From contig NZ_CP128846.1 of assembly GCF_030388665.1 (NCBI RefSeq), positions 5,034,501 through 5,098,500 on the forward strand: a DNA stretch of 64,000 nt, written 5' to 3'. Positions 1 to 64,000 of the stretch are shown one piece after another. The notes beneath the pieces were generated by a model. It saw only the letters and a program-made list of their open reading frames with translations, did no database searches and was not told the DNA's origin. Source of the stretch: Streptomyces flavofungini. GTDB lineage: Bacteria > Actinomycetota > Actinomycetes > Streptomycetales > Streptomycetaceae. A program made the translations under genes and the position numbers. How positions within the stretch are numbered: position 1 is the first letter of the stretch; each line of letters opens with the position of its first letter.

Positions 1-2
1 GA

Positions 3-794
3 GCGGCCGCCGCGAGCGCGGCGGCGCTGATGACGCTGGCCACGGCGTGCGCCGGTGACGGGGCCGCGGCCAGCGACGACCCGGCGGCGGCCGACCCCGT
101 CGGGACGGTGCGGGCCGCCCCCGACTCCCTGGTGCGCGCCGGGAGTTCCCGGGCGCGCACGGCGATGGAGATGGCCAGCGGCGGCACCCGCGTGACCGTC
201 ACGGGCCGGGGCGGGTACGACTTCCGGCGCCGCGTCGGCCGGCTCGACGTCGCGCTGCCGCAGGAGCCCGCGGACACGTCCGGGCGCAGGCCGCCCGTCA
301 CCGAGCTGCTCGCGGGCGGGGACCTGTACATGAAGAACCGGGGCGCGGGCGTGCCCGCCGACAAGTGGGTGCACATCGAGACGGCGTCCCTGTCCGACGG
401 GAACCTCGTCACCGGCGGCGCCACCGACCCGTTCGCCGCCGCCGAACTCCTGCGCGGCGCGGGCGAGGTGACGTATGTGGAGCGGACCCGGCTCGACGGC
501 GTCGACGTGCGGCACTACCGCGGTGTGGTGGACCTGGCCCGGGCCGCGCGGGCCGCCTCCAAGGAGCACAGGCCCGCGCTCAGGACCGCGGTGGAGAAAG
601 GGTTCAGCAAGGCCGGGGTGCCGTTCGACGCCTACCTCGACGGGCGCGGGCGGCTGCGTGAGGTGCGCCACCGCTTCCGGGTCGCGGACGCGACGGTGGC
701 GTCGACGACCTCGCTGTACGGGTACGGGGCGCCGGTGCGGGTGCGGCTCCCCGCGGCCGGTGACATCTTCACCGGGAAGATCGCGGTGCGCTGA
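3..794 (+). CDS. Putative lipoprotein, 5' end outside window
   Basis: The frame is open from the window edge. The first visible residues are an alanine-rich hydrophobic stretch followed by LATAC, an imperfect lipobox, so the ATG at 30 would leave too short a signal peptide and the true start is probably upstream. The mature part (about 240 residues) has no recognisable catalytic motif; it is basic, with a small beta-rich look resembling LppX/LprG-type or LolA-like lipid-binding lipoproteins of actinobacteria (inference from general appearance only). It would be anchored outside the membrane. It ends 112 bp before a small conserved gene and shows no operon partner within the window. Confidence 0.7.
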   Translation, partial: AAAASAAALMTLATACAGDGAAASDDPAAADPVGTVRAAPDSLVRAGSSRARTAMEMASGGTRVTVTGRGGYDFRRRVGRLDVALPQEPADTSGRRPPVTELLAGGDLYMKNRGAGVPADKWVHIETASLSDGNLVTGGATDPFAAAELLRGAGEVTYVERTRLDGVDVRHYRGVVDLARAARAASKEHRPALRTAVEKGFSKAGVPFDAYLDGRGRLREVRHRFRVADATVASTTSLYGYGAPVRVRLPAAGDIFTGKIAVR

Positions 795-906
795 GCCGTT
801 GCACGGGTGAGGGGTGGAATATGGTCCGTCCGTGCCATGCGCGGTGCGTAGGCCGCTCCCTACTCTAGGAAGCCGATACCGGCACGAGTGTGGTCAGGAA
901 GAGGTG

Positions 907-1116
907 ATGAACGTGGCTCCGGTGGGCGGAACGGCAGTTCAGGACCACGTTGCCCTCGCCGAGATCGAGCTGTGCGGAGAACTGATCATCGCGGCGTCCG
1001 CCGCGCGCGGTGAGCGGCTCAGCGCCGACCGGATCGACGAGGTGCTCAGGGTCTTCGACGGGGACGGCGCGGTGGCCGGGAACGGCGCGGTGGCCGGGGA
1101 CGAGCCCCGGCCCTAG
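907..1116 (+). CDS. Small conserved hypothetical protein (69 aa)
   Basis: Starts at ATG 907 after a GGAAGAGG ribosome-binding site; an upstream in-frame ATG at 814 lacks one. The first 50 residues look conserved, with a central segment of two acidic helices (ELCGELIIAASAARGERLS then DRIDEVLRVF). The last 15 residues are a duplicated GAVAGNGAVAGDE, produced by a short DNA duplication near 1065-1098. No domain is recognised; proteins of this size and composition are common in Streptomyces beside csoR. It is convergent with csoR, 12 bp between stops. Confidence 0.65.
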   Translation: MNVAPVGGTAVQDHVALAEIELCGELIIAASAARGERLSADRIDEVLRVFDGDGAVAGNGAVAGDEPRP

Positions 1117-1128
1117 GCCTACGGCCTG

Positions 1129-1497
1129 TCAGGTGCGCAGCATCCGGGCGATGGCCTTCGTGGCCTCCTCGACCTTCGCGTCGATCTCGTCGCCGCCCTT
1201 GACCGCCGCGTCCGCGACGCAGTGGCGCAGGTGCTCCTCCAGGAGCTGGAGGGCGAAGGACTGCAGGGCCTTCGTGCCGGCGGAGACCTGGGTGAGTATG
1301 TCGATGCAGTAGACGTCCTCCTCGACCATCCGCTGCAGGCCCCTGATCTGGCCCTCGATGCGGCGCAGGCGCTTGAGGTGCTCGTCCTTCTGCTTGTGGT
1401 AGCCGTGTGTCTGGTGGGCCGTGCCCGCCGCTGCCGCCTGGTCCTCGCCGGAGGGCGCTTCGGTCGTGGCCGCGGCGGCCGCCTCTGTGGTCGTCAT
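1129..1497 (-). CDS. csoR: CsoR-family copper-sensing repressor
   Basis: A 122-residue CsoR/DUF156 protein. After a disordered Ala/Thr-rich N-terminus of about 30 residues, the helical core carries the Cu(I) triad Cys64, His89 and Cys93; the spacings of 25 and 4 match Cys36-His61-Cys65 of the Mycobacterium tuberculosis protein. CsoR binds DNA without copper and releases it on Cu(I) binding. The inverted repeat just upstream (1513-1529) is its likely operator, implying autoregulation. No copper ATPase or chaperone gene lies beside it here, so its main targets are probably elsewhere. Start chosen at ATG 1497; a longer frame upstream lacks family similarity. Confidence 0.92.
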   Translation of the reverse strand: MTTTEAAAAATTEAPSGEDQAAAAGTAHQTHGYHKQKDEHLKRLRRIEGQIRGLQRMVEEDVYCIDILTQVSAGTKALQSFALQLLEEHLRHCVADAAVKGGDEIDAKVEEATKAIARMLRT

Positions 1498-1512
1498 CGC
1501 GTCCTCCTGTGC

Positions 1513-1529
1513 ATACCCCTGGTGGGTAT
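1513..1529. promoter_or_regulatory. Likely CsoR operator
   Basis: ATACCC, five bases, GGGTAT: a perfect inverted repeat 15 bp upstream of the csoR start. This matches the G-tract-flanked form of known CsoR operators, so autoregulation is the simple reading. Confidence 0.75.
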
Positions 1530-1664
1530 AGGGTAGCCGATTCCTCGGGTGGTGTGCTGATCACTGTGCCTGATGGGCGACACTGGGGTCCGGCCGGTTA
1601 GCCGTGGCCGGATGATGCGCCTAGCATCAGCCTGACCGCATCCAAAGCACCCCGAGGACCCCAC

Positions 1665-2285
1665 GTGCGATTTCGTCTGACCCCCAGGGAGACGAGCTTC
1701 TACGACATGTTCGCCGCATCCGCGGACAACATCGTCACCGGCTCCAAGCTCCTGATGGAACTGCTCGGGGCCGACGCCTCCGCCCGAGCCGAGATCGCTG
1801 AGCGTATGCGGGCCGCCGAACACGCGGGGGACGACGCGACGCATGCGATCTTCCACCAGCTGAACTCCTCGTTCATCACGCCGTTCGACCGCGAGGACAT
1901 CTACTCCCTCGCGTCCTCGCTCGACGACATCATGGACGCCATGGAGGAGGCCGTCGACCTGGTCGTGCTCTACCAGGTCGAGGAGCTCCCCAAGGGCGTG
2001 GAGCAGCAGATCGAGGTGCTCGCCCGCGCCGCCGAGCTGACGGCCGAGGCGATGCCGCATCTGCGCACCATGGACAACCTCACCGAATACTGGATCGAGG
2101 TCAACCGCCTGGAGAACCAGGCCGACCAGATCCACCGCAAGCTGCTCGCCCACCTCTTCAACGGCAAGTACGACGCCATCGAGGTGCTGAAGCTCAAGCA
2201 GATCGTCGATGTGCTGGAAGAGGCGGCCGACGCGTTCGAGCACGTCGCCAACACGGTGGAGACCATCGCGGTCAAGGAGTCCTGA
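1665..2285 (+). CDS. DUF47 / PhoU-like Pit accessory protein
   Basis: A 206-residue all-helical DUF47 protein, distantly PhoU-like, full length for the family. GTG start at 1665 follows a GAGGA motif. It carries the acidic E/D-rich helices (for example DREDIYSLASSLDDIMDAMEE) that bind metal clusters in the PhoU fold. DUF47 genes are almost always paired with a Pit transporter, and here the pit gene starts 9 bp downstream, so the two are co-transcribed and probably act together in low-affinity phosphate uptake. The role (regulator or partner of Pit) is inferred from family context. No PHO box is visible upstream. Confidence 0.9.
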   Translation: MRFRLTPRETSFYDMFAASADNIVTGSKLLMELLGADASARAEIAERMRAAEHAGDDATHAIFHQLNSSFITPFDREDIYSLASSLDDIMDAMEEAVDLVVLYQVEELPKGVEQQIEVLARAAELTAEAMPHLRTMDNLTEYWIEVNRLENQADQIHRKLLAHLFNGKYDAIEVLKLKQIVDVLEEAADAFEHVANTVETIAVKES

Positions 2286-2294
2286 GGCACCTCC

Positions 2295-3293
2295 ATGGAC
2301 ACCTTCGCGTTGATCGTGACCATTGGCGTCGCGCTCGGTTTCACGTACACGAATGGCTTTCACGACTCCGCGAACGCCATCGCCACCTCCGTCTCCACGC
2401 GTGCGCTGACGCCACGCGCGGCGCTCGCCATGGCCGCGGTCATGAACCTCGCCGGTGCCTTCCTCGGCAGCGGCATCGCCAAGACGGTCAGCGAAGGGCT
2501 GATCGAGACGCCGCACGGCACCAAGGGGATGTGGATCCTCTTTGCCGGTCTGGTCGGCGCCATCGTCTGGAACCTCGTCACCTGGTACTTCGGCCTGCCC
2601 TCCTCCTCGTCGCACGCGCTGTTCGGCGGTCTGGTGGGGGCGGCGCTCGCGGGCGGCATCGGGGTGATCTGGTCCGGGGTCGTCGAGAAGATCGTCATCC
2701 CGATGTTCCTGTCGCCGCTGGTCGGCCTGGCGGTCGGCTATCTGGTGATGTGCGCGATCATGTGGATGTTCCGCAAGTCCAACCCGCACAAGGCCAAGCG
2801 CGGCTTCAGGATCGCGCAGACCGTCTCGGCGGCCGGCATGGCGCTCGGCCACGGCCTCCAGGACGCCCAGAAGACCATGGGCATCGTGGTGATGGCCCTG
2901 GTCATCGCCGACGTCGAGGACGCCGGTGACCCGATCCCGATCTGGGTCAAGATCTCCTGTGCGGTGATGCTGTCGCTCGGTACGTACGCCGGTGGCTGGC
3001 GCATCATGCGCACCCTCGGCCGCAAGATCATCGAGCTGGACCCGCCGCAGGGCTTCGCCGCGGAGACCACGGGCGCGGGCATCATGTTCACCACCGCGTT
3101 CATGTTCCACGCGCCGATCTCCACCACGCACGTCATCACGTCCGCGATCATGGGCGTCGGTGCGACCAAGCGGGTGAACGCGGTGCGCTGGGGCGTCGCC
3201 AAGAACATCATCCTGGGCTGGTTCATCACCATGCCCGCGGCGGCCCTGGTCGCTGCCTTGAGCTTCTGGATCGTGAATCTGGCGTTCCTGTAG
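2295..3293 (+). CDS. pit: Low-affinity inorganic phosphate transporter, PiT family
   Basis: A 332-residue polytopic membrane protein with the two PiT (PHO4) signature repeats: GFHDSANAIATSVST near the N-terminus and the second copy around GLQDAQKTMG / HAPISTTHVITS in the C-terminal half. PiT proteins import metal-phosphate complexes with protons. The length is typical of short actinobacterial Pit proteins. It follows its DUF47 partner by 9 bp and ends just before a strong bidirectional terminator. Together with pstSCAB downstream this gives the cell both low- and high-affinity phosphate uptake in one neighbourhood. Confidence 0.93.
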   Translation: MDTFALIVTIGVALGFTYTNGFHDSANAIATSVSTRALTPRAALAMAAVMNLAGAFLGSGIAKTVSEGLIETPHGTKGMWILFAGLVGAIVWNLVTWYFGLPSSSSHALFGGLVGAALAGGIGVIWSGVVEKIVIPMFLSPLVGLAVGYLVMCAIMWMFRKSNPHKAKRGFRIAQTVSAAGMALGHGLQDAQKTMGIVVMALVIADVEDAGDPIPIWVKISCAVMLSLGTYAGGWRIMRTLGRKIIELDPPQGFAAETTGAGIMFTTAFMFHAPISTTHVITSAIMGVGATKRVNAVRWGVAKNIILGWFITMPAAALVAALSFWIVNLAFL

Positions 3294-3308
3294 GGGCGCG
3301 GACGCGGG

Positions 3309-3352
3309 AGTGCCCCCGGTCCGGATCGTGGTGATCCGGGCCGGGGGCACTT
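3309..3352. terminator. Bidirectional terminator between pit and FG-GAP gene
   Basis: Near-perfect inverted repeat: AGTGCCCCCGG and CCGGATC on the left, GATCCGG and CCGGGGGCACT on the right, loop GTGGT. It lies between convergent genes and probably ends both transcripts. Confidence 0.85.
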
Positions 3353-3402
3353 CGCGTGTACGGGCCCGCTCTCGGCGTGCCCGGCGTACTCGGCGTACGC
3401 GT

Positions 3403-4833
3403 CTACTTCGCGAAGTACTCGCCGAAGTGGGCGGAGCCGTAGCCGCCGCCGAGGTTGAAGCTCTTGGCGCCGGTGCCGGTCACGCCGCTCGCGTCGGTCT
3501 GGAGCTGCCAGGTGCGGCCGACGAAGGTGTCCTCGCCCATGCCGCCCACGTAGACCTCGGGGGTGCCGTTCTTGTCGGCGTCGACGACGGTGACCGCCTC
3601 GCCGAAGTGGTCCGACTTCTCCGAGGTGCTGGGGATGCCCTTGGAGTTCTGCGTGAGGACCTTGGCGCCCTTGGTGGTGACGCCGCTCTTGCTGCCGCGC
3701 AGCATGGTGACCGAGCCGGACACGGCCGTGGACGGATCCGTCGCGGACTCCCAGGACGCCCCGACCAGGATGTCGCCGTAGCCGTCCTTGTCCAGGTCGC
3801 CGACGGCCACGTCGGTGCCCCAGCGGTCGCCCTTCTCGTCGATGCCGGGGACGCCCGGGCTGTCCTGGTCGTAGACGCGGGCCGGGATCGTCTTGCTCAC
3901 GCCGTCCGGGCCGCCGTAGGTGACGGAGATCGCGCCGCTGTTGTCGGCGTCGTACTCCTGCGGCGTGCCGACGAAGTCCTGGAAGCCGTCGCCGTTGAGG
4001 TCGCCGAAGGCGCCGCCGTGGCGGGCGTTCAGCTTGCCGCCGGGGACGTAGCCGTCGCGGGTGCCCTGCAGGACGCGGGCCTGGCGGCCGTCGGACGGGC
4101 GGGTGCCGGTGCCCATGGTCACCACGTCGTCGACGCCGTCGCCGGTCATGTCGCCGACCTGGACGCTGGTCGCGGCCACCCCGTCCTTGGCCTCGGTGTC
4201 CCGGAACTGGACGGAGGCCGGCTTGCCGGTGCCGCGGTCGAAGGGGCCGTAGAGCGTGCCGAGGCCCCAGTTGGCGTTCATCTGCGGGCCGACCTGGGCG
4301 GCGCCGACGATGTCGGCCTTGCCGTCGCCGTTGACGTCGCCGATCCGCTGCCAGGCCTGGCGGAAGGCCGGGGACGCGGTGGTGCCCTCGCCGGTGGGCA
4401 CCTCGGTGCCGCCGGAGATGCCGTCCTTGCCGCCCCACAGCACGAGCAGCCCGGGGCCGTCGCTGATCAGCAGGTCGTCGTAGCCGTCGTCGTCGAGGTC
4501 GCCGTGGCTCGCCTGGATGCCCCAGCCGTAGGGGTTGGCCTTGGGCTCGCCCGGGACGCCGGGCGTGGCACGGCTGACCAGCTGCTGCTTGTCGTACTTC
4601 AGGCCCTCGGCGGAGCCGTAGACGATGGAGACGAGCCCGGCCCGCTTGATGCCGTCGATCTTGGCGCTGGGCGCGCCGATCGCCAGGTCCGGGTAGCCGT
4701 CGCCGTTGAAGTCGGCGGCGTCCTTCCCGGCGGCGGGCTTGGCGGGGGCCGCGGGGGCGGCCTGGGCCGGGGCGGTGACGCTCAGCAGGGCCGCGGCGCA
4801 GGCCGCGGCCGTGAGATAGGTGGTGCTGCGCAA
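3403..4833 (-). CDS. Secreted FG-GAP / VCBS repeat protein
   Basis: A 476-residue exported protein made of about seven FG-GAP repeats with Ca2+-binding loops of the form DxNGDGxxD (DFNGDGYPD, DLDDDGYDD, DVNGDGKAD, DMTGDGVDD, DLNGDGFQD, DLDKDGYGD, DADKNGTPE). These fold into an integrin-alpha-like beta-propeller. The start is placed at TTG 4833: it gives a clean Sec signal peptide (hydrophobic core then TAPAQA cleavage site) and sits behind GGGGGGA; upstream in-frame codons add 71 implausible residues. Such proteins are abundant extracellular proteins in Streptomyces with unknown ligand; no hydrolase domain is fused here. Confidence 0.88.
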   Translation of the reverse strand: MRSTTYLTAAACAAALLSVTAPAQAAPAAPAKPAAGKDAADFNGDGYPDLAIGAPSAKIDGIKRAGLVSIVYGSAEGLKYDKQQLVSRATPGVPGEPKANPYGWGIQASHGDLDDDGYDDLLISDGPGLLVLWGGKDGISGGTEVPTGEGTTASPAFRQAWQRIGDVNGDGKADIVGAAQVGPQMNANWGLGTLYGPFDRGTGKPASVQFRDTEAKDGVAATSVQVGDMTGDGVDDVVTMGTGTRPSDGRQARVLQGTRDGYVPGGKLNARHGGAFGDLNGDGFQDFVGTPQEYDADNSGAISVTYGGPDGVSKTIPARVYDQDSPGVPGIDEKGDRWGTDVAVGDLDKDGYGDILVGASWESATDPSTAVSGSVTMLRGSKSGVTTKGAKVLTQNSKGIPSTSEKSDHFGEAVTVVDADKNGTPEVYVGGMGEDTFVGRTWQLQTDASGVTGTGAKSFNLGGGYGSAHFGEYFAK

Positions 4834-4986
4834 GAGAGAGTCCCCCCAGGGTGTGTGCCGGGCCGGGAACGGATTCCGGCCAGGTCCTGATGCCGAAGTT
4901 GACCAACGGGGGGCGCGGATAGTTGTGGTGACGCCGAACACGGGAGACGCGGGAAGGGCGGCTGGGGCGGGACGGGAAAGTGATAC

Positions 4987-5019
4987 GGGCCCGCCCCCCG
5001 GGAGCCGGGGGGCGGGCCC
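4987..5019 (-). terminator. Terminator of the pst operon
   Basis: A 15-bp perfect stem (GGGCCCGCCCCCCGG with its complement) around a three-base loop, 64 bp after the pstB stop on the minus strand. Confidence 0.8.
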
Positions 5020-5082
5020 TTCTCGTCCCTGCGGTGGCACCGCCATGCAGCACCGCGGGGAGTTCTGTCCGGCCGGTGAGGT

Positions 5083-5859
5083 CTAGCCGAAGCGGCCGGA
5101 GATGTAGTCCTCGGTCGCCTGGACCGACGGGTTGGAGAAGATGCGCTCGGTCTCGTCGATCTCGATGAGCTTGCCGGGCTGGCCGACCGCCGCGAGGTTG
5201 AAGAAGGCCGTGCGGTCCGAGACGCGGGCCGCCTGCTGCATGTTGTGCGTCACGATGACGATCGTGAAGCGCTCCTTCAGCTCGCCGATCAGGTCCTCGA
5301 TGGCGAGGGTGGAGATCGGGTCGAGCGCCGAGCAGGGCTCGTCCATCAGGAGCACCTGCGGCTCCACGGCGATGGCGCGGGCGATGCACAGGCGCTGCTG
5401 CTGGCCGCCGGAGAGGCCGGAGCCGGGCTTGTTCAGGCGGTCCTTGACCTCGTTCCAGAGGTTGGCGCCCTTGAGGGACTTCTCGACGACGTCGTTCAGC
5501 TCGCTCTTCTTGTACGAGCCGTTGAGCTTCAGGCCCGCCGCGACGTTGTCGTAGATCGACATGGTCGGGAAGGGGTTCGGCCGCTGGAAGACCATGCCGA
5601 TGGTGCGGCGCACGTTCACCGGGTCCACGCCGGAGCCGTACAGGTCGTCGCCGTCCAGGAGCACCTTGCCGTCGACGCGGCCGCCGGGGGTGACCTCGTG
5701 CATGCGGTTCAGGGTGCGCAGGAACGTGGACTTGCCGCAGCCGGACGGGCCGATGAAGGCCGTCACGGAGCGGGGCTCCACGGTCATGGAGATGTCTTCG
5801 ATCGCCTTGTGGGAACCGTAGTAGGCGTTGAGGCCCGATACGTCGATTCGCTTGGCCAT
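5083..5859 (-). CDS. pstB: Phosphate ABC transporter ATP-binding protein PstB
   Basis: 258 residues, the usual PstB length. Visible motifs in order: Walker [10 protein letters not shown] (about residues 36-44), Q-loop [13 protein letters not shown] signature LSGGQQQRL, Walker B with [12 protein letters not shown], and H-loop VTHNMQQA. The RPNPFPMS-type Q-loop and CSALDP are characteristic of PstB. ATG at 5859 is used because [15 protein letters not shown] is the conserved N-terminus; longer reading upstream is out of family. Last gene of pstSCAB, 56 bp after pstA. It powers high-affinity phosphate import at the membrane. Confidence 0.97.
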
Positions 5860-5915
5860 GGGGATCACTGCTTTCGAAAAGGGGGGGTACTGCCGTCGGT
5901 CGCTGGGTGGCCGCG

Positions 5916-6992
5916 TCAGCGACCGGTCTTCGGGGCCTTCCAGCGGGCGATGCCGCGGGCCACGAGGTTGAGGATCATGATGAACGCGATCAGCGCGAGC
6001 GCCGCCGCCCAGGCACGGTCGTAACCGGCGGAGGTGCCGGACGCGTACTGCTGGTAGATGAAGAGCGGCAGCGAGCCCTGCGGGCCGTTGAACGGGTCCG
6101 TGTTGATGAAGGGGTTCGTCCAGACCAGGAGCAGCACGGGCGCGGTCTCGCCCGCGATGCGGGCGACGGCCAGCATGACGCCGGTCGTGATGCCGCCGAT
6201 GGCGGTGGGCAGGACCACCTTCAGGATGGTGCGCCACTTCGGTACGCCGAGGGCGAGCGATGCCTCGCGGAGCTCGTTCGGGACGAGCTTCAGCATCTCC
6301 TCGGTGGAGCGCACGACCACCGGCATCATCAGGATCGACAGCGCCATGGCGCCGGCCCAGCCGGAGAAGTCGAAGCCGAGGATCAGGATCCAGAAGCTGA
6401 GGACGAACAGACCGGCGACGATGGACGGGATGCCCGTCATCACGTCGACGAAGAAGGTGACGGCCTTGGCGAGCTTGCCGCGTCCGTACTCGACGAGGTA
6501 GATCGCGGTGAGCAGGCCGATCGGCACGGCGATCAGGCAGGCGAGGCCGACCTGCTCCAGGGTGCCGATGAGCGCGTGGTAGATGCCGCCGCCGGGCTCG
6601 TCGTCGGCGACGACGCCCATCGAGTGGCTCAGGAAGTACCCGTCGAAGACCTCCGTGCCGCGCTGGACGGTCTCGAAGATGAGGGAGGCCAGCGGCACGA
6701 CGGCCAGCAGGAACATGACCCACACCAGCGAGGTGGCCAGGCGGTCCTTGGCCTGCCGGGTGCCTTCGACACTCGCCGAGAGGAAGTACGAGACGCCGAC
6801 GAACAGGATCGCCGAGATGAGGCCCCACTGCAGGCGGGAGCTGAGGTCGGCCGCGAGGCCGATGCCGCTGCCCACGGCGAGGGAGCCGACGGCGATGACG
6901 TAGGGCGCCCAGCGAGGCAGGCGGGCCCTGCGCAGGTCGGACGGGGGCCGGCCGCCGGGGGTACCGGTGGGCTTGACGGTCGTGGTGCTCAT
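5916..6992 (-). CDS. pstA: Phosphate ABC transporter permease PstA
   Basis: 358 residues with an extended basic N-terminus, two extra hydrophobic segments, then the PstA core of about six membrane helices and the EAA loop ([25 protein letters not shown]). Starts at ATG 6992, overlapping the pstC stop by 4 bp (ATGA), which indicates translational coupling. It forms the channel with PstC. The N-terminal extension compared with E. coli PstA is typical of Streptomyces homologues. Confidence 0.96.
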
Positions 6993-8014
6993 GCGTTGGC
7001 CCCCGAGTACTCCTTGCGGCGCGCGATGATCAGGCGGGCCGCGCCGTTGACAAGGAGAGTGATGACGAACAGGACGAGACCGGAGGCGATCAGGGCGTCC
7101 CGGCCGTACTCGCTGGCCTCGCTGAACTTGCTGGCGATGTTCTGGGCGAAGGTGCCGCCGCCGTAGTCGAGCACGGACGCCTGGATCACGAAGGTCGGGG
7201 AGAGCACGGTGGCCACGGCGATCGTCTCGCCGAGCGCGCGGCCGAGGCCCAGCATCGAGGCGGAGATGATGCCGGAGCGGCCGAAGGGGAGCACCGACAT
7301 GCGGATGACCTCCCAGCGCGTGGCGCCGAGGGCCAAGGCGGCCTCCTCGTGCATCTTCGGGACCTGCAGGAAGACCTCGCGGCTCACGTTGGTGATGATC
7401 GGCAGGATCATGATCGCGAGCAGGATGCCGACGGTCATCAGGGAGCGCGGGGCGCCGCCGTGGTACTCGAAGATGCCGGTCCAGCCGAAGTAGTCGTCGA
7501 GCCAGCTGTAGAGGCCGGTGAGGTTCGGGGCGACCACGAGGGCGCCCCACAGGCCGTAGACGATCGAGGGCACCGCGGCGAGCAGGTCGATCACGAAGGC
7601 GATGGGGGCGGCGAGCCTGCGCGGCGCGTAGTGCGAGATGAACAGCGCGATGCCGATGGCCACGGGCACGGCGATCACGAGCGCGATGATCGAGCTCACG
7701 ATGGTGCCGAAGACCAGGACGGCGATGCCGAAGTAGGGCTTGCCGTCGTGCAGGGAGCCCGCGGGGTCCCACTCGAAGGTGGTGAGGAAGTTGCCCTCGT
7801 TGTCCGCGAGCGCGATGGAGGCGCGGTAGGCGAGGAAGGCCGCGACGGCGGCCATGATCAGCAGCAGCGTGATGCCGGAGCCGCGCGAGAGCGCGAGGAA
7901 GATCCGGTCACCGGGGCGGGTGGCGCCGCGCGCGGCGCGCTTCTGCTCGGTGGTCGTCGGCTCGGCGTCCTCGACGTGCGAGGGCGGGGGAGGGGTGTCG
8001 GTGGGTATGTCCAT
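6989..8014 (-). CDS. pstC: Phosphate ABC transporter permease PstC
   Basis: 341 residues, six or more membrane helices, with the EAA motif ([25 protein letters not shown]) and the PstC-typical [15 protein letters not shown] charged, disordered cytoplasmic N-terminus of about 45 residues precedes the first helix. Starts at ATG 8014 behind AGAACCCCC; stop overlaps pstA by 4 bp. A strong hairpin lies between it and pstS, so pstCAB is likely transcribed at a lower level than pstS. Confidence 0.96.
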
Positions 8015-8085
8015 GGGGGTTCTCCGGTCTGCGGAGCCGGCCGCGCGGTCGGCGCGGGTGGCTCCTGGCGGCGGTGCACCGGACG

Positions 8086-8114
8086 GCGCGGCCCGCCGGG
8101 GAGGCGGGCCGCGC
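8086..8114 (-). terminator. Intra-operon hairpin between pstS and pstC
   Basis: Perfect 12-bp stem GCGCGGCCCGCC / GGCGGGCCGCGC with a five-base loop, starting 8 bp after the pstS stop. It likely attenuates read-through or protects the pstS message, giving the binding protein in excess of the transporter. Confidence 0.75.
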
Positions 8115-8121
8115 TCTTAGG

Positions 8122-9243
8122 TCAGCTCAGGCCCTTGACGGTCTCGCGGACCTTGGTGATGATCTCGGTCGGCATCGGGGCGTAGGACTCGTCCTTGAGG
8201 ACGGACTGACCGTCCTCGCTCGCGATGTAGTTCAGGAAGGACTTCGTGGTGGCGAGGGTGTCCTTCTTGTTGTTCTTCTCGCAGACGATCTCGTACGTGA
8301 CCAGGATGATCGGGTACGCGCCCTCGGCCGTGGGCTTGTAGTTCAGCTCCATGGCGAGGTCCTTGCCCTTGCCGACGACCTTGGCCTCGGAGATGGCCTT
8401 GGAGGCGTTGTCGACGGTGGCCTTGACCGGCTCCTTGGCGCCCGTCTTGAGGTCGACGGTCTTGATGCCCTCGGTGGCGTACGACAGCTCCATGTAGGAG
8501 ATGGCGCCCTCGGTCTGCTTCACCTGCTGGGCGACGCCGGAGGAGCCGCTCGCGGACTGGCCGCCCTTGGCGGCCCAGACCTTGGCGGGCTCGTGCGGCC
8601 AGGCGGAGGGCGCGGCGCCCTTCAGGTACTTGGTGAAGTTGTCCGTGGTGCCGGACTCGTCGGAGCGGTGGAAGGCCTGGATCTTGGTGCCGGGGAGCTT
8701 GGCGTCGGGGTTGAGCTTCTCGATCGCCTTGTCGTCCCAGGTCTTGATCTTGTCGTTGAAGATGTCGGCGATGGTCTTCGCGTCCAGGGTGAGGCTGTCG
8801 ACGCCCGGGACGTTGTAGGCGATCGCGATCGGGCCGCCGACCATCGGCAGGTCGATGGCCTGGCTGCCCTTGCAGACCTTCTTCGACTCGGCGATCTCCT
8901 CCGGCTTCAGGGCCGAGTCCGAGCCGGCGAAGGCGGTCTGGCCCTGCAGGAAGGAGGTGATGCCGGCGCCGGAGCCGTCCGGCTTGTACTGCAGCTGCAC
9001 GTCCTTGCAGGCGGCGCGGTACTGCTTGACCCAGGCGTCGATCGCGCCCTTCTGTGCGGACGAGCCGGAGGCCATGAGCTGGCCCTTGGCGCCCTCGCAG
9101 TCGATGTTGCTGTTGGCGTTGGTCTTCTTGCCGCCGTTGCTGCTGCCGTCGTCGTCCGAGCCGCACGCCGTGAGGGCCAGGGCGCCGGAGACGGCGAGAG
9201 CACCGAGGGTGAGGGCCCGCCGGTTCATGCGCTGAAGCTTCAC
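8122..9243 (-). CDS. pstS: Phosphate-binding lipoprotein PstS
   Basis: 373 residues. GTG start at 9243 follows GGAAGGAA and yields a lipoprotein signal peptide with basic N-region, hydrophobic core and lipobox LTAC; mature protein begins CGSDDD with a Ser/Asn-rich linker. Phosphate-site motifs are present: ASGSSAQ near the N-terminus of the domain, and SDESGTTDNF (the loop that contacts phosphate). Captures phosphate outside the membrane and hands it to PstCA. First gene of pstSCAB; a two-unit PHO box lies about 165 bp upstream, so PhoP control under phosphate limitation is expected. Confidence 0.96.
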   Translation of the reverse strand: MKLQRMNRRALTLGALAVSGALALTACGSDDDGSSNGGKKTNANSNIDCEGAKGQLMASGSSAQKGAIDAWVKQYRAACKDVQLQYKPDGSGAGITSFLQGQTAFAGSDSALKPEEIAESKKVCKGSQAIDLPMVGGPIAIAYNVPGVDSLTLDAKTIADIFNDKIKTWDDKAIEKLNPDAKLPGTKIQAFHRSDESGTTDNFTKYLKGAAPSAWPHEPAKVWAAKGGQSASGSSGVAQQVKQTEGAISYMELSYATEGIKTVDLKTGAKEPVKATVDNASKAISEAKVVGKGKDLAMELNYKPTAEGAYPIILVTYEIVCEKNNKKDTLATTKSFLNYIASEDGQSVLKDESYAPMPTEIITKVRETVKGLS

Positions 9244-9408
9244 TGTCGGGAGTTCCTTCCGGGAGCCGCCGGGCGGCGGCGTGCGAAGTCTGTACGAGTG
9301 GCCGTAGGTGGCCGTGGGTCTGGCGCGTGCTGCCGGGGCGTTCCGTGGGATCGCGCCACGCATCACGTAGGGCCGAAATTAGGCAGATCAGGTGAAGTGA
9401 CCGATGGC

Positions 9409-9430
9409 CGTAAATGAACGCGTGGTGAAC
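9409..9430 (-). promoter_or_regulatory. PHO box (PhoP binding site) of pstS
   Basis: On the minus strand, two adjacent 11-base direct repeats: GTTCACCACGC then GTTCATTTACG. This matches the Streptomyces PhoP direct-repeat unit (consensus GTTCACC at 11-base period). A weaker TCACTTCACC follows at about 9390-9402. It sits upstream of pstS at the distance expected of an activator site. Confidence 0.88.
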
Positions 9431-9593
9431 CTACGAGGACTTTGTGGTTAGGTCACGGTCGTATTACGTCGCGGGGGGCGCGGCGAGGCGGCGGCTCTCC
9501 AGGAACGGGGCGCCGCCGACCAGCACCGCGTGACTTTACGCGCCCGGCCGGGTACTCACGGTCTCCGGCGCGTGTCCGATGCGCACACTTGCG

Positions 9594-10022
9594 TCAGGCC
9601 CCGTCCACCCGGTGCAGCGTGGTGAGCAGGGCGTCCAGGAGCTCGCGGTCGCGGAGCTGGGTGAGGCGGGCGCGGGCCTCGGCCGGGGGGAGCCAGCGGA
9701 TCCGGTCGACCTCGCGGTTCGGCGTGAAGTGGCCGTGGGTGGCCTCGGCCGCCCAGTAGTGGACCACCTTCGGGCGGCCGCCGGTGCGGTAGTGGGCCGT
9801 GGGCAGGGGCGGGCCGGGGACGCAGTGGTGGCCGGTTTCCTCCCCCACCTCGCGCACGGCGGCCGCCAGCGGGGACTCGCCCTGCTTCAGCTTGCCCTTG
9901 GGGTGCGACCAGTCGTCGTACTTCGGCCGGTGCACCAGGCAGACCTCAAGGCCGCCCGGCCCCGGCGCGCGGCGCCACAGCACGCAGCCCGCCGCGCGGA
10001 TCAGGTCCGGCGGCCCGGTCAC
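9594..10022 (-). CDS. Nudix hydrolase (MutT-like)
   Basis: 142 residues with a complete Nudix box: GKLKQGESPLAAAVREVGEETG fits GX5EX7REVXEEXG (given here split: Gly, seven residues to Glu, then REVGEETG). Start is GTG 10022, overlapping the CHAD gene stop as GTGA, so translation is coupled. It corresponds to the N-terminal Nudix half of mycobacterial MutT1 without the histidine phosphatase half. Likely substrates are oxidised nucleotides or (di)phosphoinositol/Ap4A-type compounds; given the ppk-CHAD context a polyphosphate-linked substrate is also possible (inference). Confidence 0.85.
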   Translation of the reverse strand: MTGPPDLIRAAGCVLWRRAPGPGGLEVCLVHRPKYDDWSHPKGKLKQGESPLAAAVREVGEETGHHCVPGPPLPTAHYRTGGRPKVVHYWAAEATHGHFTPNREVDRIRWLPPAEARARLTQLRDRELLDALLTTLHRVDGA

Positions 10023-11302
10023 GGCGCCGTGACCGCCTCGCGGAGCCAGGCCTGCTGGAAGGCGAACCTCGCCGCCTCCACCTCGTGGCGCTGGTCGGCG
10101 TGCAGCACGCCGAGGGCGTACGCGGTGGCCGGGGCGATCCGGGGGGTGCGGGCCGCCGAGGCGGCGGCCGCCGCCGCGTCCGCGGCCTCCCGGTGCAGGT
10201 CCAGGGCCTGGCCCGCCTGGAGCAGGCGGGGGTCGAGGGGGGCCTCGCCGAGGAGGACCTCCTGGGCGTAGCGGTGCAGGCGCAGCAGGGAGCGGACCTT
10301 CAGCCAGGGGGCGTCCTGGGCCTCCGGGGCGGTGTCCGTCGCGAGACCGTGGATCAGGGCCTCCGCGTTGTACGGGTGGCCCGCCCTGATCAGGGGGAGC
10401 GCCGTCACCGCCTCCGCCAGGTGCTGTTCGGCCGTCGCGGCCAGGGGTTTGAGGTCGGCGTCCGGGGCGGCGCGCAGGGGGACCTCGCTGGCGAGGACGG
10501 CCACGTTGTCCGCCACGGCGTGGAAGCGGGAGGAGCCGAAGGCCTGGAGCGCGGCGGAGTGGGCCCGGGTGCGGGCCAGGGTGAGCTGGCGCTCCAGGAG
10601 CGCGGCGGCCTTGGCGGCGCCCACGGCCAGGGGGCCGGTGGGCTTCTTGGCGGAGCCTTGGGCGGGGAGGCCGGCCTGGCGGGGCCTGGACGTGTCGGCA
10701 CCGTCGGCCGGGGGCTGCGCCCACCCTCCCCCGCTCTCGGCTCCGCTCGGCCGGGGGTGCCCCCCTCGCCCTGCGGAACGCCTGCCCACAGCGGTGGAGG
10801 CGGCATCCGGTGCGGCCGCGGGCAGTGGTGCCCCCGGGCTGCTTCCGGTCCACCTGTCGGTGGCGGGCGGGGGGTATCCGCCGCGGAGGGGCGGTGTCGA
10901 GGGTGACGGCGGGGCGGACGAACCCGGCGGGGAGGCCGGGGCCGACGGGCCCGGGAGGGGCGGTGGCGGGGAGGACAGCCGGTGGAGGGCGCCCAGGAGC
11001 CGCTCCAGTCGCGCGGCGTAGGCGTGCTCGCGGGCCAACGTGCCGGACAGCCACGCCAGCTCGGGCCGGAGGGACTCCGTCCACTCCGGGTCGAGGAGCG
11101 GCCGGAAGGTGTGCAGGGTGGCGCCGATCCTGCGGGACGCGCGCCGCAGCGCCCGCGCCGCCTCCAGGGACTCCTCGGCGCCGTGCGCGTCCGTCGAGGA
11201 CTCGCGGTGCAGCCGCAGCGAGCGGAGGAAGTCGGTCGCCTGGTCCTGCAGGTAGACCGACAGCGTCTCGCCCGCCGTCATCTCATGGTGTTGCTGTGCC
11301 AC
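10019..11302 (-). CDS. CHAD domain protein (polyphosphate-binding)
   Basis: 427 residues. The N-terminal 100 residues and the C-terminal 200 form a split CHAD domain: helices rich in conserved His, Arg and Lys ([22 protein letters not shown]; later [11 protein letters not shown]), which in this family bind polyphosphate. Between them is a Pro/Ser/Ala-rich insert of roughly 130 residues, part of which is encoded by a Streptomyces palindromic repeat. GTG start at 11302 has a GGAGG site 8 bases upstream; it overlaps the end of ppk by 20 bp. Likely binds or organises polyphosphate made by Ppk. Confidence 0.88.
10720..10765. repeat. Streptomyces palindromic repeat inside a coding sequence
   Basis: CCCACCCTCCCCCGCTCTCG, then GCTCCGCTCGGCCGGGGG and TGCCCCCC: the GC-rich palindromic element common between Streptomyces genes. 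Here it is read through in frame and contributes [15 protein letters not shown] to the CHAD protein's insert. Confidence 0.7.
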
Positions 11303-13565
11303 GCCGGCGCCTCCGGGCGTCTATGAGCATCTCCTGTACGTTCCGCAGGGGCTGGCCGTCCGGGTCCGTGGCATGCCGGGTCCAGTTGCCGTCCGCCCCC
11401 AGGTGCCACGAGGCCGTGGTGTCCGACATGCCGGTCTCCAGGAGCCGGTTCAGGGTCGCCCGGTGCGCCGGGGCCATCACCCTGACCAGGGCCTCGATAC
11501 GGCGGTCGAGGTTGCGGTGCATCATGTCGGCGCTGCCGATCCACACCTCCGGCTCGCCCCCGTTGCCGAAGGCGAAGATCCGGGAGTGCTCCAGGAAGCG
11601 GCCGAGCACGGAGCGGACGCGTATGTTCTCGGACAGGCCCGCGACCCCCGGCCGTACCGCGCAGATCCCGCGCACCCACACGTCCACCGCCACCCCGGCC
11701 TGCGAGGCGCGGTACAGCGCGTCGATGACGGCCTCGTCCACGATCGAGTTGACCTTGATGCGGACGTAGGCGGGGCGGCCCGCGCGGTGGTGCTGGATCT
11801 CCCGGTTGACGCGGGTGATCAGGCCGTCGCGCAGGGACTTGGGGGCGACGAGCAGGCGCCGGTAGGTCTCCCGGCGCGAGTAGCCCGAAAGCCGGTTGAA
11901 GAGGTCCGAGAGGTCGGCGCCGACTTCCTGGTTGGCGGTCAGCAGCCCCAGGTCCTCGTAGAGCCGGGCCGTCTTGGGGTGGTAGTTGCCGGTGCCCACG
12001 TGGGAGTACCGGACAAGGTTGTCACCCTCCTGGCGGACCACGAGCGACAGCTTGCAGTGGGTCTTCAGACCGACCAGGCCGTACACGACGTGGCAGCCGG
12101 CCTCCTCCAGCTTGCGGGCCCACTTGATGTTGGCCTGCTCGTCGAAGCGGGCCTTCAGCTCGACCAGGACCAGGACCTGCTTGCCGGACTCGGCGGCGTC
12201 GATGAGCGCGTCCACTATCGGGGAGTCGCCCGAGGTGCGGTACAGCGTCTGCTTGATGGCGAGGACGTTCTCGTCGGCGGCGGCCTGTTCCAGGAAGGCC
12301 TGCACGGACGTGGAGAACGAGTCGTAGGGGTGGTGCAGGAGCACGTCGTGGTCGCCGCGCAGGGCCGCGAAGATGTCGGGCGCGGACGCCGACTCGACCT
12401 CGGCGAGGTCGCGGTGGGTGCCCGCGACGAACTTCGGGTACTTCAGCTCCGGCCGGTCCAGGCCCGCGATGGAGAAGAGGCCGGTGAGGTCGAGGGGGCC
12501 CGGCAGCGGGTGCACCTCGGACTCGCCGATCTTCAGCTCCCGCATCAGCAGGTCGAGCACCTTGCGGTCGATGGACTCCTCGACCTCCAGGCGCACCGGC
12601 GGCCCGAAGCGGCGCCGCATCAGCTCCTTCTCCAGGGCCTTGAGGAGGTTCTCGGCGTCGTCCTCCTCGACCTCCAGGTCCTCGTTCCTGGTGAGGCGGA
12701 ACATGTGGTGCTGCTTGATGTTCATGCCCGGGAACAGTTCCTGGAGGTGCTTGGGCGCGGCGATGACGTCCTCGATGGGGACGTAGCGCTGCGGGGAGGC
12801 CTCCAGGAAGCGGGACAGGAGCGGCGGGACCTTGACGCGCGCGAAGTGCTCGTGTCCCGTGACCGGGTTCTCGATCACCACGGCGAGGTTCAGGGACAGG
12901 CCCGAGATGTAGGGGAAGGGGTGCGCGGGGTCGACGGCCAGGGGAGTGAGGACCGGGAAGATCCGGTGCATGAAGAGGGTGTAGAGCCGGGACTGCTCCT
13001 TGTCGGTGAGCTCGTTCCAGCGCACCACGTGGATGCCCTCGTCGGCCAGGGCCGGGGCGACCTCTTCCTGGTAGCAGGCGGCGTGCCGGGCCATGAGCTC
13101 GCGGGAGCGGGACCAGATCAGCTCAAGGACCTCGCGGGGCTGCAGGCCCGAGGCCGAACGGGTGGCGACGCCGGTCGCGATGCGCCGCTTCAGGCCCGCC
13201 ACCCGGACCATGAAGAACTCGTCCAGGTTCGAGGCGAAGATGGCGAGGAAGTTCGCCCGCTCCAGGAGCGGGGTGTTCGGGTCCTCGGCGAGTTCGAGGA
13301 CGCGTTCGTTGAAGGCGAGCCAGCTGCGCTCCCGGTCCAGGAAGCGGCCCTGCGGCAGCTCCGCGCCGCCGTACCCCGCCTGGGCGTCCTCGTCGTAGCC
13401 GTCCAGGTCGGCGTCGATGTCGGGGTCCAGGTCGGAGACCGTGGCCGCGATGGTGTGCGGCCGGTGGGCGGCGAGGGAGCCGACGGACGGCTGCGCGTGG
13501 CGCACTCCGATGTCGGCGCGGTCGTCGGTGTGCTGGCTGTCGGACTGCGCGGTGGGCTCGCTCAT
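11283..13565 (-). CDS. ppk: Polyphosphate kinase 1 (RNA degradosome polyphosphate kinase)
   Basis: About 760 residues from ATG 13565; a further in-frame ATG at 13685 would add 40 poorly conserved residues. Contains all Ppk1 parts: N domain beginning [20 protein letters not shown], head domain, and the two catalytic C domains with the phosphorylated-His region [19 protein letters not shown]. Transfers the gamma phosphate of ATP reversibly to polyphosphate. The first 90 residues are acidic and disordered. It heads the ppk-CHAD-Nudix operon, with overlapping genes, next to pstSCAB. I could not find a PHO box upstream although ppk is PhoP-controlled in other species. Confidence 0.95.
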
Positions 13566-13961
13566 GCGCCCATTGTTCCGCGCCGTGCCCGCTCCGGGCG
13601 CGCCGAAGGCCTCGGGCGCGAGACGGACCTGGCCGTTCGGGCGCGCTCCGTCCGGCGAGGGTTCGGGCACAGTGGGGGGCTGCATTGCCTGAGCGTCGCA
13701 AGGCTGTCTGAATCAGTGGTTACGCCGACATGACGCCCGGGGGTTCGCATGGATACCCCCAGGCGTCTACACGGGAGAGTGTGGCCCAGAGGTTCCTCAG
13801 GGCGTCCGCCGTCGCGGGATCCGGAAGGGCGCCTACACCGCCGCGGCCGCGAGGGCGAGGCCGATCCCGGACTCGATGAGCTGTACGTACAGAAGTGGGA
13901 CCTGGGGTGGAAGTCCGCGTAGGCCCGGACGAGCGGGGTCCCCCTCGGTCGCCTCGACCGC

Positions 13962-14040
13962 CTAGCGGGCCGTGGGCAGCTTGTCGCCGGGCTCCAGCAG
14001 GCCGAGGCGCAGGGCCTGCTGGACGATCTGGAGGTAGGTG
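13962..14040 (-). pseudogene. Relic of a YtrA-type GntR regulator
   Basis: On the minus strand the frame reads ATYLQIVQQALRLGLLEPGD then KLPTAR and stop. This is the start of a GntR winged-helix domain of the YtrA type. After the stop the frame continues AVEATEG, matching the EVVEATA that normally follows, so the stop replaces a Glu codon (GAG to TAG) and the rest has decayed (to about 13836). The start codon and first residues are also gone. No intact copy is nearby. The surrounding 13566-14143 otherwise holds only repeats and the ppk upstream region. Confidence 0.7.
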
Positions 14041-14094
14041 GCGCCGCCCCCCCGGGTTGTTGCGCGTCCGCCCGGAGGCGGGATCGGGACCGTG

Positions 14095-14158
14095 TGTCCC
14101 AGGACTCCGTGTCCCAGGACTCCGTGCCTCAGGCCCCTGTGTCTCAGGACTCCGTGCG
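14095..14158. repeat. 15-bp tandem repeat, about four units
   Basis: Units of the form GTGTCCCAGGACTCC (two exact, then GTGCCTCAGGCCCCT and GTGTCTCAGGACTCC). The last unit runs into the 3' end of mshD and supplies its final codons and stop. Confidence 0.8.
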
Positions 14159-15085
14159 GTACATCAGGTCCGTCTCGTGCGTCACGAAGCCGAGGCGCTC
14201 GTACACGCTCACCGCCGCCTTGTTGTCCGCGTCGACGTACAGCATCGCCGTCGGCAGCCCGGCCGCCGCGAGGTGCCGCAGGCCGATGGTGGTGAGCGCC
14301 TTGCCGAGCCCGCCGCCCTGCGCGCCGGGACGCACCCCGACGACGTACACCTCGCCGAGCCGCTCCGCCGCGTGCGTCTTCGTCCAGTGGAAGCCGACCA
14401 ACTCGCCGCCGCCGTCGCCGGACTCGCGCTCGGCCAGGAAGAACCCGGCCGGGTCGAACCACGGCTCGGCCTTGCGGTCGTCGAGGTCGCGCTGGGTGAG
14501 GGAGCCCTGCTCGGGATGGTGGGCGAAGGCGTCGGCGTTCACCGCGAGCCACGCGGCGTCGTCCTCGCCGGGGACGAAGGCACGTACCCGCACACCCTGC
14601 GGAAGCACCGGCTCCGGCAGGTCGAGGCCCGTCAACGGGCGCCGCATCTGCCGCAGTTCCCGGAACAGGGTGAGGCCGAGCACCTGGGCCAGGTGGCGCG
14701 CCGCGGAGTGCCCGCCGTGCGCCCACACCCGCAGCCGCCGCCCCGACTCCGCGAGCAGCGCGGTGCCGAGCGCCCGCCCGTGCCCGTGCCCCCGGTGCGC
14801 CGGACGCACGACCAGCTCCGCGGCGGGTGCCTCGACGGGGTCGGTGTCCTCCAGCTGGGCGTAGCCGACCAGTTCGCCGCCGACGCTCAGGAGCAGATGG
14901 CGTACGCCCTCCCTCTGCCCGCCGCGCAGCTGCAGCCGTCCCTGCTCGGACACGGCCTGCTGCCCGTCGGTGCGGGCCGCCTCCGCGAGGAGCGTGAGCA
15001 CGGCCTCGGCCTGATCGGCCGTGAGCACGTCGAGGGTGTCGATCTGCCGGAGGGAGGGTGCCGTGGCGGGCTGCTCGTCAGTCAT
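14144..15085 (-). CDS. mshD: Mycothiol synthase MshD
   Basis: 313 residues, tandem GNAT domains. The N-terminal domain has a degenerate acetyl-CoA loop (RPAHRGHGHGRALG); the C-terminal domain carries the active one (GVRPGAQGGGLGKAL) followed by LYVDADNKAAVSVYERLGF. MshD acetylates Cys-GlcN-Ins to give mycothiol, the main thiol of actinomycetes. Cytoplasmic. ATG at 15085. Its length and domain order match Streptomyces MshD. Transcribed alone; the 3' end merges with a 15-bp tandem repeat. Confidence 0.95.
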   Translation of the reverse strand: MTDEQPATAPSLRQIDTLDVLTADQAEAVLTLLAEAARTDGQQAVSEQGRLQLRGGQREGVRHLLLSVGGELVGYAQLEDTDPVEAPAAELVVRPAHRGHGHGRALGTALLAESGRRLRVWAHGGHSAARHLAQVLGLTLFRELRQMRRPLTGLDLPEPVLPQGVRVRAFVPGEDDAAWLAVNADAFAHHPEQGSLTQRDLDDRKAEPWFDPAGFFLAERESGDGGGELVGFHWTKTHAAERLGEVYVVGVRPGAQGGGLGKALTTIGLRHLAAAGLPTAMLYVDADNKAAVSVYERLGFVTHETDLMYRTES

Positions 15086-15127
15086 GAGTCGAGGGTACGG
15101 CGACGAGGGGCGGACTCATGGGGCCTG

Positions 15128-15193
15128 TCATGGGGGTCCCCCCGTTCCTTGAGGGGTTGGGGGAGATCGAGGACGAGCGCGCAGCGCGGTGAG
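15128..15193. repeat. Mosaic Streptomyces intergenic repeat
   Basis: GGGGGTCCCCCCGTTCC ... GGGGTTGGGGGAG followed by GAGGACGAGCGCGCAGCGCGGTGAG. Both halves resemble GC-rich repeat elements also seen at 13935-13950, 18520-18626, 25903-25932 and 33933-34346. Confidence 0.6.
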
Positions 15194-15323
15194 ACCTCAG
15201 CCGAAGTCCTCCCGCAGACGAATGGCAACCACCCTGTAACCAGCGGGCCCCTGTTGCGCTACGCGCGTTGACCATAGGCTGCCCGACGGCCCAAGTCGTC
15301 CCTAACGCCCCCGGGGGGAACCC

Positions 15324-17186
15324 GTGTCCGCCATACCGAAGCACCGAAGGCCCAGGCGCCGAGCCACCCGCGTCCTCGCCGTCGCGGCGGGCATCGCCAC
15401 TGTCGGGGCGCTCGCCGTCGCCCTGCCCGCGAGCGCGGGGCAGGACGCGCGGGACGGCGCCATGGCCAAGGACAAGCGCGGCGCCACCGCGGCCAAGGAC
15501 AAGAAGCGCACGGTCGACGTGCAACTGCTGTCCTTCAACGACTTCCACGGCAACCTCCAGCCGCCCGCCGGGTCCTCGGGCCAGGTCACCGAGAAGCAGC
15601 CGGACGGCACGGAGAAGAAGGTCGACGCGGGCGGCGCCGAGTACTTGGCGACGTCCCTGCGCAAGGCCCGCAAGGGGCACCCGTACTCCATCACCGCCGC
15701 GGCCGGCGACCTCATCGGCGGCAGCCCGCTGCTCTCGGGGCTCTTCCACGACGAGCCGTCCGTCGAGGCCCTGAACAAGATGGGCCTCGACGTCTCCAGC
15801 GTCGGCAACCACGAGTTCGACGAGGGCGCGACGGAACTGGCGCGCATCCAGAACGGCGGCTGCCACCCCAAGGACGGCTGCTACGAGAAGGACAAGCACG
15901 GCAAGCCGAAGAAGTTCAAGGGCGCCGACTTCCCCTACCTCACGGCGAACGTCACCAAGGAGAAGACCGGCAAGCCCCTCCTCAAGCCCTACTCGGTGTG
16001 GAAGCACAAGGGCGTGAAGATCGGCTTCATCGGGCTGACCCTGGAGGGCACCCCGGACATCGTCTCGGCCGACGGCATCAAGGGCCTGAAGTTCCACGAC
16101 GAGGTCGAGACGATCAACAAGTACGCGAAGATCCTCGACAAGCAGGGCGTGAAGTCGATCGTCACGCTCATCCACGAGGGCGGCTCCCCGGCCAGCCAGG
16201 CGTACAACTACAACTGCGACTCCCCGGGCGCCGGCGACGGCATCTCGGGCCCGATCACCGCGATCGCCAAGGCCGCCTCGCCGAAGGTCGACGCGTTCGT
16301 GACCGGCCACACCCACCAGGCGTACGTCTGCACCATCCCGGACCCCGCGGGCAAGCCGCGCATGGTCACCTCGGCGTCCTCGTACGGCAAGCTCTACACG
16401 GACACCACGCTGACGTACGACCGCAAGACCAAGGACATCGTCCGCACCAGCGTGAAGTCGGCGAACCACGTCGTCAGTCGCACGCAGTCGAAGGCCCGCG
16501 ACATGGGGCGCCTCATCAAGCGCTGGGACAAGCTCGCGGCCCCCATCGCCGGCAAGCCCGTGGGCTTCATCTCCGGCGACATCCCCGGCCGCGGCGCCAC
16601 CTCGCCCGAGTCCCCGCTCGGCGACCTGATCTCCGACGCGCAGCTCGCGCACGCCAAGTCCCTGGATCCCAAGGCGAGCCTGGCCCTGATGAACCCGGGC
16701 GGCATCCGATCCGACCTCGTCCACAAGGCGAGCGGCAGCGAGGGCGACGGGGTCGTGACGTACGGCGAGGCGTTCACCGTGCAGCCGTTCAGCAACACCG
16801 TGAACCTCGTCGACCTCACCGGCGCACAGCTCCTGACCGCCCTGAGGCAGCAGGTCAGCGGCTCGAACGAGGCCTCGCCGAAGATCCTCCAGGTGTCGGA
16901 CGGATTCACGTACACGCTCGACATGACGAAGTCCGGCGCCGACCGGATCGTCACCGACTCCGTGAAGCTGAACGGTAAGCCGCTCGATGCGAACGCCACC
17001 TACCGCGTCGCCCTGAACTCCTTCCTCGCGGGCGGCGGCGACGGCTTCGCCGAACTCGGCAAGGGCAAGAACCCGCTGGTCGGCGCGGACGACCTGAAGG
17101 CGCTCAACGACTACTTCGCCGCCAACTCCTCGGCGGCCGAGCCGATCGCGCCGCCGAAGGCGGACCGCATCACCGTTGTGAAGTAG
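15324..17186 (+). CDS. Secreted UshA-like 5'-nucleotidase / metallophosphatase
   Basis: 620 residues. GTG start at 15324 follows GGGGGGAA; the N-terminus is a classic signal peptide with RRPRRRATR (Tat-compatible twin arginines) and cleavage near ASAGQ. Metal ligand motifs of the two-metal phosphatase domain: LSFNDFHGNL, GNHEFDEG, GHTHQAY; the C-terminal 5'-nucleotidase domain has NPGGIRSDL and GGDGFAELGKG. It should release phosphate from extracellular nucleotides. An 11-base-period repeat GCAACC / GTAACC at 15225-15241 weakly resembles a PHO box. Confidence 0.93.
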   Translation: MSAIPKHRRPRRRATRVLAVAAGIATVGALAVALPASAGQDARDGAMAKDKRGATAAKDKKRTVDVQLLSFNDFHGNLQPPAGSSGQVTEKQPDGTEKKVDAGGAEYLATSLRKARKGHPYSITAAAGDLIGGSPLLSGLFHDEPSVEALNKMGLDVSSVGNHEFDEGATELARIQNGGCHPKDGCYEKDKHGKPKKFKGADFPYLTANVTKEKTGKPLLKPYSVWKHKGVKIGFIGLTLEGTPDIVSADGIKGLKFHDEVETINKYAKILDKQGVKSIVTLIHEGGSPASQAYNYNCDSPGAGDGISGPITAIAKAASPKVDAFVTGHTHQAYVCTIPDPAGKPRMVTSASSYGKLYTDTTLTYDRKTKDIVRTSVKSANHVVSRTQSKARDMGRLIKRWDKLAAPIAGKPVGFISGDIPGRGATSPESPLGDLISDAQLAHAKSLDPKASLALMNPGGIRSDLVHKASGSEGDGVVTYGEAFTVQPFSNTVNLVDLTGAQLLTALRQQVSGSNEASPKILQVSDGFTYTLDMTKSGADRIVTDSVKLNGKPLDANATYRVALNSFLAGGGDGFAELGKGKNPLVGADDLKALNDYFAANSSAAEPIAPPKADRITVVK

Positions 17187-17238
17187 CTCTCCGGCGAACG
17201 AGCTTGGGGTGGGGTGGAACGTATGGTGAGATCATCTG

Positions 17239-18516
17239 ATGCGTTCCCCCCACCGCATGGCCGTTTCTGAACCGTCCGCTCCGCTCGAAGAGACAACCCC
17301 CCACCAGCCGTACGAAGAGACAATCTCTCGCGACCCGTACGAAGAGACAGCCTCCCGCAACCCGTACGAAGAGCTCGGCTCCCTCGCGCCCGGCCCCCTG
17401 GAGGACTTCCTCCGGGAGGAGCCCGAGGCGGAGGCCGAAGCCCCGTGGCAGCCGCCCAACCACCGGCGCGCCGGCCGTCGGCGCCGCAATCGGTTCGCCG
17501 GGCTTCCGCTGGCCGCGAAGGCCGTCGTCGCTCTCGCCGTCGCCGCCGCGTTCCTCGTCCTCGCCGACCGCTGGGCCCTGCTCTACGCCGAGCACGAGGC
17601 CGCCGACAAGCTCAAGGACCAGCTGGACCTGAGCGCGGCCCCCGAGGTCGACATCGAGGGCTTCCCCTTCCTCACCCAGGTCCTCGACCAGCGTCTGGAC
17701 GAGGTGAAGGTGACCGTGCCCGACGTCGCCGCCGACCGCGTCTCGCTCGCCAAGGTCTCCGCGACCGCCACCGACGTGACCATGAAGGGCGACGGGCCCA
17801 CCTCCCTGACCGGCGCCGTCATCGGGCGGATGCGCGGCGAGGTGCTCCTCTCCTTCGACGACCTCAACCGCGAGCTCGGCGCCTCCCAGGTCACCTTCAC
17901 CGGCCACGGCCGCGACAAGGTGTACGCCCGCGGCACCCTGCCCGTCGCCGGGCACGACCTGAAGGTCCGCGCCGACGCCCGCATCGAGCGCACCGGCGAG
18001 CGCGGCGTCGCCACCGACATCGACCGGATGCGCCTCGACATCGGCGACATGGCGACCTACCGGCCGGGCGCGCGGGAGTCCGAGGGGCTGCACCTCAGCC
18101 GCGAGGGCGCCCGGCGCGTGGCCGACGAGTCGTCCCAGGCCAAGGCCCTGCTCGCGGTGCCCGAGATCGCCCGCCGCCTCGGGGTGCCGGACGGCGCCGT
18201 GCGCGAGGCGCTGCGCAGCGACGCCAAGCTCAACGACGTCACCGGGTCGCCGGAGTTCGTCGACGACGTGATGCGCCTCAACCTCATCGACGTGGCGATG
18301 GGGCACCCCGCCCTCCTGAAGCGCCTCGGCCTCGACCCCGCCCTCCTCAAGGGCCTCGACGACCTCACCCGGCCCGTCCTCGTCGACCGGCTCTCCCTCT
18401 CCTTCGAGCTGCCGAGGCTTCCGGGCGAGGGCGCCATGCGGTTGCAGGGTGTGAAGGTGGAGGAGGACGGGATCCGGGTGGGGGTCGAGGGGTACGGGAT
18501 CGGGTTCGGGGGGTAG
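17239..18516 (+). CDS. DUF2993 (LmeA-family) membrane protein
   Basis: 425 residues. The N-terminal 85 residues are cytoplasmic and include a PYEET-type tandem repeat; one membrane helix (about residues 90-112, AAKAVVALAVAAAFLVLADR) follows; the rest is the extracytoplasmic DUF2993 domain with the family's FPFLTQVLDQRLDEV signature. Mycobacterial LmeA is a lipid-binding factor in lipomannan synthesis; a similar envelope-lipid role is inferred. A shorter paralogue lies at 28700-29452. Start ATG 17239; ATG 17257 is an alternative. Confidence 0.85.
   Translation: MRSPHRMAVSEPSAPLEETTPHQPYEETISRDPYEETASRNPYEELGSLAPGPLEDFLREEPEAEAEAPWQPPNHRRAGRRRRNRFAGLPLAAKAVVALAVAAAFLVLADRWALLYAEHEAADKLKDQLDLSAAPEVDIEGFPFLTQVLDQRLDEVKVTVPDVAADRVSLAKVSATATDVTMKGDGPTSLTGAVIGRMRGEVLLSFDDLNRELGASQVTFTGHGRDKVYARGTLPVAGHDLKVRADARIERTGERGVATDIDRMRLDIGDMATYRPGARESEGLHLSREGARRVADESSQAKALLAVPEIARRLGVPDGAVREALRSDAKLNDVTGSPEFVDDVMRLNLIDVAMGHPALLKRLGLDPALLKGLDDLTRPVLVDRLSLSFELPRLPGEGAMRLQGVKVEEDGIRVGVEGYGIGFGG
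17282..17389. repeat. 27-bp coding tandem repeat
   Basis: Three to four units of 27 bp starting CGTACGAAGAGACA, at 17309, 17336 and 17363, preceded by a diverged unit. They encode nine-residue repeats with core PYEET in the cytoplasmic tail of the DUF2993 protein. Confidence 0.85.
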
Positions 18517-18519
18517 GCC

Positions 18520-18626
18520 CTGCCGGGGGCTCCCCAATCCCGCCCCTTCCCGAAACCGGGGGCTGCCGCCCCCGGGCCCCCGCTGATCGGCGCTCCGCGC
18601 CTCGTCCTCAATCGCCGGACGGGCTG
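18520..18626. repeat. Composite Streptomyces repeat, forms the end of the ABC-F gene
   Basis: GGGGGCTGCCGCCCCC hairpin, then GATCGGCGCTCCGCGCCTCG and TCCTCAATCGCCGGACGGGC. The second block recurs at 33933, 34062 and, inverted, at 34306. It lies between convergent genes and may terminate both. Its right end encodes the last residues and stop of the ABC-F protein. Confidence 0.8.
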
Positions 18627-20302
18627 ATATCGCTCGGGCCCGTCAGGGGCAGGGTCAGGGTCTGGCCCCGGTACCCCGCTCGCAGCCGCCGGTCGTGCGT
18701 CACCACGACCAGCGTTCCCGCGTACGTCGCGAGTGCCGCCTCCAGGTCCTCCACAAGCGCGGGCGAGACGTGGTTCGTCGGCTCGTCCAGGAGGAGCAGG
18801 TCGTACGGGCGCGTGACCAGGCGGGCCAGTTCGAGGCGGCGGCGCTGGCCCGTGGACAGGGTGCCGACCGGGCGCCGCAGGTCCGACTCGTGGAACAGGC
18901 CGAGCGCGAGCAGCTCGTCGCCCCGGTCCTCGCCGAACGCCGCGAGCAGCGAACGCGCGCCCTCCGCGCGGGACACGGGCGCCGCGACCTGCCGCAGCAG
19001 CCCCACCCGCGCGGGCCGCCGCACGGTGGCGCCCGGCTCCGGCTCGACCTCCCCCGCGAGCACCCGCAGGAGCGTGGACTTGCCCGCCCCGTTGGGCCCG
19101 GTCACGAGGAGCCGCCCGCCGGCCGGAACCCGCAGGGAGTCCAGGGCGAGCCGCCCCGGCACCCGCAGGTCGGCCACCTCGACCGCGCCGTCGGCTGCTC
19201 CCGCGACGCTCGCAGCGAACCGCAGCGGCTGCGGCGGCGCGGACACCGGGTTCTCCGTGAGCCGCCCGAGGCGTTCGCGGGCGTTGCGGATGCGGCTCAT
19301 CGCGCCGTGCGCCCGGGACCGGGCCCGGAAGGCGCCCGCGCCGCTGAAGGCCGCGGGGGCCTTGCGCGGGATGGCGTCGAGCCGCCCGATGCCCGAGTCG
19401 GCGAGCCGCGACTGGCGCCCCACTTCGGCACGCCACTCCTCGTACTCCCGCTCGTGCCGGGCCCGTTCGGCGGCCTTGGCGGTCAGGTAGCCCGCGTAGC
19501 CGTCGCCGTGGCGGCGCACGGATCGGGTGTCATGGTCGACCTCCAGGACGGTGTCGGTGACGCGGTCCAGGAAGGTCCGGTCGTGGGTGACGGCGACGAG
19601 CGTGCCGCGGTGGGCGCGCAGCCGCTCCTCGAGCCAGGCCACGGCCTCGTCGTCGAGGTCGTTGGTCGGCTCGTCGAGCAGCAGCAGCTCGGGTGCGGAG
19701 GCGAGGGTCGCGGCCAGGGCGAGCCGGGAGCGCTGCCCGCCGGAGAGCGTGCCGAGCCGCCGCGAACGGTCGAGGCCGGTGTGCTCGCCGAGGTGGCGCA
19801 GGGCGACGTCGACGCGTCGGTCGGCGCCGTAGCCGCCGCGCGCCTCGAAGCGGGCGACGAGCGCGGCGTAGGCGTCGTACGCGGCCGGATCGGCGCCGTC
19901 CAGATCCGCGCCCGCGGCCTGGATCCGGCGCTCCAGGGACCGCAGTTCGGCGAGCGCGAGGTCGACGGCGTCACCGACGCGGGCGGAGTCCGGCAGGTCC
20001 AGGGTCTGGGCGAGGTGCCCGGTGCCGCCCGGGGCGACGACGGTGACGGTGCCGTTGTCGGGCCGCTCCCGCCCGGCGAGCAGCCGCAGCAGCGTGGACT
20101 TGCCCGAACCGTTGTCCCCGATGACACCGGCCCTCTCACCGGGCCGGACGGTGAGCCGGACCCGGTCGAGGACGAGGTGGTCGGCGTAGCGCTTGGTGAC
20201 GTCGGTGAGGGTGAGCTGGGAGACGGCGGGGGCCACGGAGGTGGTGGAGGTGGTGCTGGAGGGGGCGGCGGTGGGGGCGGCTACTGCGGGGGCACGGAAC
20301 AA
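18608..20302 (-). CDS. ABC-F family ATPase
   Basis: 564 residues from TTG 20302 (RBS GAAAGAAGA); upstream in-frame codons lack a site. Two ABC domains without membrane segments: Walker A GDNGSGKST and GPNGAGKST, signatures LSGGQRSRL and LSTGQRRRL, Walker B LLLDEPTND and LLLDEPTNH, joined by a charged linker with an Arg-rich helix. ABC-F proteins act on the ribosome; some Streptomyces members give resistance to macrolides, lincosamides or other 50S drugs. Which applies here cannot be said. The last five residues (SPSGD) and stop come from an intergenic repeat. Two TetR-like palindromes sit upstream, suggesting induction. Confidence 0.88.
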   Translation of the reverse strand: MFRAPAVAAPTAAPSSTTSTTSVAPAVSQLTLTDVTKRYADHLVLDRVRLTVRPGERAGVIGDNGSGKSTLLRLLAGRERPDNGTVTVVAPGGTGHLAQTLDLPDSARVGDAVDLALAELRSLERRIQAAGADLDGADPAAYDAYAALVARFEARGGYGADRRVDVALRHLGEHTGLDRSRRLGTLSGGQRSRLALAATLASAPELLLLDEPTNDLDDEAVAWLEERLRAHRGTLVAVTHDRTFLDRVTDTVLEVDHDTRSVRRHGDGYAGYLTAKAAERARHEREYEEWRAEVGRQSRLADSGIGRLDAIPRKAPAAFSGAGAFRARSRAHGAMSRIRNARERLGRLTENPVSAPPQPLRFAASVAGAADGAVEVADLRVPGRLALDSLRVPAGGRLLVTGPNGAGKSTLLRVLAGEVEPEPGATVRRPARVGLLRQVAAPVSRAEGARSLLAAFGEDRGDELLALGLFHESDLRRPVGTLSTGQRRRLELARLVTRPYDLLLLDEPTNHVSPALVEDLEAALATYAGTLVVVTHDRRLRAGYRGQTLTLPLTGPSDISPSGD

Positions 20303-20368
20303 GTGGGTCTTCTTTCGCAGGCGACGGTGGTGGGGGCGCGGGTGGTGCGTGCGCCCCTTCGCTGGTGA

Positions 20369-20385
20369 CGAGACGTATCGTCTCG
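20369..20385. promoter_or_regulatory. TetR-like operator 1 upstream of ABC-F gene
   Basis: CGAGACG-TAT-CGTCTCG, a perfect palindrome 67 bp upstream of the ABC-F start. No TetR gene is adjacent. Confidence 0.65.
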
Positions 20386-20426
20386 CGCCAACGACGGGAA
20401 CCGTAGCGCATGCGAGGCGCCGACGC

Positions 20427-20441
20427 AAGACGCTGCGTCTC
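20427..20441. promoter_or_regulatory. TetR-like operator 2 upstream of ABC-F gene
   Basis: AAGACG-CTG-CGTCTC, same half-sites as the palindrome at 20369 with one mismatch, 57 bp further upstream and close to the end of the histidine kinase gene. Confidence 0.5.
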
Positions 20442-20472
20442 GTTGAGGGAGAGGCGGGTGCTCAGGGCCGGT

Positions 20473-21888
20473 TCACGGCGTCGCGGGCGGCGGGGTCCCC
20501 GCCCCCGGCAGCCGCACTCTCGCCACCGTGCCGCCGCCCTCCGCGGGGGCGAGCCCGACCTCGCCGCCCGCCTGGCGCACGGTCCGCGCCACGATGGACA
20601 GGCCGAGCCCGGAACCCGGCAGGCTGCGGGCGGTGGGGGAGCGCCAGAAGCGGTCGAAGACGTACGGCAGTTCGTCGGCGGGGATGCCGGGTCCGTGGTC
20701 CCGTACTGTCAACTCGCCGTCCTTGAGGGCGACTTCGATGGCTGTGCCCGCCGGGCCGAACTTCACCGCGTTGTCGAGGAGGTTCACGATGGCCCGCTCC
20801 AGGGCCGCGGGCTCCGCCCGTACGAACCACGGGGTGAGGTCGGCCTCGAAGGTCAGCTCGGGGCCGCGCAGGCGGGCCCGCTCCAGGGCCGCGTCCACGA
20901 TGTCGTGCAGGGCGACCACCTGCACCTTGCCGCCGCCCTGGGCCGCGTCGGGGCGGGACAGCTCCTGGAGGTCGCCGATGAGGGAGGCCAGTTCGGTCAT
21001 CTGCGCCTTGACGGAGGCGAGGAGCGCGCGGCGGTCGTCGGGCGGGATGGCGCGGCCGGTCTCCTCGCTCCGGGCGAGCAGTTCGATGTTGGTGCGCAAC
21101 GAGGTGAGCGGGGTGCGCAGCTCGTGCCCGGCGTCGGCGATGAGCTGCTGCTGGAGGTCGCGGGACGAGGCGAGGGCGGAGGTCATCGCGTTGAAGGACC
21201 GGGAGAGCCGGGCGATCTCGTCGTCGCTGTCGTCGTCGGCGGGCAGCCGCAGGTTCAGGTCCTCGGTGCGGGCGACGTGCTCGACGGCGGCGGTGAGTTC
21301 GTCGACGGGGCGCAGTCCGGTGCGGGCCACCCAGAGCCCGGCGGCGCCCGCGCCGAGGACGCCGACACCGGCGACGAGGGAGAGCACGAGGACGAGGTTG
21401 TTGAGGGTGTCGTTGACCTCGTCGAGGGGGCGGGCCACGGAGACGGCGAGGGGCGTGTTCTGCAGCGGGTAGGTGAAGACGCGGTACTCGACGCCGTTCG
21501 CCGCGCGCGTGTTGTGGTACGTCTCCGCCGACTCCTGGCGGGCGACGGCGAGGTCGGACTCCTTGATGTCGATCTTCTGCCGCCCCATGATGACGCAGCT
21601 CGCGTTGTTCGCGAAGACGACCTGGATGGTCTGCTTGTACAGGTCCGGGTTGCTGGGGAAGGTGCGCAGACACCGTCCGCCCTGGACGTCGATCTGGTCG
21701 ACGACGTCGGAATCCGACGGGCGATTGCTCCGCAGCGCGTCGTCCAACGAGCTGACGAGCACGTTCCGTACGACGAACCAGCACGCCACCGCCGCCGCGG
21801 CGACGGCCACCGCGACCGCCGTGGCGACGAGCAGGGCGAGCCGGGAGCGCAGCGGGAGCGCGCGGAAGCGGCGGACGAACCGGTTCAC
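20473..21888 (-). CDS. Sensor histidine kinase, MprB-like
   Basis: 471 residues. GTG start at 21888 overlaps the response-regulator stop (GTGA). Two membrane helices (about 18-42 and 170-192) flank an extracytoplasmic sensor region of about 125 residues that contains two Cys (GRCLRTF and ASCVIM); then HAMP, H-box [18 protein letters not shown]-box [11 protein letters not shown]1 DHGPGI and G2 GSGLGLSI. All kinase motifs are intact. The two sensor cysteines could be redox-sensitive (inference). Operon with the regulator, next to the HtrA-like protease gene it may control. Confidence 0.92.
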
Positions 21889-22646
21889 GCGCCGCCGCCG
21901 GTCCCCGAGGCGTCGGCGCGCAGCACGTACCCCACTCCCCGCACCGTGTGCACCAGACGCGGCTCGCCGCCGGCCTCCGTCTTGCGGCGCAGATACATCA
22001 CGTACACGTCCAGGGAGTTGGACGACGGCTCGAAGTCGAAGCCCCACACCGCCTTCAGGATCTGCTCGCGGGTCAGGACCTGGCGGGGGTGCGCCAGGAA
22101 CATCTCCAGGAGCGTGAACTCCGTGCGGGTCAGCTCCACCGTGCGCGTCCCGCGGGTCACCTCGCGCGTCGCCAGGTCCATGCGCAGGTCGGCGAAGGCC
22201 AGGCACTCGTCCTCCGGCGCCGTCCGGCCGGACGCCGTCGCGTAGGTGCTGCGGCGCAGCAGGGCGCGGATGCGCGCGAACAGTTCGTCCAGCTCGAACG
22301 GCTTGACCAGGTAGTCGTCCGCCCCCGCGTCCAGGCCCGTCACGCGGTCCCCGACCGTGTCCCGCGCGGTCAGCATCAGGATCGGCGTCGTCGAGCCCGC
22401 CGACCGCAGCCTGCGCGCGGCCGTCAGGCCGTCCATCCGGGGCATCTGGATGTCCAGTACGACCAGGTCGGGGCGGTAGGCCGCGGCCTTCTCCAGCGCG
22501 TCGGCGCCGTCCACGGCGACCTCCGTGCCGTAGCCCTCGAACGCGAGGCTGCGCTGCAGGGCCTCACGCACGGCCGGCTCGTCGTCCACGATCAGGATGC
22601 GCTGCTGGGGGTGCGGGTACTCGCGGTCGCCTTCGGCGGGGCTCAT
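21885..22646 (-). CDS. OmpR-type response regulator, MprA-like
   Basis: 253 residues: receiver domain with acidic pocket (VDDEPA), phosphorylated Asp in [12 protein letters not shown], conserved Thr (LTARD) and Lys (VKPF); then a winged-helix DNA-binding domain ending [12 protein letters not shown]. Start ATG 22646. Pairs with the kinase through a 4-bp overlap. In mycobacteria the homologous MprAB controls an HtrA-like protease and envelope stress genes, and here too the htrA-like gene is adjacent (88 bp upstream, same strand). Confidence 0.93.
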
Positions 22647-22734
22647 GGGGGGGGCGGCTCTCTGGTGGGTGGGCGGAGGTGTGGGCGGGGTCGGTATCAG
22701 CGTCGCACGGGGGCGGGGTCGGGCGCTGCGGGGC

Positions 22735-23790
22735 TCACCCACTCGCCCCGGCCCGCAGCTTCCCCAGGTCCGCCTTGACCGTGTTGATGGGAATCGCGAA
22801 CCCGAGCCCGACGCTCCCCGACTCGGACCCGCCCCCGGCCCCGGACCCCGAACCGGCCGAGTACATGGCCGAGTTGATCCCGATGATGTTCCCGTCCATG
22901 TCGATGAGCGCGCCCCCGGAGTTCCCGGGGTTGAGCGACGCGTCGGTCTGCATCGCCTTGTACGTCGTCTTCGAAGACCCCGTGTCCCCGTTGAACTGCT
23001 CCCCGCCGAACTCGAACGGCCACCCCCCACCGGGCCCCTGCCCCTGGTTCTGGTCCTGCCCACGCCCGGGGTCGGCGGAGACGGTGACGTCCCGGTCGAG
23101 CGCGGAGACGATGCCGCTGGTGACGGTCCCGGTCAGGCCCTCGGGCGAGCCGATGGCGACGACCTCCTGCCCGACCTGCACGTCGTCGGAGTCGCCGAGG
23201 TTCGCGGCCTTGAGCCCGGACGCCCCCTCCAGCTTGATCAGCGCGAGGTCCTTCTTGCTGTCGGTGCCGACGGTCCTGGCCTTGTAGGTCTTGCCGTCGC
23301 TGGTCCGGACGGTGATGTCGGTGGCGCCGGAGATGACGTGGTTGTTGGTGACGATCTCGCCGTCGGAGGTGATGATCACGCCGGACCCGGTGGACTTGCC
23401 GGAGCCGGTGGTGGCGTTGATCTCGACGATGCTGGGGGAGACGGCGGCGGCGACCCCGGCGACGGTGCCCTTGCTGCCGGCGGAGACGCTGGTGCCGTTG
23501 ACGTTCCGTGTGCCGCTGCTGCCGCTGTCGTCGCCGGTCAGCGTCTGGAAGGCGTACGCGGTGCCACCGCCGACGGCCGCGGCGGCGAGGGCGACGGCGG
23601 CGAGGAGGGCCACGGGCCCGCGGGCGCGCCGACGGCCGGAGTGGACGGGACCGGCCGGGGCGGGCTCGAAGGCGGGCTGCGGCGGATAACCGGGCTGCTG
23701 CGGGGCCGACGGGGCCGACGGGGCTGACAGGGCCTGCGGGTGCTGCGGGCCGGACGGGTTCTCATCGCTCTGGCGGAAGGGTTCTGTCAT
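22735..23790 (-). CDS. HtrA-like trypsin-family serine protease without PDZ
   Basis: 351 residues from ATG 23790 (GGAG eight bases upstream). Layout: Pro/Gln-rich cytoplasmic tail, one membrane helix (around 65-85), extracytoplasmic S1C protease domain with His in TNNHV, Asp in KDLALIKL, Ser in GNSGGAL. The protein ends shortly after [13 protein letters not shown], so the PDZ domain usual in HtrA/PepD is missing. Gly/Gln-rich loop inserted around [15 protein letters not shown]. Likely degrades misfolded exported proteins; its position points to control by the adjacent two-component system. Confidence 0.9.
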
Positions 23791-23890
23791 GTCTCCGAGC
23801 GTGTTCCCGCCACATGAGAGCCCCCTGAGGACGCCCTGAGAACCCCGACAGAACCGTGTTTGCCCGATATAAAGACGCGGGGCGCAGCCC

Positions 23891-24940
23891 TCAGAGGCCG
23901 GCTCCCGCGGCAGCCGCGGGCTCACATCCGCACGACTGTCGCACCACGAGCCGCGAGGGGAACACCTTCAGCCGCTCGCGCCGCGACCCGGCCACCCGCA
24001 GCCCGTCGTCCAGGACCAGGTCGACCGCCGCGCGGGCCATCGCCGGGCGGTCGGAGGCGACCGTGGTGAGGGGCGGGTCGGTGAGCCCGGCCTCCTTGAC
24101 GTCGTCGAACCCGGCGACGGCCAGCTCGCCGGGCACGTCGATGCGCAGCTCGCGGGCGGCCCGCAGGACGCCGATGGCCTGGTCGTCCGTGGAGCAGAAG
24201 ATCGCGGTGGGGCGGTCGGGGCGGGAGAGGAAGCCGAGGGCGAGCTGGTAGGCGTCGTAGCGGTTGTAGGGGGCCTCGAAGAGGCGGCCCTCGGTCGGCA
24301 GACCGGCCTCGCGCATGGCGCGCCGCCAGCCCTCGACGTGGTCGGAGACGGGGTCGCCGACGGTCGGGGTCTCGGCGGTGCCGCCGACGCAGGCGACGTA
24401 GGCGTGGCCGTGTTCGAGCAGGTGCCGGGTGGCGAGCTGGGCGCCGCCGACGTCGTCCGTCACGACGGCGACGTCGTCGATGGCCTCGGGGCGCTCGTGC
24501 AGCAGGACCACGCGCGCGTCCCAGGCGTCGATCTCGGCGGCGGCCTGGTCGGTCAGGCCGTGGCTGACGAGGATCAGGCCGGAGACGCGCATGCCGAGGA
24601 AGGCGCGCAGATAGTGCGTCTCACGTTCTTCGACGTAGTCGGAGTTGCCGACGAGCACCATCTTTCCGCGCTCGGACGCGGCCTGCTCCACGGCGTGGGT
24701 CATCTCCGCGAAGAACGGCTGCCGCGCGTCCGGCACGATCATGCCTATGAGGTCCGTGCGCCGGGACGCCATGGCCTGGGCGACCCGGTCCGGGCGGTAG
24801 CCCAGCTCCTTGATCGCGGCGAGCACGCGCTCGCGCGTGGCCGGGGCGACCGGCCGGGGTCCGTTGTTGATGACGTAGCTCACGACCGCGGTCGAAGTAC
24901 CCGCCAGTCGCGCCACATCGTCCCGCGTCACCTTGGCCAC
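23891..24940 (-). CDS. LacI-family transcriptional regulator
   Basis: 349 residues. N-terminal LacI helix-turn-helix [20 protein letters not shown] and hinge helix ([11 protein letters not shown]), followed by a periplasmic-binding-like effector domain ([31 protein letters not shown]). Effector unknown, probably a sugar or nucleoside. ATG 24940. Single gene, 23 bp downstream of glnR on the same strand, so partial co-transcription is possible. No sugar transport or catabolic genes adjoin it. Confidence 0.9.
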
Positions 24941-24963
24941 GCGCGCAGTCTACGCGGATGGAC

Positions 24964-25809
24964 TCAACCCTGAGCAGGGCGTGCGACGGCTTCCTTCGCC
25001 CGTTCGGCGGCGGCCTGCGGCGCCCGTCCCGCGGCGGGCTTCGCGGCGCCCGCCGTGGCGCCGTCGGAGTCGCCCGTGCGCGCCGTCTTGTCGGCCTTCT
25101 CCGCGCCGTCCCGCACCGTCTTCTCGGACCGCTCGGTCTTCTCGGGGACGACGAAGCGGTAGCCGACGTTGCGCACGGTGCCGATCAGCGACTCGTGCTC
25201 GACGCCGAGCTTGGCCCGCAGCCGTCGTACGTGCACGTCGACCGTCCGCGTGCCGCCGAAGTAGTCGTAGCCCCAGACCTCCTGGAGCAGCTGGGCGCGG
25301 GTGAAGACCCGGCCCGGGTGCTGCGCGAGGTACTTGATCAGCTCGAACTCCTTGAAGGTCAGGTCCAGGACCCGGCCCTTCAGCTTCGCGCTGTACGTCG
25401 CCTCGTCCACGGACAGGTCGCCGCCCCGGATCTCCATGGGGGAGTCGTCGGCGGTGATCTGCTGGCGGCCCATGGCCAGGCGCAGGCGCGCCTCGACCTC
25501 GGCGGGGCCCGCGGTGTCCAGGAGCACGTCGTCGATGCCCCAGTCCGCGGTGACGGCGGCGAGGCCGCCCTCGGTGACGACCAGGAGCAGCGGACAGCCG
25601 GGCCCGGTGGAGCGCAGGAGCTGGCAGAGGCTGCGGACCTGGGGCAGGTCGCGCCGTCCGTCGATCAGGATGACGTCGGCACCGGGGGTGTCGACGAGCG
25701 CCGGGCCCTCGGCGGGGGCCACCCGCACGTTGTGAAGGAGCAGGCCGAGGGCGGGAAGCACCTCCGTCGACGGCTGGAGGGCGTTGGTCAGGAGCAGCAG
25801 AGAACTCAT
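24964..25809 (-). CDS. glnR: Global nitrogen response regulator GlnR
   Basis: 281 residues: atypical receiver domain (LIDGR retains the Asp but the acidic pocket is incomplete, as in GlnR, which has no partner kinase), and an OmpR-type winged helix ([49 protein letters not shown]). A 60-residue charged Ala/Lys-rich tail follows, longer than in many GlnR proteins. It controls ammonium transport, glutamine synthetase and nitrate assimilation genes. ATG 25809. No kinase gene nearby, as expected for an orphan regulator. Confidence 0.94.
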
Positions 25810-25902
25810 CGCGGCCCACCTGCCTGGGTCGTCCGCCGGTTCCTCTGGCTGTCGTGCACGTTTCGCTCGCCCATTACGTCGGTTCCTCCTCGGTCCCTGC
25901 GG

Positions 25903-25990
25903 AGGGGGTCCCCCTGCTCCTTATGAGCTTGGGGGCGTATGGCACTGCTTCGTACGTATGGCTCGTATGGCACTGCTTTGTACGGTTGAT
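25903..25990. promoter_or_regulatory. glnR upstream region with GC repeat and direct repeats
   Basis: Within the 333-bp gap 25810-26142. A GGGGGTCCCCC-type repeat (25903-25932) is followed by two copies of CGTATGGCACTGCTT at about 25937 and 25968, 31 bp apart (near three helical turns), in a locally AT-richer stretch. These could be regulator half-sites for glnR or the divergent hydrolase gene; no known consensus fits well. The remaining gap shows no further gene. Confidence 0.4.
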
Positions 25991-26142
25991 ACACCTCCCG
26001 CGCCCTGGGAAGTGGCCGTGCGCGCCGTTCTTGAGGCTTCGTTTACGGGGCCTTGGTGGGCCACGTGCCCGAGTCCGCCGGAAAGCACGAAAGGACCCGG
26101 GGGCTTCACTGCCCGGATCCTCTGCGCAGCAGAATAGCCCAC

Positions 26143-26988
26143 ATGAGTTCCGGTCCGGCAGGTCAAACGGCGCGATCTTCTGTGCAGCCGATCACTCGCG
26201 TTCAGCCGCGCGCCACATCGCGTTCCACGCTCCTTACCTCGGACGGGGTGCGGATCGAAGCCGCGTACGACCCCGGTCCCGGTCCGGTCGGCGGGCCCGC
26301 GATCGTGCTCGCGCACGGCTTCACCGGGGACCTGGGGCGGCCGCACGTGCGCCGGGCCGCGACGGTGTTCGCGCAGCGTGCGGCCGTGATCACGTTCTCG
26401 TTCCGGGGGCACGGCGGATCCGGCGGGCAGTCCACGGTCGGCGACCGCGAGGTGCTCGACCTGGCGGCGGCCGTGGCGTGGGCGCGCTCGCTCGGGCACA
26501 CGCGCGTGGTGACGGTCGGCTTCTCCATGGGCGGCTCCGTGGTGCTGCGGCACGCCGCGTTGCACGGGGGGCGCACGGAAGCGCGCGTCGACGCGGTCGT
26601 GTCGGTGAGCGCGCCGGCCCGGTGGTTCTACCGGGGTACGGCGCCGATGCGCAGGCTGCACTGGGTGGTGACGCGGCGGGCGGGACGCCTTGTCGGGCGG
26701 CTCGGCCTGCGGACCCGGATCCACCCGCACGAGTGGGACCCCGTGCCGCCGTCGCCGACGGAGTCCGTGCCGCTCATCGCCCCGACCCCGCTCCTGATCG
26801 TGCACGGCGACCAGGACCCGTACTTCCCCGTCGACCACCCCCGGATGCTGGCCGCCGCCGCGGGCGAGGGGGCCGAGCTGTGGCTGGAACCCGGCATGGG
26901 GCACGCCGAGCACGCGGCCGACGACGAACTCCTTGGGCGGATCGGCGCCTGGGCCACGGCATCATGGACGTCGGCAACCGCCGAGTGA
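26143..26988 (+). CDS. Alpha/beta hydrolase
   Basis: 281 residues. Oxyanion-type HGFTGD, RGHGGSG, nucleophile elbow GFSMGG (Ser), acid in VHGDQDPYFP, and His in GMGHAEH complete an alpha/beta-hydrolase triad. Probably a cytoplasmic esterase or lipase-like enzyme; the substrate is unknown. ATG 26143 gives MSSGPAG; upstream in-frame residues lack similarity. Followed 21 bp later by the MoaD-like gene. Confidence 0.85.
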   Translation: MSSGPAGQTARSSVQPITRVQPRATSRSTLLTSDGVRIEAAYDPGPGPVGGPAIVLAHGFTGDLGRPHVRRAATVFAQRAAVITFSFRGHGGSGGQSTVGDREVLDLAAAVAWARSLGHTRVVTVGFSMGGSVVLRHAALHGGRTEARVDAVVSVSAPARWFYRGTAPMRRLHWVVTRRAGRLVGRLGLRTRIHPHEWDPVPPSPTESVPLIAPTPLLIVHGDQDPYFPVDHPRMLAAAAGEGAELWLEPGMGHAEHAADDELLGRIGAWATASWTSATAE

Positions 26989-27009
26989 CTTGAGCGAAAG
27001 GAGGGGGCA

Positions 27010-27264
27010 ATGGCATCAGGGACCATCCGGTACTGGGCCGCCGCCAAGGCCGCCGCGGGGATCGCCGAGGAGCCGTACGCCGAGGCCACGCTGGCCGAGG
27101 CGCTCAGCGCGGCCCGTGCGCGACACCCCGGAGAACTCGACCGCGTGCTGCTGCGCTGCTCGTTCCTCGTCGACGGCGACCCCGTGGGCACCCGCGCCCA
27201 TGAGACGGTACGGCTTGCCGAGGGCGGCACGGTCGAGGTGCTCCCGCCGTTCGCAGGAGGATGA
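27010..27264 (+). CDS. MoaD/ThiS-family ubiquitin-like sulfur carrier
   Basis: 84 residues ending in the diagnostic Gly-Gly (PPFAGG). Beta-grasp pattern with RYWAAAKAAAG at the start and EVLPPFAGG at the end. The C-terminal glycine is adenylated and thiocarboxylated to carry sulfur, as in molybdopterin synthase small subunit. Excellent RBS AAAGGAGG before ATG 27010. No moaE lies here, so partner enzymes are elsewhere. Confidence 0.88.
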   Translation: MASGTIRYWAAAKAAAGIAEEPYAEATLAEALSAARARHPGELDRVLLRCSFLVDGDPVGTRAHETVRLAEGGTVEVLPPFAGG

Positions 27265-27274
27265 CCCGTACGCG

Positions 27275-28570
27275 ATGAGCAACGAACCGTACGACCCTTA
27301 TCAGCAGTACCCGCAGGACCCCCAGCAGCAGTACCCGCCCCAGCCCCAGCCCCAGCAGCACCAGGGCCAGCAGCAGCCGTACGACCCGCACTACGGGCAG
27401 TACGCGCAGTACCCGCAGGAGCCCGCCGCCCAGCAGGCGTATCCGCAGGGGCAGGGTGAGTGGGGGTACCAGGAGCCCTACGCCCAGCAGCAGTACGCCA
27501 CGCAGCAGTGGGAAGGGCAGACCTGGGAGACCCAGGTGTCGGCGCCGCTGCCCGCCGTCGACGTGACCGAGACCGCGTATCTGCCGCCGCAGGCCTACGC
27601 GGAGCCGCCGCAGGCGTACCAGGGGCAGGCGTACCAGGCGCAGGCCTACCAGGCGCAGGCGTCCGGGCCGGACCACTCGGGGTCGTACCCGCAGGAGCCC
27701 GCTCCTGCCCCCGCCCCCGCAGGGCCCGCCCCCGTGACCAAGCCCGAGTCCGAGCCCGAAGCCGCCCCCGACACCGCCGGATACGGCCCCGCCACCCTCA
27801 CCGGCAACCCCCGGATCACCGACGCGCAGCGGGCGCGGGCCGAGGGGCGGTCGCCGATCATAGAGCCGGGGATGCAGCCCGCGCTGCTCACGGCGCTGCT
27901 GGGGCTGCTGCTCGCCGGGGGCGCCGCGGTGGGGCAGTACGGCCTCCTCGTACCGCTGGTGATCCTGCAGGGTGTGACGGCCGCCGGATGGTTCCGGCTG
28001 AACGGTATGTGGCCCGCCCGGCAGGGCATCGCGCTGGCGTTCCTCGGCGGTGTCGCCGCCGACGCCGCGCTGCTCGCCACCGGCGAGGGCAACGCCCCGG
28101 CCGCGATCCTCGGCACCCTCGGCGTGTGGGTGCTGCTCGTCCTCGTGCTGCAGCTGCGCAGCCGGGCGGGCGCGGACGAGCGGATGTACGGCCTGATGGC
28201 CACCCTCGCCTCCAGCGCGCTCGCGATCATCGCGGCCGGGCACCTGGCCGCCGTGGACGACGCCGCCGTGGTCGGCGGGGTCGCTGTCGCCGCGGCCGTG
28301 CTCGCCCGCGCGCTGCCGATGCCGACGCCCGCCTCGGTGGTCGTGGCGCTGCTCGCCGCGGCCGGCGCGGGCATCGCGGTCGGCGGGGCGACCGACCTCG
28401 GCAGCGAGGGCGCCCTGCTCGGGCTCGCCGCGGGCGTCTGCGCGGTGATCGGGCACCGGGTCGCCTCCTACGACTACCCGTCGCGGTTCGTGCACTTCAC
28501 GGCCGGTGTCGCGCTGCCCCTCGCGGTCGCCGCGCCCGCCGTGTACCTGCTGGGCCGCGCCCTCGGCTGA
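27275..28570 (+). CDS. Polytopic membrane protein with Gln/Tyr/Pro-rich tail
   Basis: 431 residues. The first ~190 residues are a low-complexity cytoplasmic tail built from PYDPYQQYPQ-like and YQAQA repeats; the C-terminal ~240 form about eight membrane helices rich in Ala, Gly and Leu, with no transport signature recognised. ATG 27275 lies 10 bp after the MoaD stop. Comparable proteins are widely conserved in Streptomyces without assigned function. The repeat tail could phase-separate or tether partners (speculative). Confidence 0.8.
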   Translation: MSNEPYDPYQQYPQDPQQQYPPQPQPQQHQGQQQPYDPHYGQYAQYPQEPAAQQAYPQGQGEWGYQEPYAQQQYATQQWEGQTWETQVSAPLPAVDVTETAYLPPQAYAEPPQAYQGQAYQAQAYQAQASGPDHSGSYPQEPAPAPAPAGPAPVTKPESEPEAAPDTAGYGPATLTGNPRITDAQRARAEGRSPIIEPGMQPALLTALLGLLLAGGAAVGQYGLLVPLVILQGVTAAGWFRLNGMWPARQGIALAFLGGVAADAALLATGEGNAPAAILGTLGVWVLLVLVLQLRSRAGADERMYGLMATLASSALAIIAAGHLAAVDDAAVVGGVAVAAAVLARALPMPTPASVVVALLAAAGAGIAVGGATDLGSEGALLGLAAGVCAVIGHRVASYDYPSRFVHFTAGVALPLAVAAPAVYLLGRALG

Positions 28571-28699
28571 GCCCGCGCGGGAGCCGCCAGCCGCGTCACA
28601 GTCGATCTACAGGTCCCCGGCCGGGCACGACGGCCGGGGACTCGTCCTTTAGGCTCGCGGCAACGGAACAGCCGAGGCGGGGGACGGGGAACAGCAGGC

Positions 28700-29452
28700 A
28701 TGAGCAAGCGCGCGATACGCATACTTCTGATCGTCGTGGTGGTCCTCGGCGGCCTCTTCGTCGCCGCCGACCGGTTCGCGGTGTCCTTCGCGGAGAGCGA
28801 GGCCGCGGAGAAGATCAAGGCCCAGGAGGGCCTGAGCAGCACGCCCGACGTGTCCATCAAGGGCTTCCCGTTCCTCACCCAGGTCCTGGGCGGCAAGCTC
28901 GACGACGTCGAGATCGGCATCAAGGACTACGACGCCAAGTCCGACGGCGACACCATCCGCATCGCGAACCTCAGCGCCACCGCGCACGGCGTCGACTTCT
29001 CCAGCGACTACAGCTCCGCCACCGCCGACTCCGCCGCGGGCGTCGCCCGGATCTCCTACGACGAGCTCCTGAAGGCCGCCAAGGCCGAGCCGGTGAAGCT
29101 GCCGCTCGGCGCCACCGGTGAGGTCGTCGGTCTCTCCGACGGCGGCGACGGCAAGGTCAAGGTGGAGGTCGAGGTCAGCAAGGGCGGCACGAAGCTCCCC
29201 AAGCCGGTGCACGTCCTCAGCTCCCTGAGCGTCGAGGGCGACACGATCAAGGTGCACGCCGACACGATCCCGGACAGCCTCGAAGTGCTCGGCGTGAAGA
29301 TTCCGCTGCCCGAGGGCCTGGCCCGCGACATCACCGACTTCGAGGAGAAGGTCACCGACCTGCCGGGCGGCATCAGGCTCGACACGGTGCAGGCGGCCCC
29401 CGACGGCGTGGACGTGGCCGTGAAGGGCGAGAACGTGGACCTGGTCTCCTGA
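28700..29452 (+). CDS. DUF2993 (LmeA-family) protein, short paralogue
   Basis: 250 residues: a short basic N-terminus and one hydrophobic segment (IRILLIVVVVLGGLFVAADR), either signal anchor or uncleaved signal peptide, then the DUF2993 domain with GFPFLTQVLGGKLDDVEIG, matching the motif in the 425-residue paralogue at 17239. It lacks that paralogue's long repeat-bearing tail. Likely an envelope lipid-binding protein. ATG 28700 behind GGGGAACAG. Confidence 0.85.
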   Translation: MSKRAIRILLIVVVVLGGLFVAADRFAVSFAESEAAEKIKAQEGLSSTPDVSIKGFPFLTQVLGGKLDDVEIGIKDYDAKSDGDTIRIANLSATAHGVDFSSDYSSATADSAAGVARISYDELLKAAKAEPVKLPLGATGEVVGLSDGGDGKVKVEVEVSKGGTKLPKPVHVLSSLSVEGDTIKVHADTIPDSLEVLGVKIPLPEGLARDITDFEEKVTDLPGGIRLDTVQAAPDGVDVAVKGENVDLVS

Positions 29453-29642
29453 CCCTCCGCCCCGCCAGCTGTCCGTAGTACGAGACGCGGGCGTCCGTCC
29501 CTCAGATGGTGGGCGGGCGCCCGCGCCGCGTCCCCGGCCCCCCGGGCCTCGGCGACCGGCCGGAAAGTATTCACCTGACCGCATCCTGGACGAAAACGTC
29601 TCAGTATCCGACACACCGGTGACACGGCCGCCTCCCCGTCCC

Positions 29643-29648
29643 TACGAT
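29643..29648 (+). promoter_or_regulatory. -10 element for leaderless leader-peptide transcript
   Basis: TACGAT lies 7 bases before the ATG of the leader peptide, the spacing seen for leaderless actinobacterial mRNAs, and no Shine-Dalgarno sequence is present. Inferred from position only. Confidence 0.5.
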
Positions 29649-29655
29649 CGGACGC

Positions 29656-29736
29656 ATGCACCGACAGGCGGACCTCACGAAGCGGCGGGCAGTGGACCTG
29701 TGCCGCGTCGCCGCCATGCTCTGTCGCACTCTCTGA
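29656..29736 (+). CDS. Cysteine-containing leader peptide (attenuator), Ms5788A-like
   Basis: A 26-residue ORF, too short for routine gene callers. It contains the AVDLCRVAAMLCR segment (Cys16 and Cys23) shared by leader peptides found ahead of actinobacterial sulfur genes. In mycobacteria such peptides regulate downstream thiosulfate sulfurtransferase operons by cysteine-responsive translation. Here the sulfurtransferase gene starts 179 bp downstream, so the same control is expected: slow translation at Cys codons when cysteine is scarce would change folding of the 29737-29915 leader. Probably leaderless. Confidence 0.82.
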   Translation: MHRQADLTKRRAVDLCRVAAMLCRTL

Positions 29737-29915
29737 ACCGGACCCCCGGCTCCGGTGTTCCCCGGGCCTGTCGACCCCCTCACGGTCGCCAGCGCCACCC
29801 CGTGCCGTATGCCCGGCGCCTCCCCGCATACCCATACGCGCACATTCCCGCACCACCCGTGCAATCCGTGTCATCCCCGCCGCAACTGCCCCGAACTGCC
29901 CCGGAGGAGAACAGC

Positions 29916-30761
29916 ATGAGCCGCAGCGACGTCCTGGTAGACGCCGACTGGGTCGAGGCCCACATCGACGACCCGCAGGTCGTGATCGTCGAGGTGGACG
30001 AGGACACCTCGGCGTACGACAAGAACCACATCAAGAACGCCATCAGGATCGACTGGACCAAGGACCTCCAGGACCCGGTCCGCCGCGACTTCATCGACCA
30101 GGAGGGCTTCGAGAAGCTGCTCTCCGCCAAGGGCATCGCGAACGACTCCACCGTCGTCCTCTACGGCGGCAACAACAACTGGTTCGCCTCCTACGCCTTC
30201 TGGTACTTCAAGCTCTACGGCCACCAGGACGTGAAGCTCCTCGACGGCGGCCGCAAGAAGTGGGAGCTGGACTCCCGCGACCTGGTCGACGGCGCCCAGG
30301 TGCCGCAGCGCGCCACCACGTCGTACCGGGCCAAGCCCCAGGACACCTCGATCCGCGCCTTCCGTGACGACGTCGTCGCCGCGATCGGCTCGAAGAACCT
30401 CGTCGACGTCCGCTCGCCCGACGAGTTCTCCGGCAAGCTGCTCGCCCCGGCCCACCTCCCGCAGGAGCAGTCGCAGCGCCCCGGCCACGTGCCGAGCGCC
30501 CGCAACATCCCGTGGTCGAAGAACGCCAACGACGACGGCACGTTCAAGTCCGACGACGAGCTCAGGGCCCTCTACGAGGACGAGCAGGTCGACCTCGCCA
30601 AGGACACCATCGCGTACTGCCGCATCGGTGAGCGCTCGGCCCTGACCTGGTTCGTCCTGCACGAGCTGCTCGGCCAGACCAACGTCAAGAACTACGACGG
30701 CTCCTGGACCGAGTACGGCTCCCTCGTCGGCGTGCCGATCGAGCTCGGCGCCAACAAGTAA
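29916..30761 (+). CDS. Thiosulfate sulfurtransferase (tandem rhodanese)
   Basis: 281 residues, two rhodanese domains; the active one is C-terminal with Cys235 in YCRIGERSALTW. The CRxGxRS loop marks thiosulfate:cyanide sulfurtransferases of the CysA2/CysA3 type. ATG 29916 follows CGGAGGAGA. It is the first full gene after the Cys leader peptide, and the DUF1416 gene follows by 38 bp, the same order as the mycobacterial cysA2-sseC operon. Likely supplies persulfide sulfur in sulfur assimilation. Confidence 0.92.
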   Translation: MSRSDVLVDADWVEAHIDDPQVVIVEVDEDTSAYDKNHIKNAIRIDWTKDLQDPVRRDFIDQEGFEKLLSAKGIANDSTVVLYGGNNNWFASYAFWYFKLYGHQDVKLLDGGRKKWELDSRDLVDGAQVPQRATTSYRAKPQDTSIRAFRDDVVAAIGSKNLVDVRSPDEFSGKLLAPAHLPQEQSQRPGHVPSARNIPWSKNANDDGTFKSDDELRALYEDEQVDLAKDTIAYCRIGERSALTWFVLHELLGQTNVKNYDGSWTEYGSLVGVPIELGANK

Positions 30762-30799
30762 TCCGCGACCGACCTTCCCCCTTCTTCATAGGAGCGCAC

Positions 30800-31087
30800 A
30801 TGTGTGGAGCCAAGGCCGGTGGCCCTGACGCCTCGACGATCAAGCCCGGTGAGACCACCATCCAGGGCCAGGTGACCCGCGACGGCGAGCCCGTCACCGG
30901 TTACGTCCGCCTGCTGGACTCGACCGGCGAGTTCACCGCGGAGGTGCCCACCTCCGCGACGGGCCAGTTCCGTTTCTACGCGGCCGAGGGCACGTGGACC
31001 GTACGGGCCCTGGTGCCCGGCGGCTCGGCGGACCGCACGGTCGTCGCCCAGACGGGCGGGCTCGCGGAGGTCGCGATCGCTGTCTGA
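30800..31087 (+). CDS. DUF1416 (SseC-like) protein
   Basis: 95 residues beginning MCGAKAGG with an N-terminal Cys. The rest is a small beta-sandwich resembling a carboxypeptidase-regulatory-like fold (GQVTRDGEPVTGYVRLLD). DUF1416 proteins almost always follow a thiosulfate sulfurtransferase gene, as here, and SseC is the mycobacterial name. Function unknown; sulfur-carrier or accessory role is inferred from context. RBS ATAGGAG before ATG 30800. Confidence 0.88.
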   Translation: MCGAKAGGPDASTIKPGETTIQGQVTRDGEPVTGYVRLLDSTGEFTAEVPTSATGQFRFYAAEGTWTVRALVPGGSADRTVVAQTGGLAEVAIAV

Positions 31088-31095
31088 GAAGACAG

Positions 31096-31140
31096 GCCGA
31101 GCAGGCAGCTGAGCAGTCAGCCGAGCAGGCAGCTGAGCAG
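31096..31140. repeat. 24-bp tandem repeat after the sulfur operon
   Basis: GCCGAGCAGGCAGCTGAGCA occurs exactly at 31096 and 31120. Intergenic. Confidence 0.8.
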
Positions 31141-31150
31141 ACAGGCCGAT

Positions 31151-31194
31151 GGGCCGCACCCCAGGGGTTGGACGCCGCTGGAGGGGTGCGGCCC
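31151..31194 (+). terminator. Terminator of the sulfurtransferase operon
   Basis: GGGCCGCACCCC and GGGGTGCGGCCC form a perfect 12-bp stem around a 20-base loop, followed by TTCGGTTCT. Confidence 0.75.
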
Positions 31195-31214
31195 TTCGGT
31201 TCTACGCTGGAGTC

Positions 31215-31472
31215 ATGTACGCGCGACGGCGTCATGTGTACTTCGCCATGATGGGCACCTGCCTGGCCCTGTTCGTCCTGGCCTGGGGTGTCGTGCGGCT
31301 CTGGTCGGTCCCTGTGGCTGTCGGCATGTGCGTCGTGGCGATGGTGATCCCGCCGGTCGCCGCGATGGTCGCCAACCGGCGCGGTCCCGAGGACCGCTGG
31401 TGGGACGACCCCTCGGGGGATCCGAAATCCGACGAGTGGTGGGATGAGCTGGACGGCAGGCGCCGCCACTAG
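31215..31472 (+). CDS. DUF3099 small membrane protein
   Basis: 85 residues: two adjacent membrane helices (FAMMGTCLALFVLAWGVV and VAVGMCVVAMVIPPVAAMVA) and a cytoplasmic tail with the DUF3099 WWDD / EWWDEL motif. Conserved in actinobacteria, function unknown. ATG 31215 is the first codon giving the basic MYARRRHV N-terminus. Confidence 0.82.
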   Translation: MYARRRHVYFAMMGTCLALFVLAWGVVRLWSVPVAVGMCVVAMVIPPVAAMVANRRGPEDRWWDDPSGDPKSDEWWDELDGRRRH

Positions 31473-31569
31473 CCGGGTGGCCCACCTCGGCGGGAGGGGG
31501 CGGCGTGGCCCGACTACAGTGGGACCCGGCTCTGTACCGCCCTACATACCGCTCACCAAGGAGCTTTAA

Positions 31570-31671
31570 GTGCTTGAGGCCTTCTTCTCCGCCCTCCTTG
31601 TCCTGGTCTGCGTCGGCGTCCTCGCCTTCGCGGGTCTGACCGTGAAGAAGCTGTACCAGGGCCAGCGCTGA
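31570..31671 (+). CDS. 33-residue single-TM small protein
   Basis: GTG 31570 sits behind AAGGAG. The peptide has one hydrophobic helix (FFSALLVLVCVGVLAFAGLTV) and a basic end KKLYQGQR, so N-out/C-in topology is likely. Positive evidence is the strong RBS, full use of the gap and membrane-peptide composition. It lies 34 bp before the nitrobindin-like gene, possibly co-transcribed. Function unknown. Confidence 0.72.
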   Translation: MLEAFFSALLVLVCVGVLAFAGLTVKKLYQGQR

Positions 31672-31705
31672 CCGCACCCCCCACCGAGAGACTCCTGAGC
31701 ACCTC

Positions 31706-32278
31706 ATGATCGAGATCCCGTCCGACCTGCACCGCGACCTCGTCCCCCTCGCCTGGCTCCTGGGCAACTGGGCCGGCGCGGGCGTCACCGACTTCCCCGG
31801 CTCCGCCAAGGCGAATTTCGGCCAGGAAGTCTCCTTCTCGCACGACGGGCGGGACTTCCTGGAGTACCACTCGCACACCTGGGTGCTCGACGCCGAGGGC
31901 AACAAGGTCGAGCCGCTGGAGTCCGAGTCGGGCTTCTGGCGCATCGACAAGGAGCGCAAGGTCGAGACCGTCATGGTCCGCCAGGACGGCGTCGTCGAGG
32001 TCTGGTACGGCGAGCTGGCCGACCAGAAGCCGCAGATCGACCTGGCCACCGACGCCGTCGCCCGCACCGCCGCCTCCGGCCCGTACAGCGGCGGCAAGCG
32101 CCTCTACGGCTATGTGAAGGGCGACCTGATGTGGGTCGGCGAGAAGCAGACGCCCGAGGTGCCGCTGCGGCCGTACATGTCCGCGCAGCTCAAGAAGGTC
32201 GTCTCGCCCGAGGACGTCGCCGAGATGGCGCGCAACCTGGGCGACCTGCCGGACGACGGGATCGCCTTCTTCAAGTAG
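31706..32278 (+). CDS. Nitrobindin-like / FABP-family beta-barrel protein
   Basis: 190 residues with the family start LAWLLGNWAGAG and barrel motifs FLEYHSHTWVLD and ESGFWRI. Nitrobindins bind heme through a His near the C-terminal end of the barrel, in a PHL-like motif. Here the corresponding stretch reads LRPYMSAQLKKV, so the axial His appears absent. It may bind another ligand, such as a fatty acid or tetrapyrrole. Next gene is nur, 16 bp downstream. Confidence 0.82.
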   Translation: MIEIPSDLHRDLVPLAWLLGNWAGAGVTDFPGSAKANFGQEVSFSHDGRDFLEYHSHTWVLDAEGNKVEPLESESGFWRIDKERKVETVMVRQDGVVEVWYGELADQKPQIDLATDAVARTAASGPYSGGKRLYGYVKGDLMWVGEKQTPEVPLRPYMSAQLKKVVSPEDVAEMARNLGDLPDDGIAFFK

Positions 32279-32294
32279 GCCTAGACTTCGGGGT

Positions 32295-32765
32295 GTGGTG
32301 AGCACCGACTCCGACTGGAAGAGCGACCTGCGGCAGCGCGGGTACCGCCTGACGCCGCAGCGCCAGCTCGTGCTCGAAGCCGTGGACGCACTGGAGCACG
32401 CGACCCCCGACGACATCCTCTCCGAGGTCCGCAAGACGGCGTCGGGGGTCAACATCTCCACCGTCTACCGCACCCTGGAGCTCCTGGAGGAGCTGGGCCT
32501 GGTCAGCCACGCCCACCTCGGCCACGGCGCCCCCACGTACCACCTCGCGGACCGCCACCACCACATCCACCTGGTGTGCCGGGACTGTACGCACGTCATC
32601 GAGGCCGATCTGGACGTGGCCGCCGAGTTCACCGCGAAGCTGCGGGGGATGTTCGGGTTCGAGACCGACATGAAGCACTTCGCGATCTTCGGGCGCTGCC
32701 AGGACTGCGCGTCGCCGGCGGCCGCCGACGATCAGGAACGGGCCGACGAGGCCGCCGCGGAATAA
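32295..32765 (+). CDS. nur: Nickel-responsive Fur-family regulator Nur
   Basis: 156 residues. Winged helix with KSDLRQRGYRLTPQRQLVLEA and VNISTVYRTLELLEELGLV; dimerisation domain with the His-rich metal site DRHHHIHLVCRDC and a second Cys pair FGRCQDC. The sequence closely follows Streptomyces Nur, which represses nickel uptake and the iron superoxide dismutase gene when nickel is plentiful. The start GTG 32295 is the conserved one. Could be co-transcribed with the preceding gene (16 bp). Confidence 0.93.
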   Translation: MVSTDSDWKSDLRQRGYRLTPQRQLVLEAVDALEHATPDDILSEVRKTASGVNISTVYRTLELLEELGLVSHAHLGHGAPTYHLADRHHHIHLVCRDCTHVIEADLDVAAEFTAKLRGMFGFETDMKHFAIFGRCQDCASPAAADDQERADEAAAE

Positions 32766-32799
32766 GCGTCCCGGTCCTCGGGTCGTAGTCTTTGTGAAC

Positions 32800-33765
32800 A
32801 TGAAGAGCCCCCTGCTTTCGCTGCCCGGCGCCGTCCCCGCCGAGGGCGTGGACGAAGGTGTCGCCGCGCACTACGGCGACCTGTTCCGCGAGCAGCGTGC
32901 CCTCGCCGACGGCACCGGATTCGTCGACCTCTCGCACCGCGGCGTCGTCACCGTCACCGGCGCCGACCGGCTGAGCTGGCTGCATCTGCTGCTCACCCAG
33001 CACGTCAGCGAACTGCCCCCGGGGCAGGCCACCGAAGCGCTGATCCTCTCCGCGAACGGGCACATCGAGCACGCCCTGTACCTGGTCGACGACGGCGAGA
33101 CGATGTGGGCGCACGTCGAGCCCGGCACGCAGGACGCGCTCATCGCGTACCTGGAGAGCATGAAGTTCTTCTACCGCGTCGAGGTCGCCGACCGCACCGC
33201 CGACTTCGCCGTGGTGCACCTGCCCGCCGGGTCCATCGCGGCCGTCCCGGACGGCGTCGCCGTCCGGGAGACGCCGCACGGCCGCGACGTCTTCCTGCCC
33301 CGCGCGGAGCTCTCCGCGTACGCCGAGGCGCACAGGCCCGCCGCCGGGCTCCTCGCCTACGAGGCCCTGCGCGTCGAGCACCACGTACCGCGGCTCGCCT
33401 TCGAGACCGACCACCGCACGATCCCCCACGAGCTGGGCTGGATCGGCTCCGCCGTCCACCTCCAGAAGGGGTGCTACCGCGGACAGGAGACCGTCGCCCG
33501 CGTCCAGAACCTCGGCAAGCCGCCGCGGCGCCTCGTCTTCCTCCACCTCGACGGCAGCGATGTGCACCTGCCGGGGCACGGCACGCCCCTCCACCTCGCC
33601 GCGGACGGGCCCGAGGGCCGCAAGCTCGGCTTCATCACCACGTCCGTACGCCACCACGAGCTGGGGCCCGTCGCGCTCGCGCTCATCAAGCGCAATGTGC
33701 CTGTCGATGCGGAGCTCCTGGCCGGGGAAACGGCTGCCGCCCAGGAGCCAGTAGTCGAACCCTGA
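32800..33765 (+). CDS. Folate-binding YgfZ-family protein
   Basis: 321 residues with the YgfZ hallmark KGCYRGQETVARV and the N-terminal GcvT-like fold (GADRLSWLHLLLTQHV). YgfZ uses folate and supports Fe-S cluster assembly or repair. No Shine-Dalgarno sequence precedes ATG 32800, but TAGTCT at 32786-32791 lies at the distance of a -10 box for a leaderless mRNA; GTG 32794 is an alternative start in frame. Confidence 0.9.
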   Translation: MKSPLLSLPGAVPAEGVDEGVAAHYGDLFREQRALADGTGFVDLSHRGVVTVTGADRLSWLHLLLTQHVSELPPGQATEALILSANGHIEHALYLVDDGETMWAHVEPGTQDALIAYLESMKFFYRVEVADRTADFAVVHLPAGSIAAVPDGVAVRETPHGRDVFLPRAELSAYAEAHRPAAGLLAYEALRVEHHVPRLAFETDHRTIPHELGWIGSAVHLQKGCYRGQETVARVQNLGKPPRRLVFLHLDGSDVHLPGHGTPLHLAADGPEGRKLGFITTSVRHHELGPVALALIKRNVPVDAELLAGETAAAQEPVVEP

Positions 33766-33774
33766 CCCCTGGCC

Positions 33775-33915
33775 CCCCTTGCCCCGGGGCCCGGCCCTCC
33801 TTGACCTCGGGGCCCGGCCCCCCTTGCCTCGGGACCCGGCCCCCCCTTGCCCCCGGGCCCGCCCCCTTTGACCTCGGCCTCGGGGCTGGCCCTACTTGAC
33901 CTCGGGGCCCGTGCC
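33775..33915. repeat. GC-rich degenerate tandem repeats
   Basis: Five to six copies of a unit near 23 bp with core CGGGGCCCGGCCC and CCTTGACCTCGG. First part of a 694-bp gap (33766-34459) that holds no gene and is almost wholly repetitive. Confidence 0.75.
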
Positions 33916-33932
33916 CTGTGCCGGGGCCCGTG

Positions 33933-33996
33933 CGGGTGGCTCGGGGGTGCCGTCGATCGGCGCTGCGCGCCTCGTCCTCAAGCGCCGGACGGGCTG
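33933..33996 (+). repeat. Streptomyces intergenic repeat, copy A
   Basis: 64 bp from CGGGTGGCTCGGGGGTGCC to CAAGCGCCGGACGGGCTG, identical to copy B at 34062-34125. The right half matches the element at 18583-18626. Confidence 0.9.
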
Positions 33997-34061
33997 CTTT
34001 CCCTGCCCGCGTGGCCTTTCCTTGCTCTGTGGGCGGGGGTGACGGGGGTGGGTCTCTGCTT

Positions 34062-34125
34062 CGGGTGGCTCGGGGGTGCCGTCGATCGGCGCTGCGCGCC
34101 TCGTCCTCAAGCGCCGGACGGGCTG
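34062..34125 (+). repeat. Streptomyces intergenic repeat, copy B
   Basis: Exact 64-bp direct copy of 33933-33996, 129 bp away. Confidence 0.9.
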
Positions 34126-34305
34126 TCTTCCCCGCCCACCCGCCCCCTCCTTGCTCTGCGGGTGGGTTCTTCCGGCCCGCCCGCCCCCTCATCGCCCTGC
34201 AGCCAGGACCTCCCCCGGCCCACCCGCCCCTCCCTGCCCTGTGGGCGGGTTGGGGGTGCCGGGCTGTTGGTGAGTCGGGGGAGTTGGGGCGGGTGGGTGG
34301 GGGAG

Positions 34306-34346
34306 AGCCCGTCCGGCGATTGAGGACGAGGCGCGGAGCGCCGATC
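34306..34346 (-). repeat. Streptomyces intergenic repeat, inverted copy C
   Basis: AGCCCGTCCGGCGATTGAGG then ACGAGGCGCGGAGCGCCGAT: the same element in the opposite orientation, so copies A/B and C can base-pair. Confidence 0.85.
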
Positions 34347-34459
34347 GGGGTGGGCGTGGAGTGGCCGCGGCTGCGGACGGCCCGAGGCGCGGGGCAGGGA
34401 CGCGGGGCCAGAGAGGCGGGGGCAGGGACGCGGGGCCCGGGACGCGGAGGGAGGTGGGG

Positions 34460-34885
34460 TCAGGTGTCCAGGAGGACTGTGAAGGGGCCGTCGTTGGTGA
34501 GGGCCACCCGCATCTGCGCGCCGAACCGGCCCGTGGCCACCGTCGCGCCGAGAGCACGGAGCCGAGCCACGACCTCGTCGACGAGCGGCTCGGCCACATC
34601 GCCGGGAGCGGCCGCGTTCCAGGTGGGACGACGGCCCTTGCGGGCGTCGCCGTACAGGGTGAACTGGCTGATGACGAGGAGCGGCGCACCGACGTCCGAG
34701 CAGGACTTCTCGTCCGCGAGGATCCGCAAGGACCAGAGCTTGCGGGCGAGTTGCCCGGCCTTCTCCTTGGTGTCGGAGTGCGTGACACCGACCAGCACGC
34801 ACAGCCCTTCGCCGACGATCTCCCCGACCGTCTCCCCGTCCACGACGACACTCGCGCCGTCCACCCTCTGCACCACCGCTCGCAT
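34460..34885 (-). CDS. dtd: D-aminoacyl-tRNA deacylase
   Basis: 141 residues, usual Dtd length. [17 protein letters not shown] start, catalytic [15 protein letters not shown] motif, and the Gly-Pro selectivity motif as [11 protein letters not shown]. Hydrolyses D-amino acids (and glycine) from tRNA in the cytoplasm. Start ATG 34885; ATG 34894 gives only MVR more. Convergent with the repeat cluster and divergent from rsiG. Confidence 0.93.
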
Positions 34886-35043
34886 GCGGACCATGATGCC
34901 CTGCCCGAGTGCGCCGTCCGCGCGCCGGTCCAGAACCCCCCATCCGGGGCCGATTGGGGGCACTCACGCACAGAGCGACCACTCGGGGTGGCACGATGCT
35001 CACACGCGGTGTACCGCGCCGGCTGAGGGGACGGTAGAGCCAC

Positions 35044-35871
35044 ATGAGCACACCCAGTACACCCAGTACGCCCAGTATGCCCAGCACGCCATGGTCGCCC
35101 GGGGCGCCATGGCCGTCGGGAGCGAGACATCCGGGCGGCACACCGGGGACACCAGGGGCAGCAGGCACGGCAGCAGGGGCAGTGGGGAAGGCGGGGTCGG
35201 TGGGGACGGTGGGGACGGCAGGGGCAGCCGGGATCGTGGGCGCCCCGGGGGCCGAGGCGGGCGGGGCGGCCGCCGCCGCGGGCATCGGCGGCACCCACGT
35301 CCCGCGCCCCCCGGTCCAGCGCACCGACAGCCCCGTCCTGCCGGACGTACCCGCGCACGACCTGACCACCCTGCGCCTGCCGGAGCTGCGCGAGCTGCGC
35401 CGCTCCACACAGCAGGACGAGGCGGATCTGAGCTACGTACGACGGCTGCTGCAGGGCCGCATCGACATCCTGCGGGCGGAGACGGCGCGCCGCAGGGCCC
35501 CGGGCCCCGGCGGGCGGGACCCGGAGGCCACCACCGCCGCGGAGTCGCCGCTGGTCGTGGACCGGCTCCCGGAGATCCTCACGGACGGCCCGGCCCGGCA
35601 CCGCTCGTCGGCCCGCCATGTGACGCTCGGCACCCCGCACAGCGAGGAGTACCGGCGTCTGGCCGCGGAGATGCTCGCCGACGTGGAGCTCTCCGACCTG
35701 GTGGCCCGCACGGACGAGGAGCTGCACGCGGCCATGGGCCGCCTCGTCCGCTATGAACAGCAGGTTTCCCGGCGGCGTCAGGAGATGCAGCGGACGACGG
35801 ACGATTGCAGTGCGGAGATCGCCCGCAGGTACCGTGAAGGAGAAGCACAAGTAGACGACCTGCTCGCCTGA
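35044..35871 (+). CDS. rsiG: Anti-sigma factor RsiG (c-di-GMP-armed anti-WhiG)
   Basis: 275 residues. The C-terminal part forms the antiparallel coiled coil of RsiG, with one c-di-GMP motif E(X)3S(X)2R(X)3Q(X)3D on each helix: Glu126, Ser130, Arg133, Gln137, Asp141 and Glu238, Ser242, Arg245, Gln249, Asp253. All ten residues are present. RsiG with c-di-GMP holds sigma WhiG and so delays sporulation. The first ~95 residues are low-complexity (STPSTPSTP and Gly/Ala-rich), longer than needed for function. ATG 35044 follows GAGGGGA. whiG itself is not in the window. Confidence 0.93.
   Translation: MSTPSTPSTPSMPSTPWSPGAPWPSGARHPGGTPGTPGAAGTAAGAVGKAGSVGTVGTAGAAGIVGAPGAEAGGAAAAAGIGGTHVPRPPVQRTDSPVLPDVPAHDLTTLRLPELRELRRSTQQDEADLSYVRRLLQGRIDILRAETARRRAPGPGGRDPEATTAAESPLVVDRLPEILTDGPARHRSSARHVTLGTPHSEEYRRLAAEMLADVELSDLVARTDEELHAAMGRLVRYEQQVSRRRQEMQRTTDDCSAEIARRYREGEAQVDDLLA
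35048..35090. repeat. 9-bp coding tandem repeat at the rsiG start
   Basis: About four to five units of CACCCAGTA / CGCCCAGTA encode the STP repeats of the RsiG N-terminus. Confidence 0.75.
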
Positions 35872-36087
35872 CCCGCCGGCCCCGGTGGGCACCGCCGCCC
35901 CGACGGGCCCGGTGACCCGCGGGACCCGGCGGCCGCCGTCGGCCGTGACCCCGGCGGACGTCCGCGTGCGGCGCCCGCCGAGATCCCGTGATCCCGGTGG
36001 CCGCCGGATCCGGGACGGCCGCCGCGACCCCCGGCCCGGCGTTCCCGCGGGCGGTCCGTCGCACCGCCCGCACCCGGAAGGCCGAAG

Positions 36088-37071
36088 ATGCCGACAACGA
36101 CGCCGTCGTCCGCCGTCACCAGTTCCCCCGTCATACCCCCGGTCCTCGCCGAGGTCGTCCGGTCGGGCTTCGTCGAGGGCCACCACCGCGGCAGCCTGGT
36201 GCTGCTCGGGGCCGACGGCGACGTGCAGCTCGCGCTCGGCGACGTGACGGCCCCCGTCTTCCCGCGCTCCACCAACAAGCCGATGCAGGCGGCGGCGGTG
36301 CTGCGGGCCGGCCTCGACCTGGCCGGCGAGCGCCTCGCCCTGGCCGCCGCCAGCCACTCCGGCGAAACGTTCCACCGGGACCTCGTACTGAAGATGCTGG
36401 CCGAGCACGGGCTGACCCCGGCCGAGCTGCAGTGCCCCGCCGACCTGCCCCTCGACCCCGAGGAGGCCGAGACCTACCTCGCCTCGGGCGCCGTCCGCGA
36501 CCGGGTCACGATGAACTGCTCCGGCAAGCACGCCGCGATGCTCGCCGTCTGCGCCCTGAACGGCTGGCCCAAGGAGAGCTACCTCGACCCCGAGCACCCC
36601 CTCCAGCGCCTGATCCACGAGGGCATCGAGGCGGCCGCGGGCGAGCCCGTCGCCGCCGTCGGCACGGACGGCTGCGGCGCGCCCCTGATGGCGATCTCCC
36701 TGACCGGCCTCGCCCGCGCCTACCGGCACTTCGTCCTCGCCCCCGAGGGCAGCCCCGAGCGCCGGGTAGCCGACGCCATGCGGACCCACCCCGAGTACGT
36801 CGCCGGGACCCGGCGCCCCGACACCTGGCTGATGCGGGAGCTGCCGGGCACGCTGTCGAAGATGGGCGCTGAGGCCGTCCAGGCGGTCGCGCTGCCCGAC
36901 GGCCGGGCCCTCGCCTTCAAGATCGATGACGGTTCGACGCGGGTCCTCGGGCCGGTCCTGGCCCGCGCCCTGCGCCTGCTCGGCACCGACGCCCCGGTCC
37001 TGGACCGGATCGGCAGGGCGCCGCTGCTCGGGGCGGGACGCGAGGTCGGGGAGATCCGGGCGGCGATCTGA
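36088..37071 (+). CDS. L-asparaginase II (AnsA/Rhizobium etli type)
   Basis: 327 residues of the asparaginase II family unrelated to E. coli AnsB. Catalytic Ser-Lys pair in RSTNKP (Ser61, Lys64), metal-site cysteines in MNCSGKHAAML and TDGCGAPLMA, and C-terminal FKIDDGSTRVLGP. Hydrolyses asparagine to aspartate and ammonia; no signal peptide, so cytoplasmic. ATG 36088. Proximity to glnR is broad (10 kb) and not evidence of control. The 216-bp gap before it shows no gene. Confidence 0.9.
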   Translation: MPTTTPSSAVTSSPVIPPVLAEVVRSGFVEGHHRGSLVLLGADGDVQLALGDVTAPVFPRSTNKPMQAAAVLRAGLDLAGERLALAAASHSGETFHRDLVLKMLAEHGLTPAELQCPADLPLDPEEAETYLASGAVRDRVTMNCSGKHAAMLAVCALNGWPKESYLDPEHPLQRLIHEGIEAAAGEPVAAVGTDGCGAPLMAISLTGLARAYRHFVLAPEGSPERRVADAMRTHPEYVAGTRRPDTWLMRELPGTLSKMGAEAVQAVALPDGRALAFKIDDGSTRVLGPVLARALRLLGTDAPVLDRIGRAPLLGAGREVGEIRAAI

Positions 37072-37173
37072 GGCCGTGCGGCCGTGATCCGCGTCCGGCT
37101 GTGTGATCCGCGTACGGGGGAGTGCGTAAGTGCGTAAGAGGGAGTGCGCCCGTACGCGGCTTCCTGAACGCTT

Positions 37174-37209
37174 CGGCGGGGTGGCCCACGGGTGTGGGCC
37201 ACCCCGCCG
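37174..37209 (+). terminator. Terminator after asparaginase gene
   Basis: CGGCGGGGTGGCCCA and TGGGCCACCCCGCCG form a perfect 15-bp stem with a six-base loop, followed by CTTCTTC. Confidence 0.88.
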
Positions 37210-37340
37210 CTTCTTCGGGGCCCGGGCCTGGCGATGGCGGGGCCTTGGATGGGCCCGTGCCCCGGGTCTGACGGCTGACCGAACTCCCGGCTCCCCTCCG
37301 GATGAGAGCTCGGCCAGCCCGTTTCGTGGGTCGGGCCCGG

Positions 37341-37526
37341 TCAGCCCGACTGGGCGAGCAGCAGCACGAGGATCAGCGCCCCGATGCCGCCCGCGGTGGT
37401 GTTCCTGGCCTTGATGCCGACGGTGAGCAGGACGAAGGCGATGATGCCCATCGGCCCGTATTTCCACTGGATGGCCTGCTCGAATCCAATGACGAGGGCG
37501 GCGACGACAACGGCGATGAACGGCAT
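37341..37526 (-). CDS. Small two-helix membrane protein, divergent from devE
   Basis: 61 residues from ATG 37526 with RBS GAAGGGGGA. Two hydrophobic helices joined by EQAIQWKYGPMGII, then LLTVGIKARNTT. It is paralogous to the 62-residue protein at 38736: both share EQ(A/V)(I/V)QWKYG and LLTVG(I/V)KA(R/K)NTT and the same RBS. Divergent from devE with a 279-bp shared regulatory region. Function unknown; its position makes it a likely target of DevE/DevA. Confidence 0.8.
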   Translation of the reverse strand: MPFIAVVVAALVIGFEQAIQWKYGPMGIIAFVLLTVGIKARNTTAGGIGALILVLLLAQSG

Positions 37527-37658
37527 GACGGTCCCCCTTCCGGTACGGGGGCGGCGGGCCCCCTGGCCGGCTGCCGACTGGCCGACCCGGGCGCCGGGTT
37601 CGGCCCGGCGGCCCGGGCTGGTGGCCAACCCCCCCGAAAGGTCTGACCATGTCGCCCA

Positions 37659-37673
37659 AGTTGGCTACCAACT
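37659..37673. promoter_or_regulatory. Putative DevA/DevE operator, devE side
   Basis: AGTTGG-CTA-CCAACT, perfect palindrome, in the divergent region. The same palindrome recurs upstream of devA. A looser pair CAACT (37722) / AGTTG (37744) lies nearer devE. Confidence 0.7.
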
Positions 37674-37805
37674 CCACCTGACTTATCTCCGCGATGGCGC
37701 GTCTTATAACCACCTTCTCGGCAACTCCCCTAAGATGGCGAGAAGTTGTACTGTTTGGTTGTGAGCCCGGACCAGGCCTCCGTCAACGAGCGGAAGAGGC
37801 CGACC

Positions 37806-38669
37806 ATGACTTCGCGCCGCTCGCACCACGAAGTGGCGGACGCGCTGCGCGACCGGATCAGGTCGGGGCGGCTGCGGCCGGGACAGCGCATGCCCACGCA
37901 GGCGGAGCTCGCGCTGGAGTTCGGCGTGGAGCGCGGTGCCGTACGCCAGGCGCTGCGCATCCTGCAGAGCGAGCAGCTCCTCGTCAACGTGTCCAAGGGC
38001 AGCCCCGCCACGGTCGCGGCACCGTCCGGGCCGAGCCCCGACACGGTCCGGCCCGAGCCCACGATGGTCGGCCTGGCCCCGCGCATCGCCGCGGCCTTCC
38101 AGGCGCAGCACGTGGAGATCGACGCGCTGTGCCTCACCTCCGTCTCGCTGACGATGGCGATCGGCGAACCGCTGCGGCAGATCCACGCCGGACAGCTGAA
38201 ACCGGCCAAGGTCGACGTGCGGGTGCTGCTGCCGAGCCGCGACATCGACCTCGCCTTCCCGGCTCCGGTGGAGGGCGGGGACGAGGGCGGCCGGGTGCAC
38301 CGCCGCTGGCTCGACCAGCGCAACGCGCAGGGGCAGGTGCTCCGCCACAACCTGCGGATGCTGCAGACGACGCACGGGATCGACGTACGGGTGGAGTTCC
38401 GCGCCCTGCCCTTCACCCCACCGGTCAAGCTCTACCTGCTCAACGGCTCCGAGGCGCTGTTCGCGTACTACACCCTCACCCAGCGCCGGGAGGAGATCGG
38501 CCAGGAGTCCCTGGAGATGTGGGACGCGCAGGGAACGCAGTCGATGCTGTTTCCGTTCCACTCGGGGGACGGGCTGCGGGACACGACGTTCGTGGAGCAG
38601 TCCCATCTGTGGTTCAACGCGCTCTGGGAGACGATCAGCCAGGACCTGAAGCTGAACCCCGGCCCGTAG
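37806..38669 (+). CDS. devE: GntR-family regulator, DevA subfamily (DevE)
   Basis: 287 residues from ATG 37806 (RBS GGAAGAGG); an upstream TTG frame adds an unlikely tail. GntR winged helix (HHEVADALRDRIRSGRLRPG, VERGAVRQALRIL), then a domain of about 200 residues typical of DevA proteins (DVRVLLPSRDIDLAFP, QRNAQGQVLRHNLR, PPVKLYLLNGSEALFAYY). It is a close paralogue of the downstream DevA. In S. coelicolor these regulators affect aerial development. The effector domain looks like a phospholipase-D-type fold lacking HKD residues (inference). Confidence 0.85.
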   Translation: MTSRRSHHEVADALRDRIRSGRLRPGQRMPTQAELALEFGVERGAVRQALRILQSEQLLVNVSKGSPATVAAPSGPSPDTVRPEPTMVGLAPRIAAAFQAQHVEIDALCLTSVSLTMAIGEPLRQIHAGQLKPAKVDVRVLLPSRDIDLAFPAPVEGGDEGGRVHRRWLDQRNAQGQVLRHNLRMLQTTHGIDVRVEFRALPFTPPVKLYLLNGSEALFAYYTLTQRREEIGQESLEMWDAQGTQSMLFPFHSGDGLRDTTFVEQSHLWFNALWETISQDLKLNPGP

Positions 38670-38679
38670 GGCGGACCAG

Positions 38680-38720
38680 GGTTCAGGCGGTTCAGGCGGG
38701 TTCAGACGGTTCAGGCGGTG
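38680..38720. repeat. GTTCAGGCG short tandem repeat
   Basis: Four imperfect copies of a 9-10 bp unit between the convergent devE gene and the next small membrane gene. Confidence 0.6.
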
Positions 38721-38735
38721 CGGTCCCGCGCCTCG

Positions 38736-38924
38736 TCACAGGGCGGGGCCGGTCACCATCAGGGCGAGCACGACGGCTCCGATGGAGCTGCAGGTGGTGT
38801 TCTTCGCCTTGACGCCCACGGTCAGCAGCAGCAGACCGATGATGCCGAGGGTTCCGTACTTCCACTGCACGACCTGCTCGATGGTGACGGCGAACACGGC
38901 TGCGAGGAGGGCTACGGCGGGCAT
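38736..38924 (-). CDS. Small two-helix membrane protein, divergent from devA
   Basis: 62 residues from ATG 38924 with RBS GAAGGGGGAA. Same architecture as the protein at 37341: helix, EQVVQWKYGTLGII, helix, LLTVGVKAKNTT, hydrophobic end. Divergent from devA (152-bp intergenic region) and convergent with devE (66 bp). The pairing with a DevA-subfamily regulator is repeated twice in 1.7 kb, pointing to duplication of a membrane-protein/regulator unit. Confidence 0.8.
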   Translation of the reverse strand: MPAVALLAAVFAVTIEQVVQWKYGTLGIIGLLLLTVGVKAKNTTCSSIGAVVLALMVTGPAL

Positions 38925-38952
38925 GATGGTTCCCCCTTCTGCCATCTTGAGC

Positions 38953-38969
38953 GAGTTGGCAACCAACTC
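38953..38969. promoter_or_regulatory. Putative DevA/DevE operator, devA side
   Basis: GAGTTGG-CAA-CCAACTC, perfect palindrome, equivalent to that at 37659. CAACTC (39017) and GAGTTG (39038) form a second, spaced pair close to the devA start. Confidence 0.72.
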
Positions 38970-39076
38970 CACTAGAGTTGTCCCCGCTTGGTAAGCCTTC
39001 ATAAACAACTTTCCGTCAACTCCCGTGAGATGGCGTCGAGTTGTATCGTCTGGTCGTGACCAAGGAGAGCGGTGCA

Positions 39077-39964
39077 GTGAACGGCAGCAGAAAGACCTCA
39101 CCTCAGGACATCGCCGACGCCCTGCGCGACCGCATCCGCACCGGCACCCTCAAAGCGGGCGACCGCCTGCCCACCCAGGCCCAGATCGCCCAGGAGTTCG
39201 GCGTGGAACGCGGCACGGTGCGCCAGGCGCTCCTGTCGCTGCAGCGGGACGGGCTCCTGAACCACATCAGCAGGGGGAGCCCGCCACGGGTGGCGGCGGA
39301 GGCCGCGGCGCCCTCGGCGGGGCCTGCGGGGCAGCCTGAGCCGCAGCCGTCGATGGTGGCGCTGCAGCCGCGCCTCATGGAGGCGTTCCGGCAGCAGCAC
39401 GTGCGGATCGACGCGGTCTCGTACACGGCGGAGACCTTGATGAACGCCGTCACCGAGCCGATCCGCCAGATCCACCAGGGCCGGCTGTGCCCCGAGTCCA
39501 TCGCCGTCCGCATCCTGCTGCCGAGCAGCGCCATCTCCCTGGCCTTCCCGGTGCCGGTCGAGGCCGAGGACGAACGCGACCGGGTCCGGCTGCAGCAGCG
39601 CTGGCTGTCCCAGCGCAACGCGCAGGGGCAGGTCCTGCGGCACAACCTCACCTCGTTGCGGCAGTCGCACGACATCGATGTCCGCGTGACCTTCCGCGCC
39701 CTGCCGCTGACGACGCCGGTGAAGCTCTATCTCCTCAACAAGTGCGAGGCCCTGCTCGCGTACTACACGCTGGAGTCCATGGAGGTGCCGCTGGACGGTG
39801 ACGGCGGGGAGAGCGTGCGCGCCTACGACGCCGGCGGACTGACCACGACCCTCTTCCCCTTCCTCCACGGGGACAGTTCGCGCGACTCGGGCTTCGTGCA
39901 GGAGTCCCAAAGATGGTTCGACGCCCTCTGGGAAACGATCACCACGGACCTGACACTCTCTTAG
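39077..39964 (+). CDS. devA: GntR-family developmental regulator DevA
   Basis: 295 residues from GTG 39077 (RBS AAGGAG); an upstream TTG (39041) lacks a site. GntR winged helix (SPQDIADALRDRIRTGTLKAG, VERGTVRQALLSLQ), then the DevA-type domain (IAVRILLPSSAISLAFP, QRNAQGQVLRHNLTSLRQ, TPVKLYLLNKCEALLAYY). DevA is needed for aerial development in S. coelicolor, represses itself, and is co-transcribed with devB, which starts immediately after the stop here. Self-binding at the palindrome at 38953 is expected. Confidence 0.88.
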   Translation: MNGSRKTSPQDIADALRDRIRTGTLKAGDRLPTQAQIAQEFGVERGTVRQALLSLQRDGLLNHISRGSPPRVAAEAAAPSAGPAGQPEPQPSMVALQPRLMEAFRQQHVRIDAVSYTAETLMNAVTEPIRQIHQGRLCPESIAVRILLPSSAISLAFPVPVEAEDERDRVRLQQRWLSQRNAQGQVLRHNLTSLRQSHDIDVRVTFRALPLTTPVKLYLLNKCEALLAYYTLESMEVPLDGDGGESVRAYDAGGLTTTLFPFLHGDSSRDSGFVQESQRWFDALWETITTDLTLS

Positions 39965-40717
39965 GTGACTCCTGATTCCGCGCGACCCGAGGCGAGAGCG
40001 ACCGAGCCAGTGACAGGTGCGACCGACGATCTGCGAGAACTCATCGACATCGCCCAGTTCGTGCTCTTCGATTTCGACGGCCCCGTCTGCCGTCTCTTCG
40101 CCGGGCGCTCCGCCGTGAAGGTCGCGAAGGAACAGGTGCGCTGGCTGGAGGAGCAGGGGCTGCACGGGCTGCTCACCGCGGGAGTGCGGGACGAACCCGA
40201 TCCGTACGTCGTGCTGCGCGCCGTCGACAAGCGCCACCCCCAGAGCGATCTGGTGGTCGAGCTCGAGGCGCGCCTGACGTACGAGGAGCAGAAGGCGGTG
40301 ACCTCCGCCTGGCCCACGGCCTACGCCGACGCGCTGATCCGCACCTGGCACGCCACCGGCGCCGGGCTCGCCGTCGCCACCAACAACGCGCCGGGGCCGG
40401 TGGCCACTTATCTGAAGGGCAGGGGGCTCATCGACTGCTTCGCGCCGCACATATACGGCCGCACGCAGAACCTGCACCTGCTCAAGCCGGACCCGTACTG
40501 CGTCAAGCGCGCCCTCCGCGGGCTGGGTGCCGACCCGGCCCGCACCCTGATGATCGGCGACGCCGACTCGGACTATCTCGCCGCGCGTGCCGCGGGCGTG
40601 CACTTCCTCGGATACGCCCGCAACGACCGCAAGATGCGGGTACTCCGGGAAATCGGAGCCGAACGGATAGTGACGTCACTGAAGCCGTTGCTCGACGTGC
40701 TCAAGGGCAAGAAGTGA
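39965..40717 (+). CDS. devB: HAD-superfamily hydrolase DevB
   Basis: 250 residues. HAD motifs: FDFDGPVC (nucleophile Asp), ATNN, LKPDPYCV (Lys), GDADSDYLAA. GTG 39965 directly follows the devA stop with no gap, so translation is coupled; GTG 40010 is an alternative. The helical cap is large, as in phosphoglycolate-phosphatase-type HADs. In S. coelicolor the devA-devB pair is one operon. Substrate unknown; the kinase-like gene next door suggests a phospho-compound handled in opposite directions (inference). Confidence 0.87.
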   Translation: MTPDSARPEARATEPVTGATDDLRELIDIAQFVLFDFDGPVCRLFAGRSAVKVAKEQVRWLEEQGLHGLLTAGVRDEPDPYVVLRAVDKRHPQSDLVVELEARLTYEEQKAVTSAWPTAYADALIRTWHATGAGLAVATNNAPGPVATYLKGRGLIDCFAPHIYGRTQNLHLLKPDPYCVKRALRGLGADPARTLMIGDADSDYLAARAAGVHFLGYARNDRKMRVLREIGAERIVTSLKPLLDVLKGKK

Positions 40718-40884
40718 CACGTGCCGCCGGGGCGCCGGACTTCGCGGTGAATTAGTCCCCGACATATTCACCGGCAAGGAAAACGCGCAGTAATGACACG
40801 CGCGCGCAAGGTAAGCAAGTGCGAGCGTCCGCATACTGGTCAAGTGGGCAGGTGGACGCCGTCAGGACGATACCCTCTGCGCTC

Positions 40885-42033
40885 ATGTCGCAACCTCTGC
40901 CCGGCGGAGCCGATTTGGCCCCACCGGCCCCACTCGGCTGGCGCGACCGGCTGATCCGCCGATGGGCCACCGCGCACCGGGAACGCCCTGACGGCGAGGT
41001 TGTGACCGGTTATCACAACAGTAACTACATCGTGCCGCTCGGCTGGCGCCTCGCGCTGTTGCTGCGGACGATGCCGTATCGCGCCCGCGTGAAATGCCGC
41101 ACGCCGTTGCAGGCCGCCGAGGTGGCGCCGCGCATCTGGCCCAACGAGAGCGAACTGCTCACGGTGGTCACCCGCCATCTGCGCGAAGTCCCGCGCTGCC
41201 TGCGGGACTTCGGCGACTGGTCGATGCACGCCTACCGCGCCGGGCGGCCGCTGACGGACGTCGACGAGAGTGAACTCCACACCGACGAACTGATGGCGAG
41301 GCTCGCCGAGTTCTTCGCGAGAACGGCGGCCGTGCCGGAGTCCGAGCTTCCGCCGAGACCCGAAGGCTGGCCCGCGAGCGGTGATTCCGACGGCTTTCTC
41401 GCCTGGCTGATCGACTTCACCGAGGAGCGGGTGCACCGCGCCAACAGGCAGCGATTCGACGCGTTATTCGAAGGCGTCGGGATTCGACGGCACGCGATGA
41501 CCGAGTTCAAGGAGCGGGCTCCGCGCCTGCACGAGCGCCCTTTCTGTCTTCTGCACACGGATGTCCACCGCGCCAATATCGTGGTCGACCGCAAGGAAAT
41601 CGCCGTGATCGACTGGGAGTTGGCCCTGTACGGCGACCCCTTGCACGACCTCGCCACGCACCTGGTGCGCATGGACTACGACAAGGAACAGCACCTGCGC
41701 ATGCGGCGGCGCTGGGTGGAGGCGATGACGGCGGCGGGCAGGCCCGAGCTGACCGCGGGCCTCGACGAGGATCTGCCCGTCTATCTGGATTTCGAGTACG
41801 CCCAGTCCGTCTTCCCGGACGTCATGCGGGCCGCCATCGCCCTGCCTGCGCAGGCACCCTCGGACGCCGACTTCGCGTGGGCCGCCGCCCGGGTCTGCCG
41901 GGCCCTGCGGCGGGCTGCCGAGCCGCTCCGCCTGGAAGGGGTGCCGGACCAGGCCCACGCCGTCGAGGCCGTGCGGTCCTGGCACGCCGAGGCGCGCGGG
42001 CGGGAGGCGGCACGGCCGAGTCCGGTCGTGTGA
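40885..42033 (+). CDS. Aminoglycoside-phosphotransferase-fold kinase
   Basis: 382 residues. Catalytic loop HTDVHRANIVV (Asp and Asn) and metal-binding IDWELALYGDPLHDLATHLVRM are intact; N-lobe GYHNSNYIVPL replaces the usual Gly-rich loop. The APH fold covers antibiotic kinases, choline/ethanolamine kinases and others; nothing here indicates an antibiotic substrate. ATG 40885 has no RBS, but GATACCCT ends 8 bases upstream, consistent with a leaderless transcript. Follows devB by 167 bp. Confidence 0.85.
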   Translation: MSQPLPGGADLAPPAPLGWRDRLIRRWATAHRERPDGEVVTGYHNSNYIVPLGWRLALLLRTMPYRARVKCRTPLQAAEVAPRIWPNESELLTVVTRHLREVPRCLRDFGDWSMHAYRAGRPLTDVDESELHTDELMARLAEFFARTAAVPESELPPRPEGWPASGDSDGFLAWLIDFTEERVHRANRQRFDALFEGVGIRRHAMTEFKERAPRLHERPFCLLHTDVHRANIVVDRKEIAVIDWELALYGDPLHDLATHLVRMDYDKEQHLRMRRRWVEAMTAAGRPELTAGLDEDLPVYLDFEYAQSVFPDVMRAAIALPAQAPSDADFAWAAARVCRALRRAAEPLRLEGVPDQAHAVEAVRSWHAEARGREAARPSPVV

Positions 42034-42122
42034 CGGTCTCCCGGTCTTCCTGACCGGCCCGCCCAGGGGCACCATGAACCCTTGCGTGCTCGTGTCAACT
42101 ACGAGGTGGCCGGGGGGACGTG

Positions 42123-42980
42123 ATGAGCGGTCGAACGTCGTGGGGGTCCGACTCGCAGAGGTGGGCGCGGGCGGAGTCCGCCGTCACCAAGGCGCTCTTC
42201 CTCGCGGTGTTCGTCGTGGGTCTCCTCGCCCAGTTCATCACCCCCCTCGGCGACGCCCTGGAGGGCAAGGCCTATGTCGGCAACGCCATCCTCGGCCTCG
42301 TCGGGTTCGTCCTCTACAGCGAGGTGCGCGGCCTCAACGACGCGCGGCGGCCCGCCGCGCCGCGGCAGGAGGTCGCCGCGAGTGAGCTGCGGGGGTTCTT
42401 CGAGGCGGCGCTGGGGCGGGCGGCGCCGCGGATCGATGCCATCGGGTACACGGGGGAGACCGTCGTCAACGAGCTGGCGCGGTCGTTGGACGGGCTGCAG
42501 GGTGCGGTCAGGCCGGAGGTCGCGGTGCGGATCCTGGTGCCGGACTTCACGCGGGAGATGGCGATACCGGGCATGCTCGACGCCGACGGCAAGGCGGTGG
42601 ACGACCCCGACTTCCGGGCGGAGCTGCTGCGGCAGGTGCGGGGGTACGAGCGGGGCATGGAGGTCCTGGCCCGGCGGCTGCGCCACGACCGCAGGGGCGA
42701 ACTCGCGGTGGAGTTCCGGGTGCTGCACATCACTCCGTCCGTGAAGTTCTGCCTCGTCGACGGCGAGCACCTCTTCGACGGCATCTACGACGCCGTCAAG
42801 GAGGAGCCGTCCCGGGACCACCCGGGGCGGCAGGTGCTCGACCTCATGGGGTACGACTCCCTGCTCACCCACTGGCACATCGACGCGGGCGCGGCGGCGC
42901 GCGCGAAGATCGGGGGCCGTCGGGAGCTGTTCGAGACCCTGTGGCGTGTCGCCCGCCCCCTCACCCCACCCGCCTCCTGA
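42123..42980 (+). CDS. Two-TM protein with DevA-like sensor domain
   Basis: 285 residues. Two membrane helices (about 25-45 and 52-70), then a cytoplasmic domain of ~200 residues: DAIGYTGETVVNELARSL, VAVRILVPDFTREMAIPG, ERGMEVLARRLRH, AVEFRVLHITPSVKFCLVDGEHLF. The order and spacing match the effector domains of DevA and DevE (DAVSYTAETLMNAV, IAVRILLPS, VLRHNL, VTFRALPLTTPVKLYLL), so it is a membrane-bound relative. No DNA-binding part. ATG 42123; GTG 42120 also possible. Likely a sensor or competitor for the same ligand (inference). Confidence 0.75.
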   Translation: MSGRTSWGSDSQRWARAESAVTKALFLAVFVVGLLAQFITPLGDALEGKAYVGNAILGLVGFVLYSEVRGLNDARRPAAPRQEVAASELRGFFEAALGRAAPRIDAIGYTGETVVNELARSLDGLQGAVRPEVAVRILVPDFTREMAIPGMLDADGKAVDDPDFRAELLRQVRGYERGMEVLARRLRHDRRGELAVEFRVLHITPSVKFCLVDGEHLFDGIYDAVKEEPSRDHPGRQVLDLMGYDSLLTHWHIDAGAAARAKIGGRRELFETLWRVARPLTPPAS

Positions 42981-43809
42981 ACAGCACCCCCGCCAACCCC
43001 ATCGACCCCGCCAGGATCCCCAGGCACCACGCGAGGGCCAGCCACGGTGTGGCGCCCGCCGGTTGGCCGAGGAGGAGGGCGCGGAGGGAGTCGATGACCG
43101 CGGTGACCGGCTGATGGTCGGAGAACGCGGCGAGCCAGGCCGGCATCGAGTCGGTGGGGACGAAGGCGCTGCTCGGGTAGGGCAGGAAGCTCACGAAGAA
43201 GGTGTAGCCGTTCGCGGCCTCCGCGGACCTGGCGAGCAGGCCCACCGCCGCCGACAGCCAGGACAGCGCGAGGACGAAGGCCACCAGGAGGCCGATCGCG
43301 GCCGGCCAGCCCGCCGGGGTCGCCGCCGGGCGGAAGCCGATCGCGAAGGCCAGGGCCAGGACCAGCGCGGTCGCCAGGAGGTTGCGGGCCACGGAGGCCA
43401 GGACGTGGCCCGTCAGGATCGCCGTGCCGCTCACGTCCAGGGAGCGGAAGCGGTCGATGATGCCGCCCTTGAGGTCCTCCGTGACGGCCACCGCCGTACC
43501 GGCCGAGCCGAATCCGGCGCACAGGAGCAGGACGCCGGGGACCACATAGGTGACGTAGCGGCTGCTGGTTCCGGTGTCGATCGCCCCGCCGAAGAAGTAC
43601 ACGAAGATCAGGAGCAGGAGCACGGGGAGTGCGAGGGCCGTGATCAGGGCGTCCACGTTCCTGCGGCTCAGGCGCAGGGAACGGCCGGTCATGGTGAGGG
43701 AGCTCGACAGCCAGTTGGTGGGGTTGGGGTTGGGATTGGGGCTGAGGTTGGGATCGGGGTTCGGGCTGAGGTCCGGGTCCGGGTTCGGGCCAGGTGAGGG
43801 CTCAGGCAC
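42961..43809 (-). CDS. ABC-2 type exporter permease (DrrB-like)
   Basis: 282 residues, six membrane helices; ABC-2 motif around GGIIDRFRSLDVSGTAILTGHV. The N-terminal 30 residues are an (NPDP/NPNP)-type repeat coded by a G-rich hexamer repeat. GTG 43809 overlaps the ATPase stop by 8 bp and uses its AAGGAG. Partner of the ATPase at 43802; probably a small-molecule exporter under control of the divergent TetR protein. Convergent with the two-TM DevA-like gene, overlapping its 3' end by 20 bp. Confidence 0.9.
   Translation of the reverse strand: MPEPSPGPNPDPDLSPNPDPNLSPNPNPNPTNWLSSSLTMTGRSLRLSRRNVDALITALALPVLLLLIFVYFFGGAIDTGTSSRYVTYVVPGVLLLCAGFGSAGTAVAVTEDLKGGIIDRFRSLDVSGTAILTGHVLASVARNLLATALVLALAFAIGFRPAATPAGWPAAIGLLVAFVLALSWLSAAVGLLARSAEAANGYTFFVSFLPYPSSAFVPTDSMPAWLAAFSDHQPVTAVIDSLRALLLGQPAGATPWLALAWCLGILAGSMGLAGVLFRRRVG
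43714..43795. repeat. G-rich hexamer tandem repeat at permease N-terminus
   Basis: On the plus strand, successive GGGGTT / GGGATT / GGGTTC units; read on the minus strand they encode Asn-Pro / Asp-Pro repeats. Strong potential for G-quadruplex or slipped-strand changes. Confidence 0.8.
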
Positions 43810-44902
43810 GGGTGGGCTCCTTCGGGGGCGCGGCGGGGGGCGTGGGCGCCGTCAGCGTCAGGAACACCTCGTCCAGGCTCGCCGTGCGCAGCGCGAAGTG
43901 CGCCACGTCCGTCCCCGTCGGGTCGAGTTCGTCGAGGAGCGCGCGGACGTGCCGTGCGGTGCCGTCGGTCGGCAGGGCCAGGGTGCGGGCGCGCGGGTCG
44001 CGGCGGGTGGCGTGCGGGGCCTGGGCGTGAACGCGGAGGTAGGCGTCGGACGTGGCCAGGGTGAGGTCGAGGTGGTGGCCCACCACCCGGGACTTGAGCT
44101 CCGCCGTGGTGCCCTCCGCCACGATCGCCCCGCCGTGCAGGACGGCGACCCGGTCGGCCAGGTGGTCCGCCTCCTCCAGGTACTGCGTGGTGAGGAAGAC
44201 CGTGGTGCCCCGCGCGGCCAGGCCGCCCACGACGTCCCACAGCTCCCTGCGGCTGCGCGGGTCCAGGCCCGTCGTCGGCTCGTCCAGGAAGATCACCCGG
44301 GGCTCGCCGACCAGACCGGCGGCCAGGTCCACGCGCCGCCGCATGCCGCCCGAGTACGTCCGGACCAGGCGGCCGCCCGCGTCGGACAGGCCGAAGCGGG
44401 CGAGGAGTTCGTCCGCCCGCGCCCGGGCGGCGGCCCGGCGAAGGCCCGCGAGGCGCGCCATCATGCGCAGGTTCTCCGCCCCGGTCTGGGCCTCGTCGAC
44501 CGCCGCGAACTGCCCGGTCAGGCTGATCGCGCGGCGCACGTCGCGGCGCCGCGCGCGGATGTCGTACCCGGCGACCCGCGCCGTGCCCGCGTCCGGCTCC
44601 GTGAGCGTCGCGAGGATCCGGACGGCGGTCGTCTTGCCCGCGCCGTTGGGGCCGAGGAGGGCGAAGACGGTGCCGGGCGGGACGTGCAGGTCGATGCCGC
44701 GCAGGACGGGGAGCGGGGGGTTGGTGCCGCTTCCTCCGGAGGACTTGTAGGACTTCGTGAGGCCGGTGGCCTCGATCGCGGCGGTGGTCGTGATGTTCGT
44801 GGTGGTGGTCCTGGCGTTCGTGGTGGTGGTCCTGGCGTTCGTGGTGGTGGTCGTGACGTGCGCGGCGCTGGTGTCGCCGGCGCCTTCGGCGGCTGCTGGC
44901 AT
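43802..44902 (-). CDS. ABC exporter ATPase (DrrA-like)
   Basis: 366 residues. Walker A LLGPNGAGKT, signature YSGGMRRRVDLAAGL, Walker B VIFLDEPTTGLDPRSRR, H-loop TTQYLEEAD; C-terminal DrrA-type domain. The first ~45 residues carry Thr-rich repeats (TTTTNAR) from a 21-bp DNA repeat. ATG 44902. Its promoter contains two TetR-type operators shared with the divergent regulator. Close to the ATPase at 52804 but with a different promoter setting. Confidence 0.92.
   Translation of the reverse strand: MPAAAEGAGDTSAAHVTTTTTNARTTTTNARTTTTNITTTAAIEATGLTKSYKSSGGSGTNPPLPVLRGIDLHVPPGTVFALLGPNGAGKTTAVRILATLTEPDAGTARVAGYDIRARRRDVRRAISLTGQFAAVDEAQTGAENLRMMARLAGLRRAAARARADELLARFGLSDAGGRLVRTYSGGMRRRVDLAAGLVGEPRVIFLDEPTTGLDPRSRRELWDVVGGLAARGTTVFLTTQYLEEADHLADRVAVLHGGAIVAEGTTAELKSRVVGHHLDLTLATSDAYLRVHAQAPHATRRDPRARTLALPTDGTARHVRALLDELDPTGTDVAHFALRTASLDEVFLTLTAPTPPAAPPKEPTRA
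44795..44857. repeat. 21-bp coding tandem repeat, three units
   Basis: Units start GTTCGTGGTGGTGGTC at 44795, 44816 and 44837; the first two are identical, the third ends differently. They encode the TTTTNAR repeats of the ATPase. Confidence 0.88.
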
Positions 44903-44932
44903 CGCCCCTCCCTGGGGTACGGAAGACAGGTA

Positions 44933-44972
44933 CTGCGTAAGGCATACGCATTACTGTGTAAGGGTTACGCAG
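44933..44972. promoter_or_regulatory. Two TetR-type operators in a divergent promoter
   Basis: Site 1 CTGCGTAA-GGC-ATACGCAT (44933-44951) and site 2 CTGTGTAA-GGG-TTACGCAG (44954-44972), centres 21 bp apart (two helical turns). They lie between the ABC ATPase and TetR genes and should bind two TetR dimers. Confidence 0.82.
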
Positions 44973-44979
44973 AACTACG

Positions 44980-45891
44980 ATGGCCGTCAAGCGAAGGCGC
45001 GGAGCGGGTGAGGAGGCCGGGGAGATGGCGGCGGACGGCGGCGGTGGCGCGGGCCTGCCCGGAGGGTCGGGGCCGGGGGCGGAGGCCGGGACGTCCGCGC
45101 GGGCGGGGGCGGAGCCGTCGGCCGACGCGGAGACCGGTCTGCCCGCCAGCCTGGAAACCGCCTGGGGCCTGCGGGAACGCCCCTCCAAGGGCCCCCGGCC
45201 CGGCCTCAGCCTCGACCGCATCGTCCGCGCCGGCATCGGCGTCGCGGCCGCCGAGGGCGTCGGCGCCGTCTCCATGGGGCGCGTCGCCAAGGAGCTGGGC
45301 GTCTCGACGATGTCCCTGTACCGGTACGTCTCCGCCAAGGACGAGCTGTACGTCCTGATGGAGGATGCCGCCGTGGGCCCCCCGCCCCCGATGCCCGCCG
45401 ACGTCACGGGCTGGCGCGCCGGGCTCGAGTGGTGGGCGCGCGCCCAGCGCGAGGTGTTCCACCGGAACCTGTGGCTCCTGCGGATCCCGGTCTCCTCGCC
45501 GCCCGCCTCGCCCCACTCGCTCCAGTGGATGGAGCGCGGCCTCGCCGCCCTGGCCGGTACCGGCCTGGACGAGGGCCGCAAGATCTCCGTGATCATGCTG
45601 ATCGGCGGCTATGTACGCAACGAGGCCACCCTCATGGCCGATCTGGACGCCGCCATGACCGCCCGCGGCCTCACCCCCGACGAGGTCATGCGCCGCTACG
45701 AGCGCACCGTCGACGCCCTCACCGCCCCCGACCCCGGCCGCTACCCGGCACTGCGGCACCTCCTCGCCTCCGGCGCCCTCGGCGCGCCGGACGAATCCCC
45801 GGACGTGGAGTTCGAGTTCGGCCTGGGCTGCCTGCTCGACGGGGTGGAGGTGCTCGTGCGGTCGGGGGGCGGGGGTACGTGTACGGCGTGA
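44980..45891 (+). CDS. TetR-family regulator of the adjacent ABC exporter
   Basis: 303 residues. A long disordered Gly/Ala/Glu-rich N-terminus (~70 residues) precedes the TetR helix-turn-helix (about 96-122, VSMGRVAKELGVSTMSLYRYV) and a TetR_C domain typical of drug-exporter regulators. ATG 44980 lies only 8 bp after operator 2 and lacks an RBS, so the mRNA may be leaderless and the operators overlap its promoter (autoregulation). Divergent from the ABC genes. Confidence 0.88.
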   Translation: MAVKRRRGAGEEAGEMAADGGGGAGLPGGSGPGAEAGTSARAGAEPSADAETGLPASLETAWGLRERPSKGPRPGLSLDRIVRAGIGVAAAEGVGAVSMGRVAKELGVSTMSLYRYVSAKDELYVLMEDAAVGPPPPMPADVTGWRAGLEWWARAQREVFHRNLWLLRIPVSSPPASPHSLQWMERGLAALAGTGLDEGRKISVIMLIGGYVRNEATLMADLDAAMTARGLTPDEVMRRYERTVDALTAPDPGRYPALRHLLASGALGAPDESPDVEFEFGLGCLLDGVEVLVRSGGGGTCTA

Positions 45892-45955
45892 GGCCCGGGG
45901 TGGTGGCTGCGCGTACGGTGTGAGGCCCGGGGGCTGTGTGTGCGGCGTGCGGCCC
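45881..45955. repeat. 32-bp repeat at the TetR 3' end
   Basis: GTACGGCGTGAGGCCCGGG at 45881 and GTACGGTGTGAGGCCCGGG at 45913, with a third diverged unit near 45940. The first unit supplies the end and stop of the TetR gene. Confidence 0.75.
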
Positions 45956-45967
45956 GCAGGGGGGGGG

Positions 45968-46630
45968 CTACGCGTACTGCGCGAGCCCCGAGCTCAGTTG
46001 GGCGAAGGCCTGGTCCGCCGCCCGCACGGCGTCCGCGCGCACCTCCGCCGCCGGCTCGCCCGCGGCCACGCGGCGCCAGTTCTCCAGGGCGAGGACCCGC
46101 TGCGCCGCCAGGATCTGGGCGGCGGCGAGGCGTGCGGGCAAGGGGGTGACGGCCTCGGTCGCGGGCTCTGCCGCCACGCCGCCCAGCGCCTCCGCGAGCG
46201 CCCGCTCGGCCCGCTCCTGGTAGCCGTGGAGGCGTGCCACCAACGACGGCGTGCCGTACAGGAGTCGGTGGAAGGCCAGGACCTCGGGCTCGTCGTTGAG
46301 GCCGGTCACCGGGTCGCGCCGGGCCAGGCCCGCCAGGAAGTGGGCGTGCAGCGCGGCCAGCGGGGAGTGGCCCCGGGGGCGCCCGGTGACGACCCGCGCC
46401 GCCTCGTCCTCGTGGTCGGCGAACCGGTGCAGGACCAGGTCCTCCTTGGCGGGGAAGTACCGGAACAGCGTCGGCTTGGAGATCTCCGCCGCCGCGGCCA
46501 CCTCCGCGACCGACACCTTCTCGAAGCCGCGCTCCAGGAACAGCGCGATGGCGGCGTCGGAGACGGCCTCGTACGTCCGCCGCTTCTTGAGCTGGCGCAG
46601 GCCCGAGGGCTTCGTCTCGTCGTCCGTCAT
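45968..46630 (-). CDS. TetR-family regulator, divergent from helD
   Basis: 220 residues. Helix-turn-helix at about 40-60 (VSVAEVAAAAEISKPTLFRYF), then a ligand domain of AcrR-like length. ATG 46630. Its only divergent neighbour is the HelD-type gene 73 bp away, with a palindrome GAGTAA-N6-TTACTC between them, so it probably represses helD and itself. The inducer is unknown. Confidence 0.9.
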   Translation of the reverse strand: MTDDETKPSGLRQLKKRRTYEAVSDAAIALFLERGFEKVSVAEVAAAAEISKPTLFRYFPAKEDLVLHRFADHEDEAARVVTGRPRGHSPLAALHAHFLAGLARRDPVTGLNDEPEVLAFHRLLYGTPSLVARLHGYQERAERALAEALGGVAAEPATEAVTPLPARLAAAQILAAQRVLALENWRRVAAGEPAAEVRADAVRAADQAFAQLSSGLAQYA

Positions 46631-46657
46631 GCGGGCAGCCTACCGCACGGTGAGTCT

Positions 46658-46675
46658 GAGTAATAAATGTTACTC
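46658..46675. promoter_or_regulatory. TetR operator between tetR and helD
   Basis: GAGTAA-TAAATG-TTACTC, perfect inverted repeat in a strikingly AT-rich pocket, immediately upstream of the helD promoter (-10 TACGCT at 46691-46696). Confidence 0.78.
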
Positions 46676-46703
46676 GGTAACGTTTTCTTGTACGCTCGTC
46701 GGC

Positions 46704-48878
46704 ATGACGGCACCCGGCACCTCCTCCGACACCCCCGCCCCCGCCACCGCCCCCACCCCCGACGCCGCGCTCGCGCGGGAGCGGCAGTACCACGACCGCT
46801 GCCGCGCCGCCCTCGCCGCGATGGTCGACGGCGCCCAGGAGCACGTCGTCACCGGCGAGCACGTCGCCGCGTCCGGGGCGGACGCCGAAGTGCTCGGCTA
46901 CCAGCTGCGCAGCCGGGCCAAGGAGATGCGCGAACTCCCCGACGCCCCGCTGTTCTTCGGCGCCCTCGACTTCGCCGCCGACGCCGACGCGGCGGGCGAC
47001 CACCGCGGCCAGCGGTACCACGTCGGCCGCCTGCGCATCACCGAGGACCCCGCGGCCCCGCCCCTGGTCGTCGACTGGCGCGCTCCCGTCTCGCGCGCCT
47101 TCTACCAGGCGGGCGTGCGCGACCCGCAGGGCGTGGCCGTACGCCGCCGCTTCGGCTGGGCGCCGGGCAGCGCGGGCGACTCGGCCGACCTGACGGGGCT
47201 CGAGGACGAGTACCTGGCGGGGCCCGGGGACGAGCGTCTGGCGGCGGCCGGCGGGCACCTCGCGGCGGTCGACGGCGGGCACCCCGCGGCCGAGGGGGAG
47301 GCGGCCGCCACCGCCCCCCGCAGCCGCATCCTGACCGGCGAGATCGAGCGCCCCCGCGTCGGCCCCATGCGCGACATCGCCGCCACCATCCAACCCGAGC
47401 AGGACGACCTGGTCCGGGCCGCGCTCACCGAGACCGTCTGCGTCCAGGGCGCCCCCGGCACCGGCAAGACGGCCGTCGGCCTGCACCGCGCCGCCTACCT
47501 CCTCTACACCCACCCGCAGCGGATCCGCCGCTCCGGCCTGCTCATCCTCGGCCCCAACCGCACCTTCCTGCGGTACATCGCGGAGGTCCTGCCCTCCCTC
47601 GGCGAGACCGGGGTGCGCCAGTCCACCGTCAGGGACGAGATCGCCCGGCAGCCGGTGCGGGCCGCGGACGGGCCCGAGGCCGCCGTCGTGAAGCACGACG
47701 CCCGGATGGCCGAGGTGCTGCGGCGCGCGCTGTACGCCCGGGTGCGGCCGGGCGGCGCCGAGCCGCTCGCGGTGCCGGACGGCTCGTACCGCTGGCGGGT
47801 GCCCGCCGGTGACCTGGACCGGATCGTCGCGGACGTACGCGCGGAGGAACCGCCGTACGAGACCGGCCGCGAGCGCGTGCGCACCCGCGTCGTGCGCCAC
47901 ATCCAGGAACAGGCCGAACGGCGCGCGGGCCCCGTCGGCGACGCCTGGCTGCAGAAGGTCTCCCGTGCCAGGCCCGTCTCCGCCTTCGTCGACGCGGTGT
48001 GGCCGAGGGCGCGGCCGGAGGAGGTGCTCGCCGAACTCCTTTCGGACGCGCGCGTGTTGGCGGCCGCCGCGGACGGTGTCCTCGACGAGGCGGAGCAGCA
48101 GGCGATCGGCTGGGACCGGGCGCCGCGCTCGTACCGGTCCGCGAAGTGGTCGGACGCCGACCTCGTGCTGCTCGACGAGCTCGCGGGCCTCGTCGAGCGG
48201 CCCGCGGGCTACGGCCACATCGTCGTCGACGAGGCACAGGACCTCTCGCCCATGGAGTGCCGCGCCATCGCGCGCCGCGCCGACTTCGGCTCGCTCACCG
48301 TCCTCGGCGACCTCGCTCAGGGCACCACGCCGTGGGCGGCCCGCGACTGGCCCACGCTCCTCGCCCACCTGGGCGAGCCGGACACCCCCGTGACCCCGCT
48401 GACCACCGGTTTCCGCGTCCCGCAGGCGATCGTCACCCTCGCCAACCGGCTGCTCGACGGCCTCGGCGTCGACGTGCCGCCCGCCCGCTCCCTGCGCGGG
48501 GACGGCGAACTCGCCGTGCACCGTGTCGACGGTGACCGCGACGTGGCCGCCGCCACCGTCGACGCGGTGCGCCGCGCACTGGCCCACGAGGGCTCGATCG
48601 GGGTCATCGCCGCCGACAGCGCCGTCGCGGGGGTGCGGGCCGCGCTGACGGCGGCGGGCGTCGAGCCCGCGGGCCCCGACGAACTGGGCGCCCGCGTCAC
48701 GGTCGTGCCCGCCTCGCTCGCCAAGGGCCTGGAGTACGACCATGTGGTGGCCGTCGAACCGGCCGACATCGTGGCGGCGGAGGAACGCGGGGCGCACCGG
48801 CTGTACGTGGTGCTGACCAGGGCGGTCTCCCGCCTGGACGTGGTGTGCGGGCGGGAGGTGCCCTGGGCCGCGGCCTAG
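46704..48878 (+). CDS. helD: HelD-family ATPase (RNA polymerase recycling)
   Basis: 724 residues, actinobacterial HelD length. N-terminal coiled coil, DWRAPVSRAFYQ, Walker A GAPGTGKTAVGLHR, HIVVDEAQDLSPME (motif II), and UvrD-like C-terminal motifs (VTVVPASLAKGLEYDHVV; YVVLTRAVSRLDV). HelD/HelR removes stalled RNA polymerase and, in some Streptomyces, displaces rifampicin. The 19-bp rifamycin-associated element usual upstream of helR is absent; a TetR operator is present instead, implying a different signal. ATG 46704, probably leaderless. Confidence 0.9.
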   Translation: MTAPGTSSDTPAPATAPTPDAALARERQYHDRCRAALAAMVDGAQEHVVTGEHVAASGADAEVLGYQLRSRAKEMRELPDAPLFFGALDFAADADAAGDHRGQRYHVGRLRITEDPAAPPLVVDWRAPVSRAFYQAGVRDPQGVAVRRRFGWAPGSAGDSADLTGLEDEYLAGPGDERLAAAGGHLAAVDGGHPAAEGEAAATAPRSRILTGEIERPRVGPMRDIAATIQPEQDDLVRAALTETVCVQGAPGTGKTAVGLHRAAYLLYTHPQRIRRSGLLILGPNRTFLRYIAEVLPSLGETGVRQSTVRDEIARQPVRAADGPEAAVVKHDARMAEVLRRALYARVRPGGAEPLAVPDGSYRWRVPAGDLDRIVADVRAEEPPYETGRERVRTRVVRHIQEQAERRAGPVGDAWLQKVSRARPVSAFVDAVWPRARPEEVLAELLSDARVLAAAADGVLDEAEQQAIGWDRAPRSYRSAKWSDADLVLLDELAGLVERPAGYGHIVVDEAQDLSPMECRAIARRADFGSLTVLGDLAQGTTPWAARDWPTLLAHLGEPDTPVTPLTTGFRVPQAIVTLANRLLDGLGVDVPPARSLRGDGELAVHRVDGDRDVAAATVDAVRRALAHEGSIGVIAADSAVAGVRAALTAAGVEPAGPDELGARVTVVPASLAKGLEYDHVVAVEPADIVAAEERGAHRLYVVLTRAVSRLDVVCGREVPWAAA

Positions 48879-48963
48879 GTGTTGCCCCGGTGGGCCGGTG
48901 CGCGCTCCGCCCTGCGGCCGGGGGCCCCGCCGGTTATGTTGACGCGATGGAGGACCACTCGGC

Positions 48964-49875
48964 ATGAGCCCCCGCAACCCCCACTCCGACACCCTCACCG
49001 CGGCCGACGACGACGGGCGGTACGCCCTGCGGATGGAGCGCCGCCTGGGCCGCCCGCCCGCGGAGGTCTGGGACGCGCTCACCCGGCCCGAGCGGCTGGC
49101 GCACTGGTTTCCGTCGGAGGTACGGGTCGAGCTGGTGCAGGGGGGTGCGGTGGAGTTCGTGTTTCCCGCGGAGGCCCATGGGGCTGGTGAGGGTGGGGAG
49201 GCCGGTGATGCCGGTGCGGCGGCCGAGTCCGGCATGACCGGGGTGGTGACCGACCTCGACGAGCCCCGGCTGTTCGCCTTCACCTGGGGCGAGGACCACC
49301 TGCGCTGGGAGATCGCCCCGGACCCGGAGACCGGCGGTGCGCTGCTCACCCTCGTCCACACCTTCGGCGACCGGTTCGGCGCGCCGAGCTTCGGCGCGGG
49401 CTGGCACCTGTGCCTCACGGCGCTGGGCGCCCATCTGGACGGCGACGCGCCCGACCCCGCCGTGGAGACGGTGGACAAGGGGGAGTTGCACGAGGCCTAT
49501 CTGGAGCAGTTCGACCTGGGCGGCGGGGAGATCACCGGCACCAGGACCGTGCGTTTCGAGCGGCAGCTGGTACGGGACGCGGAGGCCGTCTGGGCCGAAC
49601 TCACCCAGGGCGTGGGTGTGTCGGAGGGCCTGCTCGCACCCGTCGGCCTCGCCGCCGAGGGGGTGCCCCCGGGCCCGGTCACGGAGGTGCGGGCCCCCGT
49701 CCTCTGCGCGTACGCGAGCCCGGCGGGCGGCTCGGTCAGGTGGAAGCTCGGGGCGGGCACGGGGTACGGGGCGCGGCTCGTCCTCACGCACACGGGGGCC
49801 GCGGACGCGAGGGCGGCACTGGCGGCTTGGCACGCGCGGCTGGAGCTGTTGGCGGGGCGGTTGTTGGAGGGGTAG
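48964..49875 (+). CDS. SRPBCC (AHSA1-like) domain protein
   Basis: 303 residues with the SRPBCC/AHSA1 pattern RRLGRPPAEVWDALTRPERLAHWFPSE and LVHTFGDR ... GWHLCLTALGAHL in the first 160 residues. The second half repeats part of the fold (RQLVRDAEAVWAELTQ) but is less conserved. Such proteins bind hydrophobic ligands; no target known. ATG 48964 follows ATGGAGGACC. Followed by GTGTGG microsatellite at 49881-49906 and 34-bp repeats. Confidence 0.8.
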   Translation: MSPRNPHSDTLTAADDDGRYALRMERRLGRPPAEVWDALTRPERLAHWFPSEVRVELVQGGAVEFVFPAEAHGAGEGGEAGDAGAAAESGMTGVVTDLDEPRLFAFTWGEDHLRWEIAPDPETGGALLTLVHTFGDRFGAPSFGAGWHLCLTALGAHLDGDAPDPAVETVDKGELHEAYLEQFDLGGGEITGTRTVRFERQLVRDAEAVWAELTQGVGVSEGLLAPVGLAAEGVPPGPVTEVRAPVLCAYASPAGGSVRWKLGAGTGYGARLVLTHTGAADARAALAAWHARLELLAGRLLEG

Positions 49876-49957
49876 TGCGGGGGTGTGGGTGTGGGTGTGG
49901 GTGTGGGGTGGCGCTCGGTACGCCGTCGTCGCGCCGTCGTGCGGAGGGCTGGTGCGG

Positions 49958-50076
49958 CTCACGCCGTCCCGTGAGGTGCGGGACCACCATCCCTCACGCC
50001 GTCCCGTGAGGTGCGGGACCACCCCGCTCACGCCGCCCCATGAGGCCCGGGACCACCCCGCTCACGCCGCCCCGTG
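49958..50076. repeat. 34-bp hairpin-bearing tandem repeat, 3.5 units
   Basis: Units CTCACGCCGTCCCGTGAGGT plus GCGGGACCACCCCG, starting at 49958, 49993, 50027 and 50061. Each unit can fold two ways: CTCACG with CGTGAG, or GTCCCG with CGGGAC. The last partial unit encodes the stop of the minus-strand lyase gene. Confidence 0.85.
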
Positions 50077-51207
50077 CGGATTCGCCGCCGTCCCCTCCGT
50101 GCTCAGGAGCACCACCGTCGCCCCGGCCCCGAGGCCCAGCTCCGCCCGGCGCCCCCGTGCCCCCGCCCCGGTCAGCGCCGCCCGCGCCCCCGCGAGGGCC
50201 GCCGCCCCGCACGGCCCCGACGACACCCCGAGCGCCCTCAAGTCCCCCACCGCCGCGAGCGCTTCGGCGTCGGGTACCGCCACCGCCGCGTCCAGGCCCG
50301 CCCGCAGCACCGGCCAGGCGAGGCCGGACAGCGTGCCGCAGTTCAGCCCGGCCATCACCGTCTCCCCGGCCACCACGGGCACCGATTCGCCCCGCACCAG
50401 GCTCGCGAGCGCGGGTGCGGCCTCCGTCGGCTCCACGGCGAGCAGCGCCGGGCCGCGCGCGCCCCGGCTCCGGTAGTGCGTGACGGCCGCCTGCGCCAGC
50501 GAACCCACCCCCACCGGCACGGCCATCAGGTCGAGGCCGTCGGCGCCCGCGTCGGCCAACTGCCCGTCCACCTCGGCGAAGAGCGTGGAGTACCCCTCCA
50601 CGATCCGCGCGGGCACCTCCTCGTACCCCTCCCACGCCATGTCCTGCACCAGGACCGAGCCCTGTGCCCGTGCCGCCGCCGCGGCCTCCCGCACCGCCCG
50701 GTCGTAGTCCCCGGCGACCCGCGTCACCCGCGCCCCCTCGCCCTCGATCGCGGCCGCCGCCCCGGGGTGCACCCCCTGCGACACGAACACATGGGCCCGT
50801 TGACCCAGTTGACGCGCGATCCGGGCCACCGCACGCCCGTGGTTGCCGTCGGTCGCCGTGACCAGTTCCACGGGGGCGTCCGACGCGCGCTCCGCGAGGA
50901 CGCGGTGCACGGCCCAGGACGCGCCGAGCGCCTTGAACGCGGGCAGGCCGAGCCGCGCCGACTCGTCCTTCACGAAGACCCGACCGACGCCCAACTCGGC
51001 GGCGAGAGAGGGGAGTTCGGTGAGGGGAGTGGGGGCGTACTCGGGGAGCGTGGCGTGGAAGGCGCCGACGTCGGCGGGTGCGGGGGCGCAGGACCACTCG
51101 CGTGCGGCGGGGCGGGCGTACCAGGCGGGCGGGGCGCCGGGGGCGCCGGGGGCGGCGGTGTGGGGGGACGTGGTGCGGGACTCGGTGGTGGAGCCGGTGT
51201 CGGTCAT
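50062..51207 (-). CDS. PLP-dependent lyase, diaminopropionate ammonia-lyase-like
   Basis: 381 residues, fold type II PLP enzyme. The PLP lysine is in GLPAFKALGASWAV, the Gly loop in ATDGNHGRAVA, and PVGVGSLAQAAV; the FKALGxSxA context is characteristic of 2,3-diaminopropionate ammonia-lyase, which forms pyruvate and ammonia. Related threonine dehydratases cannot be excluded. ATG 51207. The last codons lie in a 34-bp intergenic repeat. Confidence 0.85.
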   Translation of the reverse strand: MTDTGSTTESRTTSPHTAAPGAPGAPPAWYARPAAREWSCAPAPADVGAFHATLPEYAPTPLTELPSLAAELGVGRVFVKDESARLGLPAFKALGASWAVHRVLAERASDAPVELVTATDGNHGRAVARIARQLGQRAHVFVSQGVHPGAAAAIEGEGARVTRVAGDYDRAVREAAAAARAQGSVLVQDMAWEGYEEVPARIVEGYSTLFAEVDGQLADAGADGLDLMAVPVGVGSLAQAAVTHYRSRGARGPALLAVEPTEAAPALASLVRGESVPVVAGETVMAGLNCGTLSGLAWPVLRAGLDAAVAVPDAEALAAVGDLRALGVSSGPCGAAALAGARAALTGAGARGRRAELGLGAGATVVLLSTEGTAANPHGAA

Positions 51208-51270
51208 GGGACAACCCTGCGGCGCATCGCACCCTTCGGTCGAGCTCGTCTTTCCGACGTGCATTCGTCG

Positions 51271-51591
51271 GTGGAACCGAAGGGATCGAGGGCGGTCGCG
51301 AGGGCGCCCACCCGGCGAAAGGGTGCCGTCGCCACGTACGACCTCCACCGCCTGCGCCTCCCGCGCGAGCTGAAGCACCGCGGCACCCTCGCGGCCGTCG
51401 CCGCCGCCCTCGCGCTCGTCCCGGCCGCGCTCACCCGGCCGCACCCCCTGCCCGCCCGCCAGGCCTGCCTCCCCACCCGCCCGACCCGCCCCTCCCGCCC
51501 CCTGGTGCCCCACTCGGCGCCGCTGTGGCACCGCGACGGCGCCAACCCGTCCCCGTACACCCTCCTGATTCCCGCCCGCGCCACGCCCTGA
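51271..51591 (+). CDS. Possible small hypothetical protein
   Basis: 106 residues from GTG 51271 if real. One hydrophobic segment (LAAVAAALALVPAALT) followed by a Pro/Arg-rich tail. Third-position GC is almost 100% through the segment, compatible with coding, but there is no clear RBS and no family is recognised. It could be a decayed gene. Confidence 0.35.
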   Translation: MEPKGSRAVARAPTRRKGAVATYDLHRLRLPRELKHRGTLAAVAAALALVPAALTRPHPLPARQACLPTRPTRPSRPLVPHSAPLWHRDGANPSPYTLLIPARATP

Positions 51592-51740
51592 CGCCCTTCT
51601 GGCGCGGCGAGGGCCACTTCTCGCCGATCGAATGCCCGAGAGGAAACCCCAGCTCACGGGGGGTATGGGCGGGCTCCCTGACGCGCTGTGCGCCGCACCT
51701 CACCCCTCGTGGCACCACCTGGGTGCCAAGCGGGGTTGCG

Positions 51741-51770
51741 TTGGCGCCATAGTGATGCCATGCTGGCGTC
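51741..51770 (+). promoter_or_regulatory. AT-richer promoter/operator, possibly orphaned
   Basis: TTGGCGCCAT and CTGGCGTCAT, centres about 22 bp apart, flank AGTGATGCCATG. They end at an ATG (51771) that opens only an 8-codon frame. In other streptomycetes a small HicB-like antitoxin gene usually starts here, ahead of the DUF4097 gene; no such gene remains. Rest of 51592-51886 shows nothing clear. Confidence 0.45.
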
Positions 51771-51886
51771 ATGAACAGCACGGCTCCAGGGGGCTGAGAA
51801 CGCCGGCCCGCCGGAGCGACGCAGGACCCCCCCATCCGCCCGCTGCGACCAGCGGGTCCGCACACCTCAGCTCAGACAGGACGGCC

Positions 51887-52723
51887 ATGCCTACTTTCGA
51901 CACCCCCGAGCCCCTCTCCGCCCTCATCGAGTTCGAGATCGGCACCGCCCGCATCTCCGCCGGAAAGCGCCTGGACACCGTCGTCTCGGTGCTCCCGAGC
52001 GACGGCCGCGAGGACGTCGACGTGAAGGCCGCGGAGCAGGTCCAGGTCACGTGCAACAACGGCCGCCTGGCCGTCAAGGGCCCCAAGAAGCGCTCGCTGT
52101 TCGGCAAGGGCGGCTCGATCGAGGTCAGCGTGGAGCTGCCGGCCGGGTCGGACGTCCAGGGCCTCTCGCCCGCCGGCGTCTTCACCACCGAAGGCCGCCT
52201 CGGCGACTGCCGGTTCGAGTCCGCCGCCGGTGACATCCACGTCGCGGAGGTCGGCGCCGCCTTCCTCCGGTCCGACCACGGCGACGTCCGCGTGGACCGC
52301 GCCACCGGCGACGTGGAGATCGACGCCGCGGGCCGCATCGACCTCGGCACCGTCGCGGGCGCCGCCAACATCCGCAACCGCAAGGGCGACACCACCCTCG
52401 GCGAGGTCACCGGCGAGCTGCGCGTCAACTCCTCCAACGGCCGCATCTCCGTCGGCGTCGCCCACGCCGGAGTCGACGCCAAGTCGGACAACGGCACCAT
52501 CAAGCTCGGTGAGGTCGCCCGCGGCCAGATCACCCTCCAGACCGCCGACGGCGACCTCGAAGTCGGCATCCGTGAGTCCAGCGCCGCCTGGCTCGAGGTG
52601 AACTCCCAGGCGGGCACGGTCCACAACTCGATCGGTTCGACCGACGGCCCCGGCCCGGACGCGGAGACCGTCCAGGTGCGCGCCCGCACCGGCCTCGGCG
52701 ACATCGTGATCCGCCGCGCCTGA
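51887..52723 (+). CDS. DUF4097 beta-helix protein
   Basis: 278 residues of short beta-strand repeats ending in G-D/G-N turns (SAAGDIHVAEVG, SDHGDVRVDRATGDVEIDAA, SSNGRISVG, SDNGTIKLG, TADGDLEVG), typical of the DUF4097 adhesin-like right-handed helix. No signal peptide, so cytoplasmic. ATG 51887 follows CAGGACG. First gene of a unit with the ABC ATPase and permease (80 bp gap); its role in the exporter is unknown. Confidence 0.85.
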   Translation: MPTFDTPEPLSALIEFEIGTARISAGKRLDTVVSVLPSDGREDVDVKAAEQVQVTCNNGRLAVKGPKKRSLFGKGGSIEVSVELPAGSDVQGLSPAGVFTTEGRLGDCRFESAAGDIHVAEVGAAFLRSDHGDVRVDRATGDVEIDAAGRIDLGTVAGAANIRNRKGDTTLGEVTGELRVNSSNGRISVGVAHAGVDAKSDNGTIKLGEVARGQITLQTADGDLEVGIRESSAAWLEVNSQAGTVHNSIGSTDGPGPDAETVQVRARTGLGDIVIRRA

Positions 52724-52803
52724 CCGCACCCGTACACGCAAGGGCTCGTGCCACGCGGAGACCGGCCTCGCATCAACTACGGAAAGAAGAAGGAGGCGGC
52801 ACG

Positions 52804-53807
<1,004 letters not shown>

Positions 53808-53811
<4 letters not shown>

Positions 53812-54611
53812 GCACCAACTCGTACGCCGTGCGTGACTCGATGACGATGCTGCGCCGCAACCTCAAGCACGCGCAGCGCTACCCGTCGATGACGGTCTCG
53901 GTCGTCGCGATGCCGATCCTGATGCTGCTGCTGTTCGTGTACGTCTTCGGCGGCGCGCTGGGCGGGGGGATCGACATCCCCGGGGTCGGTGGCGGCGGGG
54001 ACCGCGGTGACTACACCAATTACGTCACGCCCGGCATCCTGCTGATGGCGATCACCTCTGGTGCGGTGTCGACGGCGGTGGCGGTGTGCTCGGACATGAC
54101 CGAGGGCATCATCAACCGGTTCCGGACCATGGCGATCTCGCGGGCGTCGGTTCTGGTGGGGCATGTGGTGGGCAATGTGGTGCAGACGCTGATCAGTCTG
54201 GTCCTGGTCATCGGTGTGGCGCTGGTGGTGGGTTTCCGTCCGAACGCGAACGTGGTGGAGTGGGTGGCCGCGATCGGTCTGCTGGTCTTCCTGGCCTTCG
54301 CGCTGGCGTGGATCTCGGCGGCGATCGGTCTGGGTTCGGACAGTGTGGAGACGGCGTCGAACGCGCCGATGCCGCTGACGTTCCTGCCCTTCCTGGGTTC
54401 GGCGGTGGTGACGCCGGACTCGATGCCGGCGGGGATCCGCTGGTTCGCGGAGTACCAGCCCTTCACGCCGATGAACGAGACCCTGCGCGGTCTGATGCTG
54501 GGCACCGAGATCGGCAACGACGCCTGGATCGCCCTGGCCTGGCTCGCGGGCCTGTCGATCCTGGGCTACCTGTGGGCCAAGGCCTCCTTCAACAAGGACG
54601 CCAAGCGCTGA
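53808..54611 (+). CDS. ABC-2 exporter permease (DrrB-like)
   Basis: 267 residues, six membrane helices, ABC-2 motif around EGIINRFRTMAISRASVLVGHV. Starts by ATGA overlap with the ATPase. Gly-rich loop (GGALGGGIDIPGVGGGGD) follows helix 1. Codon use in 54080-54430 has more T and G at third positions than neighbours, a mild local change. Two strong hairpins follow. Confidence 0.92.
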
Positions 54612-54617
54612 GGGTGA

Positions 54618-54637
54618 CGGTGCCCCAAGGGGCACCG
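54618..54637 (+). terminator. Hairpin after the ABC operon
   Basis: CGGTGCCCC-AA-GGGGCACCG, perfect 9-bp stem 7 bp after the permease stop. Confidence 0.75.
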
Positions 54638-54655
54638 CACCACCGCGCACCTCGC

Positions 54656-54687
54656 GTGGGCGGCTTCCCGACCGGGAAGCCGCCCAC
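54656..54687 (+). terminator. Second terminator after the ABC operon
   Basis: GTGGGCGGCTTCCC-GACC-GGGAAGCCGCCCAC, perfect 14-bp stem. Forms a tandem terminator with the preceding hairpin. Confidence 0.85.
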
Positions 54688-54767
54688 ACGCACGAGCACG
54701 ACCCGGGCCTTTCCCTTTATCATCCGCCCAAGCCACCGAGCCCCCGCAGGAGCGGCGGCGGGACGGC

Positions 54768-55382
54768 ATGAGGGCCAGGGGGGCAGAGTTGACGTCGGAG
54801 TACCAGCGCAAGCTGCGGGAGCGTTACCTCGACGCCCCGGTCGTGCCCGCCCCCGAGCCCTGGCGCCTCGCGCCCTGCGGCACGATCCCCGTCGGCGGGC
54901 TGCTCGGCATCGGCTTCGCCGTGTGCCCCGGCACCGGGCGGGACCTCGTGATGGTCGTGTCGGGCGACGGGCACGGCCTGTTCGACACGGTCACCGGCGA
55001 GAAGATCGCTCGGGACCGCGACCCCGACCCCGAGACCAGCACGCCCGACGACTCCCCGGACCTCACCTGCCCCGGTCTCGGCCCGGTCGCGGGCACCCCG
55101 GTCCACATCGCGGGCCTCTTCGGCGGCGGCCTGCACAGCACGTCGTCCGACGGCTGGACCGTGCGCGTCGTCAGCCCCGACTGGCCCTGCCACCGCGTCG
55201 TCCTCGCCGCGGGCGACAGCCTCCACCGCGGCCCGGCCGGCCAGACGTGGTGGCACGTCCTGCACGCCCGGTACTCGGAGTTCCGCGCCGCCGGATTCTC
55301 CCCGTCGGGCCGCACGCTGGCCGTCGCCACCAGCAGCGACCTGACGCTGTGGACCCGCCCACGGGCGTACGCGGGCCGCTGA
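54768..55382 (+). CDS. Conserved hypothetical protein (204 aa)
   Basis: No domain recognised. The N-terminus is helical and charged (SEYQRKLRERYLD), then a beta-rich region with two WD/propeller-like phrases (VSGDGHGLFDTVTGEKIARD; FSPSGRTLAVATSSDLTLW), suggesting a partial propeller-like fold. No signal peptide or membrane helix. ATG 54768 is out of any operon, 157 bp after the permease gene. Confidence 0.7.
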   Translation: MRARGAELTSEYQRKLRERYLDAPVVPAPEPWRLAPCGTIPVGGLLGIGFAVCPGTGRDLVMVVSGDGHGLFDTVTGEKIARDRDPDPETSTPDDSPDLTCPGLGPVAGTPVHIAGLFGGGLHSTSSDGWTVRVVSPDWPCHRVVLAAGDSLHRGPAGQTWWHVLHARYSEFRAAGFSPSGRTLAVATSSDLTLWTRPRAYAGR

Positions 55383-55415
55383 CGCCGCAGCCGTGCGGCG
55401 GCTCGGTCCCGCAGC

Positions 55416-56003
55416 TCAGTCCCCCGGCACCGCGCAGGCCTCGGCGACGGCTCCCGTGTCCCAGTAGAAGGGGTCGACCTCGGTGATCAGGCCGTCCGCG
55501 ACCTTGATCGTCTGCAGGACGGGGAAGGTGAGTTCACGTCCGGTGGCACGGGCGACCGCGTGCACCCGGGTGCGTACGACGGCGGTCGCGCCCGTGGCCA
55601 GGAACTCCTGCTCCACCATGTCGAAGGCCGCCCACACCCGGCTCATCGCGACGAAGAACCGCTCCATCCCGGCGTGCCCGCGCCAGACGCCGCCGTAGGG
55701 CAGCCAGTCGGCCTGGCGCAGGACGACGTCCGGCGAGAAGCAGGGCGCGAGCAGGTCGAAGGAGGCCTCGCCGGGGCCGCCGGCGGCCAGGTACTCGGCC
55801 TCGGCGGCGTACATGCCGGTGAGGACGGCCAGGGTGTCCGGGGTGCGCACTGTGTCCGAGGTGCGCACCGTGTGCGGGGTCCGTGCTGCGCCCGGGGTGC
55901 GTGCTGTGTGCGGGGTCCGTGCTGCGCCCGGGGTGCGTGCTGTGTCCGGGATCCGTGCTGCGCCCGGGGTGCGTGCTGCGCCCGGGGTTTGTGAGTTCGC
56001 CAT
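55416..56003 (-). CDS. NTF2/SnoaL-like protein with repeat N-terminus
   Basis: 195 residues. The C-terminal 135 form an NTF2-like cone (LAPCFSPDVVLRQADWLPYGG, GMERFFVAMSRVW, FLATGATAVVRTRVHAVA, DGLITEVDPFYWD), common in polyketide-type cyclases and limonene-epoxide-hydrolase relatives. The first ~58 residues consist of nine six-residue repeats (RTPGAA / RTPHTA) coded by an 18-bp array. ATG 56003; a start inside the array is possible and would not affect the fold. Confidence 0.75.
   Translation of the reverse strand: MANSQTPGAARTPGAARIPDTARTPGAARTPHTARTPGAARTPHTVRTSDTVRTPDTLAVLTGMYAAEAEYLAAGGPGEASFDLLAPCFSPDVVLRQADWLPYGGVWRGHAGMERFFVAMSRVWAAFDMVEQEFLATGATAVVRTRVHAVARATGRELTFPVLQTIKVADGLITEVDPFYWDTGAVAEACAVPGD
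55834..55995. repeat. 18-bp coding tandem repeat, nine units
   Basis: Nine exact-length units with alternating types GCGCCCGGGGTGCGTGCT and GTGTGCGGGGTCCGTGCT. The array lies wholly inside the NTF2-like gene and keeps frame. Confidence 0.92.
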
Positions 56004-56154
56004 GCGCGCAGCCTGCCGGGTGGGGTGGGCGTGCGCTGGCGGACATCGGACATCGATGTGCGCGGCCCGGAGACCCCGGGCCTCTGCGGCTCCAGGTGCC
56101 CGAGCGCCCCCGGAAGCCCGCGTGGCCCCGGAAGCCCGAGCGCCCCCGGAAGCC

Positions 56155-56823
56155 TCAGAGGCCGAGCAGTTCGGCGACTCCGGCGAGGGAAGTGACCTCG
56201 TGGGAGTGGTAGAAGGGCGCCGATGGCTCGGTTCCGCGATTGACGTACACGCGGTCGCGCACGCCGAGGTCCGTCGCCGACTGGAGGTCGTAGCGCGGGC
56301 TGGAGGACACGTGCAGGGTGTCCTCAGGGCGGCAGCCCAACTGTTCGTACATGAACTCGAACGCGCCGAGCCGCGGCTTGTACGCGCGCGCCGCCTCCGC
56401 CGTGTACACGGCGTGGAAGGGCGCGCCGAGCTTCGCGACGTTCCGGCCGACGTGGCTGTCCGCCGCGTTGGAGAGGACGACCAGCGGGAAGCGCGCGGCG
56501 AGCCGTGCGAGCGGCTCGGGGACGTCGGGGTGGGGTCCCCACTCCGGGATCGCCGCGAAGACCCGGGCGGGGTCGTCCGGCCGGTACGCGACCCCGGTGC
56601 TCGCGCAGGCCCGCTCGAAGGCGCGCGCCACCACCTCGTCGTACGGCCGCCAGTCACCCATCACCTCGTCGAGCTGATAGCAGCCGAAACGGTGCACGAA
56701 CGCGTCCAGGGCCTCGGGCGGGGCGATGTCCTCGACGGCCTTTCTGGCGGCGGCGCCGATGGCGAAGTCGGTCAGCGTCCCGTACAGGTCGAAGGTGATG
56801 AAGGCGGGCTCGGGGCGGCTCAA
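56155..56823 (-). CDS. HAD hydrolase, haloacid-dehalogenase type II-like
   Basis: 222 residues. Motif I FDLYGTLTDF, motif II LSNAADS, Lys in RAYKPRLGAFEF, motif IV SSSPRYDLQSATDLG: the pattern of L-2-haloacid dehalogenase-like HADs, although such proteins are often phosphatases. ATG 56823. The 150 bp after it to the NTF2 gene start contain GGAAGCCC repeats (56095-56160). Confidence 0.87.
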   Translation of the reverse strand: MSRPEPAFITFDLYGTLTDFAIGAAARKAVEDIAPPEALDAFVHRFGCYQLDEVMGDWRPYDEVVARAFERACASTGVAYRPDDPARVFAAIPEWGPHPDVPEPLARLAARFPLVVLSNAADSHVGRNVAKLGAPFHAVYTAEAARAYKPRLGAFEFMYEQLGCRPEDTLHVSSSPRYDLQSATDLGVRDRVYVNRGTEPSAPFYHSHEVTSLAGVAELLGL

Positions 56824-57036
56824 CTGGCTCTCCTCTGACTCTCCTTGTGAAGGACGGGCCCTTCGGCAACCGCGCGGCCGGACCGGTTTGTTCCGCGGTG
56901 CCGTCGGTGGGTGCCGTCGGCGGGCGCCGCCGACCGGTGCCGTCGGCCGACGGGAAGGCCGAGGTGTTGATCGGTCGCCGGGAGTAGGCCCCGCGCCCCA
57001 TGCGCGCCGCGAAACCGCTGGTTAGGGTCGGTTCCC

Positions 57037-57513
57037 ATGCAGAGCACAGGAATCGTCCGGCGCGGGACGGCGGAGCGCAGGCGGGACACGCTGGAGCGGC
57101 TCGCCGCCGAGCGCGACGTATGGGTGTCGACGGCACACCCCGAACGCGGCCCGCACCAGGTGCCGTTGTGGTTCCTCTGGGACGGGAGCGCCGTGTGGAT
57201 GTGCACCGGCGCCACGTCCGTGACGGCGCGCAACGTCCGCGAGGAACCACGCGTGCGCCTGGCGCTGCCGGACACGTTCGACGTGGTGCTCATCCAGGGC
57301 GAGGCGGAGTGCTTCCCTGACGGCGAGGTGCCGGGAGCCGCGGCGGAGGCGTTCACCGCCAAGTTCGGGTGGGACCCGCGCGCGGAGGAGGCGCCTTACC
57401 TGTACGTCCGTGTGGTGCCGAGGACGGTGCGCGCCTGGCGGGGCGAGCCGGAGCTGCGGGGGAGGGTCATCATGCGGGGCGGGACGTGGCAGGACCAGGG
57501 GCCGGAGGACTGA
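57037..57513 (+). CDS. PPOX-class flavin/F420-binding oxidoreductase
   Basis: 158 residues with the split-barrel PNPOx fold: ERLAAERDVWVSTAHPERGPHQVPLWFLWDG, TARNVREEPRVRLAL, VLIQGEAECFP, PYLYVRVVPRTVRAW. PPOX proteins of this length in Streptomyces usually use F420 or FMN. ATG 57037. Substrate unknown. Downstream are GAGGGCCGAGG repeats. Confidence 0.85.
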   Translation: MQSTGIVRRGTAERRRDTLERLAAERDVWVSTAHPERGPHQVPLWFLWDGSAVWMCTGATSVTARNVREEPRVRLALPDTFDVVLIQGEAECFPDGEVPGAAAEAFTAKFGWDPRAEEAPYLYVRVVPRTVRAWRGEPELRGRVIMRGGTWQDQGPED

Positions 57514-57514
57514 G

Positions 57515-57580
57515 GACCGGCGACTGAGGGCCGAGGCCCGAGGGCTGAGGGGCGAGGGCCGAGGGCCGAGGGGCGGAGCT
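57515..57580. repeat. GAGGGCCGAGG short tandem repeats
   Basis: Six or more imperfect copies of an 11-13 bp unit (GGCCGAGGCCCGA-like) right after the PPOX gene. Confidence 0.75.
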
Positions 57581-57589
57581 TCCCCTCCA

Positions 57590-57895
57590 CGATCCGTCTC
57601 TCGACCTCGGCCCGCGCGAGACCGCACCCCTCGGCGATCAGCCGCACGGGCCGCACGGGCATGCGGGCGGCGAACCGGACCGCGACGTCGACGACCTCGC
57701 GGTCCGGTGATCCGACCCGCCGGTGTCGGGGCGCCAGGCCCCGCTCCAGTCGAGGGCGACGCGGTTGCGGCGCAGCAGCACCGGGTCCTGGAGCAGCTCG
57801 GCCGCGAGGCCGGGGTCGTTGGCGTGCATCCGGTCGAGCAGTTCGGGCCGTACGGAGCGCACCGTACGCGCTCGAGGACCGTGAGCGCGGCGCAC
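57590..57895 (-). pseudogene. Frameshifted remnant of an unidentified gene
   Basis: On the minus strand a frame from about 57895 reads LLDRMHANDPGLAAELLQDP then VLLRRNRVALDWSGAW, and after a shift near 57715 a second frame reads REVVDVAVRFAARM, PVRPVRLIAEGCGLARAEVE. The two protein-like segments fit one decayed gene. Family not recognised. Together with the short repeats this fills most of the 630-bp gap 57514-58143. Confidence 0.4.
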
Positions 57896-58088
57896 AGGCG
57901 CGACGCGCGACAGATCAGCTCTCGGGAGGTCTCACACGGTGTACAACGGCACGTCCTCACGCAGACGACTTGCTCCGGCAGCACGCTAGGCGCGCGTGGC
58001 CGTTCCGCTCCAGCGCCTCTCCAGAGGTCTTCCGGCGGAGGCCCACGCGAGGCCCACGGCCCGTGCGAGGCCCACAGTGACATGGCGC

Positions 58089-58117
58089 ACTATTGCAAGC
58101 AGCTTGCTTGCAATAGT
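58089..58117. promoter_or_regulatory. 29-bp perfect palindrome, operator of the XRE gene
   Basis: ACTATTGCAAGC, spacer AGCTT, GCTTGCAATAGT. Lies 26 bp upstream of the XRE regulator start, in an AT-richer pocket. Length and perfection make autoregulatory binding by the XRE dimer very likely. Confidence 0.85.
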
Positions 58118-58143
58118 TAGCGACCTGGGTGCAGTATCGGAGC

Positions 58144-58626
58144 ATGGCATCGCTCAACGTCGGCAATCTCGGGGAGTACTTGCGCGAACAGCGGCGCACC
58201 GCGCAGCTGTCGCTCAGGCAGCTCGCCGATGCCGCCGGGGTGTCCAATCCGTATCTGAGCCAGATCGAGCGCGGGCTGCGCAAGCCGAGCGCCGAGGTCC
58301 TGCAGCAGGTCGCCAAGGCGCTCAGGATCTCCGCCGAGACGCTGTACGTCCGCGCCGGGATCCTCGACGAGAAAGAGCGGGACGAGCTGGAGACGCGCGC
58401 CGTCATCCTCGCCGACCCGTCCATCAACGAGCGGCAGAAGCAGGTGCTGCTGCAGATCTACGAGTCGTTCCGCAAGGAGAACGGCTTCGTGACCTCGGCG
58501 GACACGGACGGCACCGGCGAGGACGCGGCGGGGGACGCGGGCGTCCGGGCCGACGGCAGTGACGACGAAGCGCCACCCCCACGCAAGCAATCCGCGGGCG
58601 AGCCGTTCCAGGGCGAGCAGCCCTAG
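58144..58626 (+). CDS. XRE-family regulator (Rv0474-like)
   Basis: 160 residues. HTH of the Cro/C1 type at about 10-65 (LGEYLREQRRTAQLSLRQLA, GVSNPYLSQIERGLRKPSAEVLQQVAKAL), then a helical part (DEKERDELETRAVILADPSINERQKQVLLQIYESF) and a disordered acidic tail. The order XRE-HbhA-DUF2516 is the same as mycobacterial Rv0474-Rv0475-Rv0476. ATG 58144 follows CGGAG; ATG 58129 lacks a site. Likely autoregulated through the 29-bp palindrome. Confidence 0.9.
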   Translation: MASLNVGNLGEYLREQRRTAQLSLRQLADAAGVSNPYLSQIERGLRKPSAEVLQQVAKALRISAETLYVRAGILDEKERDELETRAVILADPSINERQKQVLLQIYESFRKENGFVTSADTDGTGEDAAGDAGVRADGSDDEAPPPRKQSAGEPFQGEQP

Positions 58627-58672
58627 GGCGGGCGGCCCGCAAGCCGAAGCGAATCCGGGAGGACCATTCGCC

Positions 58673-59299
58673 ATGCCCATCTCCGACGACGTGCGCAAGA
58701 CCATCACCGACCCCAAGCCCCTCTACTTCGTCGCCGGCAGCGCCGAACTGGCCTACCAGCAGGCCAAGAAGGTGCCCGGCATCATCGAGCAGATCGCCGC
58801 CGAGGCCCCGGCGCGGATCGACGCCGTCCGCAGGACCGACCCCAAGGAGGTCCAGGACAAGGCGGCCGCCCGCGCCAAGGAGGCGCGTGACGTCATCCAG
58901 GCCCGGGTCGGCGGGCTCATCAGCACCCTCGACACCGACCTGAAGAAGCTCGGCGAGGGCGCCCAGGACCTGGCGCTGCGCGGTGTCGGCGTCGCCTTCG
59001 AGTACGCCGTGCAGGCGCGCGAGAAGTACGACCAGGTCGCCGAGCACGGCGAGCAGACCGTGCGCGCCTGGCGCGGCGAGGCCGCCGACGAGCTGGTGGA
59101 GCTGGCCGACGCCGTCGAGCCGGACGCCGAGCAGAGCACGCGGGCCGACAAGTCGGCGCAGGCCGAGGGCGCGAGCGAGGCCGGGGCCGGGTCCGAGGGC
59201 TCCGCCCGCAAGAGCACCGCGGCCAAGAAGACCGCGGCCGCGGACAAGCCCGCCGCCAAGAAGACGACGGCGAAGAAGACCACGCCGCCCGCCAAGTAG
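58673..59299 (+). CDS. HbhA-like heparin-binding/coiled-coil protein
   Basis: 208 residues. N-terminal helix and coiled coil like HbhA (DDVRKTITDPKPLYFVAGSAELAYQQAKKVPGIIEQI), then a C-terminal Lys/Ala/Thr-rich tail (KKTAAADKPAAKKTTAKKTT), the feature that binds heparin and nucleic acids in mycobacterial HbhA. No signal peptide. Good RBS GGGAGGA before ATG 58673, 46 bp after the XRE gene, so co-transcribed. Confidence 0.88.
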   Translation: MPISDDVRKTITDPKPLYFVAGSAELAYQQAKKVPGIIEQIAAEAPARIDAVRRTDPKEVQDKAAARAKEARDVIQARVGGLISTLDTDLKKLGEGAQDLALRGVGVAFEYAVQAREKYDQVAEHGEQTVRAWRGEAADELVELADAVEPDAEQSTRADKSAQAEGASEAGAGSEGSARKSTAAKKTAAADKPAAKKTTAKKTTPPAK

Positions 59300-59342
59300 C
59301 GCGGCCGTCGGCTGACGGGGCGTCGGCTCGTCGGCGCCGCAC

Positions 59343-59373
59343 CGGGCCGGGCACTCTCGGAGTGTCCGGCCCG
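59343..59373 (+). terminator. Terminator after the HbhA-like gene
   Basis: CGGGCCGGGCACTC-TCG-GAGTGTCCGGCCCG: 14-bp stem with one G-T pair. Confidence 0.82.
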
Positions 59374-59442
59374 TTGTTCGGGTAGCGGGTACGGTGACTG
59401 CGTACGTCGCGTAGGGACTCGCCGAGACTGGTGGTGGACGTT

Positions 59443-59781
59443 GTGCTGATGCAGGGGTTCTCGAACCTCATGTGGCTGCTGTCGCTGGCCCTGATCGCGT
59501 TCAGCGGCTTCGCGCTGCTCGACGCGGCGATCCGACGCGAGGACGCCTATCGCGCGGCGGACAAGAAGACCAAGCCGTTCTGGCTGATCATCCTCGGGCT
59601 CGCCTTCGTGGTGAACCTGATCTTCAACATCCTGTCGTTCCTGCCCATCATCGGCCTCATCGCGACCATCGTGTACATGGTCGACGTGCGGCCCGCGCTG
59701 CGGCAGATCACCGGCGGGGGCGGCGGCCGCCGCGGCTCCAGCAGCGACGGTCCGTACGGCCCGTACAACGGCGGTCGCTGA
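59443..59781 (+). CDS. DUF2516 membrane protein (Rv0476-like)
   Basis: 112 residues. Three membrane helices (LMWLLSLALIAFSGFALLDAA, FWLIILGLAFVVNLIFNIL, FLPIIGLIATIVYMVDV) with the family's DAYRAADKKTKPFW loop, and a Gly/Ser/Tyr tail. GTG 59443 gives the usual short N-terminus; GTG 59431 is possible. Third gene of the conserved XRE-HbhA-DUF2516 set, although a terminator precedes it here. Function unknown. Confidence 0.85.
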   Translation: MLMQGFSNLMWLLSLALIAFSGFALLDAAIRREDAYRAADKKTKPFWLIILGLAFVVNLIFNILSFLPIIGLIATIVYMVDVRPALRQITGGGGGRRGSSSDGPYGPYNGGR

Positions 59782-59876
59782 GGGCCGTCGACCACGGCCG
59801 TGGGTGAGGGCGCCGTGGGTGAGGACGCCGTGGGTGAGGGCGGGGCCGGGCCCGGGCGGTCGGCCCGGGAGGGCTG

Positions 59877-61358
59877 CTAGCGGGCCCGGTCGAGCAGCAG
59901 CACGGCCACGTCGTCCGTCAGGTCGCCCCCGTTGAGGTCCCTGACCTCGTTCACGGCCGCCTCCAGGAGCGCGTCGCCGCGCAGGCCCGCCGCCATCTGG
60001 CGGCGCACCATCTCCACCATGCCGTCCTGACCGAGCCGCTGGTTGCCCTCGCCGATGCGGCCCTCGATCAGGCCGTCGGTGTACAGCATCAGGCTCCAGC
60101 TGCCGCCGAGCTCCACCTGGCGGCGCGGCCAGCGGGCACGCGGCAGCAGGCCGAGCGCGGGGCCCCCGTTGTCGTAGGGGAGCAGCTCCGCGGGGCGGCC
60201 CGGGCGGGCTATCAGCGGTGACGGGTGCCCGGCCAGGCACAGCCCGGCCCGGCGGCCGTCCGGCGCGATGTCCACCGTGCACAGCGTCGCGAAGATCTCC
60301 TCGTCGGCCCGCTCGTGCTCCAGGACCCGCTGGAGGGTGGAGAGCAGCTCGTCGCCGCACAGGCCCGCGAAGGTCAGCGCCCGCCAGGCGATGCGCAGTT
60401 CCACGCCGAGCGCCGCCTCGTCGGGGCCGTGGCCGCAGACGTCGCCGATCATCACGTGCACCGAGCCGTCGGGCATCCGCACCGTGTCGTAGAAGTCGCC
60501 GCCGAGCAGCGCGCGGGAGCGGCCGGGGCGGTAGTGGGCGGCGAAGCGCAGCGGGGAGCCGTCGAGGAGCGGCGTCGGCAGCAGGCCGCGCTCCAGGCGG
60601 GCGTTCTCCTGCGCGCGCAGCCGGGACTCGGTGAGCTGGCGCTGGGCGGCGTCGGCGCGCTTGCGCTCCACCGCGTACCGGATGGCGCGGCTGAGCAGGC
60701 GGCCGTCCAGCTCCTCGCGCAGCAGGTAGTCCTGCGCGCCGACGCCCACGGCCTGCGCGCCGATCTCGGCGTCGCCGGACGCGGTGAGCGCGAGGACGGC
60801 GTGGTGCGGGGCGAGGCGCAGGACGTGCTTGAGGACGGCCAGCTCGTCGGGGGCGTGGTCCGAGGCGGCGGCGTCGGTGGAGGTCCTGTCGCCGTCCTTG
60901 CCGTGGGGGGCTTCGGCGCCGGTGCCGTTGAGGTGGCCGGAGCCGCCCGCGGGGGCGCGGCCGGGCAGGGCCAGGTCCAGCAGGATGCAGTGCACGTCGT
61001 CCGTGAGCAGCCGCTCGGCCTCGGTGAGGTTGCGGGCGGTGGGGATGCGGATCGGTTTGCCCGCGGCGTCCAGGAGCTCGGGCACGCTCAGCGAGCCTGC
61101 CGGGTCGTCCTCGATCACCAGCAGGGTGAGCCCGTTGCCGTTGCCCACGGGGTCGCTGACCATGGGGTCGCTCCCTCTGGGGTCGTGGTCCGCGAGGCCG
61201 TCGCGTACGGATGTGTCGCGTACGGGGGTGTCGCGAACCTGGTCGGTGCCCGCGGGCCTGGGGGCGGTGGGGCCGGCGCCGTCGGTTGTCGGCGCCGCGT
61301 GAGCCTGACCGCCTTCCGCGGCCGGGATCGCTCTCTGCCGCGGTATGGGTACGGGCAT
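59877..61358 (-). CDS. Receiver-PP2C (SpoIIE/RsbU-type) phosphatase
   Basis: 493 residues. Disordered N-terminus with short RDTPVRDTSVRDG repeats, a receiver domain (LLVIEDDPAG, LLDLALPG as phosphoacceptor, LTASGD) interrupted by a ~45-residue Gly/Ser-rich insert, a helical linker and the PPM phosphatase domain (LGGDFYDTV, IGDVCGHGPDEAALG, LCLAGHPSPLI, LMLYTDGLIEGR, DLTDDVAVLLL). Such proteins dephosphorylate anti-anti-sigma factors. No partner kinase or STAS gene is adjacent. ATG 61358. Confidence 0.9.
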   Translation of the reverse strand: MPVPIPRQRAIPAAEGGQAHAAPTTDGAGPTAPRPAGTDQVRDTPVRDTSVRDGLADHDPRGSDPMVSDPVGNGNGLTLLVIEDDPAGSLSVPELLDAAGKPIRIPTARNLTEAERLLTDDVHCILLDLALPGRAPAGGSGHLNGTGAEAPHGKDGDRTSTDAAASDHAPDELAVLKHVLRLAPHHAVLALTASGDAEIGAQAVGVGAQDYLLREELDGRLLSRAIRYAVERKRADAAQRQLTESRLRAQENARLERGLLPTPLLDGSPLRFAAHYRPGRSRALLGGDFYDTVRMPDGSVHVMIGDVCGHGPDEAALGVELRIAWRALTFAGLCGDELLSTLQRVLEHERADEEIFATLCTVDIAPDGRRAGLCLAGHPSPLIARPGRPAELLPYDNGGPALGLLPRARWPRRQVELGGSWSLMLYTDGLIEGRIGEGNQRLGQDGMVEMVRRQMAAGLRGDALLEAAVNEVRDLNGGDLTDDVAVLLLDRAR

Positions 61359-61569
61359 CGTCTACATCCTTCCCTCCCCCCGAGGGCATGGCAGGGCGAC
61401 GGTCGCACGCCCCACCAGACGGGGACCATAGCGTCCACAGGGGCGTGTGTGGAATGCCGTTCGGCACGTGGCCGAAGGCATATGCCGCATCCTGGACCGC
61501 ATTTGGGCACGAACCCGGTCCGCCTGGGATGACGAACGTCACGCCCGGAGGGTTGAGCGGGGCGCGGGG

Positions 61570-61805
61570 CCGTGCGGTGGGTCACAGGGGGTGGGGAGCC
61601 CGGGGCCGGGGCGGTCGGTCACGGGGGGAGCGCGAGTCCGGGCCGTCGGTCACGGGGGAGTGCGAGTCCGGGCCGTCGGTCACAGGGGGAGTCCGGCGCC
61701 GGGCGGTCGCTCACACGAGGGCCCGGGTCCGGGCGGTGGGTCACAAGGGGGCCGGGCGGGGCGGTCGGTCACAGGGGATGGGCGCCCGGGCCGGGCGGTC
61801 GGCAC
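61570..61805. repeat. Degenerate GTCGGTCAC direct repeats
   Basis: Seven to eight copies of an irregular 28-42 bp unit with core GGGCGGTCGGTCACAGGGG. Occupies most of the 528-bp gap 61359-61886; nothing else is visible there. Confidence 0.75.
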
Positions 61806-61886
61806 GGAGTGCGCCGGGTCACAGCACGCGGCCGCCGGACCCGCCCCGCCCGGCCTGTCCCACCTGTCTCACCTGGTCCGCCCGAC

Positions 61887-62939
61887 TCACTTGTCCGGCC
61901 GCACGACGCCGAGTATCTCCATCGACCCCGCCCCCGCGAGCGTCACGCTGCGCCCGGGACGAGGGGCGTGCACGATCGCTCCGTCGCCCACGTACAGCCC
62001 GACGTGGCTCGCGTCCTTGTGGTAGATGATCAGGTCGCCGGGCCGCATGTTCTTCACGTCGACGCGCGGGAGCCGCTTCCACTGCTCCTGCGAGGTGCGC
62101 GGGATGCCCTTGCCCGCGGCCGCCCAGGCCTGGGAGGTGAGCCCCGAGCAGTCGTACGACTTCGGGCCCTCCGCGCCCCAGACGTAGGGCTTGCCGATCT
62201 GTGCCGTGGCGAACGCGATCGCCTTCTTGCCGGGGGAGGTCGCCTCGCCCTTGGCGTCCTTGAGTATGCCCGTGTCCACCCAGGCCGACTGCTGCCTGAG
62301 CGCGGCCTCCTCCTCCAGCTTCCGCAGCCGGTCGCGCTCCTTCTTCTCCAGGCGCGACTCCAGCTTCTCGGCGGTGGCGATCTTCTTCTTGATCTTCTTC
62401 TTCGCCTCCGCCTTGGCCTTGCGGCCCGCTTCCAGCTTCTTCCACTGCGCGGAGGCGTCCTTGGCGTACGTCTTCAAGTCCGCCTGGGTGCGGCTCATTT
62501 CCGTGAGCATGGCCTTCGTCGCGTGCTGGCCCTGGCGGAGCCGCCCGGTGCCGTCCAGGAAGCGGCTCGGGTTGTCGCTGAGCAGCAGCCGGGCCTCGTC
62601 CGGGACGCCGCCGCCGCGGTACTGCGCGCGGGCCGCGGCGCCCGCGCGGGCCTTCAGCCTGTCCAGCTTCCGCTGGCCCTTGTCGATGGATCTCGCGAGC
62701 CGCACGATCTCCTGCGACTGCTTCTCGGCCTTCTCCTCCGCGGCGTTGTACGCGTCCGTGGCCGTGCCCGCCTCGCGGTAGAGCCGCTCGATCTCCTTGC
62801 GGACCTTCTCCAGGGAGCTGTTCGACGAAGGAGTGGGCTCGGCCGGGCTCGCGAACGCCGTGCCCGGCGCGGCGAGCACCGCGGCCGCGCACGCGCAGAC
62901 CAGTGCCACGGCTGTCGTCGAGTGCCTCTTGCCGGTCAC
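61887..62939 (-). CDS. Secreted NlpC/P60 peptidoglycan hydrolase (RipA-like)
   Basis: 350 residues. GTG 62939 behind GGGGGTGG gives a signal peptide cleaving near GTAFASP. A long coiled coil (about 45-230) precedes the catalytic NlpC/P60 domain with Cys in YDCSGL, His in ASHVGLYVG and HAPRPG. DL-endopeptidases of this layout cut peptidoglycan stems during growth and division; the coiled coil may mediate autoinhibition or FtsEX-type activation. An in-frame ATG at 63179 lacks a signal peptide. Confidence 0.91.
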   Translation of the reverse strand: MTGKRHSTTAVALVCACAAAVLAAPGTAFASPAEPTPSSNSSLEKVRKEIERLYREAGTATDAYNAAEEKAEKQSQEIVRLARSIDKGQRKLDRLKARAGAAARAQYRGGGVPDEARLLLSDNPSRFLDGTGRLRQGQHATKAMLTEMSRTQADLKTYAKDASAQWKKLEAGRKAKAEAKKKIKKKIATAEKLESRLEKKERDRLRKLEEEAALRQQSAWVDTGILKDAKGEATSPGKKAIAFATAQIGKPYVWGAEGPKSYDCSGLTSQAWAAAGKGIPRTSQEQWKRLPRVDVKNMRPGDLIIYHKDASHVGLYVGDGAIVHAPRPGRSVTLAGAGSMEILGVVRPDK

Positions 62940-63209
62940 GCCCGCCACCCCCAAAGCTGATTTACCGTCAGTAACTTCCCGGTGTTCCCGGGATGGTGCC
63001 ACGCCGGTGCTGAATGCGACAGAGCCGCGCGGCAACTCCGAACTCCCACCCGCCACATGTGACGAACCGCACGCGAAGATCGTTCCTCGCAGGTCACGAG
63101 GCATTCGCGGAACAATTCCGGCACCCGGGCCGGGGCGAAGGCGGTGGTGGCGGCGGGGCCGCCCCTCCCCGGACGGCACCCGCGCCCGGCCTGTCGCGCG
63201 CCTCCGGGT

Positions 63210-63980
63210 TCAGCCCCGCACCGGCGCCAACGCCCCCCACGCCACCGTCACTTCCCCCTGCCGCCACCGCGAACTCCGGTCGAGCACCGGCCAGTCCGCC
63301 GTCAGGTCCCGCACCGCCCGCAGCCACCGCTGCCGCGCCCCGTACGCGGCGTACGGCGCGGCCGCGGCCCACGCCCGGTCGAAGTCGCGCAGGAACGCGT
63401 GCACCGGCTCGCCCGGCACGTTCCGGTGGATCAGCGCCTTCGGCAGTCGCTCGGCGAGGTCGGACGGGCGGTCCAGGGAGGCGAGGCGGGCCGCGAAGGT
63501 GACCGTGCGCGGGCCCTCGGGGCCGAGCGCGACCCACACGTGCCTGCGCCCGATCTCGTCGCACGTGCCCTCGACGAGGAGGCCGCCCGGGGCGAGCCGC
63601 GCGCACAGCCGCTCCCACACGGCGGCGACCGCCTCCTCGTCGTACTGCCGCAGCACATTGGCGGCGCGGACGAGCAGCGGCCGGGCGGGCAGCGGCACCT
63701 CGAAGCCGCCGTGCCGGAAGGTGAGGCCCTCGCGCGCGTAGGGCCGGGCCGCCGCCACCCGCTCCGGGTCGATCTCGATGCCGACCACGCGCGTGCGTGG
63801 GGCGACGGTACGCAGCCGCAGCAGCAGCTCGACGGCGGTCCAGGGGGCGGCTCCGTAGCCGAGGTCGACCGCGATCGGCTCGTCCGCGCGGCGCAGGGCG
63901 GCGCCGTGGGTGGCGGCGATCCAGCGGTCCATGCGGCGCAGCCGGTTGGGGTTGGTGGTCCCGCGCGTCACGGTTCCCAC
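63210..63980 (-). CDS. Class I SAM-dependent methyltransferase-like protein
   Basis: 256 residues from GTG 63980; the frame stays open to the window edge, so the true start may lie outside. SAM-binding motif I is IAVDLGYGAAPWTAVELLLRL, motif II VVGIEIDPERV; a C-terminal helical half follows (RQRWLRAVRDLTADWPVLDR). Probably cytoplasmic; substrate unknown. The 270-bp gap before it (62940-63209) holds only the promoter of the NlpC/P60 gene. Confidence 0.82.
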   Translation of the reverse strand: MGTVTRGTTNPNRLRRMDRWIAATHGAALRRADEPIAVDLGYGAAPWTAVELLLRLRTVAPRTRVVGIEIDPERVAAARPYAREGLTFRHGGFEVPLPARPLLVRAANVLRQYDEEAVAAVWERLCARLAPGGLLVEGTCDEIGRRHVWVALGPEGPRTVTFAARLASLDRPSDLAERLPKALIHRNVPGEPVHAFLRDFDRAWAAAAPYAAYGARQRWLRAVRDLTADWPVLDRSSRWRQGEVTVAWGALAPVRG

Positions 63981-64000
63981 AGGTCGGGAGGGTGGACGGG

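Follow-up and report, generated by a model that had tools for sequence, protein, structure and literature searches.

A Streptomyces dev locus in which DevA-type regulators and a membrane protein share a predicted phospholipase D-like effector domain

Introduction

Normal sporulation requires the regulators DevA and DevE. The genes devE, devA, devB and devC, the last a small divergent gene, have already been published (PMC3187754). That paper describes negative autoregulation by DevA, which acts on devA and devB. It also terms the GntR C-terminal domain the oligomerisation domain, and apart from devA and devB it names no direct target of DevA or DevE, nor does it give their ligand. Going by the gene numbers, SCO4187 is the neighbour of devE and SCO4189 lies between devE and devA; the former is listed as a putative membrane protein (PMC2000904), and the promoter of the latter is SigF/H/N-dependent (PMC8346170). 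Here we compare these genes with a locus of Streptomyces flavofungini. New in this work are the homology of the effector domains with their predicted phospholipase D (PLD) fold, the conservation of the gene set and a promoter palindrome. The small membrane proteins, which the earlier note on this DNA had also taken to be new, were published as devC (PMC3187754); the dev papers examined do not describe the membrane-anchored domain.

Results

We analyzed a stretch of 64,000 nucleotides (the window), in which an ORF check of positions 37341..42980 found all seven genes claimed by the earlier note open at the places first assigned to them. The genes begin with two divergent units. In the first, a gene for a devC-type small membrane protein (37341..37526, minus strand; recognized as an ORF, by similarity to the second copy and by hydropathy) stands opposite a devE-type GntR gene (37761..38669, plus strand), and in the second, a further devC-type gene at the position of SCO4189 (38736..38924, minus strand; ORF and sequence comparison) stands opposite a devA-type GntR gene (39056..39964, plus strand). 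The size of about 61 residues proposed for both small proteins is exact for the first, with 61 aa, but not for the second, with 62 aa; their identity is 60% over 42 aa, and that of the two GntR proteins is 53% over 313 columns. The HAD hydrolase gene devB (39965..40717, plus strand) directly abuts the stop codon of the second GntR gene and is followed on the same strand by genes for an APH-fold kinase (40885..42033) and a two-TM membrane protein (42123..42980), for which the start codons were corrected to the ATGs at 40885 and 42123. The most likely starts of the GntR genes are GTG codons of the leaderless type, at 37761 and 39056, and not the upstream TTGs, because S. coelicolor devA is documented as leaderless and has the same upstream element, AGTTGTA...GTG, which the alignment places at 39039..39058 (plus strand) as a conserved devA promoter/start element. 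The locus is the full form of the Streptomyces devE-devA-devB-devC locus.

Both regulators carry an N-terminal GntR winged helix (PF00392, 4.8e-17 and 2.1e-17). Assignment to the DevA subfamily agrees with the conserved DevA-type C-terminal domain and the adjoining devB found among the matches listed. In a tree that is arbitrarily rooted and joins long branches, the first regulator clusters with those GntR copies that lie upstream in other loci. FCD and UTRA effector domains define the FadR and HutC subfamilies of GntR regulators. Neither domain was matched at E 1 in a Pfam search with the two regulators and 24 effector domains. The hydrolase (PF00702, 1.1e-15) and the kinase (PF01636, 8.6e-20) retain their catalytic residues in motif alignments: the HAD motifs DxD, Lys and GDxxxD are kept in 26 of 27 rows, including that of the window, with one row having Glu for Lys, and the kinase HxDxxxxN loop and metal Asp are kept in all 31 rows that cover them, of 33 in which some genes were fetched twice. 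The hydrolase passes a single NCBIfam level, the generic HAD-IA model, all NCBIfam matches of the kinase lie below their cut-offs, and the solved relatives of both enzymes are distant.

The last gene encodes two hydrophobic helices, as judged by hydropathy, and then a domain that, as the earlier note had proposed, resembles the effector domain of the regulators (BLASTP E 4e-10 over 113 aa). Profile comparison with the DevA effector domain by hhalign gave 98.9% probability over 191 columns, and at the level of sequence the domains are homologous. Because they are only about 22% identical, the two-TM protein and DevA may bind different ligands. Weak coiled-coil-type matches were seen in some two-TM homologues. 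We rejected homology between DevC and the two-TM helices, for which the profile comparison gave 4.6% probability. Searching solved structures by sequence returned mostly helix-turn-helix matches for DevA, none of them over the effector domain alone, and no match for the two-TM family.

Of the three effector domains put forward for structural comparison, those of DevA and of the two-TM protein were modelled, as monomers from 32 and 48 sequences, respectively, and comparison of the models with VIA-align assigned both to the PLD fold, with resemblance to PLD nucleases and to the archaeal sensor TrmB. On these predicted models the domains belong to the PLD superfamily by fold and lack the HxK(x)4D motif of its enzymes. 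With the HKD column positioned by motif in the alignment and not by superposition, His occupies the K-2 position in one of 48 two-TM and none of 32 DevA sequences and is missing from the window proteins, Lys is present in 80 of 80, and Asp is kept in only four, among them the window two-TM protein, with Asn or Gly standing in the other 76. Hence, we predict a PLD fold with a degenerate catalytic motif for the effector domains of DevA, of DevE, whose domain is of the DevA type, and of the two-TM protein, and the conserved basic residues would fit an anionic ligand.

The seven genes form a conserved Streptomyces locus, to judge from gene content and order, which upholds the claim that they belong together. 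Among 61 two-TM loci, identified with three peptide patterns (the window's own genome left out, L130-L132 from partial matches), 54 also carry devA-, devB-, devC- and kinase-type genes, 52 of them in the order of the window, as counted on fetched stretches with flanks of at most 8 kb per side after matches under the score limits had been dropped. The DevA-type gene lies on the same strand as the two-TM gene in all 56 loci that have one. We also examined 121 genomes, taken as Streptomyces from the names of their nearest proteins; this set overlaps with the 61 loci, and, for example, the two S. cyaneochromogenes loci L089 and L109 come from one genome. In these genomes, 89 of 90 devC matches had a DevA gene at a distance of at most 3 kb, the exception (G085, L069) having no DevA gene nearby, and the kinase and two-TM genes were near a DevA gene in 69 of 71 (within 10 kb) and 12 of 14 matches, respectively. 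Two-TM genes were counted in 13 of the 121 genomes, and 12 of these are among the 60 that carry the kinase; this count takes 14 places in 13 genomes, most of the 41 positive genomes having matched through DevA domains. The co-occurrence test of the earlier note thus has a split outcome. The small and two-TM genes accompany devA-type genes across Streptomyces, but in ten loci outside the genus we found DevA-DevB only and no devC, kinase or two-TM gene (L042 and L044 are cut short by contig ends, and the DevA gene of L041 runs over two frames). This suggests that the ancestral function can do without the kinase, devC and the two-TM protein.

Of 124 devC/devA promoter regions, 103 contain a palindrome, GTTGGNNNCCAAC, when no more than one mismatch is allowed, and 21 lack it at this limit; the regions come from related genomes, and only identical ones were removed (127 to 124). 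In 83 of these regions a SigB-type promoter resembling the published SCO4189 promoter precedes the palindrome by 11-12 bases, the SigB-type pattern having been defined after the alignment was seen; controls for the promoter regions were single-base shuffles. In the devA unit of the window, the predicted devC promoter (38980..39006, minus strand; GTTTAT-15-GGGGAC) is identical in hexamers and spacing to the published SCO4189 promoter, and the predicted DevA-family operator is GTTGGCAACCAAC (38955..38967). The first devC gene has a predicted SigB-type promoter, GGTTAT...GGAGAT (37685..37711, minus strand; alignment and pattern), and a predicted operator, GTTGGCTACCAAC (37660..37672), both operators being recognized as the palindrome of related promoters. 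The case for an operator rests on this fixed place in related promoters and not on enrichment in the window, where five palindromes were found with one mismatch allowed and at least five in 4 of 100 shuffles, which is not clearly above chance. The exact palindrome occurs six times genome-wide, with two copies at the dev locus, and the reversed control pattern four times; three of the other four copies are inside long, high-GC3 reading frames. Given six against four control matches, with the other sites mostly inside reading frames, we dropped the idea of a wider DevA regulon. The exact palindrome was absent from the DevA upstream regions of 11 further loci, ten from outside the genus (the DevA start is extrapolated and unsure in L041, L042 and L050). 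The Streptomyces locus among them, L051, has the same arms without the centre, AGTTGGCCAACT, and one locus outside the genus, L044, has GTTTGG-5-CCAAAC. Counted from the leaderless devA start, the operator is some 90-100 bases upstream, so it fits control of devC better, and autoregulation of devA needs a further site.

Discussion

We consider it somewhat probable that the locus is an autoregulated, metabolite-sensing control module. DevA-type repressors would bind the predicted operator just behind the predicted devC start and block transcription of devC by the SigB-type (stress and sporulation) RNA polymerase. Binding of an anionic ligand by the effector domain would change repression, leading to production of DevC and the HAD enzyme DevB, and the level of the ligand could be set by the HAD phosphatase and the APH-type kinase. 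The membrane-tethered domain might be a second receptor for a like ligand, or it might pair with the regulators and keep them at the membrane. In this model we infer the ligand, the substrates and the role of the two-TM protein. A bolder version, which we offer only tentatively and regard as rather unlikely, is that the GntR family adopted a dead PLD domain as ligand sensor and that Streptomyces derived from it a second, membrane-bound receptor, both reading one phosphorylated ligand set by the phosphatase and the kinase, so that the state of the membrane would control DevA, DevE and the SigB-driven membrane peptide DevC.

The genes could instead be a neighbourhood of developmental genes and not one circuit, with devA-devB and devE acting as published and the kinase and two-TM genes independent, linked by vertical descent beside rsiG. 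Inheritance of position is suggested by rsiG, which was seen in 35 of 94 fetched loci with flanks often too short to reach it, and the kinase and two-TM genes have their own upstream elements in most of 12 relatives; devA-devB stands alone in the ten loci outside the genus, and some devB-type genes elsewhere have no intact DevA neighbour. However, devC and the kinase occur together in 59 of the 121 genomes, are both missing from 57 and occur singly in 5 (kinship uncorrected), extra copies of devA, devB and the kinase are mostly within the same array, and the two-TM domain is homologous to that of the regulators. We regard the reading as independent neighbours as rather improbable. A defence role is far less plausible still: in an anti-phage or conflict system the two-TM protein would be the killing effector, a reading suggested by patchy presence, by the duplication of parts and by a sensor-like domain on a membrane protein, but PADLOC returned two weak helix-turn-helix matches to DevA (E 0.003) and nothing else, the chromosomal position is beside rsiG, and roles of devA and devE in sporulation are published.

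Membrane sequestration of regulators is known from other cases, and the two-TM protein might likewise be a tether or antagonist that pairs with DevA or DevE through the shared domain and pulls the repressor off DNA. This would be compatible with a metabolite-sensing module and would suit a domain that is common to both kinds of protein, follows two hydrophobic helices and, in GntR regulators, is also called an oligomerisation domain (PMC3187754); the coiled-coil-type matches in some homologues point the same way. We nevertheless find it doubtful, as the domains share so little identity and the regulators, given how few kinase-bearing genomes have the two-TM gene, usually work without it.

Returning to the metabolite-sensing module, a predicted sensor fold, a precise predicted operator that follows a SigB-type promoter, and the linkage of three partners (kinase, DevC and two-TM sensor) make the sporulation question experimentally tractable. 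If true, a dead PLD domain that serves as a bacterial GntR sensor and is used again in the membrane would add to the known modes of metabolite sensing.

The domain differs from the PLD nucleases Nuc, NucT and Zucchini, in which HxK(x)4D is catalytic, in having His in one of 80 sequences and in having mostly lost the Asp. It differs also from TrmB, which has PF01978 and PF11495, neither matched at E 1 in the two regulators and 24 effector domains; here the DNA-binding part is a GntR helix-turn-helix and the resemblance is one of fold only. In TrmB the alignment stops at residue 243 and does not reach the second C-terminal subdomain, which makes most sugar contacts (PMC4158304). A linked kinase and a membrane-anchored effector domain are not described in the S. 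coelicolor dev papers examined, and the 2011 paper gives the devE-side copy of devC for only two species (PMC3187754), compared with more than one devC match in 24 of 63 devC-positive genomes here. In other respects the S. coelicolor genes (SCO4188, SCO4190 and neighbours) are alike, with two GntR paralogues, devB after devA and a small divergent devC (PMC3187754), and they share both the leaderless devA element and the SCO4189p-type SigB promoter.

Conservation of the dev locus

The dev locus is conserved. All seven genes that the earlier note had described at 37341..42980 are present as it stated, once the starts of the two GntR genes are corrected. Judged from the sequence, these are likely GTG 37761 and GTG 39056, with the TTG codons set aside, because a conserved element before both genes matches the bases CGAAGTTGTAGCGTTTGGTCGTG upstream of S. 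coelicolor devA, a documented leaderless gene (PMC3160421). In a sample of 121 Streptomyces genomes including that of the window, we found DevA in 76 (E 1e-20), devC, the small membrane protein gene divergent from each GntR gene, in 63 (E 0.001), the APH-fold kinase (40885..42033, +) in 60 (E 1e-30) and the HAD protein encoded by devB (39965..40717, +) in 81 (E 1e-20). A DevA gene lay within 3 kb of 89 of the 90 devC matches and within 10 kb of 69 of the 71 kinase matches, the remaining two sharing one separate contig, and 12 of 14 two-TM matches were near a DevA gene. Both devC and kinase were present in 59 genomes, neither in 57, and one without the other in 5.

The two-TM gene (42123..42980, +) encodes a membrane-anchored copy of the DevA effector domain. 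A pattern scan over 84,980 species genomes identified 61 two-TM loci, every one titled Streptomyces. DevA, devB, devC and kinase are all present at 54 of the 61 loci, while 2 are without devC and kinase and 5 have the two-TM gene by itself or plus a kinase. The genes follow one another as DevA-devB-kinase-two-TM on the same strand, with devC on the other, in 52 of the 54 complete loci, the exceptions being L103 and L128; at least two devC genes occur in 38 of the 54, and many two-TM loci have an extra DevA-type gene ahead of the kinase.

Several dev loci contain a second devB-type HAD gene (L017:7019-7771, L019:8675-9427 and others), in some on the opposite strand. Kinase reading frames of ∼780 codons (L011:8461-10800, L022:8241-10601) seem to be tandem fusions of the locus kinase, each with two kinase domains. 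Genes of the devB type are also found apart from intact DevA genes: of 11 inspected stretches, several had devB matches and no full DevA gene. Among these, L061 (6120-7221) and L066 (5911-6742) have only DevA remnants beside the devB-type gene and are perhaps decayed copies.

The locus is flanked by a gene for an RsiG-like protein (35044-35871, +; PF22802, 5.8e-33) in which the motif E(X)3S(X)2R(X)3Q(X)3D occurs twice; RsiG is the c-di-GMP-dependent anti-sigma factor of WhiG. A gene for L-asparaginase II (36088-37071, +; PF06089, 6.6e-110) separates rsiG from the first devC gene. Matches to these two proteins occur in 35 and 14, respectively, of 94 fetched loci. Downstream, an ABC exporter consisting of an ABC-2 permease and a DrrA-like ATPase (42961-44902, -) adjoins the two-TM gene, together with a TetR regulator gene (44980-45891, +).

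Distribution of the effector domain

A class-wide search detected the effector domain in 32 of 296 genomes and 6 of 114 genera. At ten non-Streptomyces loci, two of them on short contigs, the DevA-type gene abuts or overlaps devB downstream, and there were no matches to devC, kinase or two-TM. At E 1e-6, the domain occurs three times in the window's genome, each time within the dev locus. The nine two-TM domains cluster together (support 100/100) in a tree built from 65 domains. Two proteins of the genus (L053:6596-7591, L071:5657-6886) carry the domain behind a non-GntR helix-turn-helix, which reads as XRE-like and replaces GntR.

Divergent devC/DevA promoters

The divergent promoters, analyzed as 124 distinct regions out of 127 devC/DevA pairs, have one common layout. 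The palindrome GTTGGNNNCCAAC is present exactly in 97 regions and with at most one mismatch in 103, and a SigB-type promoter faces devC in 95. In 83 regions the SigB-type promoter is followed by the palindrome after a gap of 12 (78 regions) or 11 bases (5 regions). In 200 sets of single-base shuffles, the palindrome occurred in a mean of 0.8 regions (largest 5), and both motifs in order in a mean of 0.005 (largest 1). Some promoters without the GTTGGNNNCCAAC motif carry a variant of it whose centre is shorter. The predicted devC promoter in the window, GTTTAT-15-GGGGAC, agrees in hexamers and spacing with SCO4189p, a SigF/H/N-dependent promoter (PMC8346170). Counted from this promoter, the palindrome would lie at about positions +5 to +20 of the devC transcripts, and therefore a bound repressor should block devC.

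An element CTTCCTGACC...GGGCACCATG upstream of the two-TM gene (∼42046-42076), kept in 11 of 12 aligned loci, is perhaps a separate promoter.

Discussion

Our computations show gene linkage, a common domain, an operator-promoter layout and intact HAD and kinase motifs, and they predict a phospholipase-D fold with a degenerate motif. DevA and DevE may bind the palindrome and would then repress devC. The ligand could be anionic and controlled by the HAD protein and the kinase, with the two-TM protein acting as a putative receptor or tether.

The core of the locus is already known, and DevA autoregulation and roles in sporulation are published. The main text of PMC3187754 names devE (SCO4188), devA (SCO4190), devB on one transcript with devA, and the small hypothetical gene devC, which diverges from devA; it describes defective sporulation of devA and devE mutants, notes by citation that devA and devB are under negative autoregulation, and contains no words starting with membrane, kinase or operator. 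We also looked up SCO4187, SCO4189, SCO4192 and SCO4193 in the literature. SCO4187 is listed as a putative membrane protein that was down in a bldA study (PMC2000904), and SCO4193 appears in PMC4340878. From their numbering beside devE and devA, SCO4189 and SCO4187 would be the two devC-type genes. Within the open-licence literature we found no publication that deals with the two-TM protein or with how the DevA effector domain folds. Overall, the dev locus is real, conserved and based on a known regulator pair; the membrane-anchored effector domain and the predicted fold assignment appear to be what is new, and they make the ligand question testable.
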